Positions 1 to 54,854 of a stretch of DNA of 54,854 nucleotides are shown here, piece after piece. Numbering within the stretch: position 1 is the stretch's first letter; every line of letters starts with the position of its first letter. The notes beneath the pieces were generated by a model that did not search any database, was not told where the DNA came from, and was given only the letters and a program-made list of their open reading frames with translations. The position numbers were made by a program, and so were the translations under genes. The stretch covers positions 326 through 55,179 of IMG/VR virus record IMGVR_UViG_3300029309_000055; one strand, written 5' to 3'. The DNA comes from a virus.

Positions 1-530
1 GTGTCAACAGGGTTATTAAACCACACTGAATCATCAGTAAGTGGGGCGTGAATTTTATATAGATCACTTTGACCAGACGCTAATGATCCGCTCGTAGTGC
101 CTTTTTTGAACGATATCTTTGCGTTAGAAATTGTTGCGCCTTGTTTGATGTTTACGTTGGCAAAATTGAAAACGAGAACATCATCTGTATTGTCTGCACT
201 ATTGTTGTAGTAACTAACAGGGATATGACCCCTTCCAACAGTTTGCGAAGTTGTCCGTTGTCCTCCTAGAGTTACACTTGAAGAGCTAGTATCACCGCTA
301 AATTGTGCTTGTGTGCTGGTTGATGTTAGTGTTGGAAAACTATTATACCTTGAACTCGCAAGCTCTCCAGTAAATCCTCTATTAAGGCTTCGATCTGAGC
401 TAGTAAAGCGTATCGTCTGACGTGGGTTAACAGTGTAAGTTTCAGTCGCACCGCTTTGCTGTGCAGAAATTATAGGCGAGCTGCTAGCTGTTATGGAAGG
501 AATACTTATACCTAAATTGTTTAGCTTCAT
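1..530 (-). CDS. tail fibre/appendage-like protein, N-terminal part (cut by window edge)
   Basis: The gene starts with ATG at 530 and stays open to the window edge, giving about 176 residues of the N-terminal part. It begins MKLNNLGISIPSIT and continues as a Ser/Thr/Asn-rich, beta-prone sequence without catalytic motifs. Its ATG overlaps the TAA of the 98-residue gene upstream (TAATG), so the two are translationally coupled in the leftward virion operon. Position downstream of the neck-like gene and the composition suggest a tail or head appendage protein. The family is not recognised and the C-terminus is missing. Confidence 0.7.
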   Translation of the reverse strand, partial: MKLNNLGISIPSITASSSPIISAQQSGATETYTVNPRQTIRFTSSDRSLNRGFTGELASSRYNSFPTLTSTSTQAQFSGDTSSSSVTLGGQRTTSQTVGRGHIPVSYYNNSADNTDDVLVFNFANVNIKQGATISNAKISFKKGTTSGSLASGQSDLYKIHAPLTDDSVWFNNPVD

Positions 531-826
531 TATACAGCTAAGTAAGCAAGTATTTTGCCAGAATTTAAAGAAATAGATTTAAACTCTCCTACTATTGTTA
601 AACCTTTAGGAAATGTAATGCCTGTACCTATAGCTGTAATGTTAGATTCTGCTGTACCATCTGCTTTTTTGTTTAGTTCGGGCCAGTCTAATCCATTACT
701 ATCGAACGTAGAATCCTCTAAAAAAGTAATAGCGCAAAACTCTCTAGTAAAAGTATTGCTAGTATCTGTTATTAAAAGTGCTCCGCCTTTTCCAGCAGAT
801 TGTTTTTCTATGTTGTTTGTTGCCAT
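530..826 (-). CDS. small conserved phage structural-operon protein
   Basis: This 98-residue protein has a central F..ITFLEDSTF stretch and ends with a beta-rich segment (ITFPKGLTIVGEFKSISL, then GKILAY). Short proteins with a 'LEDT...I..G..I.G.FT.I.L.SG.V.AY' layout are frequent in phage structural operons and usually have no assigned function. It sits between the neck-like protein and a fibre-like protein, with ATG at 826 and a TAATG overlap at the end. It is probably a minor virion or fibre-base protein; this role is inferred from position. Confidence 0.7.
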   Translation of the reverse strand: MATNNIEKQSAGKGGALLITDTSNTFTREFCAITFLEDSTFDSNGLDWPELNKKADGTAESNITAIGTGITFPKGLTIVGEFKSISLNSGKILAYLAV

Positions 827-851
827 ATTTATTTAGTTTATTATAAAATTG

Positions 852-1880
852 TTAATACATACCCCTCATTCCTGAACCTACTCCATTTGGAGCTACGTGC
901 AATGAAGGTTTAGCAGCTCCTCTAAAAGAATCTGTGTCTTTTTCTAATAACCTGCTACACACACCCCAATGATATTCAGCTCTTTGTATATCACCATTAT
1001 CTTCTGATAACTTACCCAATAGAGCGTGTTTGACAATAGCATCTTCGGGTACGTGTATAGGATCTTCAGACGAATCAGTATCTATATCAATGTTTAAAGA
1101 TACAAAACGTCTCTTTAATAATAAATGAGCTGAAGAGTCGCTATTTGTTCCTCCCACTCTATACCTTCTATATCTTATTTCTCCTTGCCCGCTTGGGATG
1201 TCAGCAAGAATAACTTCTTTGCTAGTATCACTGGTCTGTATTGCCTTTAATCTTGTAAGATGTCCTGCTGGAATATCTTTGTAAATTATTCTTTCAATAT
1301 GGACTACATTAGTCTCAGTAGAGCTTTTAGATGTTTGTCCTCCTGAACTGTTAGACAAAGTGATTGTAACGGTGTCAGGCGATGTAGTTGATGCCCTTCG
1401 GCAAATAATTTTTATCTCTGCGGAAGCATCATTAAAAATCTCTGCATTACTATTTGGGCCTATATCAGTAATGTTTAAAGTGTACTGAGTTGTTCCATCT
1501 AAGTCTCTAAATGTCGTATGATAACCGTCATCGATGAAAGATGCTAAAACCGTTGTGTCTTCCTGATTTGTTCCAAACAACTTATAATCATGCCATAAAG
1601 AACGAGTAGGGACTGCACTATTATCTATTATACCAGCTATAATCGAATCTGTGTCTTGTGGTAAAGCTATGTACCCACTAGAAGCCTCTTGAGTGTGTTC
1701 TAACATCATATCACGCCAATAACCCATTTTATATAAACGGGGCATGACTTCGTTAAGAGCCTTCCTGAACCCTATATGAGAAGAATTAGCAGCGTCAAGA
1801 TATTGACTATGCGTTGTGTATAAGTAACTGACGGTAGTAGCTGGCACGTTTAAATATAAAAGAAATAATGCTAATTTCAA
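852..1880 (-). CDS. putative neck / head-tail adaptor protein
   Basis: The protein has 342 residues. Its first 100 residues contain a block (PRLYKMGYWRDM, then GYIALPQDTDSIIAG, then LWHDYKLFGT) that resembles phage connector or tail-tubular-like proteins, followed by a beta-rich middle and a helical C-terminal part. The only plausible start is TTG at 1880, seven bases after the stop of the glycosyltransferase; the next in-frame ATG would remove 45 residues of the conserved-looking block. It lies between the glycosyltransferase and fibre-like genes of the leftward virion operon. The neck role is an inference from pattern and position. Confidence 0.55.
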   Translation of the reverse strand: MKLALFLLYLNVPATTVSYLYTTHSQYLDAANSSHIGFRKALNEVMPRLYKMGYWRDMMLEHTQEASSGYIALPQDTDSIIAGIIDNSAVPTRSLWHDYKLFGTNQEDTTVLASFIDDGYHTTFRDLDGTTQYTLNITDIGPNSNAEIFNDASAEIKIICRRASTTSPDTVTITLSNSSGGQTSKSSTETNVVHIERIIYKDIPAGHLTRLKAIQTSDTSKEVILADIPSGQGEIRYRRYRVGGTNSDSSAHLLLKRRFVSLNIDIDTDSSEDPIHVPEDAIVKHALLGKLSEDNGDIQRAEYHWGVCSRLLEKDTDSFRGAAKPSLHVAPNGVGSGMRGMY

Positions 1881-1887
1881 CTAATCA

Positions 1888-2574
1888 CTAATCCCACATA
1901 CGCTTACCTAAATCCTGATCACAAATATCGCTATATCCTTCTCTCTGAGCAGCCAGCCATATAGCAGGACAATATACGTTCCAGTCCTTACGCCTATGTG
2001 CTACTTCATATTGATGATCAACGTGATGATTTTTCCTTCCTATAAAATCAGGAGCATGATTCAAATGAACGTATGCTTTCTTATATATTTTACGTTTTAA
2101 AGCATATGCATGAGTCCTATTTACTGACGTGGCTCTCATAACTCTCTGAATTCCTATATGTTGCGGTTCTTTCCTATGCTGCCCTCCTAAATATATTTGA
2201 TCCCAATTCTTAGGGACTTTGTGCATAAAAGCATTTAGTATTGGTAGGGTTTCGGGTATAAATTCAGCGTCATCTTCTAGTATTAGAATTGATTCAATGG
2301 TTTTATTTAAAATTTTCTGCTCCATTATAACGTCTTCGATAATCCTTATATGAGACCTCAAACACCCCCAAGCCCCAGCTCCAGCTTGAAAATAGCTTGG
2401 GAAGGAGGTTCTATTTCCCATAATAGCAGGATAAACCACAACGTCTTCTGGATCTGCTAAACCATTATTTTGTATATGGTCTAAAAATTTTTTAAGCCTA
2501 TCTTCTCTGTCAGGTCTGTTTATAACAAAAACCCTATCAAACCAGTCAGTTAATTTTTTATACCCGTCTGACAA
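1888..2574 (-). CDS. glycosyltransferase family 25 (LPS biosynthesis type)
   Basis: The 228-residue protein starts with VFVINRPDREDRLKKF, the N-terminal signature of GT25 enzymes, and has ILILEDDAEF near residue 98, which provides the acidic metal/nucleotide-sugar site. GT25 enzymes usually transfer galactose or glucose to lipooligosaccharide or to protein. Here the gene is embedded, nearly gapless, in the virion structural operon, so likely substrates are fibre or capsid proteins, or the host surface. The start appears to be TTG at 2574, two bases after the previous stop; no early ATG exists in frame. The fold call is good; the substrate is unknown. Confidence 0.85.
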   Translation of the reverse strand: MSDGYKKLTDWFDRVFVINRPDREDRLKKFLDHIQNNGLADPEDVVVYPAIMGNRTSFPSYFQAGAGAWGCLRSHIRIIEDVIMEQKILNKTIESILILEDDAEFIPETLPILNAFMHKVPKNWDQIYLGGQHRKEPQHIGIQRVMRATSVNRTHAYALKRKIYKKAYVHLNHAPDFIGRKNHHVDHQYEVAHRRKDWNVYCPAIWLAAQREGYSDICDQDLGKRMWD

Positions 2575-2576
2575 AC

Positions 2577-3746
2577 CTAAGTTGAAGAAGAAGGAGTTCC
2601 TCCATCACTTCCTTGAGGAGAATTTTCTTGAAGAGCTAAAATACTGCTAATTGATGATATACTTCCTGTATCAACATATCCTGTACCGTTGGTTGGAGCG
2701 CTACTTCCTGCAGCTCCAAACCCTCCAAAAAATCCTCCAGTGTGCTCTGTTGTCTCTATTATAGAAGGTTCCTCCCCAAATTCATTGTCTATTGGAGGTA
2801 TAAAAGAAGGCTCATCTATTTCCTCTATAATAGACGGCCCACCATCAAATGAAGGAATTTCAGGATTTGGTTGATTAGGTTGTTGTCCTTTTATGCTTCC
2901 TCCTAAAGGTATGAAATTAGGGTTGTTAGTAGCTGTTGGCAGATTGTTCTGGTTAGTTCCTACACTCTGACGAGGGGCTTCAAAAGTACCTGCAGGATTA
3001 TCATCAGTAGCCGTAGTAGTTAAAGAGTATGTACCCCCATCAGAACTGCTTGGTGCTTCTGATCCATCAACAATGGTAGTAGCGTAATACAAATGATCTT
3101 CAATGCTTTGTGTTATTGATGTCTCTCCATCAGCGGTCTTATTAAATGAACCTATCTTTATGTGATATCGGCCTTTGTTTGGGGCCTCTCGAAGAAGTTT
3201 ATTGTTAACTTTTTCTAGCTTGCCACAAGGCTCTTCCTCTGGAATCTCATCCGCTTGTGGTATAAAACTTAATGTACATTCACTGATTGTATGATTAACT
3301 GCATCAAGATAAAATTTAAGATACACTGTCCCGAACTTACCTCCGCTTGATAGAACAGAAAACTTTCTATTTTCTCCTCTTTGTCCTATAAAACTAGCTG
3401 GTGTTATGTTGCCAAAACTAGGTAAGGGGCTTTGGCCTTTTATACCAAACCTTGTAGTGCCTCCAACATCAAACCCTTCAACCTGAATAGCTGCTATACT
3501 AAAATATAAAACGCCATAATAACATACAAACTGAGTTCTTCCGTCTTTCTGTAAAACTTCTAGTTCAAAAGGATGTTTCTTACCTTCAAAAAGATCTGTA
3601 GGATTATTAGACAACTCATCTGTACCAAAATAATTATTATTTATAGCGCCAAAATTATCTTCATCATAAGTTTCGGGCCAGCTTTCAAGATTCCCTACTC
3701 CTGATGTGTCTATAGATACTTCATTATTATAAATGTCTTCTGACAT
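2577..3746 (-). CDS. virion structural protein with acidic/proline-rich C-terminus
   Basis: The protein has 389 residues. About residues 60-220 form a beta-rich part (FELEVLQKDGRTQFVCYYG and onward). From about residue 225 it becomes low complexity, rich in Pro, Ser, Asn and Glu, with a repeated PSII(E) and PSFIPPID-like pattern, and then Gly/Ser-rich to the end. No enzyme motifs are visible. It is spaced 2 bases from both neighbours in the leftward operon. A tail, fibre or head-decoration role is inferred from context only. Confidence 0.65.
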   Translation of the reverse strand: MSEDIYNNEVSIDTSGVGNLESWPETYDEDNFGAINNNYFGTDELSNNPTDLFEGKKHPFELEVLQKDGRTQFVCYYGVLYFSIAAIQVEGFDVGGTTRFGIKGQSPLPSFGNITPASFIGQRGENRKFSVLSSGGKFGTVYLKFYLDAVNHTISECTLSFIPQADEIPEEEPCGKLEKVNNKLLREAPNKGRYHIKIGSFNKTADGETSITQSIEDHLYYATTIVDGSEAPSSSDGGTYSLTTTATDDNPAGTFEAPRQSVGTNQNNLPTATNNPNFIPLGGSIKGQQPNQPNPEIPSFDGGPSIIEEIDEPSFIPPIDNEFGEEPSIIETTEHTGGFFGGFGAAGSSAPTNGTGYVDTGSISSISSILALQENSPQGSDGGTPSSST

Positions 3747-3748
3747 AT

Positions 3749-5188
3749 CTAAGCATATGAGCCAGTAAACGGCTGTAGGTTTGGTGGAAATATAGTTTTC
3801 TTTATTCTAACATAGCCTCCTCTGTTAGGTTCTTGAGTATCTGACACAACAATTTCAGAAGGCCAATCAATGTAGTTGGTTGCGGGATATAAAAACCTAG
3901 AAGAACCAAACTTATACTTAGGGTGTCCTGTTCCTGTAGTTATACCTATATCAATTAAATTATGTAAAGTGGGTTGGACTTTTAAAGAAGCTAAAGGAGT
4001 AGCAAAAACAACAGGCAAAGGATGCATTGGATTTATATCCGTCAAAGTCTGTTTTGTCTTTGACCAAGTAATCTCGTATTGAGTTTTGGTGGGCCCGTCA
4101 TATCTGTTTCTTTTATAGACAGGAAGAACTACAGTTTCTCCACCACCATCCTTGAGAGACCATGTATATCCTACAATACCCCCATTTTGAGGATCAAAAC
4201 CGTTCCCTAAACCAGAAACACCGTTAAGCACAGGAGGCCAAACATATCTTTCTTGAGTTTCATACTTAGCGATAACTGATAATCCCGCAGAAGCTCCTGA
4301 TGTGACTACTGAAGGGACTACTTGTTTCTCACTTAAAACATACCAGTTATCTGATATTTGCTTTCCTTCCCTTTTTATACCTAACTTATCAGTACCCCAA
4401 AAATTAGAGCTCCCCGAAGGTGATCCCCCAAGATCTGAGTGTCCTGTAGCATATGTTAGGCTTCCTGCTTTAAAAGAATTCGCAGTAGTCGTACCAGTGT
4501 CAACGAGAGTGTCTCCTGAAGCGCTAAATATTTTTGTAGCTTGTATATTTTCAGAATGGAAGAATATAGTTTCTTTATCTACTAATGCTCCTAAAGAGGG
4601 GTTAGAATCAGCTCCACTAGCAGTTGAATCGAAAGGAAAAGTCCTGTCTACAAAAACATTGCGGATAGGTACTTTCTTAACAAAAACTCTTTGCTCTACT
4701 ACATACAAAGAATCTAAAACTTCGTTGCCCGATCTTACCTGTTTTTTCTCAAATAGTATATAACCATCACTACCAGAAAAAGGATCACTAGTAGTGGTCG
4801 GCATAGATGAATTCAAAGCAGGGCTGCTTTCGTCATAAGAACTACGAAGAATTACATAAGTACGTGTAACAGAATCATATCGAGTGCTAGAAGCTCCAGC
4901 AGCTTGAAACTCCCAATTATACTGGTCTTGATTGTCACGATTTACAACATAGTACCATAATTGATACTGCCCATTCTGATCGTTAGCACTTTTTATTAAA
5001 GCTAACTTGTGATTAGGAAAATTTGTAGTGTCGGGATGTGGGGTTCCATATGATGTGTCGTCAGCGGTGGCAGCCGACTTTACACTTTTACTAGCGTCTT
5101 TAGTCTCAATAACTACTAAGTCTGCTACTTTAGGAGTAGTAAACTCAATAATCCGTTGCCTTCTAGTTGGCGACGTAACTCTAGCCAT
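3749..5188 (-). CDS. virion structural protein, unknown fold
   Basis: The 479-residue protein starts MARVTSPTRRQRIIEF and is rich in Tyr, Trp, Ser and Thr with many short beta-prone stretches, as in phage fibres or head decoration proteins. It is encoded one base away from the 186-residue gene upstream and two bases from the one downstream, so all are co-transcribed. I recognise no family. A receptor-binding or structural role is inferred from composition and operon position. Confidence 0.65.
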   Translation of the reverse strand: MARVTSPTRRQRIIEFTTPKVADLVVIETKDASKSVKSAATADDTSYGTPHPDTTNFPNHKLALIKSANDQNGQYQLWYYVVNRDNQDQYNWEFQAAGASSTRYDSVTRTYVILRSSYDESSPALNSSMPTTTSDPFSGSDGYILFEKKQVRSGNEVLDSLYVVEQRVFVKKVPIRNVFVDRTFPFDSTASGADSNPSLGALVDKETIFFHSENIQATKIFSASGDTLVDTGTTTANSFKAGSLTYATGHSDLGGSPSGSSNFWGTDKLGIKREGKQISDNWYVLSEKQVVPSVVTSGASAGLSVIAKYETQERYVWPPVLNGVSGLGNGFDPQNGGIVGYTWSLKDGGGETVVLPVYKRNRYDGPTKTQYEITWSKTKQTLTDINPMHPLPVVFATPLASLKVQPTLHNLIDIGITTGTGHPKYKFGSSRFLYPATNYIDWPSEIVVSDTQEPNRGGYVRIKKTIFPPNLQPFTGSYA

Positions 5189-5189
5189 A

Positions 5190-5750
5190 TTAGTCTTTTG
5201 CTAAAACTACAACTGTTAAATCATCGCCACTAGCCGCAAAGGTTATAGTTATGTTAACATCTGTAGGATCTTCTCTTGGGATAAGTAAGGCTGACCTTGT
5301 AAGACTATTTCCACTTCCTAAAGTAATATCACCAAACTTATTATCTGTTGATGTAATTACTATATCTCCAGTATTTGTAGAATCTGTCTCATAATGCATA
5401 GCTACAATTTTAGACGCTGCTGGAATAACATCACCCACTGCATCTGTTGGAGATGATGGTGTCCCTCCATTAGATGCATAACCAGTAAAGTCGTGTCCTG
5501 CTCTGTCTAAAGCCGAAGGAGAATCTCCAGATGCAGCGCTAAATTTATGGAGATCAAGATCCCAACTTATTTGATCAGCGGCTGCCGTTGATGTGAACTT
5601 TACAGAGTAAATAATATCTGCCTCAGAAGAGGTGGGGCTTACGCTTAGTGTCCTACCAATTCTAATATCATTTTGAACGTTCGTACCTTGACCAGCCATT
5701 GTAGCTATAATGGTAGTACGAATATTTATTCCTGATAAGGATTGAGCCAT
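5190..5750 (-). CDS. small beta-rich virion protein
   Basis: The protein has 186 residues and is Ser/Thr/Asp-rich with predicted beta strands throughout (RIGRTLSVSPTSSEADIIYS, ITITFAASGDDLTVVVLA). It lies in the leftward virion operon, three bases after an acidic repeat protein. No known family is recognised. A decoration or tail-associated protein is the most likely role by context. Confidence 0.6.
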   Translation of the reverse strand: MAQSLSGINIRTTIIATMAGQGTNVQNDIRIGRTLSVSPTSSEADIIYSVKFTSTAAADQISWDLDLHKFSAASGDSPSALDRAGHDFTGYASNGGTPSSPTDAVGDVIPAASKIVAMHYETDSTNTGDIVITSTDNKFGDITLGSGNSLTRSALLIPREDPTDVNITITFAASGDDLTVVVLAKD

Positions 5751-5753
5751 AAT

Positions 5754-6197
5754 TTAAGTATTTTCTACGTTTTCACGCATAAACATAGTTATAAGCTGTG
5801 CTGGCGTGGCTTCTGGGTTTTTTTGCATGAGCTCTGAAATCATCTGCATCTGCATCTGGTGTTCTTCGTTGTTTTCATCAAACTCTTCTCCAAATAATTC
5901 CATAAATAAAGACATTACCATTTCCTCCATACTATCATCCATTTCTTTCATATCCTCTTCCATACCCTCATCCATTTCTTTCATATCCTCTTCCATACCC
6001 TCATCTGTTTCTTTCATATCCTCTTCCATACCCTCATCTGTTTCTTGTTCGGCAGGTTTCATAACTGCTCTTTCAATAGCAACTACAAAGGAATCATCTG
6101 CAGATCTCATGTCTTCACCTTTTTTAGCGGCTTCTTCTTCAGCAGCAGCCATTCCTTCTTCGTCATATTCGAATTCTTTTTTTCCTACTTTTGGCAT
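5754..6197 (-). CDS. highly acidic Met-rich repeat protein
   Basis: The 147-residue protein is mostly Glu, Asp and Met. Residues about 51-93 consist of an 11-residue unit, DEGMEEDMKE plus T or M, repeated about four times and encoded by a 33-bp tandem repeat. The C-terminal 50 residues are helical (FMELFGEEFDENNEEH, then PEATPAQLITMFMRENV). The N-terminus starts MPKVGKKEFEYDEEG. Acidic small proteins next to capsid genes can act as scaffold helpers or DNA mimics; neither is shown here. Confidence 0.65.
   Translation of the reverse strand: MPKVGKKEFEYDEEGMAAAEEEAAKKGEDMRSADDSFVVAIERAVMKPAEQETDEGMEEDMKETDEGMEEDMKEMDEGMEEDMKEMDDSMEEMVMSLFMELFGEEFDENNEEHQMQMQMISELMQKNPEATPAQLITMFMRENVENT
5935..6046. 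repeat. 33-bp tandem repeat, about 3.4 copies
   Basis: Units start at 5935, 5968, 6001 and 6034 and are nearly identical. They encode the 11-residue acidic repeat of the surrounding gene. Such in-frame tandem repeats vary in copy number by slippage. Confidence 0.9.
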
Positions 6198-6232
6198 AAT
6201 ATTGTTTTGTTTATATGTTTGTAAATAAATAA

Positions 6233-6265
6233 CCCCGATCCCCTACTTTTGCAAGAGGATCGGGG
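6233..6265 (-). terminator. hairpin terminator after the 196-residue gene
   Basis: CCCCGATCC at 6233-6241 pairs perfectly with GGATCGGGG at 6257-6265 around a 15-nt loop. It lies just downstream (leftward) of the gene ending at 6292. On the minus strand the stem is followed by TTATTTATTT, a weak U-tract, so it is terminator-like but not canonical. Confidence 0.6.
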
Positions 6266-6291
6266 ATTATTGTGATTTGTTATGTTACTGA

Positions 6292-6882
6292 TTATAGAGC
6301 AGGAACACAATCAGCATAGTCAGCGGCATTAATAATGTTAGCTAAAACAACAAATTGACCTGCTGTGAGTTCGTTGTTGTTAACTCCCGCAGGGTTAAAT
6401 GTGATTCTAAAAGTATCACCATCGGTTGGATCATTTAAGCCTCCGATTACATCGGCTTCGGTATCAATCCTGCTGCCAGTGTTATCAACAAAACCTACGG
6501 AAAGTACGCTGGATGGTTGGATATAACCGTCTACATCTTGGTCATTTATCCCTACAGTTACTGATGCGCTAGTTAAAGAGCCACCAGAACCGTCGGATCC
6601 AGTAAAGGGTTTAGTAGTTACTAACCTAACAATGTTGACTTTATCCCCTGCTACAAATGTATGTACATCAAAGGAGATAGCATTTTCGGTAGAGTCAGCA
6701 GCTAATGTAGGATTATCAAAGTTAAACAAAAACGCATGAGAAAAACCTTCTCTAATAAGAGCGGCTGGTACTTGTTGGATTAAACTACTCCCACTAGAAT
6801 CTTTGTTGGATATAAGGAGAGCATCGTTTCCCGCAACAGCAGCATTAGTTGGTAGCGTTGTTGTATCATCTAAAGTTGGCAT
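6292..6882 (-). CDS. virion protein with MPTL-type N-terminal module
   Basis: The 196-residue protein begins MPTLDDTTTLPTN and then has a 'NDALLISNKDSSGSSLIQQV' stretch. The same N-terminal layout (MPTLxDT, then an 'I.I.D.S....I....LL...G' segment) recurs in the genes at 9063 and 10279. The rest is beta-rich. It is flanked by hairpins at 6233 and 6925, so it may be expressed as its own unit directly after the capsid gene. A decoration or head-fibre protein is likely by position. Confidence 0.6.
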   Translation of the reverse strand: MPTLDDTTTLPTNAAVAGNDALLISNKDSSGSSLIQQVPAALIREGFSHAFLFNFDNPTLAADSTENAISFDVHTFVAGDKVNIVRLVTTKPFTGSDGSGGSLTSASVTVGINDQDVDGYIQPSSVLSVGFVDNTGSRIDTEADVIGGLNDPTDGDTFRITFNPAGVNNNELTAGQFVVLANIINAADYADCVPAL

Positions 6883-6924
6883 AATTTTTAAATTCTAAAT
6901 TTAATATATTTAAAGTTAATTTAT

Positions 6925-6952
6925 GTGGGGTTCCCTTTTACAGGAACCCCAC
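6925..6952 (-). terminator. strong hairpin after the major capsid gene
   Basis: GTGGGGTTCC at 6925-6934 pairs perfectly with GGAACCCCAC at 6943-6952 around an 8-nt loop, eight bases past the capsid gene. The sequence beyond the stem on the minus strand is AT-rich rather than a pure T-run, so it may act as a partial terminator or as a 3' mRNA protector for a highly expressed transcript. Confidence 0.65.
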
Positions 6953-6959
6953 TTTAGAA

Positions 6960-8279
6960 TTAAGCAGCAGGTGTGCTTGAGTCCCTCTTGAAGAGAATCA
7001 TGAATCCAAAGTCAGTCTTGATCGGCTTAGAAGCAGATGCAAGGATACCTCTGAAGAATCCAGTCTCACTGTCAGGGTTAATGACAGCATCAGGAATGTT
7101 CAACCACTTAAACTCACCTCTGTAGTTATTAGCAGAGAAATCAACTCCGCTTCCAACTGAGCTCAAAGGTGCTGGAATCTGTGACTCCATCACGTCAGGA
7201 TGCAAAATAAATGCAGCCTCATATTCAGCAGAATCGTAACTACTGTTATAACTAGATACGCCACTCGATACTGAGTAAGGAAGTACTCGTGTGAACTGAT
7301 CAGTGCTTGCCAAAGAAAACCTTGGAGCAAGATCGTCAACTAAGTGATAGAAACCTCTGAAAGATTTCTCGATTCCTAATGGAGCAATAAGATCACTTAC
7401 TGCTGCATTGTTGTAACGAACGTCATCACGGAAACCTGCTTCAGTCTGAAGCTGATAAGATGCCTCAGATGAAAGAACAAGTGCAAACACTGGACGGCCA
7501 TTCTCACGACCGTAAGCATTAGTACCTGCACCTCTACGAATCAAGTTGAAGTAACACTTATCAAGAATTGCATTTGAAATGTTAGCATCAGGAATGCCAG
7601 CAACTCCTGCAGCACTAAGGTCAAGAGCTCCTGAATCGATGCCATCTCCTTCAAAGGTTCCGTCTTGTCCGTCAATAGCGGTTCCACTAGTCTTACATCC
7701 AACATAAGCGTCAGATAATTTAGCGTACTCATCACGATAACGGTTCTCCCAAGTGTAGCGGGTAGCTTCAGTAAGAAGATCCATGATCGCACGAAGTTGC
7801 TCTCCACGGTGGGCAGCAAAACGCATGTCATTTAGAGATATGCGTGGTGACTCAATAGCAGCTCTTGCAAGCTGGTACTGCTTGAGCTTTTTACCGAAAT
7901 GTACAAATGATGTACCTGCAGCGACATTAGGCCCAACTTCAGTAGCCATTGTATCACCGTTTGGTAATGGCTGATCGAGAGTTGATGTGCCTAAAGTTCC
8001 GCTACCTTCAGAGGCAGCTACGTTAGTCCAGTCGGCTCCGACTTGGCCTGAAGCACTACTGCCTCCTGCTTGAGATACTGGAATGGCTCTGTCGTAAACT
8101 AGAGTTGTTAAGAATCCACCAGACTGGTCTGGGAATGTTGTTTGTCTAATAAGATCCATCCAAGGACTTGTATGGATAGTCTGTCTGTGTATGTCTGCAC
8201 CAATGCGGTTAGCCTCTTCAGCGAGAACAGTCTCGATGGCAGCGGTTCCACTGGTAACAGGGTTAAATGTATGGGCCAT
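6960..8279 (-). CDS. major capsid protein
   Basis: The 439-residue protein has the size and position of a phage major capsid protein: it follows portal and scaffold in the same leftward block and has its own long leader and a strong 3' hairpin. Its bases and codons are noticeably less AT-rich than its neighbours, as in highly expressed genes. The C-terminal region (ETGFFRGILASASKPIKTDF, then MILFKRDSS) looks like the end of podovirus capsid proteins, and the N-terminal part is helical, like an E-loop/N-arm region. An HK97 fold is expected for this family but cannot be proven from the sequence alone. Confidence 0.8.
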   Translation of the reverse strand: MAHTFNPVTSGTAAIETVLAEEANRIGADIHRQTIHTSPWMDLIRQTTFPDQSGGFLTTLVYDRAIPVSQAGGSSASGQVGADWTNVAASEGSGTLGTSTLDQPLPNGDTMATEVGPNVAAGTSFVHFGKKLKQYQLARAAIESPRISLNDMRFAAHRGEQLRAIMDLLTEATRYTWENRYRDEYAKLSDAYVGCKTSGTAIDGQDGTFEGDGIDSGALDLSAAGVAGIPDANISNAILDKCYFNLIRRGAGTNAYGRENGRPVFALVLSSEASYQLQTEAGFRDDVRYNNAAVSDLIAPLGIEKSFRGFYHLVDDLAPRFSLASTDQFTRVLPYSVSSGVSSYNSSYDSAEYEAAFILHPDVMESQIPAPLSSVGSGVDFSANNYRGEFKWLNIPDAVINPDSETGFFRGILASASKPIKTDFGFMILFKRDSSTPAA

Positions 8280-8280
8280 T

Positions 8281-8550
8281 GTATTAAATTAGTTAATAAA
8301 ATTATAAGTTAAGGCAGACCACTCCCCTTTAGAAGGCGAAGCAATCTAGTTTCAATATCGTATAACCTTGCTTAATTAGAACTAATTGGGAAAGGCTAGA
8401 GCAACCCACAAGATTTATTTCTAAGAGACTCAGCTCTGATCACATGCAGACTGAACTAATTAATGGCTAGAGCAACCTATCTGAATGCGATAGGTAAAAT
8501 TAAATCTATTCTCTTGTTAAGTCAATAAGAGAATTAGAGCTGCCTTTTTG
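8281..8550 (-). promoter_or_regulatory. structured leader of the capsid gene with direct repeats
   Basis: This 270-nt gap holds two copies of a composite direct repeat: GAACTAATT (8379, 8453) followed 12-15 nt later by GGCTAGAGCAACC (8394-8406, 8465-8477). It also holds hairpins CCTATC/GATAGG near 8475-8495 and TTCTCTT/AAGAGAA near 8508-8534. On the minus strand TTGACT lies inside the second hairpin, with an AT-rich region 17 bases on, a possible weak promoter. I read the region as promoter plus leader of the capsid mRNA. Confidence 0.5.
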
Positions 8551-8997
8551 TTAATATTTAGGAAGACCAAAAAGAGAGTTTCTGGCGGTACTGCCTTTGG
8601 TACTAGCGTTTTGCTTATTTCTCTGCCTTTGGAAATACTTCCTTTGGGCTTCTTTATCTTTATCCCTGTTAGCTAATCTTCGATTAACATTAGCTTCTGC
8701 TTCCTTTTCAGCTTTCGTCTGCTCCTCTTTAGACTTAAATTTTTTAGGGGCTGGCAGCCCAAACCCGCCTTGTCCTTCTATCATACCTGTCTTATCAAAT
8801 CCTTGTTTCACAAAACTTTTTTGCTTTTCTGTTAAAGGCGTAGGTCTTTTTTTACTTTCCTCCTCTTCAGATCCTTTGTCAGTTTTCTTTCTAAGACGAT
8901 TCATTGAACCACCTCTAGTTCTTTTTGAAGGACTACCTGAACCACCGAAACGTGGTCTCCTGCTTTTTGGTCTTGCTTTAAATTTGAATCTAAACAT
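8551..8997 (-). CDS. basic, lysine/arginine-rich small virion-operon protein
   Basis: The 148-residue protein is very basic. It starts MFRFKFKARPKSRRPRFGG, has a Lys/Glu-rich helical middle, and ends STARNSLFGLPKY. There are no known domains. It lies just upstream of the capsid gene in the leftward operon, so a DNA-condensing or internal head protein is possible, but this is inference. Confidence 0.6.
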   Translation of the reverse strand: MFRFKFKARPKSRRPRFGGSGSPSKRTRGGSMNRLRKKTDKGSEEEESKKRPTPLTEKQKSFVKQGFDKTGMIEGQGGFGLPAPKKFKSKEEQTKAEKEAEANVNRRLANRDKDKEAQRKYFQRQRNKQNASTKGSTARNSLFGLPKY

Positions 8998-9062
8998 TTT
9001 GTGTATCGTTTACATAAAAATACATTAATAGAAAATAAAAGCAACCTTCTTTGATACAGGTC

Positions 9063-10277
9063 TCAAACTACTCTTGTCGTTCCCCAAGCAGTGAGGAATG
9101 TGTCAAGAGCGTCTAAACCAGCGTAAGTTACAACAGGGGAACTTACGGAACCACTATAAATAGGAGTTCCGATGACAGGAACTTTCGTGTCTTCGTCATA
9201 ACAACCTAATATTTTTAAAGTATTATCATCATCAACTAAAAAAACAGGATCACCTGAATCTTTAAATCTAGCACGACCATCAAAATAATCCTCAAAAGTA
9301 ACTTGATTGGCATTTGTTTGACTACTTGTTTTAGCATCAAGCTGTAAATTGGTAGAACCAGTTAACCCAGCAGTGCTTACAACTCTCCAATGTACTCTTT
9401 GTCTAGGTGGAGTTAAATGAGCATTAGCAGATCCTTGCGTCTCACCGTGTGGAGCATTTGAAGAAATCCTTGACCTAGTATCTAAAACATAAGTAAATCC
9501 TTTTGGAGGGTTGAAGGGAACATTAAATGTAGAACTCCCCTCTATTTTTGCTATCTCATAAATTGTTAAACTATCATCTACTGAATCAATTGACTCACCA
9601 TTTGGGCCTTCCAAAATTGCAATACCAATATCTGTAAAATCATCCGTTAAAGTATTGAAAGTTGTTTTTAAATCTATTTTTGAAGAGTAACCTCCAGTAG
9701 GTGATGTTGAGAAAGACCCTCCAGATTGTGCAATCCTATACGTAAATCTTTGCCCCCCAGCATTTGTAAAGGTCATGCGCTGATCAACGCCCCCACTATG
9801 ATGAGTAGCAAAAGCAATAGTTTTTGGGCCTATCAAAGTACCTCTTCTCGTAGATTGCTCATCTCCTCCTATCACGTTCCCATGAAAAGCAACTCCTGAT
9901 AAATCAAATCTAGCTGCCCAACAATCAGGGTTTCTAGTTAGTGTAGATGTTTGATCTGAAGCAACTATAGTAGTAAAATATTGATCATCCATAGGAACAG
10001 CAGTAGATGTTGCAGCAGGAGCATTATCCGAGTAAGTCCACTTTGCTGTAGTTCCCGACCCTGAAAAACTTTTTGTTCGAGGGGGATACTTCGCTTTATA
10101 TGCTCTCAAAGCATCTATAACGGCTGTTCCATGATACCCCCATGCACGTAAAAGATCATGGAAAGTGGTAGCTTTAACAGTTCTTTCAGAAACATCATAT
10201 ATTGGGATAAGATCGTTAAAGTTGAACTGTATATCAGTCAACTCAGGTGTTGCATTAACTCCGTCTAATGAAGGCAT
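9063..10277 (-). CDS. virion protein, probable fibre or decoration protein
   Basis: The protein has 404 residues. It starts MPSLDGVNATPEL and then NDLIPIYDVSERTVKATTFH, a short module shared with the genes at 10279 and 6292. The remainder is beta-rich and Ser/Thr/Gly-rich, with no enzymatic motif. It is one base away from the 62-residue gene upstream, which resembles its N-terminal module alone. Family unknown; a structural role is inferred. Confidence 0.6.
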   Translation of the reverse strand: MPSLDGVNATPELTDIQFNFNDLIPIYDVSERTVKATTFHDLLRAWGYHGTAVIDALRAYKAKYPPRTKSFSGSGTTAKWTYSDNAPAATSTAVPMDDQYFTTIVASDQTSTLTRNPDCWAARFDLSGVAFHGNVIGGDEQSTRRGTLIGPKTIAFATHHSGGVDQRMTFTNAGGQRFTYRIAQSGGSFSTSPTGGYSSKIDLKTTFNTLTDDFTDIGIAILEGPNGESIDSVDDSLTIYEIAKIEGSSTFNVPFNPPKGFTYVLDTRSRISSNAPHGETQGSANAHLTPPRQRVHWRVVSTAGLTGSTNLQLDAKTSSQTNANQVTFEDYFDGRARFKDSGDPVFLVDDDNTLKILGCYDEDTKVPVIGTPIYSGSVSSPVVTYAGLDALDTFLTAWGTTRVV

Positions 10278-10278
10278 T

Positions 10279-10467
10279 TTATGAAAAAACTAATCCTAAC
10301 GCCTCTCCTAGTTCTTTAACAGTAATTGATTTCACATGACCTGTAGACTGATCATAAAAAGATAACATATCCTCTCTAGCTATCTTATTAAAAGTATTGG
10401 TATCAGAAGAAAGTAGACTTTCTCCTTCTAGCTTTTGTAATGTTGGGGTATCCCCTAAAGTGGGCAT
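10279..10467 (-). CDS. small protein equal to the shared MPTL N-terminal module
   Basis: This 62-residue protein (MPTLGDTPTLQKLEG... then FYDQSTGHVKSITVKELGEA) looks like a stand-alone copy of the N-terminal module of the 9063 and 6292 genes. It is placed one base ahead of the 404-residue gene. The role is unknown; it may be a virion-docking module. Confidence 0.55.
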   Translation of the reverse strand: MPTLGDTPTLQKLEGESLLSSDTNTFNKIAREDMLSFYDQSTGHVKSITVKELGEALGLVFS

Positions 10468-10468
10468 A

Positions 10469-10663
10469 TTAGTCCTCCTGTATATCTAACCCCACGCAAA
10501 TTTTAGGAGGTAAGACTGCAGCTTTTACATCGAGAGAAACTCTGACAGCAGGGTCAGTAAAAGGGACTGGAAGACCAATTTTTGCATCTGTAGTTTCACA
10601 TGATATATTACAAATAGCTATTAAAGCTAAACCTAATAAACAAAATAAATTTTTGTAGTTCAT
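10469..10663 (-). CDS. small secreted or lipoprotein-like protein
   Basis: The 64-residue protein starts MNYKNLFCLLGLALIAICNISCETT, a short basic N-terminus, a hydrophobic core and a Cys in a lipobox-like spot (position -3 is Asn, which is atypical). The remaining 40 residues would be exposed in the periplasm or outside. It overlaps nothing and is one base ahead of the 62-residue gene. It may be a superinfection-exclusion or lysis accessory protein; the sequence does not decide. Confidence 0.5.
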   Translation of the reverse strand: MNYKNLFCLLGLALIAICNISCETTDAKIGLPVPFTDPAVRVSLDVKAAVLPPKICVGLDIQED

Positions 10664-10713
10664 AGTTTATAATATGCACATATTTTAAATAATAACTAGA
10701 AAAAAGTACAATA

Positions 10714-11007
10714 ATGGCTAAAGCAAGATTCAAAAGACTGCCTTCAGGTAAAATAAAATATCATGGAGAACTATTTTCTGGTTTTAATAAACCAAAAGTA
10801 GCTCCAAAGGGCAGTAAAAAGAAATTCGTTGTTCTAGGTAAACAAGGAGATAAAATTAAAAAAGTTGGTTTTGGTCACAGAGACTATCAAGATTTTAGGC
10901 AACATAAAGACCCTAAAAGAAGAAAGAACTTTAGGTCTAGGCACAACTGCGATACCGCAAAAGATAAAACAACAGCACGTTATTGGGCTTGTAAAAAACT
11001 ATGGTAA
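10714..11007 (+). CDS. basic protein with RSRHNCD...ARYWACKKLW motif
   Basis: The 97-residue protein is strongly basic. Its C-terminus (RRKNFRSRHNCD, then TTARYWACKKLW) is a pattern seen repeatedly in small proteins of marine phages and some large eukaryotic viruses, where it is usually called a structural or uncharacterised protein. Two Cys residues, 21 apart (CD... and WACK), could bind a metal. It is the first of four rightward genes lying against the direction of the surrounding virion operon. Confidence 0.7.
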   Translation: MAKARFKRLPSGKIKYHGELFSGFNKPKVAPKGSKKKFVVLGKQGDKIKKVGFGHRDYQDFRQHKDPKRRKNFRSRHNCDTAKDKTTARYWACKKLW

Positions 11008-11201
11008 TGAAAAAAAGAAAATCAAAAAAGAAAAAGTCTAGAGTAAATGAAGCAGGTAATTACACAAAACCTGCTATGCGTAAAAGAATGTTTCAGCAAA
11101 TAAAAGCAGGTACAAAAGGAGGTAGAGCAGGGCAATGGTCAGCAAGAAAAGCTCAACTATTAGCTGCAAGATATAAAAAAGCAGGAGGAGGATATAAATA
11201 A
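11007..11201 (+). CDS. DUF5872-like protein, N-terminal half
   Basis: The protein is about 64 residues and lysine-rich, with QIKAGTKGGRAGQWSARKAQ followed by LLAARYKKAGGGYK. This matches the first half of the DUF5872-type proteins of phages and algal viruses. ATG at 11007 overlaps the previous stop as TAATG; an in-frame ATG at 11001 is an alternative. Its own stop overlaps the next ATG at 11201 in the same way, and the next gene encodes the usual second half. Confidence 0.65.
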   Translation: MKKRKSKKKKSRVNEAGNYTKPAMRKRMFQQIKAGTKGGRAGQWSARKAQLLAARYKKAGGGYK

Positions 11202-11476
11202 TGGCCCTAAAAAAATCACAAAAGAGCCTAAAGGAATGGACTAAACAAAAATGGCGTACTAAATCTGGTAAAAAATCATCTGAGACAGGTGAGAGATATT
11301 TACCAGAAAAAGCTATTAAGAGTTTATCTGCTGCTGAATACGCTGCTGGAACTCGTAGAAAACGAAAAGCGACTGCTCAAGGTAAGCAAAGAGCCAAATA
11401 TACAAAAGCAGAAAGAGCAGCCTTCTTGAGAGCGTCTAAAAAGAAAAGAACTAGAAAAAAATCTAAAAAACGTTAG
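11201..11476 (+). CDS. DUF5872-like protein, C-terminal half
   Basis: The 91-residue basic protein has KSQKSLKEWTKQKWRTKSGK, then ERYLPEKAIKSLSAAEYAAG and GKQRAKYTK. In related viruses this block follows the GGGYK motif of the upstream gene within one polypeptide. Here the two are separate, joined by TAATG in different frames, so the pair is either a natural split with translational coupling or a frameshift. Function unknown; likely a nucleic-acid-binding virion protein. Confidence 0.65.
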   Translation: MALKKSQKSLKEWTKQKWRTKSGKKSSETGERYLPEKAIKSLSAAEYAAGTRRKRKATAQGKQRAKYTKAERAAFLRASKKKRTRKKSKKR

Positions 11477-11487
11477 AGTTAATTTAT

Positions 11488-11748
11488 ATGAAAGGCGTAG
11501 CTCATTATTTAAAAGACGGAACTGTACATAAAGGCGAATCTCATAAAATGCCTAATGGTCAGTTACACACAGGAAAAACACATACTTCTTCTAGTGAAAG
11601 ACTATTTCATTTTGACGAACTAAGTAAAGAGGCTCAAAAGAGAGCTTCTAAAAATAAAGAAGACATGAAAAAGCCTACCCCAAAGAAAAAAGCTGCAGAA
11701 CGTAAGTCTTTTAAAGATGCTGTAGAGGATAGAATGAAAGACTCTTAG
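11488..11748 (+). CDS. small basic protein with HxxG repeats
   Basis: The 86-residue protein starts MKGVAHYLKDGTVHKGESHK and continues MPNGQLHTGKTH, so a 'DG.(V/L)H.G..H' unit is repeated. The rest is Lys/Glu-rich and probably helical. It ends the rightward four-gene group and its stop overlaps the scaffold gene stop by four bases on the opposite strand. Family not firmly recognised. Confidence 0.6.
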   Translation: MKGVAHYLKDGTVHKGESHKMPNGQLHTGKTHTSSSERLFHFDELSKEAQKRASKNKEDMKKPTPKKKAAERKSFKDAVEDRMKDS

Positions 11749-12932
11749 CCTCCGCTTAATGCTGCTTCTATAGAATCAGCAAAACTCATTCCCGATCTTC
11801 GAGGAGTAACCGAATCAGTCTGCGGAGACCCTGACATCGTAGGTTCTGCGTTCTCATACGTAGATAACTGATCTGTTAACGCTTCAGTCTCTTTACGTAA
11901 TTGTATATACTCTCTTACAATAATAGGAACTAACTTTGCTGACAAACCGTTGTAGGCAAAATCTACAGGGTGTATTGTATCAGGACTAACTTCAGCTACG
12001 GTGTCTTGCAAAGAAGACATGTCAAACCCCTCTATACCACTAAGAAATGGTAGCTTTTCAAGAACTCTATTAGCTACATTTTTAGTCACTACATTTCTAA
12101 TTCGTGCCTCCTCTGCAAGTTCTTGGTTATAGTTCTGTTCTTCAATAGCTCTAGCTTCTTGAAGAGCTTCTTCAGCATTAGACATAAGATGATTACGTCG
12201 ATCAAGAATAGGGTCTATTTTATCTATGATATTATAAATTTTAGCTTTGTCTCTGTCAGAGGCATTAGGTAAAAGCTCCATCAACGCTTCATCTTGAGCA
12301 TCCGCTTCATCCAACGAAAGAGCATCAATCAAAGAGTCTATGTCCACGTCATACTTCTCAGCCAAAGAATCTGCCTCACCAACAATCTGCTGTAAAGGCT
12401 CTGTAACGGCTTCATTGTAAGCATCAGTAGACTCAAGGTCATTTATTATTTTTTCTTGCTCATACGTGGCTATCCGATCTTGTAATTGGTCAATATCTCT
12501 ATTTTCAATCAAACCAGACATCTCTTTTATTTTAAGATCCTGCTCTGAAACAAGTTGCCTTAACTTCTCTGCCTCTGACTGATTAGACTTTAACTCATCT
12601 TTAAGTTGTTTAAAACGATTGGCAGCTTTAGGAGTCCAGTCATCACCAACATCTTCAGTTAAATTTTCAACAGGTTCATTACTCTGTGCTTGTACTTCTT
12701 CGCTTTGTACCTCTTCTTCAACTTGAGGAGTCTCCTCAACGGCCTCACTTTCTGGCTCGGTAGGTTGAGTGCTAGTGTTTCCAAGGTCATTTAGAGCAGC
12801 TTCAAGAGCGTCAGTAAAACTAGGAGCCTCTTCCTGATGCCCTAGATCAGGCATGCTATCAAAAGAGCTTTCTGGTGCGGCTTCTGGGTTTTCTGGTGCG
12901 GGTGTGTCTGCTACGGCTGTATGTGATTCCAT
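11745..12932 (-). CDS. capsid scaffolding protein
   Basis: The 395-residue protein is acidic and largely helical. Residues 1-100 are Glu/Pro-rich and disordered, 105-160 form a coiled coil (ELKSNQSEAEKLRQLVSEQD), and later parts are helical, ending SFADSIEAALSGG. This composition, together with a position directly after portal and before the capsid genes, is characteristic of podovirus scaffolds, which shape the procapsid and then leave it. The TPAPENPEAA-like N-terminus and the SFADSIEAAL and SFTDALEAALN motifs at both ends form a short internal repeat. Confidence 0.75.
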   Translation of the reverse strand: MESHTAVADTPAPENPEAAPESSFDSMPDLGHQEEAPSFTDALEAALNDLGNTSTQPTEPESEAVEETPQVEEEVQSEEVQAQSNEPVENLTEDVGDDWTPKAANRFKQLKDELKSNQSEAEKLRQLVSEQDLKIKEMSGLIENRDIDQLQDRIATYEQEKIINDLESTDAYNEAVTEPLQQIVGEADSLAEKYDVDIDSLIDALSLDEADAQDEALMELLPNASDRDKAKIYNIIDKIDPILDRRNHLMSNAEEALQEARAIEEQNYNQELAEEARIRNVVTKNVANRVLEKLPFLSGIEGFDMSSLQDTVAEVSPDTIHPVDFAYNGLSAKLVPIIVREYIQLRKETEALTDQLSTYENAEPTMSGSPQTDSVTPRRSGMSFADSIEAALSGG

Positions 12933-13204
12933 TCTTCAGGTGTGTTTGGTTTATCTGGTTGTACGAAAGTTAGCCTTCGTAAATCTCTAAAAGCATCGCA
13001 ATAGCCAGCATAGTAGGCAAGTCTAGTTCCGTTGACCGAACCATCTGGCGTAATACTGCTGAAAGACGGAGCGGCTGCTTCTTTAAGAGTAGCTTCTGCT
13101 TCTTCATGTATCGGATTTTCCACGACCTTTCGCAGCTCAGTAACTCTTTTGACATCTTTTCGAAACCTATCTACAGGAATAGGTATAAATTGTTTTTTTG
13201 ACAT
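12911..13204 (-). CDS. small protein between portal and scaffold
   Basis: The 97-residue protein starts MSKKQFIPIPVDRFRKDVKR and has a YYAGYCDAFRDLRRL helix near residue 65. Its end overlaps the scaffold start by 22 bases, and it begins five bases after the portal stop. No domain is recognised. It may take part in portal or scaffold assembly by its position. Confidence 0.6.
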   Translation of the reverse strand: MSKKQFIPIPVDRFRKDVKRVTELRKVVENPIHEEAEATLKEAAAPSFSSITPDGSVNGTRLAYYAGYCDAFRDLRRLTFVQPDKPNTPEEWNHIQP

Positions 13205-13209
13205 TCTTG

Positions 13210-15441
13210 CTAGTTTTTGCGGAGTTTAGCCACTGCTTTCGCATCTTGAATGGCTTGATCCTGCCTGAACTTAGCTTGTTTTAACTCCATGTCTAGTTCT
13301 GCTTTCTGTCGTGCCATTTCTAATTTCATCTGATGCTCCTGCATTTTCATCTGCGAAGAACTAGGGTCGTCTTGTGGAACTCCGCTTTGCTGCATCTCAG
13401 CTTGCTGCTCCATAGCTTCCCTCTGCATCTTTTGCACTTTTTTAGATGTATTATTTATCATCTCCTCTGCCAAGTTCAATACTTGTTTTGAACTACTAAC
13501 CAAAGATTTAGAGCTAGGATCTGCCGCTATGAATTGTAAAGTCTCAGCAATATGTTGATAGAACGATTGAAGCGCAGGTAACGAAGAAACAGGATCAGCA
13601 GTACCTAAATTCAATTCTTCAATTAGATTACTTAAAATTGGAAGATGCTCAAACAAATGTGTGCTATGCATCTCATTGTCATTTACTGGTACTTGACGAC
13701 CTCTTAACATTTCTTGATTCTCAAAATAAGCTATCTTATTATCAACCACGGGTCTCGGTTGTAAATCTTGTGGAGCATACCTATCAGCTAAATCATGACC
13801 CACACGGGTTGAGACTATGTCACGAGTGAGGTTCTTTCTGCCTTGTTCAGGCAATGAACCACTAACAGCTAACATCTCTTTTAGAGAATTCAATCGGTCT
13901 ACCCTAGAACCATTACCAATAGACCTAACAGCCCTCGTCCTCATTGTGTCCAATGAACGAATAAATTCTTCAGGGACACCTCTCATTGCACATCTTGCAT
14001 AAAAGTCTCTTAACATGCCATCAGGCTTTTTCGCTTCTACAACACGACGAACAACTTCACGTAGAAGCCTATTCCATGAAGCATAAAAAAGATTTATAGA
14101 AGCTCCTGATATACGAGATGTCACTTCCAAATCACTAGCCACTTGTAATTGATTCCTGTATGGTGAACTTTGGTTAGGCCCATAAGCACTCACCGTATCT
14201 GTGTTCAATGCAAGCTGATTAGATATATCATTCAATGCTGGCTGTACTGCTGTACTCAAGTTAGGAACAGCCTTTTCAATTATATTAACGTTCGGGGAGA
14301 GTACGGCATACGCTCCATAGTAAGTGAACCCTAATTCATCTAGCGCCCTCTGGTTCTCTGGTTGGATCATAACTGCCGACCCCAACATTGCGCCATCAAT
14401 CATCTGACAACGTAGCCTATTACTAGTTTGTATGTGATTAAATATCCGATGACCCAAGCCCCGAACTGAATGGTATGTACCATTCGAACCCACACCGTAA
14501 GAAAATATTACATACGCTTGCTCTGGCTTTTCATAGCGAGAAATCTTTTTGTATAAAAATGATTTAGGGTCTTTCTCTCCACATATGTAATGAGAGATAG
14601 ATCCGTCCATCTCCTTAACCCAAAAATGTAAAACCGACACCGTAGGATTATGATAGCCTGTGTAAATATCGTTGTTCTTGAGCTCTGATTGCATTGTCTC
14701 CCAATCAGAGTAAGAACGACCATTATTGCGCCCTTCTGTCTTTACGGACTTCATAATAACCCGCTTTACCTCTTTAACATCCCAACCCACTTTCTTCGCC
14801 ACCTCTTCATCTTTTATAAAAGCAAAAAGTTCATGCAAATGATAGTCCCTACGGCCTACAGCCACATCAATCATATTCTCAGACGAAGGAGTCTGACGTG
14901 GAATCAGTATATCAGAAAAACCACCCACTCTAAACTTCCAATCGTCAGGCGTATCAAAATAAGATACAGCTACACCATGCTTTATGAACGTTGTACACAA
15001 ACGAAGAAAATGTGAGTGGAACTCAGGCCAACAACGAAGTAACTGCGTAATCTCTTCAGAAACAATCTCCTCAAACTGCATCGCCTGTGGATCATTGCCA
15101 AGAGTAGATTTTACATCGACCATCTTCTCTAAAGAAGAATACAAATCAACATAAGCAGAAAGCGATATGTCTAACAACCTCTGCGCTTCTCCAAAGTTAA
15201 GGTTCGTTTTTAAGCCCTGCCCACTTGTAGTCAACTGCGCCTGATTGTAAGGACTAGCCCCATCAAACATCGCATCTATACGTGCTCTATTTATAGATGA
15301 AGCCTCGTCAGCCTGACGTAGTCCGTTAAAAATGTTTATCGCACTTTTAACGTCTTTTAGCCTTGTCTGTACTGGTCGCCCTTTTTCATCTAAGCTCCCT
15401 AAATCATCAAGAGAATTTATACCTTCGTTGCTCTTATACAT
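13210..15441 (-). CDS. portal protein (podovirus type)
   Basis: The 743-residue protein is of the size and composition of T7/N4-class portals. It has an alpha/beta core, a long helical region, and a C-terminal Gln/Met/Lys-rich coiled coil (MQREAMEQQAEMQQ, then MKMQEHQMKLEMARQKAELD) that would form the barrel or crown. Portals are dodecameric rings through which DNA is packaged and ejected. It heads the leftward block portal - 97-residue protein - scaffold. The capsid gene lies further down. No other gene in the window fits the role. Confidence 0.8.
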   Translation of the reverse strand: MYKSNEGINSLDDLGSLDEKGRPVQTRLKDVKSAINIFNGLRQADEASSINRARIDAMFDGASPYNQAQLTTSGQGLKTNLNFGEAQRLLDISLSAYVDLYSSLEKMVDVKSTLGNDPQAMQFEEIVSEEITQLLRCWPEFHSHFLRLCTTFIKHGVAVSYFDTPDDWKFRVGGFSDILIPRQTPSSENMIDVAVGRRDYHLHELFAFIKDEEVAKKVGWDVKEVKRVIMKSVKTEGRNNGRSYSDWETMQSELKNNDIYTGYHNPTVSVLHFWVKEMDGSISHYICGEKDPKSFLYKKISRYEKPEQAYVIFSYGVGSNGTYHSVRGLGHRIFNHIQTSNRLRCQMIDGAMLGSAVMIQPENQRALDELGFTYYGAYAVLSPNVNIIEKAVPNLSTAVQPALNDISNQLALNTDTVSAYGPNQSSPYRNQLQVASDLEVTSRISGASINLFYASWNRLLREVVRRVVEAKKPDGMLRDFYARCAMRGVPEEFIRSLDTMRTRAVRSIGNGSRVDRLNSLKEMLAVSGSLPEQGRKNLTRDIVSTRVGHDLADRYAPQDLQPRPVVDNKIAYFENQEMLRGRQVPVNDNEMHSTHLFEHLPILSNLIEELNLGTADPVSSLPALQSFYQHIAETLQFIAADPSSKSLVSSSKQVLNLAEEMINNTSKKVQKMQREAMEQQAEMQQSGVPQDDPSSSQMKMQEHQMKLEMARQKAELDMELKQAKFRQDQAIQDAKAVAKLRKN

Positions 15442-15481
15442 GTAGTTAATAAATTAATCTTTTTTATTTGAAAAACAAATA

Positions 15482-15994
15482 TTAATATCCCCAAGCGTCT
15501 CGAACTAAATGGTCAACCTGTCGAGTCCTTCGACGACCATCTGCATGGTACAATGTAACATAACGCTTACCATTATGTAATTTATCACGAAGTAAATATC
15601 GCTGCCCCGCTTTCGACCCCCTTTTAGGAGGATCAATACAATACACAGCCCCATAGTCAGTAACAGCATAACGAGGGAAATCCTCAACTGCTCTAGCTCC
15701 TAGCTCGTTAAGAATAAAGTTGCGAGATAACTCAAGCTCACTGTCCCCAAATACCTGACGAACTAATTTAGAGCTGTCCACCATATGGTTTTTACCATCC
15801 GCTGTGCGAAGTTGGACATACCACCTACCACAACGATAGCTCATCGACAATCGTTTGGTTCCGTTGTAAACGAATCCGAGCTCGTCTATTTCATATATTG
15901 AATCATCTGATAATGGCTTCTTCTTTGATTTTAGTCTTTTTATTTTGTCTTCTTGGTTTGCTTTCATGAGGTTAGAAAAAAATTGAATATACAT
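15482..15994 (-). CDS. tandem NUMOD4-like DNA-binding protein without nuclease
   Basis: The 170-residue protein contains two similar blocks: about 35-88 (YEIDELGFVYNGTKRLSMSY, ending KLVRQVFG) and about 108-169 (YAVTDYGAVYCIDPPKR, ending HLVRDAWGY). Each resembles the NUMOD4-type motif that normally accompanies HNH homing nucleases. No HNH catalytic cluster is present, so it is probably a DNA-binding protein only. ATG at 15994 or at 15967 could start it. It adjoins the repeat-rich control region, which makes it a candidate regulator of those repeats. Confidence 0.6.
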   Translation of the reverse strand: MYIQFFSNLMKANQEDKIKRLKSKKKPLSDDSIYEIDELGFVYNGTKRLSMSYRCGRWYVQLRTADGKNHMVDSSKLVRQVFGDSELELSRNFILNELGARAVEDFPRYAVTDYGAVYCIDPPKRGSKAGQRYLLRDKLHNGKRYVTLYHADGRRRTRQVDHLVRDAWGY

Positions 15995-16036
15995 AGTTAA
16001 TTTACATTATCTAATATAAAAACTTTTTTATATTCT

Positions 16037-16053
16037 GTATGCAGTTTCTTGCA
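16037..16053 (-). repeat. 17-bp control repeat, copy A (inverted)
   Basis: This is the reverse complement of TGCAAGAAACTGCATAC. With copy B it forms an inverted repeat extended by an AT-rich flank (CTAAAA(A)T), with about 60 nt between. Confidence 0.9.
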
Positions 16054-16114
16054 ATTTTAGGTCATTTTACAAAAACCCTATTTTTATAGGATGAAACTCA
16101 TATTTTCTAAAAAT

Positions 16115-16131
16115 TGCAAGAAACTGCATAC
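16115..16131 (+). repeat. 17-bp control repeat, copy B
   Basis: Exact TGCAAGAAACTGCATAC. Copy C follows 40 bp later in the same orientation. The unit contains two TGCA half-sites ten bases apart, centre to centre, as expected of an operator bound on one DNA face. Confidence 0.9.
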
Positions 16132-16154
16132 AAAACCATCTTTTTTATACATAA

Positions 16155-16171
16155 TGCAAGAAACTGCATAC
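16155..16171 (+). repeat. 17-bp control repeat, copy C
   Basis: Exact TGCAAGAAACTGCATAC followed by AG, as in copy A. The three copies lie upstream of the leftward 15482-15994 gene in a 340-base gap (15995-16334) with no other gene, so they are likely operators or part of an origin. Confidence 0.9.
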
Positions 16172-16334
16172 AGCTTTTCAAAAAAGTTTTCATTTTGGTT
16201 CTACACGTAAATTTATTATTTTTTATATTATGTTTTTATTTATTACGACTAACGTACCACCGCTCAAAATCTCGCTGGAACAACTCCCGATTTACAACGA
16301 ACCATGAATAATGATCGGAGAACGGTGAGCGATT

Positions 16335-16562
16335 TCATTTGCGGTTGTTTAGCTTCCGTCTTTCCATTATTCTTTGTTTGTTCTCAGTGTAATAACTTTT
16401 GTTGTAGTCTCGCTCCTTTTCTCTTATGTCGGGATCATCAATCATTTTCTGCTCTCTTTTTTCTTTTATTTTTCCTTTGTTCTGGTTGTAGTACTCGTGT
16501 TGATACTCAAGCCTCTTTTTCCTATTTTTTCTGTAGTATTCTTGTTTTTTTACGTTTGGCAT
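16335..16562 (-). CDS. small basic helical protein with KNRxKRLEYQ-type repeats
   Basis: From ATG at 16562 this encodes 75 residues: MPNVKKQEYYRKNRKKRLEY and on, with the unit 'YY.(K/Q)N(K/R).K(R/I)' repeated about three times. Such Tyr/Asn/Lys helices occur in phage proteins, often next to HNH or zinc-finger domains, none of which is present here. GGGA precedes the ATG. An upstream extension in frame exists but runs through the G-rich patch and is unlikely to be coding. Function unknown. Confidence 0.45.
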   Translation of the reverse strand: MPNVKKQEYYRKNRKKRLEYQHEYYNQNKGKIKEKREQKMIDDPDIREKERDYNKSYYTENKQRIMERRKLNNRK

Positions 16563-16622
16563 TCCCACATATATGTGCGGTTGAGTTATAGTCAAATTTT
16601 TTCCTGTACACACATATATACA

Positions 16623-16660
16623 GGGGGTGGCGCACAAAAAAAGTCGGTGGCGGGGGGTGG
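16623..16660 (+). other. G-rich patch, possible quadruplex
   Basis: GGGGGTGGCG occurs at 16623-16632 and again within 16646-16662 (GGTGGCGGGGGGTGG). It has enough closely spaced G-runs for a two-layer quadruplex. It is isolated in very AT-rich DNA, just upstream of the small leftward gene. Confidence 0.5.
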
Positions 16661-16815
16661 CGTGTCGGTCAGGCTCTGTTAACAATTAACAATGGTTAAC
16701 TATTCAGACCTATTGATAATGGTGGATTGTGAATTGTCAATTGCTCTTGATGGTTTGACGTTGCCATTGATCAGGAACAATGAACAATTAGCCATTATCT
16801 ATTGTCAATTATCCC

Positions 16816-16834
16816 TTAACAACTGAATTGTTAA
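16816..16834. repeat. variant of the 19-bp palindrome
   Basis: TTAACAACTGAATTGTTAA differs from the operon palindrome at one base and sits outside any gene, directly before the parS-like sequence. Confidence 0.8.
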
Positions 16835-16835
16835 T

Positions 16836-16851
16836 TGTTCCACGTAGAACA
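16836..16851. promoter_or_regulatory. parS-like sequence
   Basis: TGTTCCACGTAGAACA matches 13 of 16 positions of the bacterial ParB site TGTTTCACGTGAAACA and is one change away from the perfect palindrome TGTTCCACGTGGAACA. It is in the non-coding control region. No ParA or ParB gene is visible here, so it could capture host ParB, or be a chance match in repeat-rich DNA. Confidence 0.35.
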
Positions 16852-17496
16852 TTTACCTTATAATTACCATAATTATCTATACTCACTAAAATATCCTCAT
16901 AATGCTTCATAATTGCCTCATATGACGTTGCAAGCTGATATGGGACTCATATACCTTATTTCATTTACGACGATATAACACTTTTCAAAAATTTTTGGAA
17001 AGTTGTTAGGATTTTTTATTGTTTTGCTAGTGCAAAATTTAGATTATTATGATGGTTTATGAACAATTATTAATGTTTCATAACTCATTAACCATTAACA
17101 ACTTACAACTAACAACTAAATTGTTATGATTAATTATGAAAAATAATGAAATATTATGTTGCTTTATTTCTTTTTTTAGAATATTAGTTAAAGCAATGTG
17201 AGGGAAAAATGACCTCAGCCCGATGGCAAGGGAGTTTGATTTTTGACAGTATAGCCTGTTGGTAGGTGACCAATCCAACTAGATTTTGCGAGCGACCACG
17301 CCATAACCAGAGTTGAAAATTCCAGCCCCTGTAGAGTGCCTAAAGTAGAGATTGAACATTTTGGAGGGGGCAAAAAAAGCGGATATGATTTGGCAATCTT
17401 TCCGCCCCTAATTATTCACGCAAATCAGACCGATTTTTTTGGGTTTACCTTAATCACATTTCGAAGCTATTCAGCTCAAATGATTATTTTAAATTG

Positions 17497-17529
17497 ACTG
17501 TAAATTATGGCTTAAAAGCAATTTACAGT
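17497..17529. repeat. 10-bp-arm inverted repeat
   Basis: ACTGTAAATT (17497-17506) and AATTTACAGT (17520-17529) are perfect reverse complements separated by 13 bases. A TATAAT box lies at 17555-17560, with only a weak -35 (TCAACT), so this may be an operator upstream of a promoter for the gene at 17743. Confidence 0.75.
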
Positions 17530-17607
17530 TTCAACTGATTTCAACGGATCGAAATATAATAGGTATCACAGTTAATAATTTATGAGGTTATTAGCTTGGC
17601 AATTTAT

Positions 17608-17648
17608 CCATTGCACTTGTGACTTGAATACCGTCACAAGTGCAATGG
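17608..17648. promoter_or_regulatory. 16-bp perfect inverted repeat in the leader of the 17743 gene
   Basis: CCATTGCACTTGTGAC (17608-17623) and GTCACAAGTGCAATGG (17633-17648) are perfect reverse complements with a 9-nt loop. No T-run follows, so it is not an intrinsic terminator. It may be an operator, an attenuator or a translation-control hairpin. The right arm also overlaps an outer pair AATGGTC/GACCATT (17644/17680) that encloses the next palindrome. Confidence 0.85.
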
Positions 17649-17656
17649 TCTGAGTC

Positions 17657-17675
17657 TTAACAATTCAGTTGTTAA
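17657..17675. repeat. variant of the 19-bp palindrome
   Basis: TTAACAATTCAGTTGTTAA is the operon palindrome with one arm base changed. It lies 67 bases before the ATG of the first gene of the operon. Confidence 0.85.
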
Positions 17676-17742
17676 GATTCTGACCATTGAAAACAATGGA
17701 AAAAACCTAACAATAAAACATTAAAAAATAGAAATTAATAAT

Positions 17743-18282
17743 ATGGCTAATAAAGCAAATAAGAAGAATACAATCGAATTAACTGCAGATCAAAAGTCAG
17801 TTCTTGAGACTGTAACAACTGAGCTAACAACTGCGAGAGATTCATTTATTGAAGCAATCTTTAAAGCAACTGAAACCCTTAAAGAAATCTTAGTTGAAAA
17901 GATTAAGGTAATGGAACAAGCAAAAATTCCTAGTGTCGTAATTTATAAGACAGTTCAGAATACTTGTGCTCCACTGGTAAAGAATGGAAAAACAACTCAG
18001 CAAAACCTAGCTAAGATTCTGAATGAAAGGGGACACCATCTTAGAAAAACTAGAAAGGATGCAGGAATTACTAAGACTCTCAACAAGGTATCTACTGGAT
18101 ACATCAAAATTGCTGAGTCAACAGTTAAGAATGTCTTAATCAATAAAAACGATAGTGATAAGAAAAAGAAGCCTGTCACTGCAGAACAGATTGCGAAGTT
18201 GTTCAAAGCTGCCTCAACTGAGGAGCAAGTTAAAGCTGTAAACCTTATAAACGAGATTGTTACAGAATTAGATAAGAGTTAA
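17743..18282 (+). CDS. first gene of palindrome operon, helical protein, possible regulator
   Basis: The 179-residue protein is almost entirely helical and Lys/Thr-rich. Residues about 20-65 and 140-178 look like amphipathic helices; residues 75-115 (PLVKNGKTTQQNLAKILNER, then HHLRKTRKDAGIT) could hold a helix-turn-helix-like segment. No family is recognised. It has the most elaborate leader in the window, with three successive inverted repeats, and its TAA stop lies inside the 19-bp palindrome at 18279. This makes it a candidate for an autoregulated DNA-binding protein; that is inference. Confidence 0.6.
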   Translation: MANKANKKNTIELTADQKSVLETVTTELTTARDSFIEAIFKATETLKEILVEKIKVMEQAKIPSVVIYKTVQNTCAPLVKNGKTTQQNLAKILNERGHHLRKTRKDAGITKTLNKVSTGYIKIAESTVKNVLINKNDSDKKKKPVTAEQIAKLFKAASTEEQVKAVNLINEIVTELDKS

Positions 18283-18419
18283 CAACTGAGTTGTTAACTT
18301 GTCACTTATCAAGTGAGCATTGAACAATGCACCACTGACAACTAACCCTTGCCAGTGGTGTAAATTCAATTCTTAATTGACCGACTTAACAACTGAGTTG
18401 TTAACAACTCAGTTGTTAA
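18279..18419. repeat. seven back-to-back inverted repeats, including three copies of the 19-bp palindrome
   Basis: In order: TTAACAACTGAGTTGTTAA at 18279-18297; CACTT/AAGTG 18303-18315; GCATT/AATGC 18317-18330; CACCACTG/CAGTGGTG 18330-18360; TCAATT/AATTGA 18366-18380; the 19-bp palindrome at 18386-18404; and the same palindrome with a C centre at 18401-18419, overlapping its neighbour by TTAA. Almost every base of this non-coding gap belongs to an inverted repeat. Confidence 0.9.
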
Positions 18420-18448
18420 ATTAATAACATCTAAACCAAGTAAATAAA

Positions 18449-18871
18449 ATGATACTATCTATATCAATAGCCGTAATAATCTGCATCGGGTTACCTGTAT
18501 CTGGATTAATAATAACAAGCAAACAACTGAGTAGGAGGGAAGCCGACTATCAGCTTTTAAGAAAGCACTACACTGATAAGTTCTTTCGTCTCGAAGAGTT
18601 GGAAGAACTACACGATTCCATGACCAGAGCTAGGGATCTATGGGAAGATAAATATAGAAAACTAAAAGTGGACTATAAAGAACTAAGGGAAAAACATGAT
18701 AGTGTTGTAAAGGATTTTGATGATTACCATCGGAGGGTAATGGATGAAGAATCACGTCAGCATGATTCGAAACTTTTAGATGAAATAAGTCTAGAAGTAG
18801 AGCAACGCTTTATAGAGGAACTAAATAATCGTATGCCTATTATACAATTACCAAACAACGGAGAAGATTAA
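18449..18871 (+). CDS. membrane-anchored coiled-coil protein
   Basis: The 140-residue protein has an N-terminal membrane segment at about residues 3-24 (LSISIAVIICIGLPVSGLII) followed by a highly charged coiled coil at about 28-120 (DLWEDKYRKLKVDYKELREK). This layout resembles inner-membrane spanins and other phage membrane-anchored coiled coils, but it lies far from the lysis genes and lacks a partner lipoprotein. Its stop overlaps the 18868 palindrome. Function unknown. Confidence 0.65.
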   Translation: MILSISIAVIICIGLPVSGLIITSKQLSRREADYQLLRKHYTDKFFRLEELEELHDSMTRARDLWEDKYRKLKVDYKELREKHDSVVKDFDDYHRRVMDEESRQHDSKLLDEISLEVEQRFIEELNNRMPIIQLPNNGED

Positions 18872-18886
18872 CAACTGAGTTGTTAA
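18868..18886. repeat. 19-bp palindrome at gene end
   Basis: Exact TTAACAACTGAGTTGTTAA; the stop TAA of the 18449 gene is bases 2-4 of the palindrome. It is followed by an ATTAACATACAAACC-type leader and AAAGGA before the next ATG. Confidence 0.95.
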
Positions 18887-18923
18887 ATTATTAACATACA
18901 AACCAAGAAAGGAATAAAATAAA

Positions 18924-19415
18924 ATGAGTGAACTAGAACACTTAGAATTGTGGACACGTCCACAGAATTACATCGGAGAAACATGGGAGGATCATTACGT
19001 ATTCTTGTCACAGATTAGAGACAGTGATGCATTGCAACGATCCAACTTCACCAAAGGATTGGAGGCGATAGGCGGTGAAGATCCTGAGATGGTGATCGTT
19101 ACGAGTGCGAGTCATTGGGCTTGTGGATGGATAGAGACTATCTACATCCATAAAGATGCTCATGATGCTTTGAGAAAAGCGGATGAGATTATGGGTGAAC
19201 TAAAAGATTACCCAGTCATAGATGAAGAACACTTCTGTGAGCTTGAAGAGGCTGATGCTCAAGAGGTGTGGAAGTATTGCTATTCCCCAAAAGAAAGGGT
19301 CGAGTTCTATCGGAAGTGTTGGCATTACTGTGGAACCATGTCATTCAAAAAGTTACTCCACAGCGTGAGGACGGGGGATATATTCTACGGCTACGCAAGC
19401 GACATACTTAATTAA
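18924..19415 (+). CDS. conserved phage protein with SHWACGW motif
   Basis: The 163-residue protein has an N-terminal YVFLSQIRDSDALQRSNF stretch, then HWACGWIETIYIHKDA around residues 64-80, and DYPVIDEEHFCELE around 94-107. This combination recurs in uncharacterised phage proteins (usually 'WACGW...VH....A...A......L..YPV.DE..FSELE'). The conserved His, Cys and Glu residues could form a metal site. Function not known. Its stop lies inside the palindrome at 19412. Confidence 0.7.
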   Translation: MSELEHLELWTRPQNYIGETWEDHYVFLSQIRDSDALQRSNFTKGLEAIGGEDPEMVIVTSASHWACGWIETIYIHKDAHDALRKADEIMGELKDYPVIDEEHFCELEEADAQEVWKYCYSPKERVEFYRKCWHYCGTMSFKKLLHSVRTGDIFYGYASDILN

Positions 19416-19430
19416 CAACTGAGTTGTTAA
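19412..19430. repeat. 19-bp palindrome at gene end
   Basis: Exact TTAACAACTGAGTTGTTAA containing the stop codon of the 18924 gene. The leader that follows (AACAAACAAACAAGAAAGGA) is nearly the same as that after 18868. Confidence 0.95.
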
Positions 19431-19464
19431 ATTATAAACAAACAAACAAGAAAGGAATACCATC

Positions 19465-19827
19465 ATGAGAATAAGAACAGTAGAGAAAGCAATCGACTGG
19501 ATCGAGTATCCAGTTCTAGCTAGATCATTAATTGAGAAGATAAAGTATGGAGAGAATGATCACAACTGTACAATGAGCAGAGTAGTGCTAAGAGAAAATG
19601 GCACGTCAAAGTATACAGTGGAGATTGAATTCATCGATCACTTCTATCAGAAGTTCTTGCACTGCGTAAACCAAATGGAGTTTACTAATCTGGATGATGC
19701 CGTTGCCAATTTCGAACAGCGGTGCATCGATCTAGAATTACCTTACCATTCGTCACCGATACATCTGACATATGATCGGGGCTATATGATAAAAGCACCT
19801 GTATGGACTGGTGAATACGCAAACTAA
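19465..19827 (+). CDS. hypothetical protein
   Basis: The 120-residue protein starts MRIRTVEKAIDWIEYP, has a beta-alpha pattern and six His and three Cys residues but no recognised motif. AAAGGA lies about 12 bases before the ATG. It is a single gene between two palindromes. Function unknown. Confidence 0.6.
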   Translation: MRIRTVEKAIDWIEYPVLARSLIEKIKYGENDHNCTMSRVVLRENGTSKYTVEIEFIDHFYQKFLHCVNQMEFTNLDDAVANFEQRCIDLELPYHSSPIHLTYDRGYMIKAPVWTGEYAN

Positions 19828-19858
19828 TTTCAACACTGGTTGAATTGTTAGGTGAACC

Positions 19859-19908
19859 ATGTGCCATGTGCCATTAACAACTGAGTTGTTAAATGGTGCA
19901 TGGCACAT
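19859..19908. repeat. 19-bp palindrome inside a 50-bp extended inverted repeat
   Basis: The core TTAACAACTGAGTTGTTAA is at 19874-19892. Its flanks, ATGTGCCATGTGCCAT at 19859-19874 and ATGGTGCATGGCACAT at 19893-19908, are complementary at 14 of 16 positions. A further pair, TTCAA/TTGAA, lies at 19829-19844. So the extra flanking symmetry here is specific to this site. Confidence 0.9.
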
Positions 19909-19949
19909 TGACCCCTATCCACCTATCCAACATACAAACAAATCAAGTA

Positions 19950-20411
19950 ATGAAGCCAACATATATAAAAGAAACTAAGACAGCCTTGCAACTTGCAAAG
20001 GAATACCATGACGGACAACTACGTGCAGTTGGCACAGACATGGGCAAGCCGTACTTCGACACCCATATTCTAAGGGTAACCAATGCGGTGAGCTATAGAT
20101 CCAGAGCTGCTGCAGCACTGCATGATATTCTGGAGGATACAGTCATGTCATCACATGAACTCGCTTATGTAGTAGGACTCAGACAAGACACCATTGATGC
20201 GGTCGATCTACTGACGCAAGGGGAGGATGAAAGTTATCACAACTACATCATGAGGATTCACAGTGCAGAAGGTGAGGCAGGTAACATCGCAAGAGAAGTG
20301 AAGATCGCTGACCTGATGGATAACTTCTCAACCTTTCCAGAGGGACAGCTTGTACCTAAATACTTAGCAGCATTGCACCTATTAACAGAACCATACAGAA
20401 CAAAACTTTAA
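19950..20411 (+). CDS. HD-domain small alarmone hydrolase-like protein (SpoT/MESH1 type)
   Basis: From ATG at 19950 the protein has 153 residues, about the size of a stand-alone HD hydrolase domain. It has the expected metal-site spacing: His39, the HD pair at 58-59, the Glu-Asp at 62-63 (ALHDILEDT), and Asp121 with Asn125 (KIADLMDN). The 'DESYHNYIMRI' segment is also typical of RelA/SpoT hydrolase domains. These enzymes remove pyrophosphate from (p)ppGpp, so the phage may damp the host stringent response. No synthetase domain is present. The in-frame ATG at 19893 overlaps the palindrome and is less likely. Confidence 0.8.
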   Translation: MKPTYIKETKTALQLAKEYHDGQLRAVGTDMGKPYFDTHILRVTNAVSYRSRAAAALHDILEDTVMSSHELAYVVGLRQDTIDAVDLLTQGEDESYHNYIMRIHSAEGEAGNIAREVKIADLMDNFSTFPEGQLVPKYLAALHLLTEPYRTKL

Positions 20412-20426
20412 CAACTGAGTTGTTAA
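20408..20426. repeat. 19-bp palindrome at gene end
   Basis: Exact TTAACAACTGAGTTGTTAA containing the stop of the HD-domain gene. Confidence 0.95.
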
Positions 20427-20455
20427 GTTATTAACAAACAAAACAAATAATACCT

Positions 20456-20701
20456 ATGACAATAAATGAACTACACCATTGGATCACTCTACGAGAGGGT
20501 GATGGATACGGAGTCTTCGACGTTGATTGGAGACTCGACACTATAGATGAGAAGGGCGAGACAGTTGAAGCTGTCTACGTGGACGGATGGAGCTGTGATT
20601 CCTACAAAGAAGCTGAACAAATATTCTACAGCTTTATCAAGAATCATCCAGACTCATCACATGAGAACGAAATAACAGGAGTAAAGAAGATAAGAGTATG
20701 A
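20456..20701 (+). CDS. hypothetical acidic protein
   Basis: The 81-residue protein is acidic and alpha/beta (YGVFDVDWRLDTIDEKGETV, then SYKEAEQIFYSFIKNH). It overlaps the next gene by four bases (ATGA), the only junction in this part of the operon without a palindrome. Function unknown. Confidence 0.6.
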   Translation: MTINELHHWITLREGDGYGVFDVDWRLDTIDEKGETVEAVYVDGWSCDSYKEAEQIFYSFIKNHPDSSHENEITGVKKIRV

Positions 20702-20916
20702 GTGCAGAAGATAAAAATAAATACCTACTACAGTACACCATCACGGTGCAAATTCCTGTGGAGGCAGAGGATGATGAGGCAGCTTACGATGAAGCGTATG
20801 ACATCGATCCTCTCGAATATATTAACGACGTAAGGAATACGGATATTGAATTCGAAAGAGCGGTCGATCTTACCGAAGACGAGTGGGCTTGGTGGACTAG
20901 GAAAAGAAAGAAATAA
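20698..20916 (+). CDS. hypothetical acidic protein
   Basis: The 72-residue protein has a beta strand (YLLQYTITVQIPVEA), an acidic helix with DDEAAYDEAYD, and a basic C-terminal tail (WWTRKRKK). It is coupled to the upstream gene by a four-base overlap, so the two products may work together. Function unknown. Confidence 0.6.
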   Translation: MSAEDKNKYLLQYTITVQIPVEAEDDEAAYDEAYDIDPLEYINDVRNTDIEFERAVDLTEDEWAWWTRKRKK

Positions 20917-20917
20917 T

Positions 20918-20936
20918 TTAACAACTGAGTTGTTAA
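20918..20936. repeat. 19-bp palindrome after gene
   Basis: Exact TTAACAACTGAGTTGTTAA one base after the TAA of the 20698 gene, and 33 bases upstream of a strong promoter-like sequence. Confidence 0.95.
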
Positions 20937-20968
20937 CTAAAACATAAACATATAAAAGAAAATAATAC

Positions 20969-20996
20969 TTGCATTATTCTAATAATCTATTATAAT
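20969..20996 (+). promoter_or_regulatory. sigma70-type promoter for the DUF3150-MoxR-VWA genes
   Basis: TTGCAT (20969-20974) and a perfect TATAAT (20991-20996) are separated by 16 bases, giving a start site near 21003, about 23 bases before the ATG of the DUF3150-like gene. The 20918 palindrome lies just upstream, where an operator could act. Confidence 0.65.
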
Positions 20997-21025
20997 GTAT
21001 AATAACAAACTAAATAAACTAAATA

Positions 21026-21973
21026 ATGAATACAATAAACCAATACAACGATAAAGAAATCAAAGCAGGTCTTGCTAAAAGTGAGATCCTTACAGTCTTG
21101 AATAATACTGTCCAAGTCACTTGGGCAGGTAGTAAACCGACAGGCTTTAGTGCTACCCTTAAAGGTAAGACTAAACAAGTGGTTAAGGACACCAATGCTA
21201 AGAAGGGCAGAGTAAGAGCTACAGCTACAGTTCTTGAGACTCGTAACAACTCTCTTGGCAAGATGCTTAGCGTCGTGCAACAGGCTCAGATGAACTATAA
21301 GATAGGTACGCATCCAAGCGATGTGCGTGGGGTACGTATTGTATCAACTGACAAGGTTGCTGAGATACAAGCAATGATTGATGATATGTCAAGACAACTC
21401 GATAATCTACGAGTGGAGGCTTTGAGAGAGTGGGACACCATACGTGCTGAATCAATCGATGGCTTGGGCGATAACATCCATGAGGTCAACGTACCTCACA
21501 ATAGCGAGGAGTTCTTAGGAGAATTCAAGATCGCTGTATCATGGTCGGCTGCACCGATGGCAATTAAGAAGGGTACTATCTTCGATGGTATGACAGAGGA
21601 GGTAGCTAACAAAGTGATTGCTCAATCTGAGAAGACACGCATCGATGTGATGGCAAGGAACCATTCTAAAGTATTGGAACCTGCTATGAAGAAACTTAAA
21701 GAAGCTATTAAAAAAGTAACTAAGGGTGAGCGTCTCCATCAGAAGACATTCGATGAATTGAAAGAAGCCTCTGCAGAGTTGAAGGAATTGAACTGGTTCG
21801 AGTTCGATGTCATCAATGATATTGTCAGGGATCTTCAAGAGGTCGGCAGCATCCAACGTGATCACTTAGGTAAGACAGGATCAGCGACAAGAAAGCTCGC
21901 AGCTACTGCAATCGAGGATGTGTACAACCAAGCAGAACGTACAGCTAGTAGGCTCGCTGTATGTGGACTCTAA
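21026..21973 (+). CDS. DUF3150-like protein (partner of MoxR/VWA)
   Basis: The 315-residue protein is mainly helical. Its order of parts (short N-terminal strand region, a Lys-rich stretch, then long helices from about 110 to 300) and its place directly before a MoxR-type ATPase and a VWA protein match the DUF3150-MoxR-VWA gene trio seen in phages and mobile elements. The family call depends as much on context as on sequence. Its job is unknown; it may be the substrate or adaptor of the ATPase. It ends three bases before a palindrome. Confidence 0.55.
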   Translation: MNTINQYNDKEIKAGLAKSEILTVLNNTVQVTWAGSKPTGFSATLKGKTKQVVKDTNAKKGRVRATATVLETRNNSLGKMLSVVQQAQMNYKIGTHPSDVRGVRIVSTDKVAEIQAMIDDMSRQLDNLRVEALREWDTIRAESIDGLGDNIHEVNVPHNSEEFLGEFKIAVSWSAAPMAIKKGTIFDGMTEEVANKVIAQSEKTRIDVMARNHSKVLEPAMKKLKEAIKKVTKGERLHQKTFDELKEASAELKELNWFEFDVINDIVRDLQEVGSIQRDHLGKTGSATRKLAATAIEDVYNQAERTASRLAVCGL

Positions 21974-21975
21974 TC

Positions 21976-21994
21976 TTAACAACTGAGTTGTTAA
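21976..21994. repeat. 19-bp palindrome after gene
   Basis: Exact TTAACAACTGAGTTGTTAA two bases after the stop of the DUF3150-like gene. The leader that follows (AAACATTAACTAAAAAACTA) recurs almost unchanged after 23201. Confidence 0.95.
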
Positions 21995-22028
21995 CTAAAA
22001 CATTAACTAAAAAACTAAATAAAATACA

Positions 22029-23204
22029 ATGAATACCGAAACACCAGAAATCAAATTCAGCGACGTACAAACACAAGCTGAAATCGTATACTCATCAGGA
22101 GACTCAGTAATGATTCTCTTGGGGGCGGGAGGTACAGGCAAGACAGCTCTTGCCAATGCCTCAGTAACTAAGGCTATCGCTAAACTCTACGGAGTTACCG
22201 ATGAAACTGTAAAGGTGTACAAGTGTAACTACACTGGTGCATCACCTCTTGAGATCACAGGTTATGGGGTCTTGAAGAAGGGTGCGAATGGTGAGGATCT
22301 CATGTCATTCTCAGAGCCAGAGGGTATACCGACGGCAGCACTCCTTGAGAGACTTGGCATGGAAGATACCCCTTGCTTGCTAGTCTTCGATGAGATGCCA
22401 GAGTGGGCAGCGGATACAAGATCGTTGGTACGTAGTACTGTCGATCCAGATGGCGAGTCTAAGATTGGCTCGCATAGGCTTGGCGAGAATGTCAAGATAC
22501 TCGTGACAGGTAACCGACGTGAGGATGGATCACGCTCTGCAGTACTGGATGCCCCGATAGTGAATCGTGGTAATCAGTTTATATTAAAAGCAGATATCAA
22601 CTCATGGTTGAGTTGGGCATCTGAGTTTGCGTGGAGTAAGTTCTCACCAGTCGTTGAGTACCTACAGTTCAACGCTAAGTTGGAGAGTGGTAATCACTTC
22701 GCTCCACCAATACCGCAGCCTTGGGATGGATCACCGCATCCAACTCCAAGGTCATGGGCTAGTGCTGCTAGACAGATCAACTACATCGAGAACAACCTTG
22801 AGCTTAGTAAGTCTGAGTTCAACAAGCATCTCAAGCTGACGCTGCAGTCTAAGGTAGGAGACACTACGGCTCGTGACTGTATCGCTTATATCACCAGTTC
22901 ATCAGGATTACTTGATGACCTTGATGCTGTACGTAAGGGTACTATGAAGTTGTCACATAAACCTACTGATCAGTTCAAGATGATCCACGCTGCACTACGG
23001 ATCATGGACATTGAACTAACTCAGGCTGAACAACGAGGCAGGGACAGAGGAACGGCTGTATCTGCAGGTGATGTAGATTGGTTCGTCGAGAATCTTTTAC
23101 TACCCGCTACCAAAGAGATCGGTAGAGCAGGATACCATGCAGCAATCAACGTGGACATTCCACTTAACGAACACCCTAAAAACCACGAACTGAAAGGACT
23201 TTAA
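22029..23204 (+). CDS. MoxR/CobS-type AAA+ ATPase
   Basis: The 391-residue protein has Walker A GAGGTGKT at residues 32-39, Walker B LLVFDE ending at residue 122, and a sensor-1/arginine-finger region ILVTGNRREDGSRS around 157-170 followed by APIVNRGNQF. This is the layout of MoxR-family ATPases, which work with VWA proteins as chaperones in assembling or remodelling complexes; CobS of cobaltochelatase is a relative. Its stop is inside the palindrome at 23201. GC content is visibly higher than in the virion genes, suggesting separate origin. Confidence 0.85.
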   Translation: MNTETPEIKFSDVQTQAEIVYSSGDSVMILLGAGGTGKTALANASVTKAIAKLYGVTDETVKVYKCNYTGASPLEITGYGVLKKGANGEDLMSFSEPEGIPTAALLERLGMEDTPCLLVFDEMPEWAADTRSLVRSTVDPDGESKIGSHRLGENVKILVTGNRREDGSRSAVLDAPIVNRGNQFILKADINSWLSWASEFAWSKFSPVVEYLQFNAKLESGNHFAPPIPQPWDGSPHPTPRSWASAARQINYIENNLELSKSEFNKHLKLTLQSKVGDTTARDCIAYITSSSGLLDDLDAVRKGTMKLSHKPTDQFKMIHAALRIMDIELTQAEQRGRDRGTAVSAGDVDWFVENLLLPATKEIGRAGYHAAINVDIPLNEHPKNHELKGL

Positions 23205-23219
23205 CAACTGAGTTGTTAA
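23201..23219. repeat. 19-bp palindrome, last copy
   Basis: Exact TTAACAACTGAGTTGTTAA containing the stop of the MoxR gene. No copy follows any later gene in the window. Confidence 0.95.
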
Positions 23220-23248
23220 CTAAACCATTAACTAAAAAATAGAATACT

Positions 23249-24805
23249 ATGATACATAATATATACGACATACAAGAAGGCGATCCGATTGTGTTTGATC
23301 ACTACGGAGACAGCACACTAGCGAAAGCGTACAGGAGACTGGAGGCAACTGAAGAGTTGTACCCTTACTACAATGCACTGTCAATACTCAAGTGGAGGTG
23401 GACATTCAACACCCCATACGGACAGACGGATGGTAGATACCTACGTCTCAATCCGCATGGTGTGATGGAGAAGATAGAACAGACAAGTGATCCAGTTGGA
23501 CACCTTGCATTCCTACTAGCACACGAAGGAGGTCATGTGATGTTAGGCATATCCAGACTGTTCAAATTGATGGGTGTTATACCAGATGATGATGCTCCCG
23601 CTCATGTGCTAAATGAGTTCATGAAGCGTAAGCGTCGAGTGAACATCGCTGCTGACCATGCAGATAATCTACTCATACTCAAGCAGAATCCGAAGTTGTT
23701 ACCGATGATCGAAGGGTCATGCTGTGACATCCGATTCGATAATATGAGTACGGAGAATATTGTCATCGAGCTTGCTAAAGACGAGAACAATGGACAATCC
23801 AAGATGGACGATGAGCAGGGAGCAGAGGACGATGATCAACAGGAAGGTGATGATGAGCAGCAGGATGGTGATGATAATCCACAACCATCTGATGAAGGCG
23901 ACGAGCCATGCGATGAGGATGCTGACACTAATCAAGATACAAGTGAATCAGATAGTGATGGCGATAGTACTGACGATGGCGATGGTGACGGAGATCAAGA
24001 GGGCGATGCTACAGGAGGCACACCTAAACCAACCGACAAAGAAATCTTAGGTGATGATTGGGTCGGGCAGGGTGCTGATGATTTACCTGACGAGCCACAC
24101 CTTGAGGAGGGTGAGACACTTGAGGAGGTACTTGAGGAGATTGATCAGATCTCAGATCAGGTGATCAAGCAAGCTGAGTTTGCTTCGTCAGCTTCAAGTG
24201 ATATGGGATTGAGTAGCACATTGAGAAGTGTGAAGGATCAGAAGTCACAGCGATCATACATGGATTGGAAAAAGTATGTCATGGAATGGAACACCGCTCG
24301 TGTTGCAGACGGATGGACACGACCATTCAACGCACCGATCTTCAACGCAACCAATGGGCTATGTACTGCAGGTCGTGGTCGTGATGGTTGTGGCACAATC
24401 GTCTACGTCATCGACAGTAGTTGGTCGATGGATGAGCAACTGACATCTGATCTCTTGATCCTTGCACAAGAGTTCCTTGATAATATGAGACCTGAGAAGA
24501 TGGTCATCTTATCCGTATCCACTCAGGTGCGAGACGTGTATGAGTTATACTCAGGTGATCAAGCTCCAACTAAAATCAAAGTCGGTGGTGGTACAAGATT
24601 CCATCCCGCATTCGAGTGGGTCAAAGAGAACGAACCATTCTGTGACGGGCTAGTGTACCTAACTGATGGTTATAGTAATGATCTAAGGAACTTACAAGAG
24701 CAGCCTTATCCAGTGCTGTGGGTATCATACGGATTAGAATCTAAACACTACACAATCGGTGAAGCAATCGATGCTGCACCAAGCAACGCAGGTATAGCTG
24801 CATAA
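23249..24805 (+). CDS. metallopeptidase-like plus VWA protein (DUF2201/CobT-like)
   Basis: The 518-residue protein has three parts. Residues 75-170 carry HEGGH (92-96) and VNIAADHADN (131-140), matching the zinc-peptidase-like N-terminus of DUF2201 proteins. Residues about 182-275 form an extremely Asp/Glu-rich linker. The rest is a VWA domain with a MIDAS motif DSSWS from Asp389, GGGTRF, and LTDGYSND. VWA proteins pair with MoxR ATPases through the metal site. The pair, with the DUF3150-like gene, forms a likely functional complex acting on an unknown target. Confidence 0.8.
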   Translation: MIHNIYDIQEGDPIVFDHYGDSTLAKAYRRLEATEELYPYYNALSILKWRWTFNTPYGQTDGRYLRLNPHGVMEKIEQTSDPVGHLAFLLAHEGGHVMLGISRLFKLMGVIPDDDAPAHVLNEFMKRKRRVNIAADHADNLLILKQNPKLLPMIEGSCCDIRFDNMSTENIVIELAKDENNGQSKMDDEQGAEDDDQQEGDDEQQDGDDNPQPSDEGDEPCDEDADTNQDTSESDSDGDSTDDGDGDGDQEGDATGGTPKPTDKEILGDDWVGQGADDLPDEPHLEEGETLEEVLEEIDQISDQVIKQAEFASSASSDMGLSSTLRSVKDQKSQRSYMDWKKYVMEWNTARVADGWTRPFNAPIFNATNGLCTAGRGRDGCGTIVYVIDSSWSMDEQLTSDLLILAQEFLDNMRPEKMVILSVSTQVRDVYELYSGDQAPTKIKVGGGTRFHPAFEWVKENEPFCDGLVYLTDGYSNDLRNLQEQPYPVLWVSYGLESKHYTIGEAIDAAPSNAGIAA

Positions 24806-24827
24806 CAAACATAAAAAGTAAATAGTA

Positions 24828-25346
24828 ATGAAAAAGTTAATACAACAACATATACAACAAAGCGAAGTTGACAGTTTAATTAGACAACACCTCGATGCCT
24901 ATGATAGTGGTGACGAGCATTATGTTAAATTGTTCTGTGCATCAGAAAGGCATCTTGTTGAATACAAAGTAAAAGAGTGGGTTAACGACATAGTGAACAG
25001 CCAAAAGATATACACTAACGATAAGTATCAAGTCGCTGTTACTGACATCCCATCTTCGGATGTTATTCATCTTTCAATCAAGAGACATGATCGTGGAGTC
25101 ATCATGAAAGACTGGAGAGACTTTCAAGAGATCAAGAACCAGTTAGTCGGGGAAGAGAACGAGGGGGTTGAACTATATCCCGCAGAGAGTCGGTTAGTAG
25201 ATTCTGCAAACCAGTACCACATGTGGGTTGTCAGAGATCCGTCTTTCAAATTCAACTTTGGATATAAGGAAAGATATGTCACCGATAAACCTTTCGGTAA
25301 TGCTAAACAAAGAACAATTAAAACCAATAACATAAAAACCAAATAA
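24828..25346 (+). CDS. conserved phage protein (DUF7694-like)
   Basis: The 172-residue protein contains DWRDFQEIKNQLVG, then GVELYPAESRLVDSANQYHM and a final FNFGYKERYV, a block seen in many phage genomes, usually as a stand-alone short protein of unknown role. The N-terminal 90 residues are additional and unfamiliar. A palindrome-free, A-rich leader precedes it. Confidence 0.7.
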   Translation: MKKLIQQHIQQSEVDSLIRQHLDAYDSGDEHYVKLFCASERHLVEYKVKEWVNDIVNSQKIYTNDKYQVAVTDIPSSDVIHLSIKRHDRGVIMKDWRDFQEIKNQLVGEENEGVELYPAESRLVDSANQYHMWVVRDPSFKFNFGYKERYVTDKPFGNAKQRTIKTNNIKTK

Positions 25347-25350
25347 TAAA

Positions 25351-25641
25351 ATGAAAAAATACTACACAATATTCGTAACAGAAGAAAGTGATTATCATTG
25401 CGAAAAAGTAGTCGCATGGTATGAGGCTGACGAAAACTTAAACTCGAAAGATATTTTTGATCTATACTTAAAACAACGACGTGAGAAGAACTCTTGTTGG
25501 AGTCAAATAGAAGGAAAGATACCTGACACAAATACGTCATATGAAGTCGAAGGAATAACAGTATCAGATTCTCCCGTAAAGTTTATGTCTTTTGATGAAC
25601 TTACTCATGATCCCTCTAATAGATTGGAGGCATCAGTATGA
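25351..25641 (+). CDS. hypothetical protein, paralogue of 26229 gene
   Basis: The 96-residue protein (MKKYYTIFVTEESDYHCEKV) has a DIFDLYLKQRREKN helix and a C-terminal MSFDELTHDPSNRL segment. The gene at 26229 has the same order: YYTIVGTVDGE, ELFKLYIKYLKTE, FGYESFIHDPYDKM. The two are diverged duplicates. Function unknown. Overlaps the next gene by ATGA. Confidence 0.6.
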   Translation: MKKYYTIFVTEESDYHCEKVVAWYEADENLNSKDIFDLYLKQRREKNSCWSQIEGKIPDTNTSYEVEGITVSDSPVKFMSFDELTHDPSNRLEASV

Positions 25642-25778
25642 GTGAAGAAAATAAAGAAACAAAATACTATAGTGCATCTTGTAATTTAAATTTTACAGCG
25701 AGTAGTTATGAGGAGGCTTGTGACCAACTGCTAGATTATTTAAAAGATTCAGTTAACGATGGAGATGTTACATCTTAG
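25638..25778 (+). CDS. short hypothetical protein
   Basis: The reading frame encodes 46 residues (MSEENKETKYYSASCNLNF and on) with an acidic composition. ATG overlaps the previous stop as ATGA, and GGAGG lies ten bases upstream inside the previous gene, a good ribosome site. Likely a real small gene; function unknown. Confidence 0.55.
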   Translation: MSEENKETKYYSASCNLNFTASSYEEACDQLLDYLKDSVNDGDVTS

Positions 25779-25810
25779 ATTATAAACGAAGAATAAAAGG
25801 AGGAAACAAA

Positions 25811-25999
25811 ATGGATATATCAGAAACGCTGTGTGATTTAAATGACATAAAACAATTCTTAGAACTACGTAAGTTAATAGATGAACCAAAAGATAATGAC
25901 GGCTCTGGCTTTACCATCGGAGATGTTATTGATGATTTAATCTATAAGTTTGAAGAGATATCAGAATGGAACAGTTACATAAAGGAGGCAACCAAATGA
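25811..25999 (+). CDS. short hypothetical protein
   Basis: The 62-residue acidic helical protein is preceded by AAAGGAGGAAAC, a strong ribosome site. Its end overlaps the next start (ATGA). Function unknown. Confidence 0.6.
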   Translation: MDISETLCDLNDIKQFLELRKLIDEPKDNDGSGFTIGDVIDDLIYKFEEISEWNSYIKEATK

Positions 26000-26232
26000 A
26001 CAGAGGATTCATAGTTGAAAAAAACTTCAGCCCTTGTAGGTGTTATGATAAAGCAAAGTACGTGGTTATCGCTGATAACGAAGTCGATCTGGATTTGTTT
26101 CATTGGACAACTGAGCATGAAGAAAAGGTAGTCTCATACTTTGATAAAGAGGGTATGTGTCCCACATGTAAAGAAGATATCACGTTCGACCAACACTATG
26201 TGGTTACGCATGAAGAGGAGGCAACTAAATGA
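25996..26232 (+). CDS. small protein with CxC and CPxC pairs (possible zinc ribbon)
   Basis: Starting at ATG 25996, which has AAAGGAGG just upstream, it encodes 78 residues. Cys residues occur as PCRC near residue 14 and as CPTC near residue 55, suggesting a zinc knuckle, with VVIADNEVDLDLF between. An earlier in-frame ATG at 25966 lacks a ribosome site. Function unknown; a protein- or nucleic-acid-binding role is possible. Confidence 0.6.
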   Translation: MNRGFIVEKNFSPCRCYDKAKYVVIADNEVDLDLFHWTTEHEEKVVSYFDKEGMCPTCKEDITFDQHYVVTHEEEATK

Positions 26233-26609
26233 TAACAACAATAATAGCAGGAATAATTATATGGTTGCTTATGATAGTGATTATCTTAAAGTTCTTCGCT
26301 GCATCTTCTGACTCTAAATTTCAAACTTATTACACTATAGTTGGGACAGTTGATGGTGAGCATCATTCGGAATCACATTATTATCAGTTGCAAGACAGAC
26401 GTGATCTTAGTGACAAAGAACTATTTAAATTATATATAAAATATCTAAAGACGGAAGGGCATCTGTATAAAGATGACACTGTTTGGGTCGAAGTAGTTAT
26501 AAAGTCACAAACACCAACAGAGGCAAAATCCTTTGGGTATGAATCTTTTATCCATGATCCTTATGATAAGATGTGTACTAAGAGAGGGGACGAATATGAA
26601 AATGAGTAG
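26229..26609 (+). CDS. single-pass membrane protein, paralogue of 25351 gene
   Basis: The 126-residue protein has a membrane segment at about residues 3-25 (TTIIAGIIIWLLMIVIILKF) and then a soluble domain related to the 25351 gene product. So the duplicate carries an added membrane anchor. GAGGAGGC precedes the ATG. Function unknown. Confidence 0.6.
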   Translation: MITTIIAGIIIWLLMIVIILKFFAASSDSKFQTYYTIVGTVDGEHHSESHYYQLQDRRDLSDKELFKLYIKYLKTEGHLYKDDTVWVEVVIKSQTPTEAKSFGYESFIHDPYDKMCTKRGDEYENE

Positions 26610-27222
26610 GATAGAATTTCTTGAGGGTCTTGAAACACCATTCATTAGGATCATTGATAGATATAAATGGGCACTATCTAAAAGATATACAAAATACTCT
26701 AGCGCTTTACTTAGAGCAGCCAAGATTCTTGATTTATATGCTGCTAAATATAAGTCGCTGCTAGCATATGTAGATTTAGCAGGAGACAGCGACCCAGACA
26801 AACATCAGTACCTACAGGATATGAAACTAATACGTGGTCTTGTTAGACAGCATATCACTTCTGTTGACTATCTTGTAGAAAAACACGCAGAGTATATCGG
26901 AGAGTGTATAGAGATAGCTAACCAAAAGGAGAGAGAAAGGCATGAAAAAGCAACACGAGATTTTTATGCGAGAATACACAGAAAGGAAAAACAAGAGCAT
27001 GAGAAAAAGAAAAAGGAGAACAGGAAAAAAGGAATACACACACCAGACATGTGGCAAAACCAACCCGAAGTAAAACCAAAAGGAATGGGAGGGTCATGCA
27101 TTTACAAAAACCTCTTCGATGAGGAGGAGGTGATAGAAGACCTGTATACCTTTGGGATGGATTGCGATTACTTGCCTTCAACCAGAAGACACTTATTCAA
27201 AGAAACAAAACAGAACTATTAA
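26596..27222 (+). CDS. helical coiled-coil protein
   Basis: From ATG at 26596, preceded by GAGGGGA, it encodes 208 residues. Residues 20-115 form helices; 115-150 are a Lys/Glu/His-rich coiled coil (NQKERERHEKATRDF, KEKQEHEKKKKENRKK); the C-terminus is acidic and Tyr-rich. It overlaps the previous gene by 14 bases. Earlier in-frame ATGs lie inside that gene. No family recognised. Confidence 0.6.
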   Translation: MKMSRIEFLEGLETPFIRIIDRYKWALSKRYTKYSSALLRAAKILDLYAAKYKSLLAYVDLAGDSDPDKHQYLQDMKLIRGLVRQHITSVDYLVEKHAEYIGECIEIANQKERERHEKATRDFYARIHRKEKQEHEKKKKENRKKGIHTPDMWQNQPEVKPKGMGGSCIYKNLFDEEEVIEDLYTFGMDCDYLPSTRRHLFKETKQNY

Positions 27223-27230
27223 TAAGAAAT

Positions 27231-27572
27231 ATGAATACATACACACACGACTACAACATAATGTTTAGTGTTACGACTACACAAAAAGATCCTTGGAAAG
27301 TATCTGAAGATGGGCTTACGTCAGCATTAGTACAGCGGATACACAACATCGCTGATTCGGAAACGATGAGCGAAGCTATTGAGCATGTCGAAACCATAGA
27401 ACATACAGACAATTCAAATCATAACACTAACTTTCATATACTTAAAGTCCTCGGAGAGATAGAATGGGATCTCAAGTTCCTTGCAACAAGATCAATGGAC
27501 AGGGGAGAAAAAAAAGATATACTCGAAAGGCTCTCTGAAGTTAAAGAACAAATAAGTAAAATATATAAATGA
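27231..27572 (+). CDS. hypothetical protein
   Basis: ATG at 27231 follows the previous stop by eight bases and gives 113 residues; a longer form reading into the upstream gene is unlikely. The N-terminal half is beta-alpha, the C-terminal half helical (KKDILERLSEVKEQISKIY). Overlaps the next gene by ATGA. Function unknown. Confidence 0.55.
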   Translation: MNTYTHDYNIMFSVTTTQKDPWKVSEDGLTSALVQRIHNIADSETMSEAIEHVETIEHTDNSNHNTNFHILKVLGEIEWDLKFLATRSMDRGEKKDILERLSEVKEQISKIYK

Positions 27573-27793
27573 AAATCGATTGGGAGGAAAAGTATAAAGA
27601 GCTTCAACTACATTTGATCGAGATGCGTATACGATGCTCTAGCTATCGAGCAGGAGTAGAGCATGCACTGAAATGGTTACAAGAAGAAGAGTCTGAATAC
27701 ATTCATCCCGCAACGAATATAACCCACTTAACTGAACAGGCGACGTGGAATAAAATAAAAACTAAAAAACATAATAAAGAAAATGGCAACTAA
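27569..27793 (+). CDS. hypothetical helical protein
   Basis: The 74-residue helical protein (WEEKYKELQLHLIEMRIRCS, then ALKWLQEEE) is coupled to both neighbours by overlaps. It could be a small coiled-coil partner. Function unknown. Confidence 0.55.
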   Translation: MKIDWEEKYKELQLHLIEMRIRCSSYRAGVEHALKWLQEEESEYIHPATNITHLTEQATWNKIKTKKHNKENGN

Positions 27794-28154
27794 ACTAGAA
27801 AAACAAATCACAAGAGAAGCAGAGATCAATGGAACCATGTACCATGTATCATTGACACCTGACCCTGAACCATCAATTACTTTCCGTGAGAAGGGGACAA
27901 GGGGTAAGGGTACATCGCTCCCTCTTAAATCATTATTAAAACAATCAACTGAGTTAGACAAACCTATCAAGCCTAAGAGTATTGGTGAGGTTTATATGAC
28001 TGCGACTGAAGTGAAGTCCAAAGTTGCTGTATCGAACAGGGACTATAAAGAAAAGGTTGCAGTGCTTGAGGCTATTGATGACATGATCAAGCTCTCTGAG
28101 TGGGAAGCTAATAAAGATGAGCCTGACTCTGCAATAATAGACAATAAAAAATAA
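27783..28154 (+). CDS. hypothetical protein
   Basis: The 123-residue protein has a beta-rich N-terminus (MYHVSLTPDPEPSITFREKG) and a helical end. It overlaps the previous gene by 11 bases. It is the last gene before the strong promoter at 28170. Function unknown. Confidence 0.55.
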   Translation: MATKLEKQITREAEINGTMYHVSLTPDPEPSITFREKGTRGKGTSLPLKSLLKQSTELDKPIKPKSIGEVYMTATEVKSKVAVSNRDYKEKVAVLEAIDDMIKLSEWEANKDEPDSAIIDNKK

Positions 28155-28169
28155 TAACTGTTTACAAGT

Positions 28170-28198
28170 TTGACTAATATATTTATACGAACTATACT
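28170..28198 (+). promoter_or_regulatory. strong sigma70-type promoter
   Basis: TTGACT (28170-28175) and TATACT (28193-28198) are separated by exactly 17 bases. The expected start site near 28205 is only about six bases from the ATG at 28211, so the transcript would be nearly leaderless. It would drive the three-gene unit with the DnaA-like protein. Confidence 0.65.
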
Positions 28199-28210
28199 TC
28201 GATATTCAAA

Positions 28211-28438
28211 ATGAACATAATAAGGCAAGTAAAACCTAAAGGCGCTCCTATTATTGTTGACGCTTTACTAGATGATGATGGTAATATTATAAAAGAAACG
28301 CTAAAGATTTACCCTATCCTCCCAACAGATCCTCCCTTAATAGGGGAGGGTCTGCCTTATGAACAAACTAAAGACTTACTATTTGAGAATAGCATCACAT
28401 TCTCTCAAAACACACCAAACCAAAATGAAATTGATTAA
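28211..28438 (+). CDS. hypothetical protein
   Basis: The 75-residue protein (MNIIRQVKPKGAPIIVDALL, ending QNTPNQNEID) is of unknown family. Its end overlaps the DnaA-like gene by 14 bases. It is the first gene behind the 28170 promoter and has almost no 5' leader. Confidence 0.55.
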   Translation: MNIIRQVKPKGAPIIVDALLDDDGNIIKETLKIYPILPTDPPLIGEGLPYEQTKDLLFENSITFSQNTPNQNEID

Positions 28439-28730
28439 GAAAGTAGAACCTAAAAAGATTATTGACGTGATAACAGAACTCTCAGGATTCAGTTCAGATG
28501 ATTTATCATCACAAGAAACATCTGGATCTGTTGCTGATTGGAGGCATATCGCAATGTATGTAGCAAAAGAGAACGGCATCCCTATTAAAAAGATAGGAGA
28601 AATGTTCAATAGACATTTTAGCACAGTCTCTGCTGCTGAAAGAAAGGTCAAGGCTATGTTAGATCATGAAGAAATAACTGCTGTCCTTGACAATATAAAA
28701 GATAAACTAACTAGCACACAGTTAGAGTAA
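28425..28730 (+). CDS. stand-alone DnaA domain IV-like DNA-binding protein
   Basis: From ATG at 28425 the protein has 101 residues. Residues 10-78 follow the order of the C-terminal DNA-binding domain of the bacterial initiator DnaA: a 'IIDVITELSGFSSDDL' helix, then DWRHIAMYVAKENGIPIKKI and HFSTVSAAERKV, where DnaA has '(R)QIAMYL.RELT..SL..IG..F..RDHTTV..A..K(I/V)'. There is no AAA+ part. It may bind DnaA boxes in host or phage DNA and alter initiation. An earlier ATG at 28359 is inside the previous gene and has no family similarity. Confidence 0.75.
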   Translation: MKLIKKVEPKKIIDVITELSGFSSDDLSSQETSGSVADWRHIAMYVAKENGIPIKKIGEMFNRHFSTVSAAERKVKAMLDHEEITAVLDNIKDKLTSTQLE

Positions 28731-28731
28731 A

Positions 28732-28947
28732 ATGTTTGTTAAGAAATACTGTAAGACAGATAGACCGCCCTTTGTGACTATAATAATGACTCAATCAGAC
28801 GAGCCTATAGCAAAGTTTCATGTGTATGGAGAACGAGAAAAGCAAAGCCCAACGACTTTGTATTGGGGGGCAAGTAGGGCAGAAGCAGATTCAACTTATG
28901 ATTTGTTAGTTAGAAAATATACTATTGAAACTAAAACAGTAATTTAA
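28732..28947 (+). CDS. hypothetical protein
   Basis: The 71-residue protein (PPFVTIIMTQSDEPIAKFHV, then ADSTYDLLVRKYTIE) is alpha/beta and small. It follows the DnaA-like gene by one base and is the last gene of the rightward accessory operon. Function unknown. Confidence 0.55.
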   Translation: MFVKKYCKTDRPPFVTIIMTQSDEPIAKFHVYGEREKQSPTTLYWGASRAEADSTYDLLVRKYTIETKTVI

Positions 28948-29148
28948 TCGTATGCTTTTTGGAGAACCAAGCAAGAAGAGTATAGTCGGAGGAGATCTCC
29001 GAACACAGTCCCTTATGCTGTCATTTATCACTTGTTGTTTACCCACCCAAAAGATCGCACTAAACAGAGAAGGTTTTAGATAGGTATTCCCCTTCTTTGG
29101 ATAGTGCATAAAGCCTCTCCCTTTACAATCTTGTAGGGGGAGAGGTGT
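28948..29148. terminator. convergent intergenic region with bidirectional hairpin
   Basis: The rightward accessory operon and the leftward giant gene converge here. CCTCTCCC (29114-29121) pairs with GGGAGAGG (29138-29145), with inner TACA/TGTA, a strong bidirectional terminator-like stem lacking a long T-run. Upstream, GCACTA (near 29055) with TAGTGC (near 29102) encloses AGAAGG/CCTTCT, a second fold. A 42-codon reading frame at 28952-29080 has no ribosome site and is not claimed. Confidence 0.6.
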
Positions 29149-32100
29149 TTATTCTACAGGAATGTAACGCCCGTAAGTGTTCAACTGACTCTGATATGTT
29201 CGAAGTCTTTCGATGTGTGTATCACCTTTCCTAACCATATTATTAATAAATGGCTTAGTTAAAGAAGGTCTTTCCATCAAACCATTTAGTAGCAACGCCA
29301 TCCTTCTTTTGCCATATCCTTTTTCCATAGCTTGAGAGTATATCTGTTGGTTAGTAAGACCTAGTTTTCTGTAGCCTCTAAATGTTTTAATAAGATGTTC
29401 ATTAATTCGTCTACGCCTCTCAACATCAGTGTCTGCTAGTTTTTGAATGAACCCTTCAGAAAGAGAATTATCCGTGTACATACGACCTTTGATTGAAGAT
29501 GATCTTCTGTATTCGGCAGCCCTTTCTGATAAAAACCTATCTAACGATCTTTCTGGTTGTATCCTAAATGGCTTGAGAGGTAAGAACTCTTTAGCTACTG
29601 CTCCCAGAGGAGTTAGTATGAAGTCTGTCATGTCAGGATCTCCCTCCATAAGTTTTACAAAACCTTCTTTGTATATTTTTTCAGGGGTACGGGGCATTAA
29701 AGACTCAGCAAAGACAAAGCTAAATGTTTTGTATAAAGACTCAAATGAAGTGTCATTTACTTCTCTGATAGGCTTTCCTGTTTCAGGATCTCTATTAGAT
29801 ATGGCGCTTGTAACTGCACCCGCTAATATCTGCTGATCTAAATATTGATCTGCTATCATGGCTTTTGCAAAAGCGCCTCCTGCTTGGGACGGAGAGCCTC
29901 GCCAAATTTGCTCAAAGGCACGTAAGAACGGATCAACCATCATGGCGTATGGGTTTAGATATGTAAGATCAAGAGAGTATAACTCATCTTTAAACGGCAC
30001 GTAGAAGAATGAATGAGTTCTTAAATACTCAGGCATCGAGTCTCTTAGAGCCTCATCTTCATCATCTCCTATTCCAGAAAGTGTATTTACGATTACAGGA
30101 GCTAGTGCTGAAAAACCTACAAGAACACCTGTAAAACTCTGGAGTCTTTTCTTACCACGTTTTCTTATAACTGGATTAGAGTCACTCATTTCTTCTTTAG
30201 CTAAACGGACTGTATTAATCATGATCCGTGGAACCTCTAGTTTGAATCGGATGAATGGGGCAAACATTACTCCAAACCACGTATCTTGTAGATTCTGTAC
30301 GAAAGGAGGTGCTTGATCATAACTCTGAGCCGTTCTTTTTACTTTTTGCGCTGCGAGATCCATCAGCTTTTGGTCAGACATTTCAGCATAATTTATCCCG
30401 CCTTGAGTGTTATGCTTTGCTCTTGCCTGTTGTAGTACCTCTAATTCATTCATGAAGTAAGCTATCTTATAAAAGCTATCCACTGTCTGAGAAAGTTCAC
30501 GCAATCTACGCCCTATAAATTTACTGCTTTTAGCTACTTTTGAGTCTGATAATTTTTCAAGAGAATCATCTAGAAAATCTTTATTTTCTACTTTTTCTTG
30601 AGCTTTAATTTTATCTAACTCAGATAAAAGTTCATTTTGAAATTGCTCTTCTGACCTTGGGTTAGTCAAAAAGTCTTGTATTAATCTAGACTCTATTTCA
30701 TTACCAATCACACCTAATGAAATTAATGTTCTATGAAAGGCACTAACTTCTTGGGGAGTCATTGATAAGTATTTCTTCCGCATGAATTCTTTTCCAAAAG
30801 ATCCAAGCATCTTGTTCATACCCCAAAAGCCTTGCGAAGGCCCGAAGAACAAAACGTTAGATAGAATATTACGAACATAGAACCCGACAGACCCTAAAGT
30901 TTTAGCTCCCAATGAAAGGCCAGTAAGGCGAGACCCTACCTTAGTCATAAACTCTTGTGCCTTTTTTGCTTCTGTTTCTTTTACCTTTGCTTCGGGACTT
31001 AGTATTGCTTCCAGAGCTTCTTTCAGTTCAGTGAGAACGTAGTAGCTTTTACCATCCTTAAAAGGAGCATTCACAACAGGGTTACCTTCTGGATTTTTAT
31101 TACTTTCATTATTTTCATAAAGTAATGAAAACCCTTCGGGAGCTTCTTGTCCCTCTTTCTTTTCAATCAAGAAGGGATCTCCGCTAAGTAACGTCGAGCT
31201 AGTACCAAATTTTTTAAGGTTTCTTAAAAAGTTTGCATGTGCAGCTATTAAGCCAATGTGTTGGAAGGTTTCTAGAAGAGTATCGAATCCTGTTGTGTCT
31301 TCAGACTCACCTAAAAGATCCCGAAGTTCTTTTGGAGGGTTCTTCCTTTTCTTCAAAACATCTGCATTCAAACTAACAACACCCTTCGTATGCGTTCTAA
31401 GAGATTGAAATAGGTTAGAGGTTTCTCTTTTTTCTGAAAGATGTATATCAAGATAATCGTTTACTAAAGCCTCCTTGAATGCTTGAACATCGGTCTTTTT
31501 GTCAGGGTCTAAACCACGATCAACCATGTCAGATTCCCATTCTTTGTTGAGCGTCTTATATTGTTTTAATAAAAAGGCTCCAGCAGTGGCTCTTACATTT
31601 TCATATTTCTCATCTTTTCTAATGCTATCACGATATTCCTTGTCGGTGAATAGCCTATACGTCTTGTGGAGGTACATTTCCATGTTATCGTCAATGGCTA
31701 TTCCTATCTCAGAATCAGCTCCAACTATATCTCTAATTACTCCAGATATTTGATCCGTTAAATCACGCAGTCCCAAAACTTTTTTATTGCTGTCCGATAA
31801 GTCAAGACCATCGCCAAGAAGGTGCTTAACAAGTCTTGTGTTATTGGAGTCTTTTTCAGGTACATTTTGTAGTTTACCTAATTCAGTAATAGCTTGTTTT
31901 TTCTTATCCCTAAACTCTTTCTTTTTCCTAGCAACATACGCAGCTCTTACCTTTTTGATTTGATCCTCAGTAGATGCTCCTGCATTCACAAGGTCATCAG
32001 CATATTCTTGATCGGTCTCAGGGGTTATGTTTTCACGACTACCTGTAAGGATCTGAATCAATTCGACTGGCGCTTTACCTCCAAAGTCCTCTTTTATAAT

Positions 32101-35100
32101 CAAATCTAACTGAGCTTTGAACTTTAAAAAATCATCCCCTACCGCTTCTTGTATTTGTTTGCGTTGCTCAAGAAGCCTCTTTACTCTGATATCTACATCA
32201 CCTGTAAACTTATTAAGGAACCTACCAAAAATTCCTTCTTTCTTTCTTTGATATTTACCTGTTGCTAAGAATGGAAGCTCAAATAAAGGGGGGTAGCTTC
32301 CATACTCTATACCTCCTTCATCGGTATCAAAAGAGCCACTTTCAATCCCACCTGCTTGTGTTTCACGAACCTCTGATAGATAGTCAGATATAAAGTCTTC
32401 AGGTATATCTAGTATCTCAGGATTTACTCCTGCTTCTTCTAAGATAAGATCCCACCCATCTTTACCTAAAGGTATAGGATCGTCCTGACTTGAGATATAG
32501 AAGTCAATGGCCTCATTGAAGGCTTTAAATTTTTCTTCGTCTGTTTTTATATTATTTGAACTAAGCTCTTGTTTAATTATACGAGAGGCTTTTCTAGCTT
32601 CGGATGGCGATATGAATGTTGCAAAACCTGTGTTAGTATCACTTATTTTTTTAGAGTTATCTAGAGTTGTAATAACACTGTCTAATACCCCATCAACATT
32701 GTTTAAAGCACCTGCTTGTGTTTCACGTATATCTGTTGAAGGCGAATACCCGAACTCGTATATTGAGTTGCCTTCAGTAAATAGCTCTCCTGCTTTGACT
32801 TCTTTTCTTAATATCTTAAATCCTTCATCTCCATGCATCCTAGCGCCATGCAATTCAGCATACCTAATGTCAGTAGTAACCCAATCACCAGCATTTATCA
32901 CTGCTCCTTGTATATTGTTCGGGACACCCCTATAAACAATTACTTTTGCTTCAGGCTTTCCACGTACAGATACAATTTGATTATATACTTTCTGGTCACT
33001 GATCGTGTCGTATGAACTACCAGTACCATAAAGCCTTAATCCATCAGATGAGTAAAAATCAGATGGATAAATACTTTCATCCATAGCACTCATTGGCGAT
33101 CCGTAACCTCTGTCGGGCGCTGTATGAGCTCCCCTATATTCAAATGAACCTTCTTGCGTTTGTCTTACGCCCATATCGATCTTCCTACTTGGGTCACGAC
33201 TTATGGAGGGAGCGTCATCTAAAAATTCAATTAATTTATCTAAACTTTTCTCAGGATCATCAACATCAAACCTTACGACAGGGTCTATATCAAACCCTCC
33301 TTTTAGCCTAGCCATCTCACCTGTAAGCCTGTTAACTGCAGCAGAGACTACTGGATTGTCTTTATCAAGTTCCCTAGCCGCCTTAAAACGATTTACATAT
33401 GAACGTAAGTAGCGTAATAAGACACGGACAAAGTTTGGATTACTTTTATAAAATTCTATCTCCTCTTCTGTTGTGTACCCTTTCAAAATTCTTTGGGCTT
33501 TCATTCGTAAGAACTCGTCAACAATAACGTGTTGCTCACTAATTCTTTGACTTGATAATGAAGTAGGGCCAAGCCTTTGACGAGAGGCTGCCTTCTTCTG
33601 ATCAGTATTATAGTAGAGATTTACAATCTCATTTATTTGATCAACATTAAAAGTTTCAAAGATAACGTCTATCTCTGCTTTGCTTAAATTTCTCCACGAT
33701 GCATGATGTATTACCTCATGGAAGGCTTCAAAGCGGGCAACATGCTGTGCATTGCTTTTATTTAGACCCATAGTTAGCCTAGCTAACCCAAAAGGATTAA
33801 TTACTAAAACCATGCCCTGTTTAGTTCCTACTGCTCTATACGCACCAAGGAATTTATTTTTCTTGTTGCGGTCAACCCGAACCTCCATACCAAAGAAGGA
33901 AGCTACTGTTTCTGCATCACGTCTCGCTTCAATATATCTGTCGTAGTGTTGTTCAGCAGTCTGCCCTTCTCCTAACTCTTCTGAAAGCTCTTTAGTTCCC
34001 CACACAGCGTCGAACTCACCAATAAACTCTTCTTCTCTTTTTATCTCCTGTTGTCTCTTTATCTCTAGCTCCTCTTCAGTTTCTTGTGAAAGACCTCCCG
34101 CCTGTGTTTCTCTCTGTTGGCTTTCTTTAACAATAACATCAGAATCCTGTTCGGTTATCTTTTTTTGTGCGAGCTCTTTATCTATGTCTTGAATAAGAAG
34201 TTCTTTGGCTTGAGAAACTTCAACGCCATCTACAAAACCTTCAGCCTCTTTAAGAGTAGAATTAGTTCTCTCTTCAAATTCTTTTTGTGATATTTGACCA
34301 CTAAGATACTCGTTGTATCTATCGGTGATCATATCAACATCAACATCAGAGACAGACGTGGTAATAGGCTCTCTAGCTCTTGATGCGGTTCGCAACTGTC
34401 TAGTTATCTCTTCTCTATTGTCTCGTAAAAATTGTTGTGTTAAAGGAGATGACCCCTCTAGATCAGAGATAATGTTATCTATAGTATCTTCTTGGAACTT
34501 TTCATATCTAGCGCCCCTACCTTTATCCATCATTGATTGCACACCAACAACTCCTCCACCCATAACGCCCCCTATACTGGCTGCATGAAGGCCAGTCATA
34601 ACTCTATCAATCATCGGTGTGTCTTCATTAAGAGCAGCATCCATAATGAATGTCTGTATAAATTCATCAATACCTTCTTCAGCAGCTTCACTCGCTGCTG
34701 GAATTCCAAATTGTCTTATAAACCTAGACTTTTTAGCTGCTTGTTTGAGTTGCTTTTCAATACTAACTCTTATGGCTTCTTTTACTTTGGTTGATGTTAA
34801 ACCTCTTACATCTAAATTAAGTATCTTCGACATACCTGCTGACATACCTTTGTATGTCATACCCCGTAAAAAGGCTTGTTCAAAACCCCCTAAACCTACA
34901 CCCATAAACGCTGAAGTAATTAGTCCCGTAGTTGTTCCAGATAATAACGCATACCCTAACGCTGCGTCATGTTTTTCTTCATGAGTCAAGTTGTCTGGCT
35001 GTGCATCGTATATTGTCGCATACGTGTTACCTGCACTTCTGTTTGCAGCAGTCAAAAATAAAGACGGAAAAGGAGCAGCTTTTCGGAAGACCCCATTTGC

Positions 35101-36873
35101 TACTGCTTTGTTGTATTGTTTAATGGCTTCCTGCACTCCTTCAGAAGCCACTACGTCAACAGAGTCATTTACTTTTTTTTGAACTTGCTTCTTTAGAGCT
35201 AAGTCTTTAGCTGTATCTCCAAACTGTCTCCCTGTTACTGCCTTTGTTAAATTTTTAGCTAGTGCTTTAGCAGTGCTTGTAACTCCTGCTTTTGTACTAG
35301 CGTAAGCAACACCACCAAGACCTAAAGTTCCCGCAGATAGCAAAGCTGTCGCAGAGACATCAACAACCATTGGCGCAACCACGTTTGAGAGATCCATACC
35401 CCAGCCAAAATCATCACCGAAAACAGAAGCGATATCTCTTCTGCGCTGTCTGGCCCTTTGATTGTCTACTAAATACTTTGTAGCTCCCTCGCTCTTAAAT
35501 ATAACAGCCCCTAAAGAAGCAAATAAACCAATTACTGCGTCGGGAACAGTTGCTACGACATCTCCTAATCTGTTTTTTATAGAACTGTAATTACGTCTGT
35601 CAGCCAAAAATTCATCAAGTATGTCTGTATCAGATAAATTTTTAACTTTGCCCGCTTGTTTAGCAGCCATCCAATTATTACTTGTGGCTGCTGAGTCAGA
35701 TAAAAATTGATTGTATTGGTCATAGGTAAGTTCCCTGAACAACTTACGCTGATTCCTGAGTGATTTAAGCTGACTTGGTGAAAGCCTATCATCTGATTCG
35801 ATTGCTCTTTCAAACACATCCTTTTGCTGCATTAGGTTTGGATGGGCTAGTACATGCCCACTGCCTAAGATACGAATGTTTTTTGTGTTATCATCTTCAT
35901 AAAAATTAAACTCTCCTCTTTCATTTACTTCGTTAGCTGCTAATAATTCAACAGCCTCTTTAATCTCTTTGTCTGAATATCTTTGTAAAGCAGCCCCTTC
36001 ACCAAAACCATTTTTAGATGCATAAGCCGCAGACAGCCCTTTGCGAATGTCGCCCACTACAGCCAAAACATCGCTTTGCTGATTAGCAGAAGGGTCTAAG
36101 TCTTTTGCTTTTACAAGACCCCGCATGACATCAAGAGCATTTTGAGATACTTCACCAGACCTGTCATCAGACCCTAGAACATTATTTAGCTCTGATAAAA
36201 TTTGAGCCTCTCTAATAATTTCAAAATTTGTTTTAGCGTCTTGCTCTTTTTTAAGCCCAGACATAACACGATACGCATCTGAATAATTTAAAGCTCCCAG
36301 CCTAACAGAATCATCTAACGCTTTACCTCTATCAGTTATGTTAACGCCCCCAATAACTTTATTGTTGCCTTTTTCATCTGAGACTCTCGCAAAAGAAAGC
36401 AAACCAGAATCAACTAAGAGTGTCTTGGCAGAGTTTAACTGGTTATCCAACTCTTTTTGGTTGCCGCTGCCGCTACTCTGATTCTCAAGCCAAGTAGATC
36501 CTGCTTGCTCTCCGTAAGCCATACGGATAAGATTAGTCTTTGTTTGTATGTCTGGCTCTGGTTGGATTGTTCGTAATAACTCTTCAGAATTAGCTTGTTC
36601 AGCATCAATTAATTCTTGTTCTAATAAAGAAGATACGAGACCTTGAGTGATGTTAGACTCAAGGTCATCGTTTAGCTGACCTGTACGAAAATAATGACCT
36701 CTTTGATAATTTGCATATCCAAGAGACTTTGTGATTGGGTCTTGTATATTAGCGCCCGCCTGATTTGACCAGACACTTAAAGGTTGAAGAGGAGCAACGA
36801 CGATATTTTCATCGAGATCATTTGGCACGGGGGTTTTCTCCCCCAACGATAATGTTGGATATAAGTCTGACAC
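29149..36873 (-). CDS. giant polyvalent internal virion protein (metallopeptidase + ART-like domains)
   Basis: The 2,574-residue protein starts at GTG 36873. Residues about 430-800 hold several hydrophobic, Gly/Ala-rich segments that could insert in a membrane. Near residue 1052 is HEVIHHASW, a zinc peptidase-type HExxH. About 1240-1385 is an ADP-ribosyltransferase-like block (YRGAHTAP, VIVYRGVP, GDWVTTDIRYAELHG, GNSIYEFGY) as found in phage polyvalent proteins. A short tag RETQAG recurs near 921, 1383 and 1503, with RQTQEG near 1236, at domain borders. The C-terminal third is helical. Such proteins are packaged in the head and injected with DNA. Position beside other internal proteins and terminase supports this. 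Confidence 0.8.
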   Translation of the reverse strand: MSDLYPTLSLGEKTPVPNDLDENIVVAPLQPLSVWSNQAGANIQDPITKSLGYANYQRGHYFRTGQLNDDLESNITQGLVSSLLEQELIDAEQANSEELLRTIQPEPDIQTKTNLIRMAYGEQAGSTWLENQSSGSGNQKELDNQLNSAKTLLVDSGLLSFARVSDEKGNNKVIGGVNITDRGKALDDSVRLGALNYSDAYRVMSGLKKEQDAKTNFEIIREAQILSELNNVLGSDDRSGEVSQNALDVMRGLVKAKDLDPSANQQSDVLAVVGDIRKGLSAAYASKNGFGEGAALQRYSDKEIKEAVELLAANEVNERGEFNFYEDDNTKNIRILGSGHVLAHPNLMQQKDVFERAIESDDRLSPSQLKSLRNQRKLFRELTYDQYNQFLSDSAATSNNWMAAKQAGKVKNLSDTDILDEFLADRRNYSSIKNRLGDVVATVPDAVIGLFASLGAVIFKSEGATKYLVDNQRARQRRRDIASVFGDDFGWGMDLSNVVAPMVVDVSATALLSAGTLGLGGVAYASTKAGVTSTAKALAKNLTKAVTGRQFGDTAKDLALKKQVQKKVNDSVDVVASEGVQEAIKQYNKAVANGVFRKAAPFPSLFLTAANRSAGNTYATIYDAQPDNLTHEEKHDAALGYALLSGTTTGLITSAFMGVGLGGFEQAFLRGMTYKGMSAGMSKILNLDVRGLTSTKVKEAIRVSIEKQLKQAAKKSRFIRQFGIPAASEAAEEGIDEFIQTFIMDAALNEDTPMIDRVMTGLHAASIGGVMGGGVVGVQSMMDKGRGARYEKFQEDTIDNIISDLEGSSPLTQQFLRDNREEITRQLRTASRAREPITTSVSDVDVDMITDRYNEYLSGQISQKEFEERTNSTLKEAEGFVDGVEVSQAKELLIQDIDKELAQKKITEQDSDVIVKESQQRETQAGGLSQETEEELEIKRQQEIKREEEFIGEFDAVWGTKELSEELGEGQTAEQHYDRYIEARRDAETVASFFGMEVRVDRNKKNKFLGAYRAVGTKQGMVLVINPFGLARLTMGLNKSNAQHVARFEAFHEVIHHASWRNLSKAEIDVIFETFNVDQINEIVNLYYNTDQKKAASRQRLGPTSLSSQRISEQHVIVDEFLRMKAQRILKGYTTEEEIEFYKSNPNFVRVLLRYLRSYVNRFKAARELDKDNPVVSAAVNRLTGEMARLKGGFDIDPVVRFDVDDPEKSLDKLIEFLDDAPSISRDPSRKIDMGVRQTQEGSFEYRGAHTAPDRGYGSPMSAMDESIYPSDFYSSDGLRLYGTGSSYDTISDQKVYNQIVSVRGKPEAKVIVYRGVPNNIQGAVINAGDWVTTDIRYAELHGARMHGDEGFKILRKEVKAGELFTEGNSIYEFGYSPSTDIRETQAGALNNVDGVLDSVITTLDNSKKISDTNTGFATFISPSEARKASRIIKQELSSNNIKTDEEKFKAFNEAIDFYISSQDDPIPLGKDGWDLILEEAGVNPEILDIPEDFISDYLSEVRETQAGGIESGSFDTDEGGIEYGSYPPLFELPFLATGKYQRKKEGIFGRFLNKFTGDVDIRVKRLLEQRKQIQEAVGDDFLKFKAQLDLIIKEDFGGKAPVELIQILTGSRENITPETDQEYADDLVNAGASTEDQIKKVRAAYVARKKKEFRDKKKQAITELGKLQNVPEKDSNNTRLVKHLLGDGLDLSDSNKKVLGLRDLTDQISGVIRDIVGADSEIGIAIDDNMEMYLHKTYRLFTDKEYRDSIRKDEKYENVRATAGAFLLKQYKTLNKEWESDMVDRGLDPDKKTDVQAFKEALVNDYLDIHLSEKRETSNLFQSLRTHTKGVVSLNADVLKKRKNPPKELRDLLGESEDTTGFDTLLETFQHIGLIAAHANFLRNLKKFGTSSTLLSGDPFLIEKKEGQEAPEGFSLLYENNESNKNPEGNPVVNAPFKDGKSYYVLTELKEALEAILSPEAKVKETEAKKAQEFMTKVGSRLTGLSLGAKTLGSVGFYVRNILSNVLFFGPSQGFWGMNKMLGSFGKEFMRKKYLSMTPQEVSAFHRTLISLGVIGNEIESRLIQDFLTNPRSEEQFQNELLSELDKIKAQEKVENKDFLDDSLEKLSDSKVAKSSKFIGRRLRELSQTVDSFYKIAYFMNELEVLQQARAKHNTQGGINYAEMSDQKLMDLAAQKVKRTAQSYDQAPPFVQNLQDTWFGVMFAPFIRFKLEVPRIMINTVRLAKEEMSDSNPVIRKRGKKRLQSFTGVLVGFSALAPVIVNTLSGIGDDEDEALRDSMPEYLRTHSFFYVPFKDELYSLDLTYLNPYAMMVDPFLRAFEQIWRGSPSQAGGAFAKAMIADQYLDQQILAGAVTSAISNRDPETGKPIREVNDTSFESLYKTFSFVFAESLMPRTPEKIYKEGFVKLMEGDPDMTDFILTPLGAVAKEFLPLKPFRIQPERSLDRFLSERAAEYRRSSSIKGRMYTDNSLSEGFIQKLADTDVERRRRINEHLIKTFRGYRKLGLTNQQIYSQAMEKGYGKRRMALLLNGLMERPSLTKPFINNMVRKGDTHIERLRTYQSQLNTYGRYIPVE
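32349..32367 (-). repeat. RETQAG-coding repeat in the giant gene (third tag)
   Basis: CACCTGCTTGTGTTTCACG here is identical to 32709-32727, both encoding RETQAG. It marks the border between a roughly 120-residue domain and the C-terminal region. Confidence 0.8.
32709..32727 (-). repeat. RETQAG-coding repeat in the giant gene (second tag)
   Basis: This is the exact copy of 32349-32367. It directly follows the ADP-ribosyltransferase-like block. A diverged first copy lies near 34094-34115 and a degenerate one (RQTQEG) near 33150-33168. Confidence 0.8.
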
Positions 36874-36909
36874 AGCAGAATTTGGGTTTGTATAGTTATT
36901 ATTTAGTAA

Positions 36910-38043
36910 TTACCTTCTCCAGCTATCGCTTACTTCAGTAACAGCGGGGTCAGGAGTAGAAATCTCTTCGTTAAATCTCATAGACAAAGCCGATCTTTGT
37001 AACGTCAGAGTTTTGAAGGCTATATTGAAAAGCTCTTCAACTGCAAGTTCTTTCAAACCAGATTCTTCATCTTCAGGCATTGTGCCTGAAGCATATTTTA
37101 ATTGTTTAATTAAAGAAATAAGTGCCTCTTTTCTAGAGGAAGCCGATAAGCTCGTTCCTTTAGGTAAAGCAATATTGAGGTTCTCCAGAAGTTGATCTGA
37201 TATGTCTGCTCCTGTATTTAGTCTGAATAGAATCTGACCAATGTCTTCTAATTCTTTAAGACTCTCTGTTCTTGTTATTTTAGAACTTTCTCTTCTTTGT
37301 ATTATATCAAAAATTTCACGATCTCTTTGAGATAAATCAGCGTCGAGCCCACTTGTTGGTGTTCCAGCTTTAGCTAGATCTTCCAGCTTACTTTTGAAAG
37401 CGTCTTGATCCGCTTTCTTTTTGGTAAGATTAGCGTCTGCTTCCGTGAATAATGACTTAATTGTAGTGTCTCCCATCAGGGAAGCAATTTTTGGTGTCAT
37501 AGCAGTAGCTAGAAGAGCATCTCTCTTAACAGAATTAGGAGCGTCAGAAGAAGATATTTCTTGTAGTCTGCTTGCTACTTGAGGTGCTATTAACTGTACT
37601 TGTTGTTCTTTCCTATTTTTCCTTTGAGCAGTTTGTAAATCTATAAATGCTTTTTGTTCTTTAATCGAACCCTCTCCCCGCATACCAAACTGCCTTATCG
37701 CCCCAGCTATGTCTTGAGAGGGCATGTTAGAAGCAGCAATGTCAGAGAAAAATGAACCTTTCAAATCAGCCATGTCTGTGGTTGGGTCAAACGACCCTTG
37801 CATAGCTTGTGCGCTAGAAGACACGTTAGGTATGTTTGCGCTCCTTTGTAACTTCCTATATTCAGGAGTTAATATTGTTGGCTCGTTTAGACGAATCTTC
37901 TCTCCTTGAAGAGCCATTTCTTGTGCTGCTGCTCTATATCCTTGCCTACGTAAACGACGTGCGGCTCTTCTGTACTTAGAAGATGGGCGGTCTAAAGAAT
38001 ATCTTTTCCCCAACTCGTAGGAGGGCATTGTAGTAAACTGCAT
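36910..38043 (-). CDS. internal virion protein candidate
   Basis: The 377-residue protein starts with a basic Arg-rich N-terminus (SSKYRRAARRLRRQGYRAAA) and is otherwise helical, with Ser/Gln-rich parts. It lies just upstream of the giant gene in the same leftward operon. Basic helical proteins in this position are commonly internal or ejection proteins. No family recognised. Confidence 0.6.
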   Translation of the reverse strand: MQFTTMPSYELGKRYSLDRPSSKYRRAARRLRRQGYRAAAQEMALQGEKIRLNEPTILTPEYRKLQRSANIPNVSSSAQAMQGSFDPTTDMADLKGSFFSDIAASNMPSQDIAGAIRQFGMRGEGSIKEQKAFIDLQTAQRKNRKEQQVQLIAPQVASRLQEISSSDAPNSVKRDALLATAMTPKIASLMGDTTIKSLFTEADANLTKKKADQDAFKSKLEDLAKAGTPTSGLDADLSQRDREIFDIIQRRESSKITRTESLKELEDIGQILFRLNTGADISDQLLENLNIALPKGTSLSASSRKEALISLIKQLKYASGTMPEDEESGLKELAVEELFNIAFKTLTLQRSALSMRFNEEISTPDPAVTEVSDSWRR

Positions 38044-38063
38044 ATATGTGAATTATTTATGTT

Positions 38064-38426
38064 TTATTGCTTACGTTTCTTATTAGCGTCTCTTAGAGCC
38101 ATCCTCCTTGCAGAGGCTTTGCTAGCTGGTCTTGGACTCATGTCTCCTATAGCTCTGTTTGCTGCAGGGGATGCTCTATCTTTTCCGATTGGTCTGCCAA
38201 AAGCAGTTGCAGGACGGCCAAAAAAAGCTGCCTTCTCTGCATCATCTTTTGCTGCTTGCGCTGAGATAGGGATTGATGACTCATAATTTGGAGACATACC
38301 CATTAAAGAGTTTTGAGCAGCCATCCGCTTGTCTTCTTGATCTTTTTTCTTTTTTATAGAGCCTCCTCCAATAGCTCTACCTTCACCATCTTTTGAAAAA
38401 TATGTTCCTGTTCTTTTATCGCTCAT
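38064..38426 (-). CDS. small basic virion-operon protein
   Basis: The 120-residue protein is basic and low-complexity (GGGSIKKKKDQEDKRMAAQN, AFFGRPATAFGRPIGKDRAS, ending ANKKRKQ). It is probably disordered. It is co-transcribed with the internal virion genes. A DNA-binding head protein is possible; function unknown. Confidence 0.55.
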   Translation of the reverse strand: MSDKRTGTYFSKDGEGRAIGGGSIKKKKDQEDKRMAAQNSLMGMSPNYESSIPISAQAAKDDAEKAAFFGRPATAFGRPIGKDRASPAANRAIGDMSPRPASKASARRMALRDANKKRKQ

Positions 38427-38428
38427 AA

Positions 38429-39700
38429 TTATCTACCAAACATCTTATCTTCTTTTTCTTTTACCATCCTTAAAACTTCCGCTCTTTCCTTAGGAGACAA
38501 TCCTTTTATTTCTTCATTAAATTCAGAAGTAAATTCGGGAGGTTCTTTAACTTTAAACTGTTCGTCCAACATTTCTCTCTTCTGTCTTTCACGATCTTTT
38601 GTTTGTTGTTCTTTCTCTCTTGCTTCTTTTGCTTTAAAAGCAGTCTCCATTGCTAAAGGATTAAGTCCCTGAGAGTTTATGGGGTCATCGAGGACTGTTT
38701 CTCCTGATCTGACTTTAGGGTCAAGGTTTGTGTCCGTTTTAAATTGTTTATACCCCCTGACAAGGTCTCTAAAATTTCTAAAAGCTCTAGCTTTGGGTTG
38801 TTGTATATTAAATGTACCCTCTCGAATACGAGCTGCTACTTCTTCCCCTGTGCGTAATCGAAAACTACCATCAGGCTCTCTCTTGCCTAAACGTGTAGGA
38901 GCAAGAGTGGCTTTATCTTTAAGAAACTGGTCGTAGCCCCCTGCATAACCTGCAAAGTATTCTTCATCAGGAGTTAATCTTTTGGGTTTATTTCTTATAT
39001 CGTTTATAACTTGTTCAGCGGTAGGAGGTTTACCAGATGGTTTTGTACCAGATGTTTCTTGATCAGATGGTTTTGTACCAGATGGTTCTTCATCAGATGG
39101 TTCTTCATCAGATGGTTCTTGATCAGATAGTCCTTCATCAGAGGGTTCTGTTTTAGTAAGACCGATTTCTCTGCTTGCATCATCAGATATATCTTGCTCT
39201 GTTTCTAGCGCAGAAGAAAGGTCAGTGTATGCCTTGTTTATGTCTCCTTTACTCAGGGCAATTTGTTCTTTATCGGTTTTGCCCAGCATGTCGTCATCTG
39301 CATAACTAAAAAGAGATAGTATTTCAGTCTCATCATCAGCACCAAAATCACTTAAATCCGTAATTAAAGCCTGTCTTAATCCTTCTTCAAAATACGGTTC
39401 TTTCCTCGTTCCTTTTAAATTAGGGTTAAGGGCTTCATTAATAAAGTCAGATCCCTTTACTGTTGCTTGCGCTTCACTAATTCTATTAATTAGGTCAACT
39501 GAGCCCGCTTTGCCATATTTATTAATTTCTGCCCCTATCCTCCTTAGTGCATCCTCAACAGTGCCTCCAAAACCAAAAGCTATTGGATTCCTTTCTTGAT
39601 TTCTTGGGTCGGATGGATATATAGCTAAGTGTAATTCACGAGCATAATAGTCTGCTAAGTCGTTTTTTTGTTTTTCCGTTAATTCGCTGTATTTTGCCAT
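38429..39700 (-). CDS. virion-operon protein with Pro-Ser-Asp repeat linker
   Basis: The 423-residue protein has a helical N-terminus, a linker at about residues 185-225 made of five-residue units (EPSDE, TKPSD, TKPSG) and a helical, charged C-terminal half (KEQQTKDRERQKREMLDEQF). It follows the terminase in the leftward operon. It is likely an internal or head protein; no family recognised. Confidence 0.6.
   Translation of the reverse strand: MAKYSELTEKQKNDLADYYARELHLAIYPSDPRNQERNPIAFGFGGTVEDALRRIGAEINKYGKAGSVDLINRISEAQATVKGSDFINEALNPNLKGTRKEPYFEEGLRQALITDLSDFGADDETEILSLFSYADDDMLGKTDKEQIALSKGDINKAYTDLSSALETEQDISDDASREIGLTKTEPSDEGLSDQEPSDEEPSDEEPSGTKPSDQETSGTKPSGKPPTAEQVINDIRNKPKRLTPDEEYFAGYAGGYDQFLKDKATLAPTRLGKREPDGSFRLRTGEEVAARIREGTFNIQQPKARAFRNFRDLVRGYKQFKTDTNLDPKVRSGETVLDDPINSQGLNPLAMETAFKAKEAREKEQQTKDRERQKREMLDEQFKVKEPPEFTSEFNEEIKGLSPKERAEVLRMVKEKEDKMFGR
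39030..39150. repeat. 15-bp tandem repeat tract
   Basis: About eight near-copies of a 15-bp unit of the form TCAGATGGTTCTTCA encode the Pro-Ser-Asp/Glu linker of the surrounding gene. The linker length would be prone to slippage. Confidence 0.85.
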
Positions 39701-39757
39701 AAAATATAAATGATATTACCTATAAATTTAGTTTTTTTATATGAAAAGTCAACAAGC

Positions 39758-41536
39758 CTATGCCCCTTGCAAGGTCTGCGTGGACAACATATTAGTAAGT
39801 GCTTTGATAGATTTGCGTTGGTTTGGTTTAAAACCGCTACTTTTCCCTGTCTCTACAGGTTCTACAGCAACTAAGCCGTGACGTTGTCGGGCTAAATCTA
39901 AACAAAGAAAAGCAGCGTCAGCCAAGTCAGGGGACTTTCCTAGTCTTGATTTATAGTCTATTTTACTTTCTACCTTCATCCTCAAGGTGTTTCCTTTGAT
40001 CATATCATAATTCCTGCCTGTTATTTCTTGAGCTAAATCCCCGTTTATACCAAAAATTTGTTTAGTCCTACAAAGTTCTTTGCCAACAAACCACAACTCA
40101 GTTACTCTATTCACATATAATTCGCTTCCTATAAGTTTTGAATTAGCAGAGACTTTACGTTCAGATGCTTTACCTCCAAAAGAAACTCGCAAAATTTCGT
40201 CACTCCATTCTCCAGCTAAAACGTCGCAAAAAGGGGCTCCTGCTCCCGTTGCGTCTACTGCAATATCCATCGGTTTTATCTTTCTTTTTTGACACTCCTG
40301 CTTCACCTGACGAACAATCTGATAAGTCCTTGGAACCGCTTTGTTGGTGGCATCGTCGTTGAGATGTATAGCCTCATCCAGCTCACAAACAAACTGCCCA
40401 TTTACATCATAACCAACTTTTCCTGTGTATAGAATGCATCTATCACCACCGTTTGTAAAGGCAGGATCTAGACCCGCTATTGGTATAGGAGTGCCTTTCC
40501 AGTCCACCTTGTTCATGGAGCCACTTCGAGACAATTCTGCTTCGTTGTATATCGTATCTTCTTCATCACCATCGAAAAATACAGCACGGCACATCCTGTA
40601 GTACCCTCGTGACTCCTGACCTAATAATGCTTTATCTTCGTTTAGCTTGTCCGTTGTTGGTAACCAAGGGTATATAACTTCATCTGCAACAACATTTGGA
40701 CTCCTTTCAGCGTCAAACCTAATGTATTCGCCTCCCCATTTAGTTCTCCACTCATAATCAATATTAGTATCTACGCTATCCCACCCATGTTTCGGAGTAG
40801 CCCAAACTCCAAAAGCATCGAACCTTGAGTTTGGGTTGCTTAATCCTATCATCTCAAACCTCTCATTTTTAGATAAGTTACTCAAACCAGCTTGGACAAT
40901 AGCCTCAGAAATTTCTGACAGCTCATCAGCTATCAAAATAACACGCTTTTGTTTAATACCTATAAACTTACCTATTGCTTCTTTAGTCTTTGATTTTTCT
41001 GCAGCAATCAAAGAGAGACCTGCTCTTTCTATTAAGTTACCTTTTTCTGTTACATAAGCAGCGTTACCTATACTATCTCTTATCCTAATAGGAGCACCTT
41101 CTATCACCATCAGTAGAGATACGACAGAACCCCAAATTCTCTTTCTAGCCTCACGTAACGTAGTTGATGTCAGTAGAACTAGAGTATCTCTTGGAGCAGC
41201 TAACCAGTTAAGAATACCCCAAGCTGCTAACGTATGAGACTTTCCGCTATTTGCAGCACCTCCTATTGCTATGTATTTATTGCGAATGACCGCTCTTATC
41301 ATTTCCTCTGCCCAAGGATGGCGAACCATCATGGGTTCTGGTCTTTCTGGACTGTTCCATATTTCATCACAAAGCCTCCAAAAATAATATTCTTTAGCTC
41401 TGTAAGACTCGTGGTTCCCTAGTCCATATAGTAAAGCTGTAATAGTGTTAGTTGGAGGAATGAGCATACCGCCAACATTCATCTTTTTAGATTTAGCATC
41501 TATAGAAGGTTCATACGCTTTAGTGGTCTTACTCAT
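39758..41536 (-). CDS. terL: terminase large subunit
   Basis: The 592-residue packaging motor has an ATPase part with Walker A GGAANSGKS (92-100) and Walker B RVILIADE (198-205), and an RNase H-like nuclease with acidic residues in LDPAF (Asp357), IAVDAT (Asp428) and SPDLADAAF (Asp540). It cuts concatemeric DNA and drives it into the head through the portal. It is encoded leftward and faces away from the small subunit gene, which starts 43 bases off on the other strand. Confidence 0.92.
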   Translation of the reverse strand: MSKTTKAYEPSIDAKSKKMNVGGMLIPPTNTITALLYGLGNHESYRAKEYYFWRLCDEIWNSPERPEPMMVRHPWAEEMIRAVIRNKYIAIGGAANSGKSHTLAAWGILNWLAAPRDTLVLLTSTTLREARKRIWGSVVSLLMVIEGAPIRIRDSIGNAAYVTEKGNLIERAGLSLIAAEKSKTKEAIGKFIGIKQKRVILIADELSEISEAIVQAGLSNLSKNERFEMIGLSNPNSRFDAFGVWATPKHGWDSVDTNIDYEWRTKWGGEYIRFDAERSPNVVADEVIYPWLPTTDKLNEDKALLGQESRGYYRMCRAVFFDGDEEDTIYNEAELSRSGSMNKVDWKGTPIPIAGLDPAFTNGGDRCILYTGKVGYDVNGQFVCELDEAIHLNDDATNKAVPRTYQIVRQVKQECQKRKIKPMDIAVDATGAGAPFCDVLAGEWSDEILRVSFGGKASERKVSANSKLIGSELYVNRVTELWFVGKELCRTKQIFGINGDLAQEITGRNYDMIKGNTLRMKVESKIDYKSRLGKSPDLADAAFLCLDLARQRHGLVAVEPVETGKSSGFKPNQRKSIKALTNMLSTQTLQGA

Positions 41537-41579
41537 ATAACTTGAAAACAGTTTAAAATAATAGTATAAGTTATGTGGT

Positions 41580-42206
41580 TTGCGAAAGAAACAAAATGAT
41601 ACAGATTTTTTAAATCGTGAAGATGTTCAAAGAGCACTTCAGCTTTATAAAAAAGACTACAAACTCGTTAATATAGCTGACGAATTAGGTATATCTGCAG
41701 CTACTTTAAGACGATGGTTAAGACGTGCTGGTTACGGGCCGAAGAATGATTCTTATGGGTCTAACCCAAAATCCGAACAAGATAAGCTAGACGCTCAAGA
41801 TCCTTTGCAAACAGCCCTCGAAGATGATTTAGAAAAGAAAACAAAAGAGGCAATCAATATTGCCAAACGTAAGGCTCGTGAAACGGAAGAAAAAAATATT
41901 TTAGAAATAGCAGAATCTCAAACATCTCCCGCAGAAAAATATCAATCATATGTGGCTGCTTCAGGGATGAGACTTCTGAGAGACTACATGGACAATTTAA
42001 GAGGGCCAAAAACTATACGTGAACTTGATCAGCTTGATCAGATTATAAGAAGAAATCTTGGTCTAAATGAAAAAAGAGGGGGAGGCACAGGTAAGATGCA
42101 AATAGATATCAGTATACTAAATAATGCTCGTGCTGATAAAGGCAAAGGAGCTGTAAAAATTAATAAAGAAGATATTATAGATGTCGAAGAGCAAACCAAA
42201 GACTAA
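41580..42206 (+). CDS. terS: terminase small subunit
   Basis: The 208-residue protein has an N-terminal helix-turn-helix (LQLYKKDYKLVNIADELGIS, then AATLRRWLRRAGYG), a coiled middle and a basic-acidic C-terminus, as in DNA-recognition subunits of terminases. The start is TTG at 41580; the nearby ATG at 41573 is out of frame and runs to an early stop. Its C-terminus overlaps the next gene by 26 bases. Divergence from terL is unusual, but neighbourhood and motif support the call. Confidence 0.75.
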   Translation: MRKKQNDTDFLNREDVQRALQLYKKDYKLVNIADELGISAATLRRWLRRAGYGPKNDSYGSNPKSEQDKLDAQDPLQTALEDDLEKKTKEAINIAKRKARETEEKNILEIAESQTSPAEKYQSYVAASGMRLLRDYMDNLRGPKTIRELDQLDQIIRRNLGLNEKRGGGTGKMQIDISILNNARADKGKGAVKINKEDIIDVEEQTKD

Positions 42207-42441
42207 TGAAGATGCCGAATCAACTCTGTTATTGTACGCAGGTATTGAGGATGCTTTCATAGGAACAATCGATAGATATGGTAGTCCTCCAATTGCTTGC
42301 TATTCGAAGGAAATAACTATCTCTTTACTAAAGAAAAACTTCAACCTGTCTCAAAAAGAAGCAGAGGAAAAACTTGAATATGAATACCTTCAAAACAACT
42401 TTGGTGAAGCGACTCCTTGCTTCTTAGATGATAGAAGCTAA
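42181..42441 (+). CDS. small conserved phage protein, paralogue of the 50673 gene
   Basis: The 86-residue protein (GIEDAFIGTIDRYGSPPIAC, YSKEITISLLKK, QKEAEEKLEYEY, GEATPCFLDD) shows the pattern of a short phage family with 'EEA.EY..YN..G...G..TP.F'. The gene at 50673 has the same layout. Function unknown; overlaps both neighbours (TAATG downstream). Confidence 0.65.
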   Translation: MSKSKPKTNEDAESTLLLYAGIEDAFIGTIDRYGSPPIACYSKEITISLLKKNFNLSQKEAEEKLEYEYLQNNFGEATPCFLDDRS

Positions 42442-42680
42442 TGAAACTCTTTCAAGATAGAGTTCCTGTAGAAAACCCTACAGTACTAAAAAAAATTATT
42501 CTTTCTAATAAAGACTTTACATTTACGACTGATCTTCTGATAGGTACATATTTTTTAGTTAAGCCAAAGCAAGCGAAAGAAATTTTTTATATACAAATGC
42601 TCACAAAAAATTTAGACGTTTTTTTGCCAGCAGAAGGCGAAGGCTTGCTACTTTCTAAAAAAGCGCTGCATAATATATGA
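42441..42680 (+). CDS. hypothetical protein
   Basis: The 79-residue protein (MKLFQDRVPVENPTVLKKI and on) lies between a small conserved gene and the resolvase, overlapping both (TAATG and ATGA). It has alternating strands and helices. Function unknown. Confidence 0.6.
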   Translation: MKLFQDRVPVENPTVLKKIILSNKDFTFTTDLLIGTYFLVKPKQAKEIFYIQMLTKNLDVFLPAEGEGLLLSKKALHNI

Positions 42681-43165
42681 TCATTGGTATCGACAATGGT
42701 TTGGATGGAGGTGTAGTAGCTATATCAAAACACACTGGAGCCATAATAGATAAAACAATAATGCCGACTTTTAAAAGGGGAGGCAAAAGAGAAGTTGATG
42801 CGAGAAGCCTATATGAGTGGGTCATGCAACTTGAGCAACCTGTTGGGTCTTTTCTAGTCGCTATAGAAGAACCACTTAAACACGCAAAATCATCACAAGC
42901 TGTAAGATCTATGGGGATTTCTTTTGGAAAAATCGTGGGCCTTTGCGAGAGCAGACAGTGGAACCATGATTGTATAGATGTACATAAATGGCAAAAACAA
43001 ATATTAGGGCCAATACCAAAAGGGCATAGTAAAAAAGCAGCCCTGCAAAAAGCTAATTTATTAGCCCCAGAAGAGTCTTGGTTGAAGAGCAAAAGATCAA
43101 GCACACCGCACGATGGGATGATAGATGCTTTCTTAATTGCTTGTTATGCTAAAGAAAACACATAA
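42677..43165 (+). CDS. RuvC-like Holliday junction resolvase
   Basis: The 162-residue protein has an RNase H-fold start IIGIDNGLDGG with Asp6, acidic residues in VAIEEP (Glu64/Glu65), and a C-terminal HDGMIDAFLIA with Asp146/Asp150. These form the metal-binding site of RuvC-family nucleases, which cut four-way junctions and branched DNA before packaging. It heads the replication and recombination gene block. Confidence 0.82.
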   Translation: MIIGIDNGLDGGVVAISKHTGAIIDKTIMPTFKRGGKREVDARSLYEWVMQLEQPVGSFLVAIEEPLKHAKSSQAVRSMGISFGKIVGLCESRQWNHDCIDVHKWQKQILGPIPKGHSKKAALQKANLLAPEESWLKSKRSSTPHDGMIDAFLIACYAKENT

Positions 43166-43211
43166 ATAAAATTTAAAGAATACTTTTAAATTTGGTTTAT
43201 AATACAGCAAG

Positions 43212-43295
43212 TTAGATATTTTCTTGGTTGATATCTAATTAGAGGACAGGGGTGTTTTTGCTATTTTCTCATCCCTGTCCTCGTTCAATTTTTTT
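43212..43295 (+). terminator. tandem hairpins between resolvase and helicase genes
   Basis: TTAGATAT/ATATCTAA forms a first stem (43212-43239) and GAGGACAGGG/CCCTGTCCTC a strong second stem (43242-43251 with 43273-43282), followed after six bases by seven T. A TATAAT box lies just upstream at 43198. This may be a terminator or an attenuator of the helicase operon. Confidence 0.55.
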
Positions 43296-43334
43296 CTGTA
43301 GACAAATTCTTAGGGCTGATGTATTCATGACAAA

Positions 43335-44627
43335 ATGAAAACCTTATTCGACAAACAAAAGGAAGCATGTGATTTCTTCCTAGCACGGCAAAACAAAAAC
43401 ATAAACACAATAGATAGCAGCCATGTAGGGACAGGAAAGACTGTAGTAGCTGCACACTTATCTAAAAAACTAGAGTGTGAAGTTGCTGTAATTTGCCCTA
43501 AAGCAGTTATTCCTTCGTGGGAAAGAGAGCTAAAAGAAACAGGAGTGAAGCCTTTGTTTGTTCTTAATTACGAAAATATTCGACGAGGCCGTGCCCCATT
43601 TATGAGTAAAAGAGGTAAGAAAATAATGAAATGGCACTTGCCCAAAAATACTTTGGTTTTAATAGATGAGATACATAAATGTAAAGGAGCCTTTACACAA
43701 AATGCTCAGTTACTGATCAGTTTAGTTCAGCAAGGATACCGCATTCATGGGATGTCAGCTACAGCAGCAGAAGACCCAACAGAAATGAGGGCATTAGGTT
43801 TTATGTTAGGGCTGCATAATTTAAATAAAAAAGAAGACGAACTTCAAAGCTGGTATGGCTGGATGAGTAGTAACGGATGTGCTCCTGATCAGTGGAAACA
43901 ATGGAGGCTGATTAGTAGGAAAAAACTCCAAACCTTAAAAGGAACTATATATGGAGTTACTGGACACAAACTAACTGTTGAAGATTTTCCTGATAGTTTT
44001 AGAAACAATAGAGTCTTTAAGGAAAGAGTAGAATTCTCTGATAAAAAAGGAATACAAAAAATATACCGTGAGCTTGAGATAACTCCCGAAATAATTACAA
44101 AGTATATTGAAGAAGGAACTGTAGGAGATAGCGAACACATTCTTGTAAACATCCTCAGAGCACGTCAGCTAACAGAAGCACTCAAAGTTTTAGATATTGC
44201 TAATATGGCAAAAGATTTAATAGATGAAGGTAACTCTGTGGTGATGTTCGTAAACTTTCGAGACACCGTGGAAGCCCTATGCTCACAACTTAAATGTAAA
44301 TCAGTTGAAGGAGGTCAAAGCATAAATGAAAGACAAAAGATCATCGATGACTTTCAAGATGATCAGACAAATGCGCTTGTTGTAAACATTAGCGCTGGAG
44401 GTACAGGACTTTCATTACATGATATTAATGGTAAAAGACCAAGAATTAGTTTAATATGTCCGTCCTACTCAGCAAAGGAGTTTGCTCAAACATTAGGCCG
44501 AATACATAGAAATGGGGCAAAGTCAGATGCAATTCAAAAAATTCTCATAGCCGCAGACACTATTGAAGAGGATGTGATTAGGGCTGTGAATAGAAAGCTA
44601 GAAAACTTAAAGACACTGCATGGATAA
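43335..44627 (+). CDS. SF2 DNA helicase
   Basis: The 430-residue protein has Walker A GTGKT (32-36), DEIH box (111-114), GMSAT (motif III, from 139), a second RecA-like part with VMFVNFRDTVEALCSQL, and motif VI QTLGRIHRNG near residue 385. This is a DEAD-like/SNF2-type helicase common in phages. It may unwind replication forks or recombination intermediates together with the next gene's nuclease, which starts eight bases inside its end. Confidence 0.85.
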   Translation: MKTLFDKQKEACDFFLARQNKNINTIDSSHVGTGKTVVAAHLSKKLECEVAVICPKAVIPSWERELKETGVKPLFVLNYENIRRGRAPFMSKRGKKIMKWHLPKNTLVLIDEIHKCKGAFTQNAQLLISLVQQGYRIHGMSATAAEDPTEMRALGFMLGLHNLNKKEDELQSWYGWMSSNGCAPDQWKQWRLISRKKLQTLKGTIYGVTGHKLTVEDFPDSFRNNRVFKERVEFSDKKGIQKIYRELEITPEIITKYIEEGTVGDSEHILVNILRARQLTEALKVLDIANMAKDLIDEGNSVVMFVNFRDTVEALCSQLKCKSVEGGQSINERQKIIDDFQDDQTNALVVNISAGGTGLSLHDINGKRPRISLICPSYSAKEFAQTLGRIHRNGAKSDAIQKILIAADTIEEDVIRAVNRKLENLKTLHG

Positions 44628-45738
44628 TAAACCTGATCACGGTAACAGAGGACATGCAGAGTTCTCTCCGTCTAGTCTTAAATATGTTGCAGCATGTGCA
44701 GGATATGTAGGGCGATCAGGAACAAATGCGGCAGCAGAAAAAGGGACACGAATACACGAAGCTCTTGAAGTCAAAGACCCATCAGCTCTTCATGATGAAA
44801 GCGAACACGAAATATATGAAGCTATAGTCTCCGATGAAGACGCTTACTTAGCAAGTTTCTCTAACGGAAAAGCATATGAAGAGTTTAACGAAATCCAAGT
44901 AGATATAAAATTAGATGGTACAGGCACTTGGGGTACGTGCGATAAGTTTGTAAAGATTGGTTCACGAGCTGTCATGATAGACTACAAGACAGGAATTAGT
45001 AAAATAGACGAGCCAAGAGAAAACTGGCAAGCTATGGCATACACAGTCGGAGCTTTTCAAGCACATGAAGAGGTAGACGAAATAGATTTTGTTTTTTTTA
45101 TTCCAGTAAGAAATGAAACTTTGACGGGATTATTTAAAAGAGAAGAATTACCAGACTTAATTAAAAAACTAAGTAAGGTAATTAAAAGAGGGGAAAAAAT
45201 TAGACCTCAATGGGAAAACGGAGCGCCCTCTATATATGAACTTAACCCTACAGTAAACTGTAGGTTTTGCACTCACGAAGATATATGCCCCGCTTTGGGA
45301 GGTCTTGCAGTTGAAGTTGCTTCAAGAGTAGCAGATGATGCTTTACCTAAAGGAGATATTGAAGACCCAGACGACCCTGCAACTATTGAGCATCTCTATG
45401 TGGTATCTAAAATTGTAACGAACTGGGCAAATAGAATAAAAGCCAAAGCGATGGGAATGGCAAAAGAGGGTGTTGAATTTCCAAACCTAAAACTTAAATC
45501 GATGGGAGCACCAAAAAAGTGTACGGATAACATAAAACTAGCACGTCTTGCAGAAGAATTTGATTTAGATAAAGAAGAGATTTTGAATATTGCTAGTATG
45601 CCAATTACAAAATTAGCAAAAGCTGTAGGGGACACAGCAGAGAACGGAGAGAAAAAACAAAAAACAAAAGATTTTCTTGACGCTGCTGAAGATCTCGACA
45701 TTGTGTCGAATTCTGACACCCGTTATACGTTGTCATAA
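44620..45738 (+). CDS. Cas4/RecB-like PD-(D/E)XK nuclease (DUF2800)
   Basis: The 372-residue protein has GTRIHEALE near residue 42, GTCDKF near 107, MIDYKTG with Asp121 and Lys123, QAMAYTVG near 137, and a Cys cluster (CRFCTHEDICPA) around 214-224, which may hold an Fe-S cluster as in Cas4. This is the DUF2800 family of phage exonucleases. It is translationally coupled to the helicase, and likely processes DNA ends for recombination. Confidence 0.85.
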   Translation: MDNKPDHGNRGHAEFSPSSLKYVAACAGYVGRSGTNAAAEKGTRIHEALEVKDPSALHDESEHEIYEAIVSDEDAYLASFSNGKAYEEFNEIQVDIKLDGTGTWGTCDKFVKIGSRAVMIDYKTGISKIDEPRENWQAMAYTVGAFQAHEEVDEIDFVFFIPVRNETLTGLFKREELPDLIKKLSKVIKRGEKIRPQWENGAPSIYELNPTVNCRFCTHEDICPALGGLAVEVASRVADDALPKGDIEDPDDPATIEHLYVVSKIVTNWANRIKAKAMGMAKEGVEFPNLKLKSMGAPKKCTDNIKLARLAEEFDLDKEEILNIASMPITKLAKAVGDTAENGEKKQKTKDFLDAAEDLDIVSNSDTRYTLS

Positions 45739-45785
45739 AACATCAAACATTAAACATAAAACATTAAACATAAAAATAAAAATAT

Positions 45786-46424
45786 ATGAGTAAAGCAATT
45801 AAAAAAATTAAAGAAGAAACTTTAGGAGTATTAGGAGAAGCACCGAAACTAAACTTTGCGGCCGAAGATTTGGATGCACCAAGGCTAAACGTTGTACAAG
45901 CTCAATCTAAAATAGCAGGTGAAACTGGTGATTTGGTAATAGATAAACTATATACTTTAGTAAAGCATGAAGAAGAATGTAAAGCCATTCCTATAAATGC
46001 AATAAAGGGGTGGAGAGAGGATACTCCTTTTGGCCATCCTGAAATGCCGAGACAAGTCTTTACTGAAGAAGAGGCAAAAGAATTAGCTAAGAATTCTGAT
46101 TTTAATGTAATCCCTTTTGCGGAAATAATTTTTCTATTTCCAAAAAATGATAATGCTGACGAAGACGCATTTCCCTTTCCTATAGGTGATGATTTCTACG
46201 CTCTTGGAAAAATTAACGTGGCGAAAGATGCATTTAAATTCACTTATAAAAGACTTGCTACTTTTCAGCTTTTTAATAGTACGTCCCCTATATGCATAAA
46301 GGTATGGAAATTTAAAACAGAACTTTTGACTAAAGGTGTCCATTCGTACTTTGTACCAAGTGTAACTCCAACTACCGAATACTCACCAGAGGGTATCGCA
46401 GAATTCGCATCTACACTTACATAA
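45786..46424 (+). CDS. probable single-stranded DNA-binding protein
   Basis: The 212-residue protein (APRLNVVQAQSKIAG, then HEEECKAIPINAIKGWRED, YALGKINVAKDAFKFTYKRL) is beta-rich and lies exactly where a phage ssDNA-binding protein is expected, after the helicase and nuclease and before the polymerase. The leader is AT-rich with a duplicated ACATTAAACATAAA. The family is not formally recognised; an ssDNA-binding or recombination role is inferred. Confidence 0.5.
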   Translation: MSKAIKKIKEETLGVLGEAPKLNFAAEDLDAPRLNVVQAQSKIAGETGDLVIDKLYTLVKHEEECKAIPINAIKGWREDTPFGHPEMPRQVFTEEEAKELAKNSDFNVIPFAEIIFLFPKNDNADEDAFPFPIGDDFYALGKINVAKDAFKFTYKRLATFQLFNSTSPICIKVWKFKTELLTKGVHSYFVPSVTPTTEYSPEGIAEFASTLT

Positions 46425-46425
46425 T

Positions 46426-46644
46426 ATGACTGATAAAAAAGAAGTTAAAAATATAATTGAGACAGAGCAAAAGTCGGTCATAGCTCTTATCGAGGATATC
46501 GACAAAAAAATAGCTGAGTTGAAAGACCAAAAAATAAAGCTCAAAGAGCTTGAGATTGCTTTTAACTGGTATGCTAAAAAACTAGATATTGAGATTACCG
46601 AGTTACCAACTCAGGACTTGCTTGATATAGATATAGAATCCTAG
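46426..46644 (+). CDS. small coiled-coil protein
   Basis: The 72-residue protein is a Lys/Glu-rich helix (IEDIDKKIAELKDQKIKLKE) with an acidic end. It begins one base after the ssDNA-binding candidate. It may be a replication accessory; function unknown. Confidence 0.6.
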   Translation: MTDKKEVKNIIETEQKSVIALIEDIDKKIAELKDQKIKLKELEIAFNWYAKKLDIEITELPTQDLLDIDIES

Positions 46645-46651
46645 ATGCTTT

Positions 46652-46739
46652 CAGCGATGGTTGTTAATTTTCATCGCTGTTCATGAGGGGGCTCACCCGT
46701 GCCGTGATCATATCGTGGGGGTATGTAGTGCGGGTGAGC
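46652..46739 (+). promoter_or_regulatory. two hairpins in the leader of the DNA polymerase gene
   Basis: CAGCGATG (46652-46659) pairs with CATCGCTG (46672-46679), and GCTCACCCG (46691-46699) with CGGGTGAGC (46731-46739) over a 31-nt loop. Neither is followed by a T-run. They lie 22 bases or more before the polymerase ATG, so a leader-based control of polymerase expression is plausible. Confidence 0.6.
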
Positions 46740-46761
46740 ACAATACAGATGTAAATTTACT

Positions 46762-48522
46762 ATGAATACTTATGCAATCGACTTTGAGACATACTACGAC
46801 AAAGAATGCTCCATCAAAACTCTTGGGACTGTAGCGTATTTTAACCATCCTCTTTTTGATGCATACATGGTCTCCGTTGTAGGAGACGACGGGACATCTT
46901 TTGTAGGAGACCCAAAAGAATTCGACTGGTCGATTATTGAAAACAACAGAGCTGTTAGCCATAATGCTCCATTCGACCAAAGCCTATATTTACATGGTGT
47001 CCAAAAAAACTGGTGGCCTTCTATTAAATATAGAGAATGGCTTTGCACTGCAGATCTAGCTGCTTACTGCGGTCTTCCAAGAGCACTTAAAAATGCGTCA
47101 GCCGAATTGTTCGACCTTGAAGTCTCAAAGGAAACAAGAGACAACATGTTAGGCAAAGATTGGAGCAGCATGTCTAAAGAGTTTAAAAAAGAGGTTTCTG
47201 ATTACGCTCTTAAAGACTCAGAGCTTTGTTTAAAAATATGGCAGGAACTTGAAAACAAGTGGCCTGAAATTGAAAGAAACATTAGCTGCCTAAATAGGAC
47301 TATATCCCAAAGAGGAATACCTATAGACACAAAAGAACTCAAAGCACAAACAGAAAGTATTAACAAAAATTTATTTGATGTTGAGAATACAATTCCTTGG
47401 ATTGGAGAAGCTCCGACTCTTTCAAGGAAAGCATTCAATAATGAATGCAGAAAGATAGGTTTAGAACCCCCTATCAGCTTGGCAATGACCGACAAGGATG
47501 CAAATGCGTGGATCAATAAACACGGGCAGAAATATAAATGGATTGGGGCTGTCAGAGATTACAGAAGGATTAACTCACTGAAGAGAAAAATTGAGAGCTT
47601 CGGTTACGCTACGATGGGTGACGAAAGATATTATGGAAATATAATGTATTGGGGGGCTTCCACAGGAAGGTTTTCTGGTGGTGGGGGTAATCTAAACCTA
47701 CAAAATTTACCGAGAGGAGAAATGTTTGGTGTAGATTTACGTAAACTTATTTCTTCAAAACCCAATAAGAAACTTATAGCTGTAGACTTATCTCAGATAG
47801 AAGTAAGAACTCTATGTTGGTTAGCCAATGATAAAGATACCTTAAAAGAGATTCAAAGTTGCGACGACATTTATGAAGCCTTTGCTATTAGGTTTGGCGA
47901 ATGGGACAGCTCCCAAGGTATTTTAAAGGAAGAGAACCCAAAGTTAAGACACCTTGTAAAGACTATCGTCTTAGGATGCGGTTATGGTGCAAGTGCTGCC
48001 AAATTTTCAATTATAGCTGGTATCCCGTTAGAAGAGGCAGAGAAAGCTGTAAACATGTATAGAAACAAAATGAATAAGGTTGTCGGGTTTTGGAATACAC
48101 TACAGAGAAAGTTACATGTTGCTTACTCTAGTATTAGAGAATTCAAAGTGCCTTTGCCCTCTGGCAGGTCACTGAATTACGGTAAGATTAAAGTAGCTCT
48201 TCAAAATCAAAGAAGAAACTATGTGGCTATGGTAGCTAAAGGACATAGAAAAATTCCTGTAAGATTATGGGGTGGTTTGCTTGCTGAAAACGCCTCTCAA
48301 GCTCTAGCAAGAGATATATTTTCTGACATGATGTTACGTATAGAAGAGAAGGGAATAAAAATTATTTTTCACGTACATGATGAAGTGGTTGTTGAAGAAG
48401 ACTGCGATAAGGCAGATCAGTCATTGAAAGAAATTATTCAGGTTATGAGTACTCCTCCTGAATGGATTCAAGACATACCACTTGAGGCAGAAGGTAAAAT
48501 ACTTAACAGATATGAAAAATAA
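46762..48522 (+). CDS. polA: family A DNA polymerase with 3'-5' exonuclease (Leu at the 762 position)
   Basis: The 586-residue polymerase lacks the 5' nuclease. The exonuclease has AIDFET (Asp7, Glu9), SHNAPFDQ near residue 71 and YALKDSELCL near 150. The polymerase has motif A VDLSQIE near 340, motif B RHLVKTIVLGCGYG (396-409) and motif C HVHDE (537-541). Residue 404, aligned with E. coli Phe762, is Leu, a variant found in many marine phages. It replicates phage DNA together with the primase-helicase encoded directly downstream. Confidence 0.93.
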   Translation: MNTYAIDFETYYDKECSIKTLGTVAYFNHPLFDAYMVSVVGDDGTSFVGDPKEFDWSIIENNRAVSHNAPFDQSLYLHGVQKNWWPSIKYREWLCTADLAAYCGLPRALKNASAELFDLEVSKETRDNMLGKDWSSMSKEFKKEVSDYALKDSELCLKIWQELENKWPEIERNISCLNRTISQRGIPIDTKELKAQTESINKNLFDVENTIPWIGEAPTLSRKAFNNECRKIGLEPPISLAMTDKDANAWINKHGQKYKWIGAVRDYRRINSLKRKIESFGYATMGDERYYGNIMYWGASTGRFSGGGGNLNLQNLPRGEMFGVDLRKLISSKPNKKLIAVDLSQIEVRTLCWLANDKDTLKEIQSCDDIYEAFAIRFGEWDSSQGILKEENPKLRHLVKTIVLGCGYGASAAKFSIIAGIPLEEAEKAVNMYRNKMNKVVGFWNTLQRKLHVAYSSIREFKVPLPSGRSLNYGKIKVALQNQRRNYVAMVAKGHRKIPVRLWGGLLAENASQALARDIFSDMMLRIEEKGIKIIFHVHDEVVVEEDCDKADQSLKEIIQVMSTPPEWIQDIPLEAEGKILNRYEK

Positions 48523-50680
48523 TATGGAATACCGATACTTAAAAAATTTAAGAGAGAAAAAAGTAAATAAATTTACAGACCCTTTATCCATTCAAAAGAA
48601 AAAACCAAAGTTCTCTGACAAAGCGAAATTTAGAGAATGGTGCGCTAATGAAAATACAGATCATGTATTTTACAGTACAGTTGAAGGGGATAATCCCTCT
48701 CTAAGGATTCAAGCAGATAACCCGCCAAATACTATATCAGGTATTGTCGCTGATTATGACGCTCCTGTTGATTGGGATATTGTTGAAAGAATCATTAACA
48801 CTCAATGTAAAGGTTTGATGCCTACTTGGATAAGTAGAACCCAATCAGGATATATGAGACTTGTGTGGGAGTTTAAAAAAATACCTATATCACCAGACAT
48901 GTTTAATGCTTTTATGCAAAGGATGTGTGCTCATCTTAGGCTTGATAGGATATTTGCAGGATTTGACAGGTCATCTCTTAAATCAAACCAATATTTTGAA
49001 CTAGGCGAAGATTGGAAAAAATTGGGAGAGCCTCTTCAAGAAAACATTGTTCAGACAGTGTTACTAAAAGCAGCTATGGATAAGCCTCCACAAACAACAG
49101 AAACATCAATACCTATGGAGGTAGTTGCAGAAGAAGCCTTAAAAAGATTTCCAGATAGATGGATGGGTGAATTTTCTGTAGGAGAAAGAGGGCCACTTTT
49201 TTGGATAGACGACGGTATTGAAAGAGAAGGATGTCAACTTACTCAAGACGGTGTTATTTGCTACAGTGATAGAGCAGGTAAAGGGTTCCTTACTTGGAGA
49301 GAAATACTTGGTAAAAAGTTTGTTGAAAACTACGAAACAAAAAAATTAGGAAACCTTTTAGATAACTACTGGTTTAATGGTAAAAACTTCTTCAAACTTC
49401 TTCATGGCACTGCGGTTTCAATACCAAAAGATCAACTGGTTTTAGAGTTACGTAAATGTGGATTCTTGTCGAAGCCTAAAAAAGGACAAACCATATCAGA
49501 AGTAGATGCGGCTGTGCTTACAATTTCAAACGAAAACAGAATACATGAGATAGCGCCTATCATATGGTCAAAAGAAAGAGTCGTTGACGTAAACTCACAT
49601 AGGATTTTAAATTCCCAAAACGTTTTTCCTATTGAGCCTGATGAGAATGGTGACCCTAAAAAATGGCAGTTTATACACGCTTGGCTAAACCAATTATTTG
49701 TAAATGAAAAAAGACCCACAATAGAATATTTTCATGCTTATATGAAAAGATTTTACGAATCTGTTTTTTATAGGATTCCGAAGCAAGGCCAAGGACTTAT
49801 ATTAGTCGGGCCTACTGGAAGAGGGAAAACCTTAGTTGCTCGAAGAGTCATAGGAGCACTAGTAGGTGGTTATTCAGACGCTTCTGAATACATTTGTGGG
49901 CAAACATCTTTTAATAAAGAGCTTGCTAGAGTTCCTTGCTGGTGTGTTGATGACACAAAAAGTGCCGCTAGTTTTCAAGACCAAAGAAAAGCTACAGAAA
50001 TATTCAAACGAGTCGTAGCTAATCCTGACATTTCATACATGGCAAAATACTGCGATGAGATGAGTATTCCTTGGACTGGTCGGATAATACTTACACTAAA
50101 CATGGACGCTAACTCTCTTAGTGTGATTCCAGCACTTGATTCAAGCAACAGAGATAAGGTAATGGCTTTACGTATTTCTGACAAAGCATCAAAAAATTTT
50201 CCCCCTAACTCAGACCTTGAGGATATTATTAATAATGAACTTCCGCACTACGCAAGATGGTTGCTTGATTGGGATATTCCAAAAGAAATAGTAGGGCGCT
50301 CTAGATATGGTGTAGTTTCATATATTGACAAATCTGTAGCCTCTGCAGCTTACGATAACTCAAGCAGAAGCAGTATAGCTGAACTAGTAGAATTCTTTGC
50401 TAAAAAAGCGAGAGAGTATTGGGATGGAGATACTAAATGGAGGGGAACCTTAACAGAATTTCAGGTTTTACTTCATGAATTTAATGGAGGTAGGTCTGTT
50501 GGAATGTCTAACAACTTAGAGTTTGTTAGAAGAGGCATGCTTATAATTGAAGAATCATGTAAAACAAACAAGCATGTTCGGCCTGTGAAATCACTTGGCT
50601 TTGGGGGAGGTAAGGTCTGGGAGATTGACATTACGGACAAATACGATATAGATAAAATTAATAATAACTCAGATGACTAG
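48512..50680 (+). CDS. primase-SF3 helicase fusion
   Basis: Counting from ATG 48512 (another ATG at 48524), this is 722 residues. The N-terminal part has GIVADYDAPV near residue 82, then WISRTQSGYMRLVW near 108, consistent with an archaeo-eukaryotic-type primase. The C-terminal part has Walker A GPTGRGKT near 433, Walker B WCVDDTK near 477 and LTLNMDAN near 529, consistent with a superfamily 3 replicative helicase. The start overlaps the polymerase stop. Together they form the phage replisome core. Confidence 0.85.
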   Translation: MKNNMEYRYLKNLREKKVNKFTDPLSIQKKKPKFSDKAKFREWCANENTDHVFYSTVEGDNPSLRIQADNPPNTISGIVADYDAPVDWDIVERIINTQCKGLMPTWISRTQSGYMRLVWEFKKIPISPDMFNAFMQRMCAHLRLDRIFAGFDRSSLKSNQYFELGEDWKKLGEPLQENIVQTVLLKAAMDKPPQTTETSIPMEVVAEEALKRFPDRWMGEFSVGERGPLFWIDDGIEREGCQLTQDGVICYSDRAGKGFLTWREILGKKFVENYETKKLGNLLDNYWFNGKNFFKLLHGTAVSIPKDQLVLELRKCGFLSKPKKGQTISEVDAAVLTISNENRIHEIAPIIWSKERVVDVNSHRILNSQNVFPIEPDENGDPKKWQFIHAWLNQLFVNEKRPTIEYFHAYMKRFYESVFYRIPKQGQGLILVGPTGRGKTLVARRVIGALVGGYSDASEYICGQTSFNKELARVPCWCVDDTKSAASFQDQRKATEIFKRVVANPDISYMAKYCDEMSIPWTGRIILTLNMDANSLSVIPALDSSNRDKVMALRISDKASKNFPPNSDLEDIINNELPHYARWLLDWDIPKEIVGRSRYGVVSYIDKSVASAAYDNSSRSSIAELVEFFAKKAREYWDGDTKWRGTLTEFQVLLHEFNGGRSVGMSNNLEFVRRGMLIIEESCKTNKHVRPVKSLGFGGGKVWEIDITDKYDIDKINNNSDD

Positions 50681-50960
50681 ATCAGAAATAGAAGAATACA
50701 TTGAAGTTAGTGCGCCAGACTATTCTATAACACTAGCTGATGGATTAGATGAAGCGTTTATAGGGTTAGACACAGAAAACGAACATCCTAGAGCTGTCTA
50801 CTCTATTGAACTTTGTATTCAAACTCTCTCAACCGAAATGCCTGAAGAAGAAGCAACAGAGTATTTTTGGTATAATGTAGCAGGTTCATTAGGGCAAGGT
50901 TACCCTCTGTATATATCAACACCGCCAAAAGACACTAATAAAGAAAGTCCCTACTCTTAG
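50673..50960 (+). CDS. small conserved phage protein, paralogue of the 42181 gene
   Basis: The 95-residue protein (GLDEAFIGLDTENEHPRAVY, SIELCIQTL, EEEATEYFWYN, GSLGQGYPLYI) has the same layout as the 42181 gene product. The pair brackets the replication operon at both ends. It ends one base before the opposite-strand gene at 50962, with no terminator between. Function unknown. Confidence 0.65.
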   Translation: MTRSEIEEYIEVSAPDYSITLADGLDEAFIGLDTENEHPRAVYSIELCIQTLSTEMPEEEATEYFWYNVAGSLGQGYPLYISTPPKDTNKESPYS

Positions 50961-50961
50961 C

Positions 50962-51480
50962 TTATTTATATGTAAAGCAGTTATTTAGGTTTGAAATTGA
51001 TGTGTGGTATCCTGCTGCTTTATAAACGAAACCAAAGCTATCTTTATCGCCTTTAGCCATAAAATTAGATGTAGCAAAATACTTTGTTGTAGGCAGCCAT
51101 CCTAAAATCCAAACAACCATCAAATCTTTTCTTACACGAGTAAAAAAGTAAACATCATTGTCTGGTACTTTATCTTTAGAAAAATTAACAGACACAACAT
51201 ACTCTGGCTTTGGTTTTGATGAACATGCTTTAGATTTAACTTCAATTCTTTTTTTCTTGTGTTCTATGTCGTGCGTATAACAGGAATCACCCACATATTT
51301 ACTCCTACGAATAAATTTGTTAACAGCTATCTCTCCCAGACAACCAGTCATTCTGCCCATTCCTCTAGTAAATGAATTAGGCAGAACGCCCATCTCAGAT
51401 GACCTTGTATGGGCTAAAGAAATATCGTCTCCAGAAGGCTTATACAAAGCAAACGAATCGACTTTAGTAAATTTTTTCAT
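50962..51480 (-). CDS. PD-(D/E)XK-like endonuclease
   Basis: The 172-residue protein has GCLGEIAVNKFI near 46-57, then DIEHKKKRIEVKSKA around 71-85, the E-x-K signature of the restriction-endonuclease fold, followed by VYFFTRV and VVWILGWLP strands. It resembles small phage-encoded endonucleases; a role in host DNA breakdown or recombination is possible. It overlaps the upstream peptidase-like gene by TAAATG. Confidence 0.65.
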   Translation of the reverse strand: MKKFTKVDSFALYKPSGDDISLAHTRSSEMGVLPNSFTRGMGRMTGCLGEIAVNKFIRRSKYVGDSCYTHDIEHKKKRIEVKSKACSSKPKPEYVVSVNFSKDKVPDNDVYFFTRVRKDLMVVWILGWLPTTKYFATSNFMAKGDKDSFGFVYKAAGYHTSISNLNNCFTYK

Positions 51481-51773
51481 TTATGTTTTTTTAAAAAACT
51501 CTCCCAAGCAGGAAAAAATATCTCCTCCATACAACGAACAATAGCCTCCTGATCATAGGTTTGAAGCCACCCCACCCCGCTTATAAGCAAACTAGCTTCC
51601 ATCATCTCATGTCTGATCGTCTTTAATAAAATAGTCCCACTGAGAGTGTTATTTATTTGGATAGTTTTTTTATCATGTAAATACATTCCAAAATCATCGC
51701 TATCACCATTGAAGGGGATTACCTCAAGTTTTACTCTCTGTCCTGCAATAGATACTGTTTTTGGAAGCTGCAC
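51477..51773 (-). CDS. degenerate zinc-peptidase-like protein (HExxE)
   Basis: The 98-residue protein is best started at GTG 51773, with GGAGGTG seven bases upstream, two bases past the amidase stop; a longer form from ATG 51833 would overlap the amidase. It has RHEMMEASLLISGVGW near residue 55 and EAIVRCMEEIF later, in the order of small phage peptidases with a HExxH helix. The second His is replaced by Glu, so catalysis is doubtful. Confidence 0.6.
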   Translation of the reverse strand: MQLPKTVSIAGQRVKLEVIPFNGDSDDFGMYLHDKKTIQINNTLSGTILLKTIRHEMMEASLLISGVGWLQTYDQEAIVRCMEEIFFPAWESFLKKHK

Positions 51774-51774
51774 A

Positions 51775-52329
51775 TTACCACCTCCCAGAAAGATCTTTAT
51801 ATAACTCAATCCCAGAAGATATTGTTGAGGCAATATCCTCCATGTTTTTTATAGCAAAATCCCAGTTTTCAGTATTGCTCCCAAAGAAAGGTTCTGCAAT
51901 CAATGCGGGGCATGATGTTAGTCTCAAGAATCCCGCACCTCTGCTTCTTTTCTGGCGAGGTTTTATTCCTCTACTCCTCAAATCAGGATAACAATCTTCA
52001 AAAGAATCACGTAAAGCACGAGCAAAAAGCCTTCCTTTACTTGATGTGTGCCAGTATAACCATTCATGCCCGTTTGCAGAAGGTGTAGCAGCATTGAAAT
52101 GAAGTTCAATGGCTGCCTCAATATCGTCAGCCCTTAAAGTTTTGGCTAACCATTTCATAGAGTTCCAATAACTAGACCCCTTATACGTTGAATACACTTT
52201 ATGTGTAATCTTCAGGTTTTTAGATATAAGATCTGCTAATTTAGAGTTGTAATCCCATTCTGTTACACCTGTTACAGAAGAGGCTCCCGAATCGTTGGGT
52301 CTACTGTGCCCTACACATAATGCTATCAT
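51775..52329 (-). CDS. N-acetylmuramoyl-L-alanine amidase (endolysin)
   Basis: The 184-residue amidase_3-type enzyme has the four key residues: His8 (VGHSRP), Glu24 (TEWDYNSK), His77 (LHFNA) and catalytic Glu146 (IAEPFF). It cuts the peptide-glycan amide bond and lyses the host wall. It has no signal peptide or wall-binding domain, so it needs a holin for release. It lies in the lysis operon after the lipoprotein and a DUF5872-like gene. Confidence 0.9.
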   Translation of the reverse strand: MIALCVGHSRPNDSGASSVTGVTEWDYNSKLADLISKNLKITHKVYSTYKGSSYWNSMKWLAKTLRADDIEAAIELHFNAATPSANGHEWLYWHTSSKGRLFARALRDSFEDCYPDLRSRGIKPRQKRSRGAGFLRLTSCPALIAEPFFGSNTENWDFAIKNMEDIASTISSGIELYKDLSGRW

Positions 52330-52413
52330 ATGCTATAAATATAGCACAATATCGAAAATATTCAGGCTTAATCAGTTTCTTCATAAAACTCTTTAAGTTT
52401 TCTTCGGTACTTT

Positions 52414-52833
52414 TTATTTTTTCTCTTGTGTTATTTTTTTTAATTTTTCTAGATGACCTTTATATATTTTATTTGCAGAAGATAGGTTTTTCTTTTTTGC
52501 AGGGTCTTTAGCATTTTTAGCTGCAAACCTAGATCTTTGCTCCATAGCCATAGTAGCTTGCACTTTGTGTTTATGTGATCTTTTGGCTTTTTCAATAATA
52601 GCAACACTCCTTTTAGCAGTCTCAACATCTTTGAACCCAAGACCTTTTATTGTGCCTTTTGGATCTTCATCTGTGTATAAATCAGAATGTTCTGATTTTG
52701 GTCTTTTAGTCCCGTCTTTTCTTTTTTCGGGGATTCTTTTTTTATCGACTTTTGTTTTGTACGCTTTGCTTTTCTTTAAATCCCTAAAAGATTTTTTTAA
52801 TAATTTTTTCTTATTTGATTTTCCGTCGGACAT
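52414..52833 (-). CDS. DUF5872-like basic protein
   Basis: The 139-residue Lys-rich protein has SDLYTDEDPKGTIKGLGFKD followed by VETAKRSVAIIEKAKRSHKH and QRSRFAAKNAKD, a pattern of small basic proteins found in marine phages and large DNA viruses. It overlaps the lipoprotein stop (TAATG). Sitting inside the lysis cluster, it is out of place for a head protein. Function unknown. Confidence 0.65.
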   Translation of the reverse strand: MSDGKSNKKKLLKKSFRDLKKSKAYKTKVDKKRIPEKRKDGTKRPKSEHSDLYTDEDPKGTIKGLGFKDVETAKRSVAIIEKAKRSHKHKVQATMAMEQRSRFAAKNAKDPAKKKNLSSANKIYKGHLEKLKKITQEKK

Positions 52834-53075
52834 TACTTATTACCTCCGACAATAACAGCACGTCTATATGAATAATCACTATGAAACTTCTGACCACGGC
52901 CCATGAGGTTGCCCTCTTTAAATGGGTAATCGTACCCTTTTATAAGGGTAATTGTAGGAGGATCATATAAGGCGCTTTCGTTCAAGGTGGAGTCGCCTAC
53001 TAAGTCTCTCAAGGCGCAACTTGGCAGCAGGACTACCATCAGCAGCAAGGCGATCAATCTCATCTTCAAGATCAT
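52833..53075 (-). CDS. small outer-membrane lipoprotein, spanin-like
   Basis: The 80-residue protein starts MILKMRLIALLLMVVLLPSC, a lipoprotein signal with Cys at residue 20. The mature part is about 60 residues, Pro/Tyr/Gly-rich. AGGAGG lies seven bases before the ATG at 53075. Size, lipobox and position beside holin-like and amidase genes suggest an outer-membrane spanin subunit, fusing the membranes at lysis. It overlaps the 63-residue gene out of frame, as spanin genes often do, though that partner has no clear membrane segment. Confidence 0.65.
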   Translation of the reverse strand: MILKMRLIALLLMVVLLPSCALRDLVGDSTLNESALYDPPTITLIKGYDYPFKEGNLMGRGQKFHSDYSYRRAVIVGGNK

Positions 53076-53154
53076 AAATGTACCTCCTATGTTTATACTT
53101 CTTATATGAAACGTATATATTTAAAGTATTTAATATAGCTTTAAATAATGACAT
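52963..53154 (-). CDS. small helical protein with LAADGSPAAKLRLERL motif
   Basis: The 63-residue protein contains DLEDEIDRLAADGSPAAKLR then LERLSRRLHLERKRL, a motif common in short phage proteins near lysis or tail genes. It has AGGAG ten bases before ATG 53154. Half of it is overlapped out of frame by the lipoprotein gene. It could be an inner partner of the lipoprotein, but shows only a weakly hydrophobic N-terminus (FKAILNTLNIYV). Confidence 0.6.
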   Translation of the reverse strand: MSLFKAILNTLNIYVSYKKYKHRRYIYDLEDEIDRLAADGSPAAKLRLERLSRRLHLERKRLI

Positions 53155-53159
53155 ATGAG

Positions 53160-53285
53160 CTATCTCCTAGCCGCTGCTTTCAACATAGCTTTCTTCTGAG
53201 AGTTTTTGCTTGAGCCCTTCTTTGAACCCTTCTTTGAACCCTTCTTTGATTTTCCTTTATCTCCGTAATCTTTACCGTAAGCCAT
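53160..53285 (-). CDS. short basic protein with KKGS repeats
   Basis: A 41-residue reading frame (MAYGKDYGDKGKSKKGSKKG, then KNSQKKAMLKAAARR) is coupled to the holin-like gene by TAATG. Lys/Gly/Ser repeats are encoded by a 12-bp tandem repeat (AAGAAGGGTTCA). Similar short, basic peptides occur in marine phages. Function unknown. Confidence 0.55.
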   Translation of the reverse strand: MAYGKDYGDKGKSKKGSKKGSKKGSSKNSQKKAMLKAAARR

Positions 53286-53449
53286 TATTTCTTTTTAGAT
53301 AAGATTGACCAAATAACACCGATAAGTGTAACAGCAGCGGATACACCTGTGGTAACTTCATTGTCAGTGGCAATACCACTTTGAGTCATGAAACCTCCAC
53401 CAAAGGTGAGGACGTGACGGATTATTCCTAATATTGAATCTTTATTCAT
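53285..53449 (-). CDS. holin (Pam3-gp28-like)
   Basis: The 54-residue protein (IIRHVLTFGGGFMTQSGIA, then GVSAAVTLIGVIWSILSKKK) has the order of a small holin family: 'I.RH.LT..GG.L...G' and a final 'G...LIGVIWSI..KK' membrane helix. It would form the inner-membrane hole that lets the amidase out. It overlaps its neighbours by TAATG and ATGA. Confidence 0.75.
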   Translation of the reverse strand: MNKDSILGIIRHVLTFGGGFMTQSGIATDNEVTTGVSAAVTLIGVIWSILSKKK

Positions 53450-53619
53450 TTTTTCTTTTTTATTAAATTATACAGAGTTATTACAGCTACAGCGATACCT
53501 AAAAGTCCTCCAACCACCTGTATCCCCCATTGAATTACTTCTGCGTACGGTATTGTGACTGCTATCAGTGATCCAGTTAATCCTGTAATCCCTTTAGCTA
53601 TTATCTCGCTGTCTGTCAT
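53446..53619 (-). CDS. small membrane protein, holin partner
   Basis: The 57-residue protein has two hydrophobic segments, about residues 10-26 and 34-54 (GIQVVGGLLGIAVAVITLYN), and ends KKKK. It is translationally coupled to the holin (ATGA overlap), so it may be a second holin or an antiholin. Confidence 0.65.
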   Translation of the reverse strand: MTDSEIIAKGITGLTGSLIAVTIPYAEVIQWGIQVVGGLLGIAVAVITLYNLIKKKK

Positions 53620-53657
53620 AAAGGTAAAAATATAGCATGTTTGTAACGTTTTTCTAG

Positions 53658-53704
53658 CTGTAATCCATGCTGCTATGATAGGCTACTATAGCCTTTTATT
53701 ACAG
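53658..53704. repeat. nested hairpin in the lysis operon
   Basis: CTGTAAT (53658-53664) pairs with ATTACAG (53698-53704) and encloses GCTAT/ATAGC. It lies between the 68-residue gene and the holin pair, and could reset expression of the lysis genes. Confidence 0.6.
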
Positions 53705-53731
53705 GTTTAATTAGGCAGCCAAGGATCGGGT

Positions 53732-53938
53732 TTAGTTTGATACAGCCATTCCAAGGTTTCTAAATAAAGCCTTTTGTCTTCCCATTCTTTTACCAACGAG
53801 TGGTTTAGTATTATAGAAAAGACAATCAGATGAAACATTGGTTAGTAGTCTAAACAATAGTAAAGTAGCTGCTAAAAAGTAGATTGTTGGCAATACGAAA
53901 ACCAGAGCAATGATAAACAGTTTTGTTTCGAACGCCAT
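53732..53938 (-). CDS. small membrane protein
   Basis: The 68-residue protein has a long hydrophobic segment at about residues 6-32 (LFIIALVFVLPTIYFLAATL) and a basic C-terminus. It overlaps the kinase-fold gene by TAATG. It may be involved in lysis or may anchor the kinase-like product. Function unknown. Confidence 0.6.
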   Translation of the reverse strand: MAFETKLFIIALVFVLPTIYFLAATLLLFRLLTNVSSDCLFYNTKPLVGKRMGRQKALFRNLGMAVSN

Positions 53939-54453
53939 TATTCATTGAGATCAGCAAACTCAAAATCAATCAGATAGTATTCACCTTCCTCATTTTGAAC
54001 AATGTTTTTAGGATTATTGATCGTTCTTGGTTCCTCTACTTTAGCCTCATACGTCATAGTATAAGTTCCGTCTTCATTCTTAACTTGACCAACTGGTTGT
54101 ATTTTTTTAATCAAATTAGGCTCAAATAGGTCGGGATTTAACTTTCGATCATTATGGGAGACACCGAACGCCTCGACTCTGTTATGCAATACCCTGTGAT
54201 CGACCTCATTTATTTCAAAAACTTTCTCACCGACGTAAGTCGTTATTGTTGTTAAAGTTTCGGGATCTGAGTCGAGTAGTTTAGGCACACACTCGCAACC
54301 CTTTGATTCGAGGTATTGCAAGATAGTTATCTCATTCTCAAATCTTTCCTCTTTATCATGACCACGAAAATTTTTCACGATTGTGTTGTTTGTTCTGTCG
54401 TGTTTCACGAGGCATCTGTCAATGTCTTTTAAGACTATAATGTTATCGCTCAT
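53938..54453 (-). CDS. mini protein-kinase-fold protein
   Basis: The 171-residue protein follows the protein kinase order in short form: NNTIVKNFRG with Lys27, a helix with Glu39/Glu41 (FENEITILQYLES), VPKLLDSDPETLTTITTYV as hinge region, SHNDRKLNPD with Asp102 and Asn106 (in place of HRD...N), and YLIDFEFAD with Asp163 (in place of DFG). It lacks most of the C-lobe beyond the DFG-like motif. Catalysis on protein or small molecules is plausible but unproven. Confidence 0.65.
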   Translation of the reverse strand: MSDNIIVLKDIDRCLVKHDRTNNTIVKNFRGHDKEERFENEITILQYLESKGCECVPKLLDSDPETLTTITTYVGEKVFEINEVDHRVLHNRVEAFGVSHNDRKLNPDLFEPNLIKKIQPVGQVKNEDGTYTMTYEAKVEEPRTINNPKNIVQNEEGEYYLIDFEFADLNE

Positions 54454-54691
54454 CTCTTGTTATTTCTTCTAATGTTACTAATGAATCTTTTTCTTCGTCT
54501 GTGAGCAAACCTTCATGAATATTCATTTTGCCATCGTCTAGGTTGTGGACAGGTTTTTCATCTACAAAGAAGTATGTTGTAGTGGCTCCAAACAGGCAAC
54601 GATCCAATCCTATTGGATAAGCAGTCTTTTTGAAGAGTTTAGTTAATACCCATTCTTGCATGGCTTCGAAGTTTTCAAATTCTAAATACAT
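54443..54691 (-). CDS. hypothetical protein
   Basis: The 82-residue protein (MYLEFENFEAMQEWVLTKLF) is acidic and alpha/beta. It overlaps the kinase-like gene by 11 bases, so both products may act together. Function unknown. Confidence 0.55.
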   Translation of the reverse strand: MYLEFENFEAMQEWVLTKLFKKTAYPIGLDRCLFGATTTYFFVDEKPVHNLDDGKMNIHEGLLTDEEKDSLVTLEEITRDER

Positions 54692-54696
54692 TCGTT

Positions 54697-54854
54697 CTAT
54701 CCAATTAAAAGTTTTGGCATACGGCCAACAAGTTTTCTTTGATCTACAGGTAATGCGTTGAAGGTGTTTGCTGTTTTTTTCAGATTTTGGTAATCAAAAT
54801 CGAAGTCGTTAGCGTTAACATGATTACCTGCAAGCATCGTAAAATTAAGTCCGT
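54697..54854 (-). CDS. hypothetical protein, C-terminal part (cut by window edge)
   Basis: An open frame enters from the right edge and ends at TAG 54697-54699. It gives 51 residues, with DFDFDYQNLKKTANTFNALP and ending GRMPKLLIG. It lies six bases ahead of the 82-residue gene in the same direction. Not enough sequence is present to identify it. Confidence 0.5.
   Translation of the reverse strand, partial: GLNFTMLAGNHVNANDFDFDYQNLKKTANTFNALPVDQRKLVGRMPKLLIG

Follow-up and report, generated by a model that had tools for sequence, protein, structure and literature searches.

Covarying hairpin arrays and a repeated stop-codon palindrome in the predicted early operon of an uncultured tailed phage

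Why is the first gene of a phage operon flanked by inverted repeats packed back to back, and do these repeats act as RNA or as DNA? The repeats lie in a stretch of 54,854 nucleotides (the window), which covers all but a small part of a 55,179-base virus record (IMGVR_UViG_3300029309_000055, positions 326 to 55,179). A sequence-only reading of this DNA had offered three explanations: a multi-hairpin RNA, a cruciform-based switch, or a cluster of different operators. The inverted repeats that it described around gene 1 were all present, including the perfect 16-bp repeat; the one at 17570-17596 lies just outside the range that it had covered.

The source of the DNA is an uncultured tailed phage. 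Its terminase had 152 relatives among IMG/VR contigs. The terminase and portal had no match in 50,697 deposited phage records, and a genome scan with the terminase as query found no host. The sample series of the relatives suggests that the phage is marine. Two more distant phages, G021 and G026, belong to the same virus group (portal 67-70% identical): G021 has a portal 67-68% and an ATPase ~40% identical to those of the window, and the portal of G026 is 70% identical. CRP-7, considered through its ATPase as a cultured relative with shared architecture, was rejected because its early region is not hairpin-rich. A tRNA search found none, and a literature search on hairpin-rich phage operons returned nothing to the point.

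The arrays stand at the start of a gene cluster that runs rightward; a leftward block containing the portal gene faces it. The cluster encodes a small basic first protein, an HD hydrolase, an AAA ATPase and a VWA protein; its position and content suggest that it is expressed early. Between the divergent blocks, at 16033-16135, we observed a 26-bp inverted repeat (96%). The C087 version of this repeat apparently differs by matched changes (TGTATGCAGTTTCTTGCA vs TGTATGTAGTTTCATGCA), and it may be another conserved hairpin. Strongly folding gaps were also found elsewhere in the window, at 43166-43334 (z -4.7), 6198-6291 (z -5.9) and 6883-6959 (minus strand; z -4.4). These are possibly terminators or other leaders.

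Upstream of gene 1, four stems on the plus strand span ~130 nt. In hairpin h1 (17570..17596), the loop TTATGAG is conserved, two of the nine pairs changed on both sides, and 100% of the alignment cells were paired. Hairpin h2 (17608..17648; arms 17608-17623/17633-17648) has a perfect 16-bp stem, nine pairs of which changed on both sides, and its loop AATACC remained constant on the changing stems. The same loop occurs in C376 and C087 on different stems; in C376 the stem is replaced almost completely and the loop is retained. The alignment also revealed h3 (17649..17683), which contains an invariant G-U pair and has a copy of the palindrome described below (17657-17675) as its tip, and h4 (17684..17699; CCATTG-AAAA-CAATGG). 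The CCATTG of h4 can alternatively pair with CAATGG at 17643-17648; the folds 1-2/3-4 and 2-3 are mutually exclusive, and this predicted pairing resembles an attenuator without a terminator. A putative -10 element, TATAAT (17555..17560, plus strand), was read from the leader alignment ~10 nt upstream of h1, and its counterpart in the relatives is TATACT or CATACT. It was absent from the list of a consensus promoter scan. Such an element would set the transcript start near 17567, just ahead of the first hairpin. The predicted minimum free energy of the leader RNA (17562-17742) was -58.3 kcal/mol vs -27.7 kcal/mol for dinucleotide shuffles (z -8.5 to -9.2; 0 of 200 shuffles as good).

The second array lies in the gap between genes 1 and 2, where seven inverted repeats fill the 141 bases at 18279-18419, as had been described. 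They are TTAACAACTGAGTTGTTAA; CACTTatcAAGTG; GCATTgaacAATGC; CACCACTG..CAGTGGTG; TCAATTcttAATTGA; and two tandem palindromes with a common TTAA. The tandem pair (18386..18419, plus strand) has a 15-bp period and jointly forms a 17-bp perfect inverted repeat. In the minimum-free-energy fold, the small repeats 2, 3 and 5 fuse into one long hairpin (18309..18380, plus strand). Its inner stem (18328-18341/18349-18362) covaries, with four pairs changed on both sides. The gap RNA (18270-18448) had a minimum free energy of -59.1 kcal/mol vs -28.0 kcal/mol for dinucleotide shuffles (z -8.1 to -8.5; 0 of 200 as good). No Rfam family was matched.

For covariation analysis, five leaders and as many gene-1/gene-2 gaps, all homologous and taken from close relatives, were aligned, a number of sequences that limits the test. 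Changes on both sides affected 13 pairs of the leader, compared with 4.0 in shuffles (0 of 500 shuffles reached this number), and slid controls gave at most 3. In the second array, 4 pairs changed on both sides vs 1.6 in shuffles (4 of 500). Folding against shuffles and compensatory change in relatives were the two grounds on which the sequence-only reading could have been refuted, and both came out on the side of structure: the two regions folded far better than shuffled sequence (z -9.2 and -8.1), and compensatory changes were present at 13 leader pairs and 4 second-array pairs. The opposite strand of both arrays also folded well; because any inverted repeat folds on both strands, folding alone cannot name the strand. 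On the coding strand, however, G-U occurred in 13 pair columns and A-C in 4, counts that are reversed on the other strand, and this excess points to coding-strand RNA. These findings make structured sense RNA the most likely identity of the arrays. A multi-hairpin RNA is accordingly the best supported of the three options, since wobbles favour the coding strand and gapless dyads, the type expected of double-stranded DNA operators, were much less enriched than hairpins in G026, the most hairpin-rich relative. We found no direct support for a cruciform-based switch.

One repeat proved to be a recurring element. TTAACAACTGAGTTGTTAA is a 19-bp palindrome with 7-bp arms and one central base. The window contains 10 exact copies (one with centre C) and 13 copies at ≤3 mismatches, vs 0.06 expected. 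All of them lie within 16.8-23.2 kb; almost all junctions of the 17.7-23.2 kb operon carry one, and no copy was seen elsewhere in the record. On the plus strand, the motif and stop-codon count placed copies on the stop codons of gene 1 (18279..18297), gene 2 (18868..18886), gene 3 (19412..19430), gene 5 (20408..20426) and gene 9, which encodes the AAA ATPase (23201..23219), and just past gene 8 (21976..21994); the motif scan located another just past gene 7 (20918..20936). The copy at 19874-19892 forms the tip of a larger hairpin that precedes gene 5 (19859..19908; z of the genes 4-5 gap, -4.9), and a mismatch scan revealed a degenerate copy with one mismatch at 16816..16834. Seven related contigs carry the palindrome in equivalent positions. 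Three records have 11, 16 and 11 copies in the operon and 0 outside it (these are long pieces, two of them not full length). The sequence-only reading had described the arms of the repeats as unrelated. That description does not hold for the repeats at 18279, 18386 and 18401 or for the tip of 17649-17683, which are all copies of TTAACAACTGAGTTGTTAA.

The palindrome is tied to stop codons. Among 88 copies from nine sequences, 45 had a scorable upstream stop codon, and in 36 of these that codon, TAA, coincides with palindrome positions 2-4. An A-rich leader follows, and the distance to the next start codon is mostly 28-35 nt. Across ~100 copies the 7-bp arms are almost invariant, and neighbouring stems drift. 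The centre on the coding strand reads CTGAG in ~61 copies and CTCAG in 13. The conclusion that the inverted repeats reflect selection for symmetry itself is supported by the covarying stems and by the sequence-varying junction hairpins of the relatives described below; the repeated palindrome with its almost invariant arms speaks against it. Such near-exact conservation suggests recognition of a sequence, which could be DNA, and the palindrome appears to be a specific site. By itself the junction hairpin has little stability (about -5 to -6 kcal/mol; z -1.2 to -2.1), so that a bound protein probably matters there. A search of the coding strand at 15.9-25.0 kb for intrinsic terminators (G+C-rich stem plus U run) found none, and the sequence after each palindrome is A-rich. 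We also observed a palindrome copy within the gene 1 coding sequence of relatives (L024:6150; L007 ~3505-3523, minus strand), which is degenerate at 17812 in the window (GTAACAACTGAGCTAACAAC). Some relatives have a 68-bp insert between two palindromes (L024 ~7834-7939, L019 ~7353-7458) where the window has a single palindrome, a difference that looks like gain or loss of a cassette between sites.

Gene 1 (17743..18282, plus strand) encodes a basic, helical protein of 179 aa without a known family and is a candidate for the protein that binds the site. Searches of its product recognised no DNA-binding family, a PDB profile search gave chance matches only, and the structure model (pLDDT 53) was too poor for a fold search. 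A close relative, C087 (L018), is informative in this regard. Its AAA ATPase (gene 9) is 95% identical to that of the window. At about 14 of its sites the sequence is now TTAACAAGCTCTTGTTAA (in a few, with a single outer base altered), and the window form persists at two sites. The TTAACAAGCTCTTGTTAA sites occupy the same junctions as in the window, among them those on either side of gene 2 and of gene 5 and the one that follows gene 8. Its gene 1 product is 26% identical to that of the window; profile comparison showed the two to be homologous (probability 93%, E 3e-7). A search for further members of this type found the gene on the C087 contig only, and the sole other contig bearing its site was C116, with one such copy (GCTC type) alongside a window-type gene 1. 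The change in C087, a single event, would fit a regulator and its sites having been altered together.

In the distant relatives, hairpins occupy more of the same operon. The leader of G021 is a series of ~14 hairpins, and many of its junctions have a short hairpin of varying sequence immediately 5′ of TTAGAAAGG. Junctions in G026 have two hairpins 5′ of TTAGAAAGGA, with variants matched between junctions. In both phages the hairpins abut the ribosome-binding site, and matched variants include GCTAC/GTAGC and GCCAC/GTGGC. The TTAGAAAGGA before genes (L127, L147) presumably matches the tail of alphaproteobacterial 16S rRNA, a hint about the host. The G026 region at ~12.9-24.6 kb contains 113 perfect hairpins of ≥7 bp, most of them with 3-5 nt loops, and its operon (L148/L149, G026:C1:13250-24650; L147) carries perfect hairpins of 7-16 bp at a density of about ten per kb across ~11 kb, coding sequence included. 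The early genes of G026 contain 58 hairpins vs 3.4 after synonymous shuffling (at most 7), and those of G021 contain 16 vs 1.4. For the rest of the genome the corresponding values lie much nearer to expectation, at 23 vs 11.2 in G026 and 17 vs 14.0 in G021. The window's own early genes have 3 hairpins vs 1.4 in synonymous shuffles. Hairpins are thus confined to untranslated parts in the window, and in the relatives they reach into the coding sequence of the same operon. A sense-strand wobble test of the G026 and G021 hairpins gave no clear G-U preference, the pairs being almost purely Watson-Crick; this is not typical of selection on RNA and counts against an RNA-level explanation. The G026 coding hairpins were mostly not kept at orthologous places in G021. 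With no clear wobble preference and little persistence, a DNA-level or mutational origin is possible for the hairpins of these two phages.

We favour, at a little under even confidence, the explanation that cis-acting hairpins shape the early polycistronic mRNA and that a specific factor reads the palindrome. The observed folding, compensatory change, coding-strand wobbles, stop-codon anchoring, confinement to one operon and differing hairpins at the junctions of relatives make the structure well supported, and from it we infer the function. The arrays would be parts of the early operon mRNA, with four serial hairpins in the leader and more in the gene-1/gene-2 gap, and nearly all gene ends would carry one small invariant hairpin (TTAACAACTGAGTTGTTAA), whose 5′ arm mostly contains the stop codon. 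The hairpins may protect the untranslated stretches of the message from the entry of nucleases and from premature termination, may act as punctuation in them, and may set each cistron apart from the next leader. The factor reading the invariant palindrome is possibly the gene 1 product.

A different explanation places the palindrome in duplex DNA, as the site of a phage regulator, probably the gene 1 protein, that acts as a stoperator-like transcription roadblock; the larger RNA hairpins would then be separate. The invariance of the arms amid drifting stems agrees with this, and the joint divergence of sites and gene 1 in C087 is what co-evolution of a regulator with its sites would be expected to produce. 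In Cluster A mycobacteriophages, stoperator motifs likewise vary together with their repressors (PMC6550527), and stoperators, at which a phage repressor binds and blocks elongation, also occur as many near-identical sites, mostly in one orientation, that vary as a set between relatives (PMC6550527). Stoperators, however, are asymmetric 13-bp sites, whereas the present site is a 19-bp palindrome, usually on stop codons and in one operon, with gene 1 a candidate repressor. For a symmetric duplex site, a centre that is mostly G on the coding strand would be unexpected; the ORFs searched included no recognised integrase or lysogeny gene; and gene 1 has neither a recognised DNA-binding family nor a confident model. 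The pairing of site and gene is also imperfect, given the GCTC-type site of C116 and the two window-type sites retained in C087. We consider this explanation possible but rather doubtful. An unlikely alternative is that the leader acts in cis as an antitermination RNA of the HK022 put kind, allowing host RNA polymerase to read the whole operon, with the second array as a back-up copy. HK022 put makes RNA polymerase resist terminators through two stem-loops of ~70 nt with a defined polymerase interface (PMC9378689). The leader similarly consists of abutting hairpins, as in putL (PMC9378689), that would open a phage early operon shortly after a putative promoter; its loops TTATGAG and AATACC are conserved on changing stems, and the coding strand at 15.9-25.0 kb lacks a terminator-like site. 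Unlike put, it has four stems over ~130 nt and is accompanied by a second array and by a hairpin repeated at the junctions; there is no Rfam match, and the junction hairpins and the coding hairpins of the relatives would be left unexplained.

The hairpins might instead be a mutational by-product, near-palindromes being perfected by replication template switching and small palindromes being spread by recombination between phages. The almost strictly Watson-Crick hairpins of G026 and G021 would suit such an origin, as would the 15-bp tandem duplications sharing TTAA, the flips of the centre from G to C, and, in C116 and C372, the gain of a 68-bp cassette between two palindromes. Restriction to one operon per genome, stop-codon placement in 36 of 45 copies and compensatory change at 13 leader pairs argue against it, and we regard it as quite improbable. 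N4-type hairpin promoters, extruded single-stranded DNA read by a virion RNA polymerase, were rejected as highly improbable. An 8-bp stem with a 3-nt loop ahead of each gene resembles the short-stemmed, 3-nt-loop promoters before the early genes of N4 (PMC4496689), and a very large (2574-aa) protein is encoded. The N4 polymerase, however, needs the central loop base of the template strand to be a purine (PMC4496689); in the present loops this base is mostly C. The polymerase was not found: RNA_pol/vRNAP_dom searches of four records gave no match (nor did the control set), and the 2574-aa protein has no TxxGR motif or PDB match. In that protein (29149-36873), only a ParB C-terminal-like stretch (residues 1241-1380) was recognised.

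The junction palindrome shares features with other intergenic elements. T7 early mRNA carries RNase III processing hairpins between consecutive early genes, a similar placement in a polycistronic phage message; the present stem of 8-9 bp, however, is too short for a classical RNase III site. The start-associated sequences SAS/ESAS of Cluster K mycobacteriophages are repeats at gene boundaries, some with inverted repeats (PMC3203893). They typically lie 3-7 bp before the start codon (PMC3203893), whereas the present palindrome is tied to stop codons ~30 nt (mostly 28-35) before the start. REP elements are also repeated extragenic palindromes (PMC12306157); the present element differs in being operon-specific, anchored to stop codons and 19 bp long.

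A more far-reaching proposal, which we hold with clearly less than even confidence, is that this group of marine phages folds the transcript of a single operon, to the exclusion of all others, into packed hairpins, a transcript-wide structural code for early mRNA. Some members would use only untranslated parts and stop-codon hairpins, and others would include coding sequence. If true, such a code could, for instance, protect the message from host nucleases, Rho or RNA-targeting defence. Leaders with structure and hairpins between cistrons have each been described singly; for the combination of a covarying array, stop-codon hairpins and, in relatives, hairpin-rich coding sequence, we found no described counterpart. 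The near-complete site switch in one close relative offers a ready test of which protein reads the sites. If the hairpins act at the RNA level, they would offer a handle on how an early message is protected before the phage controls its host.
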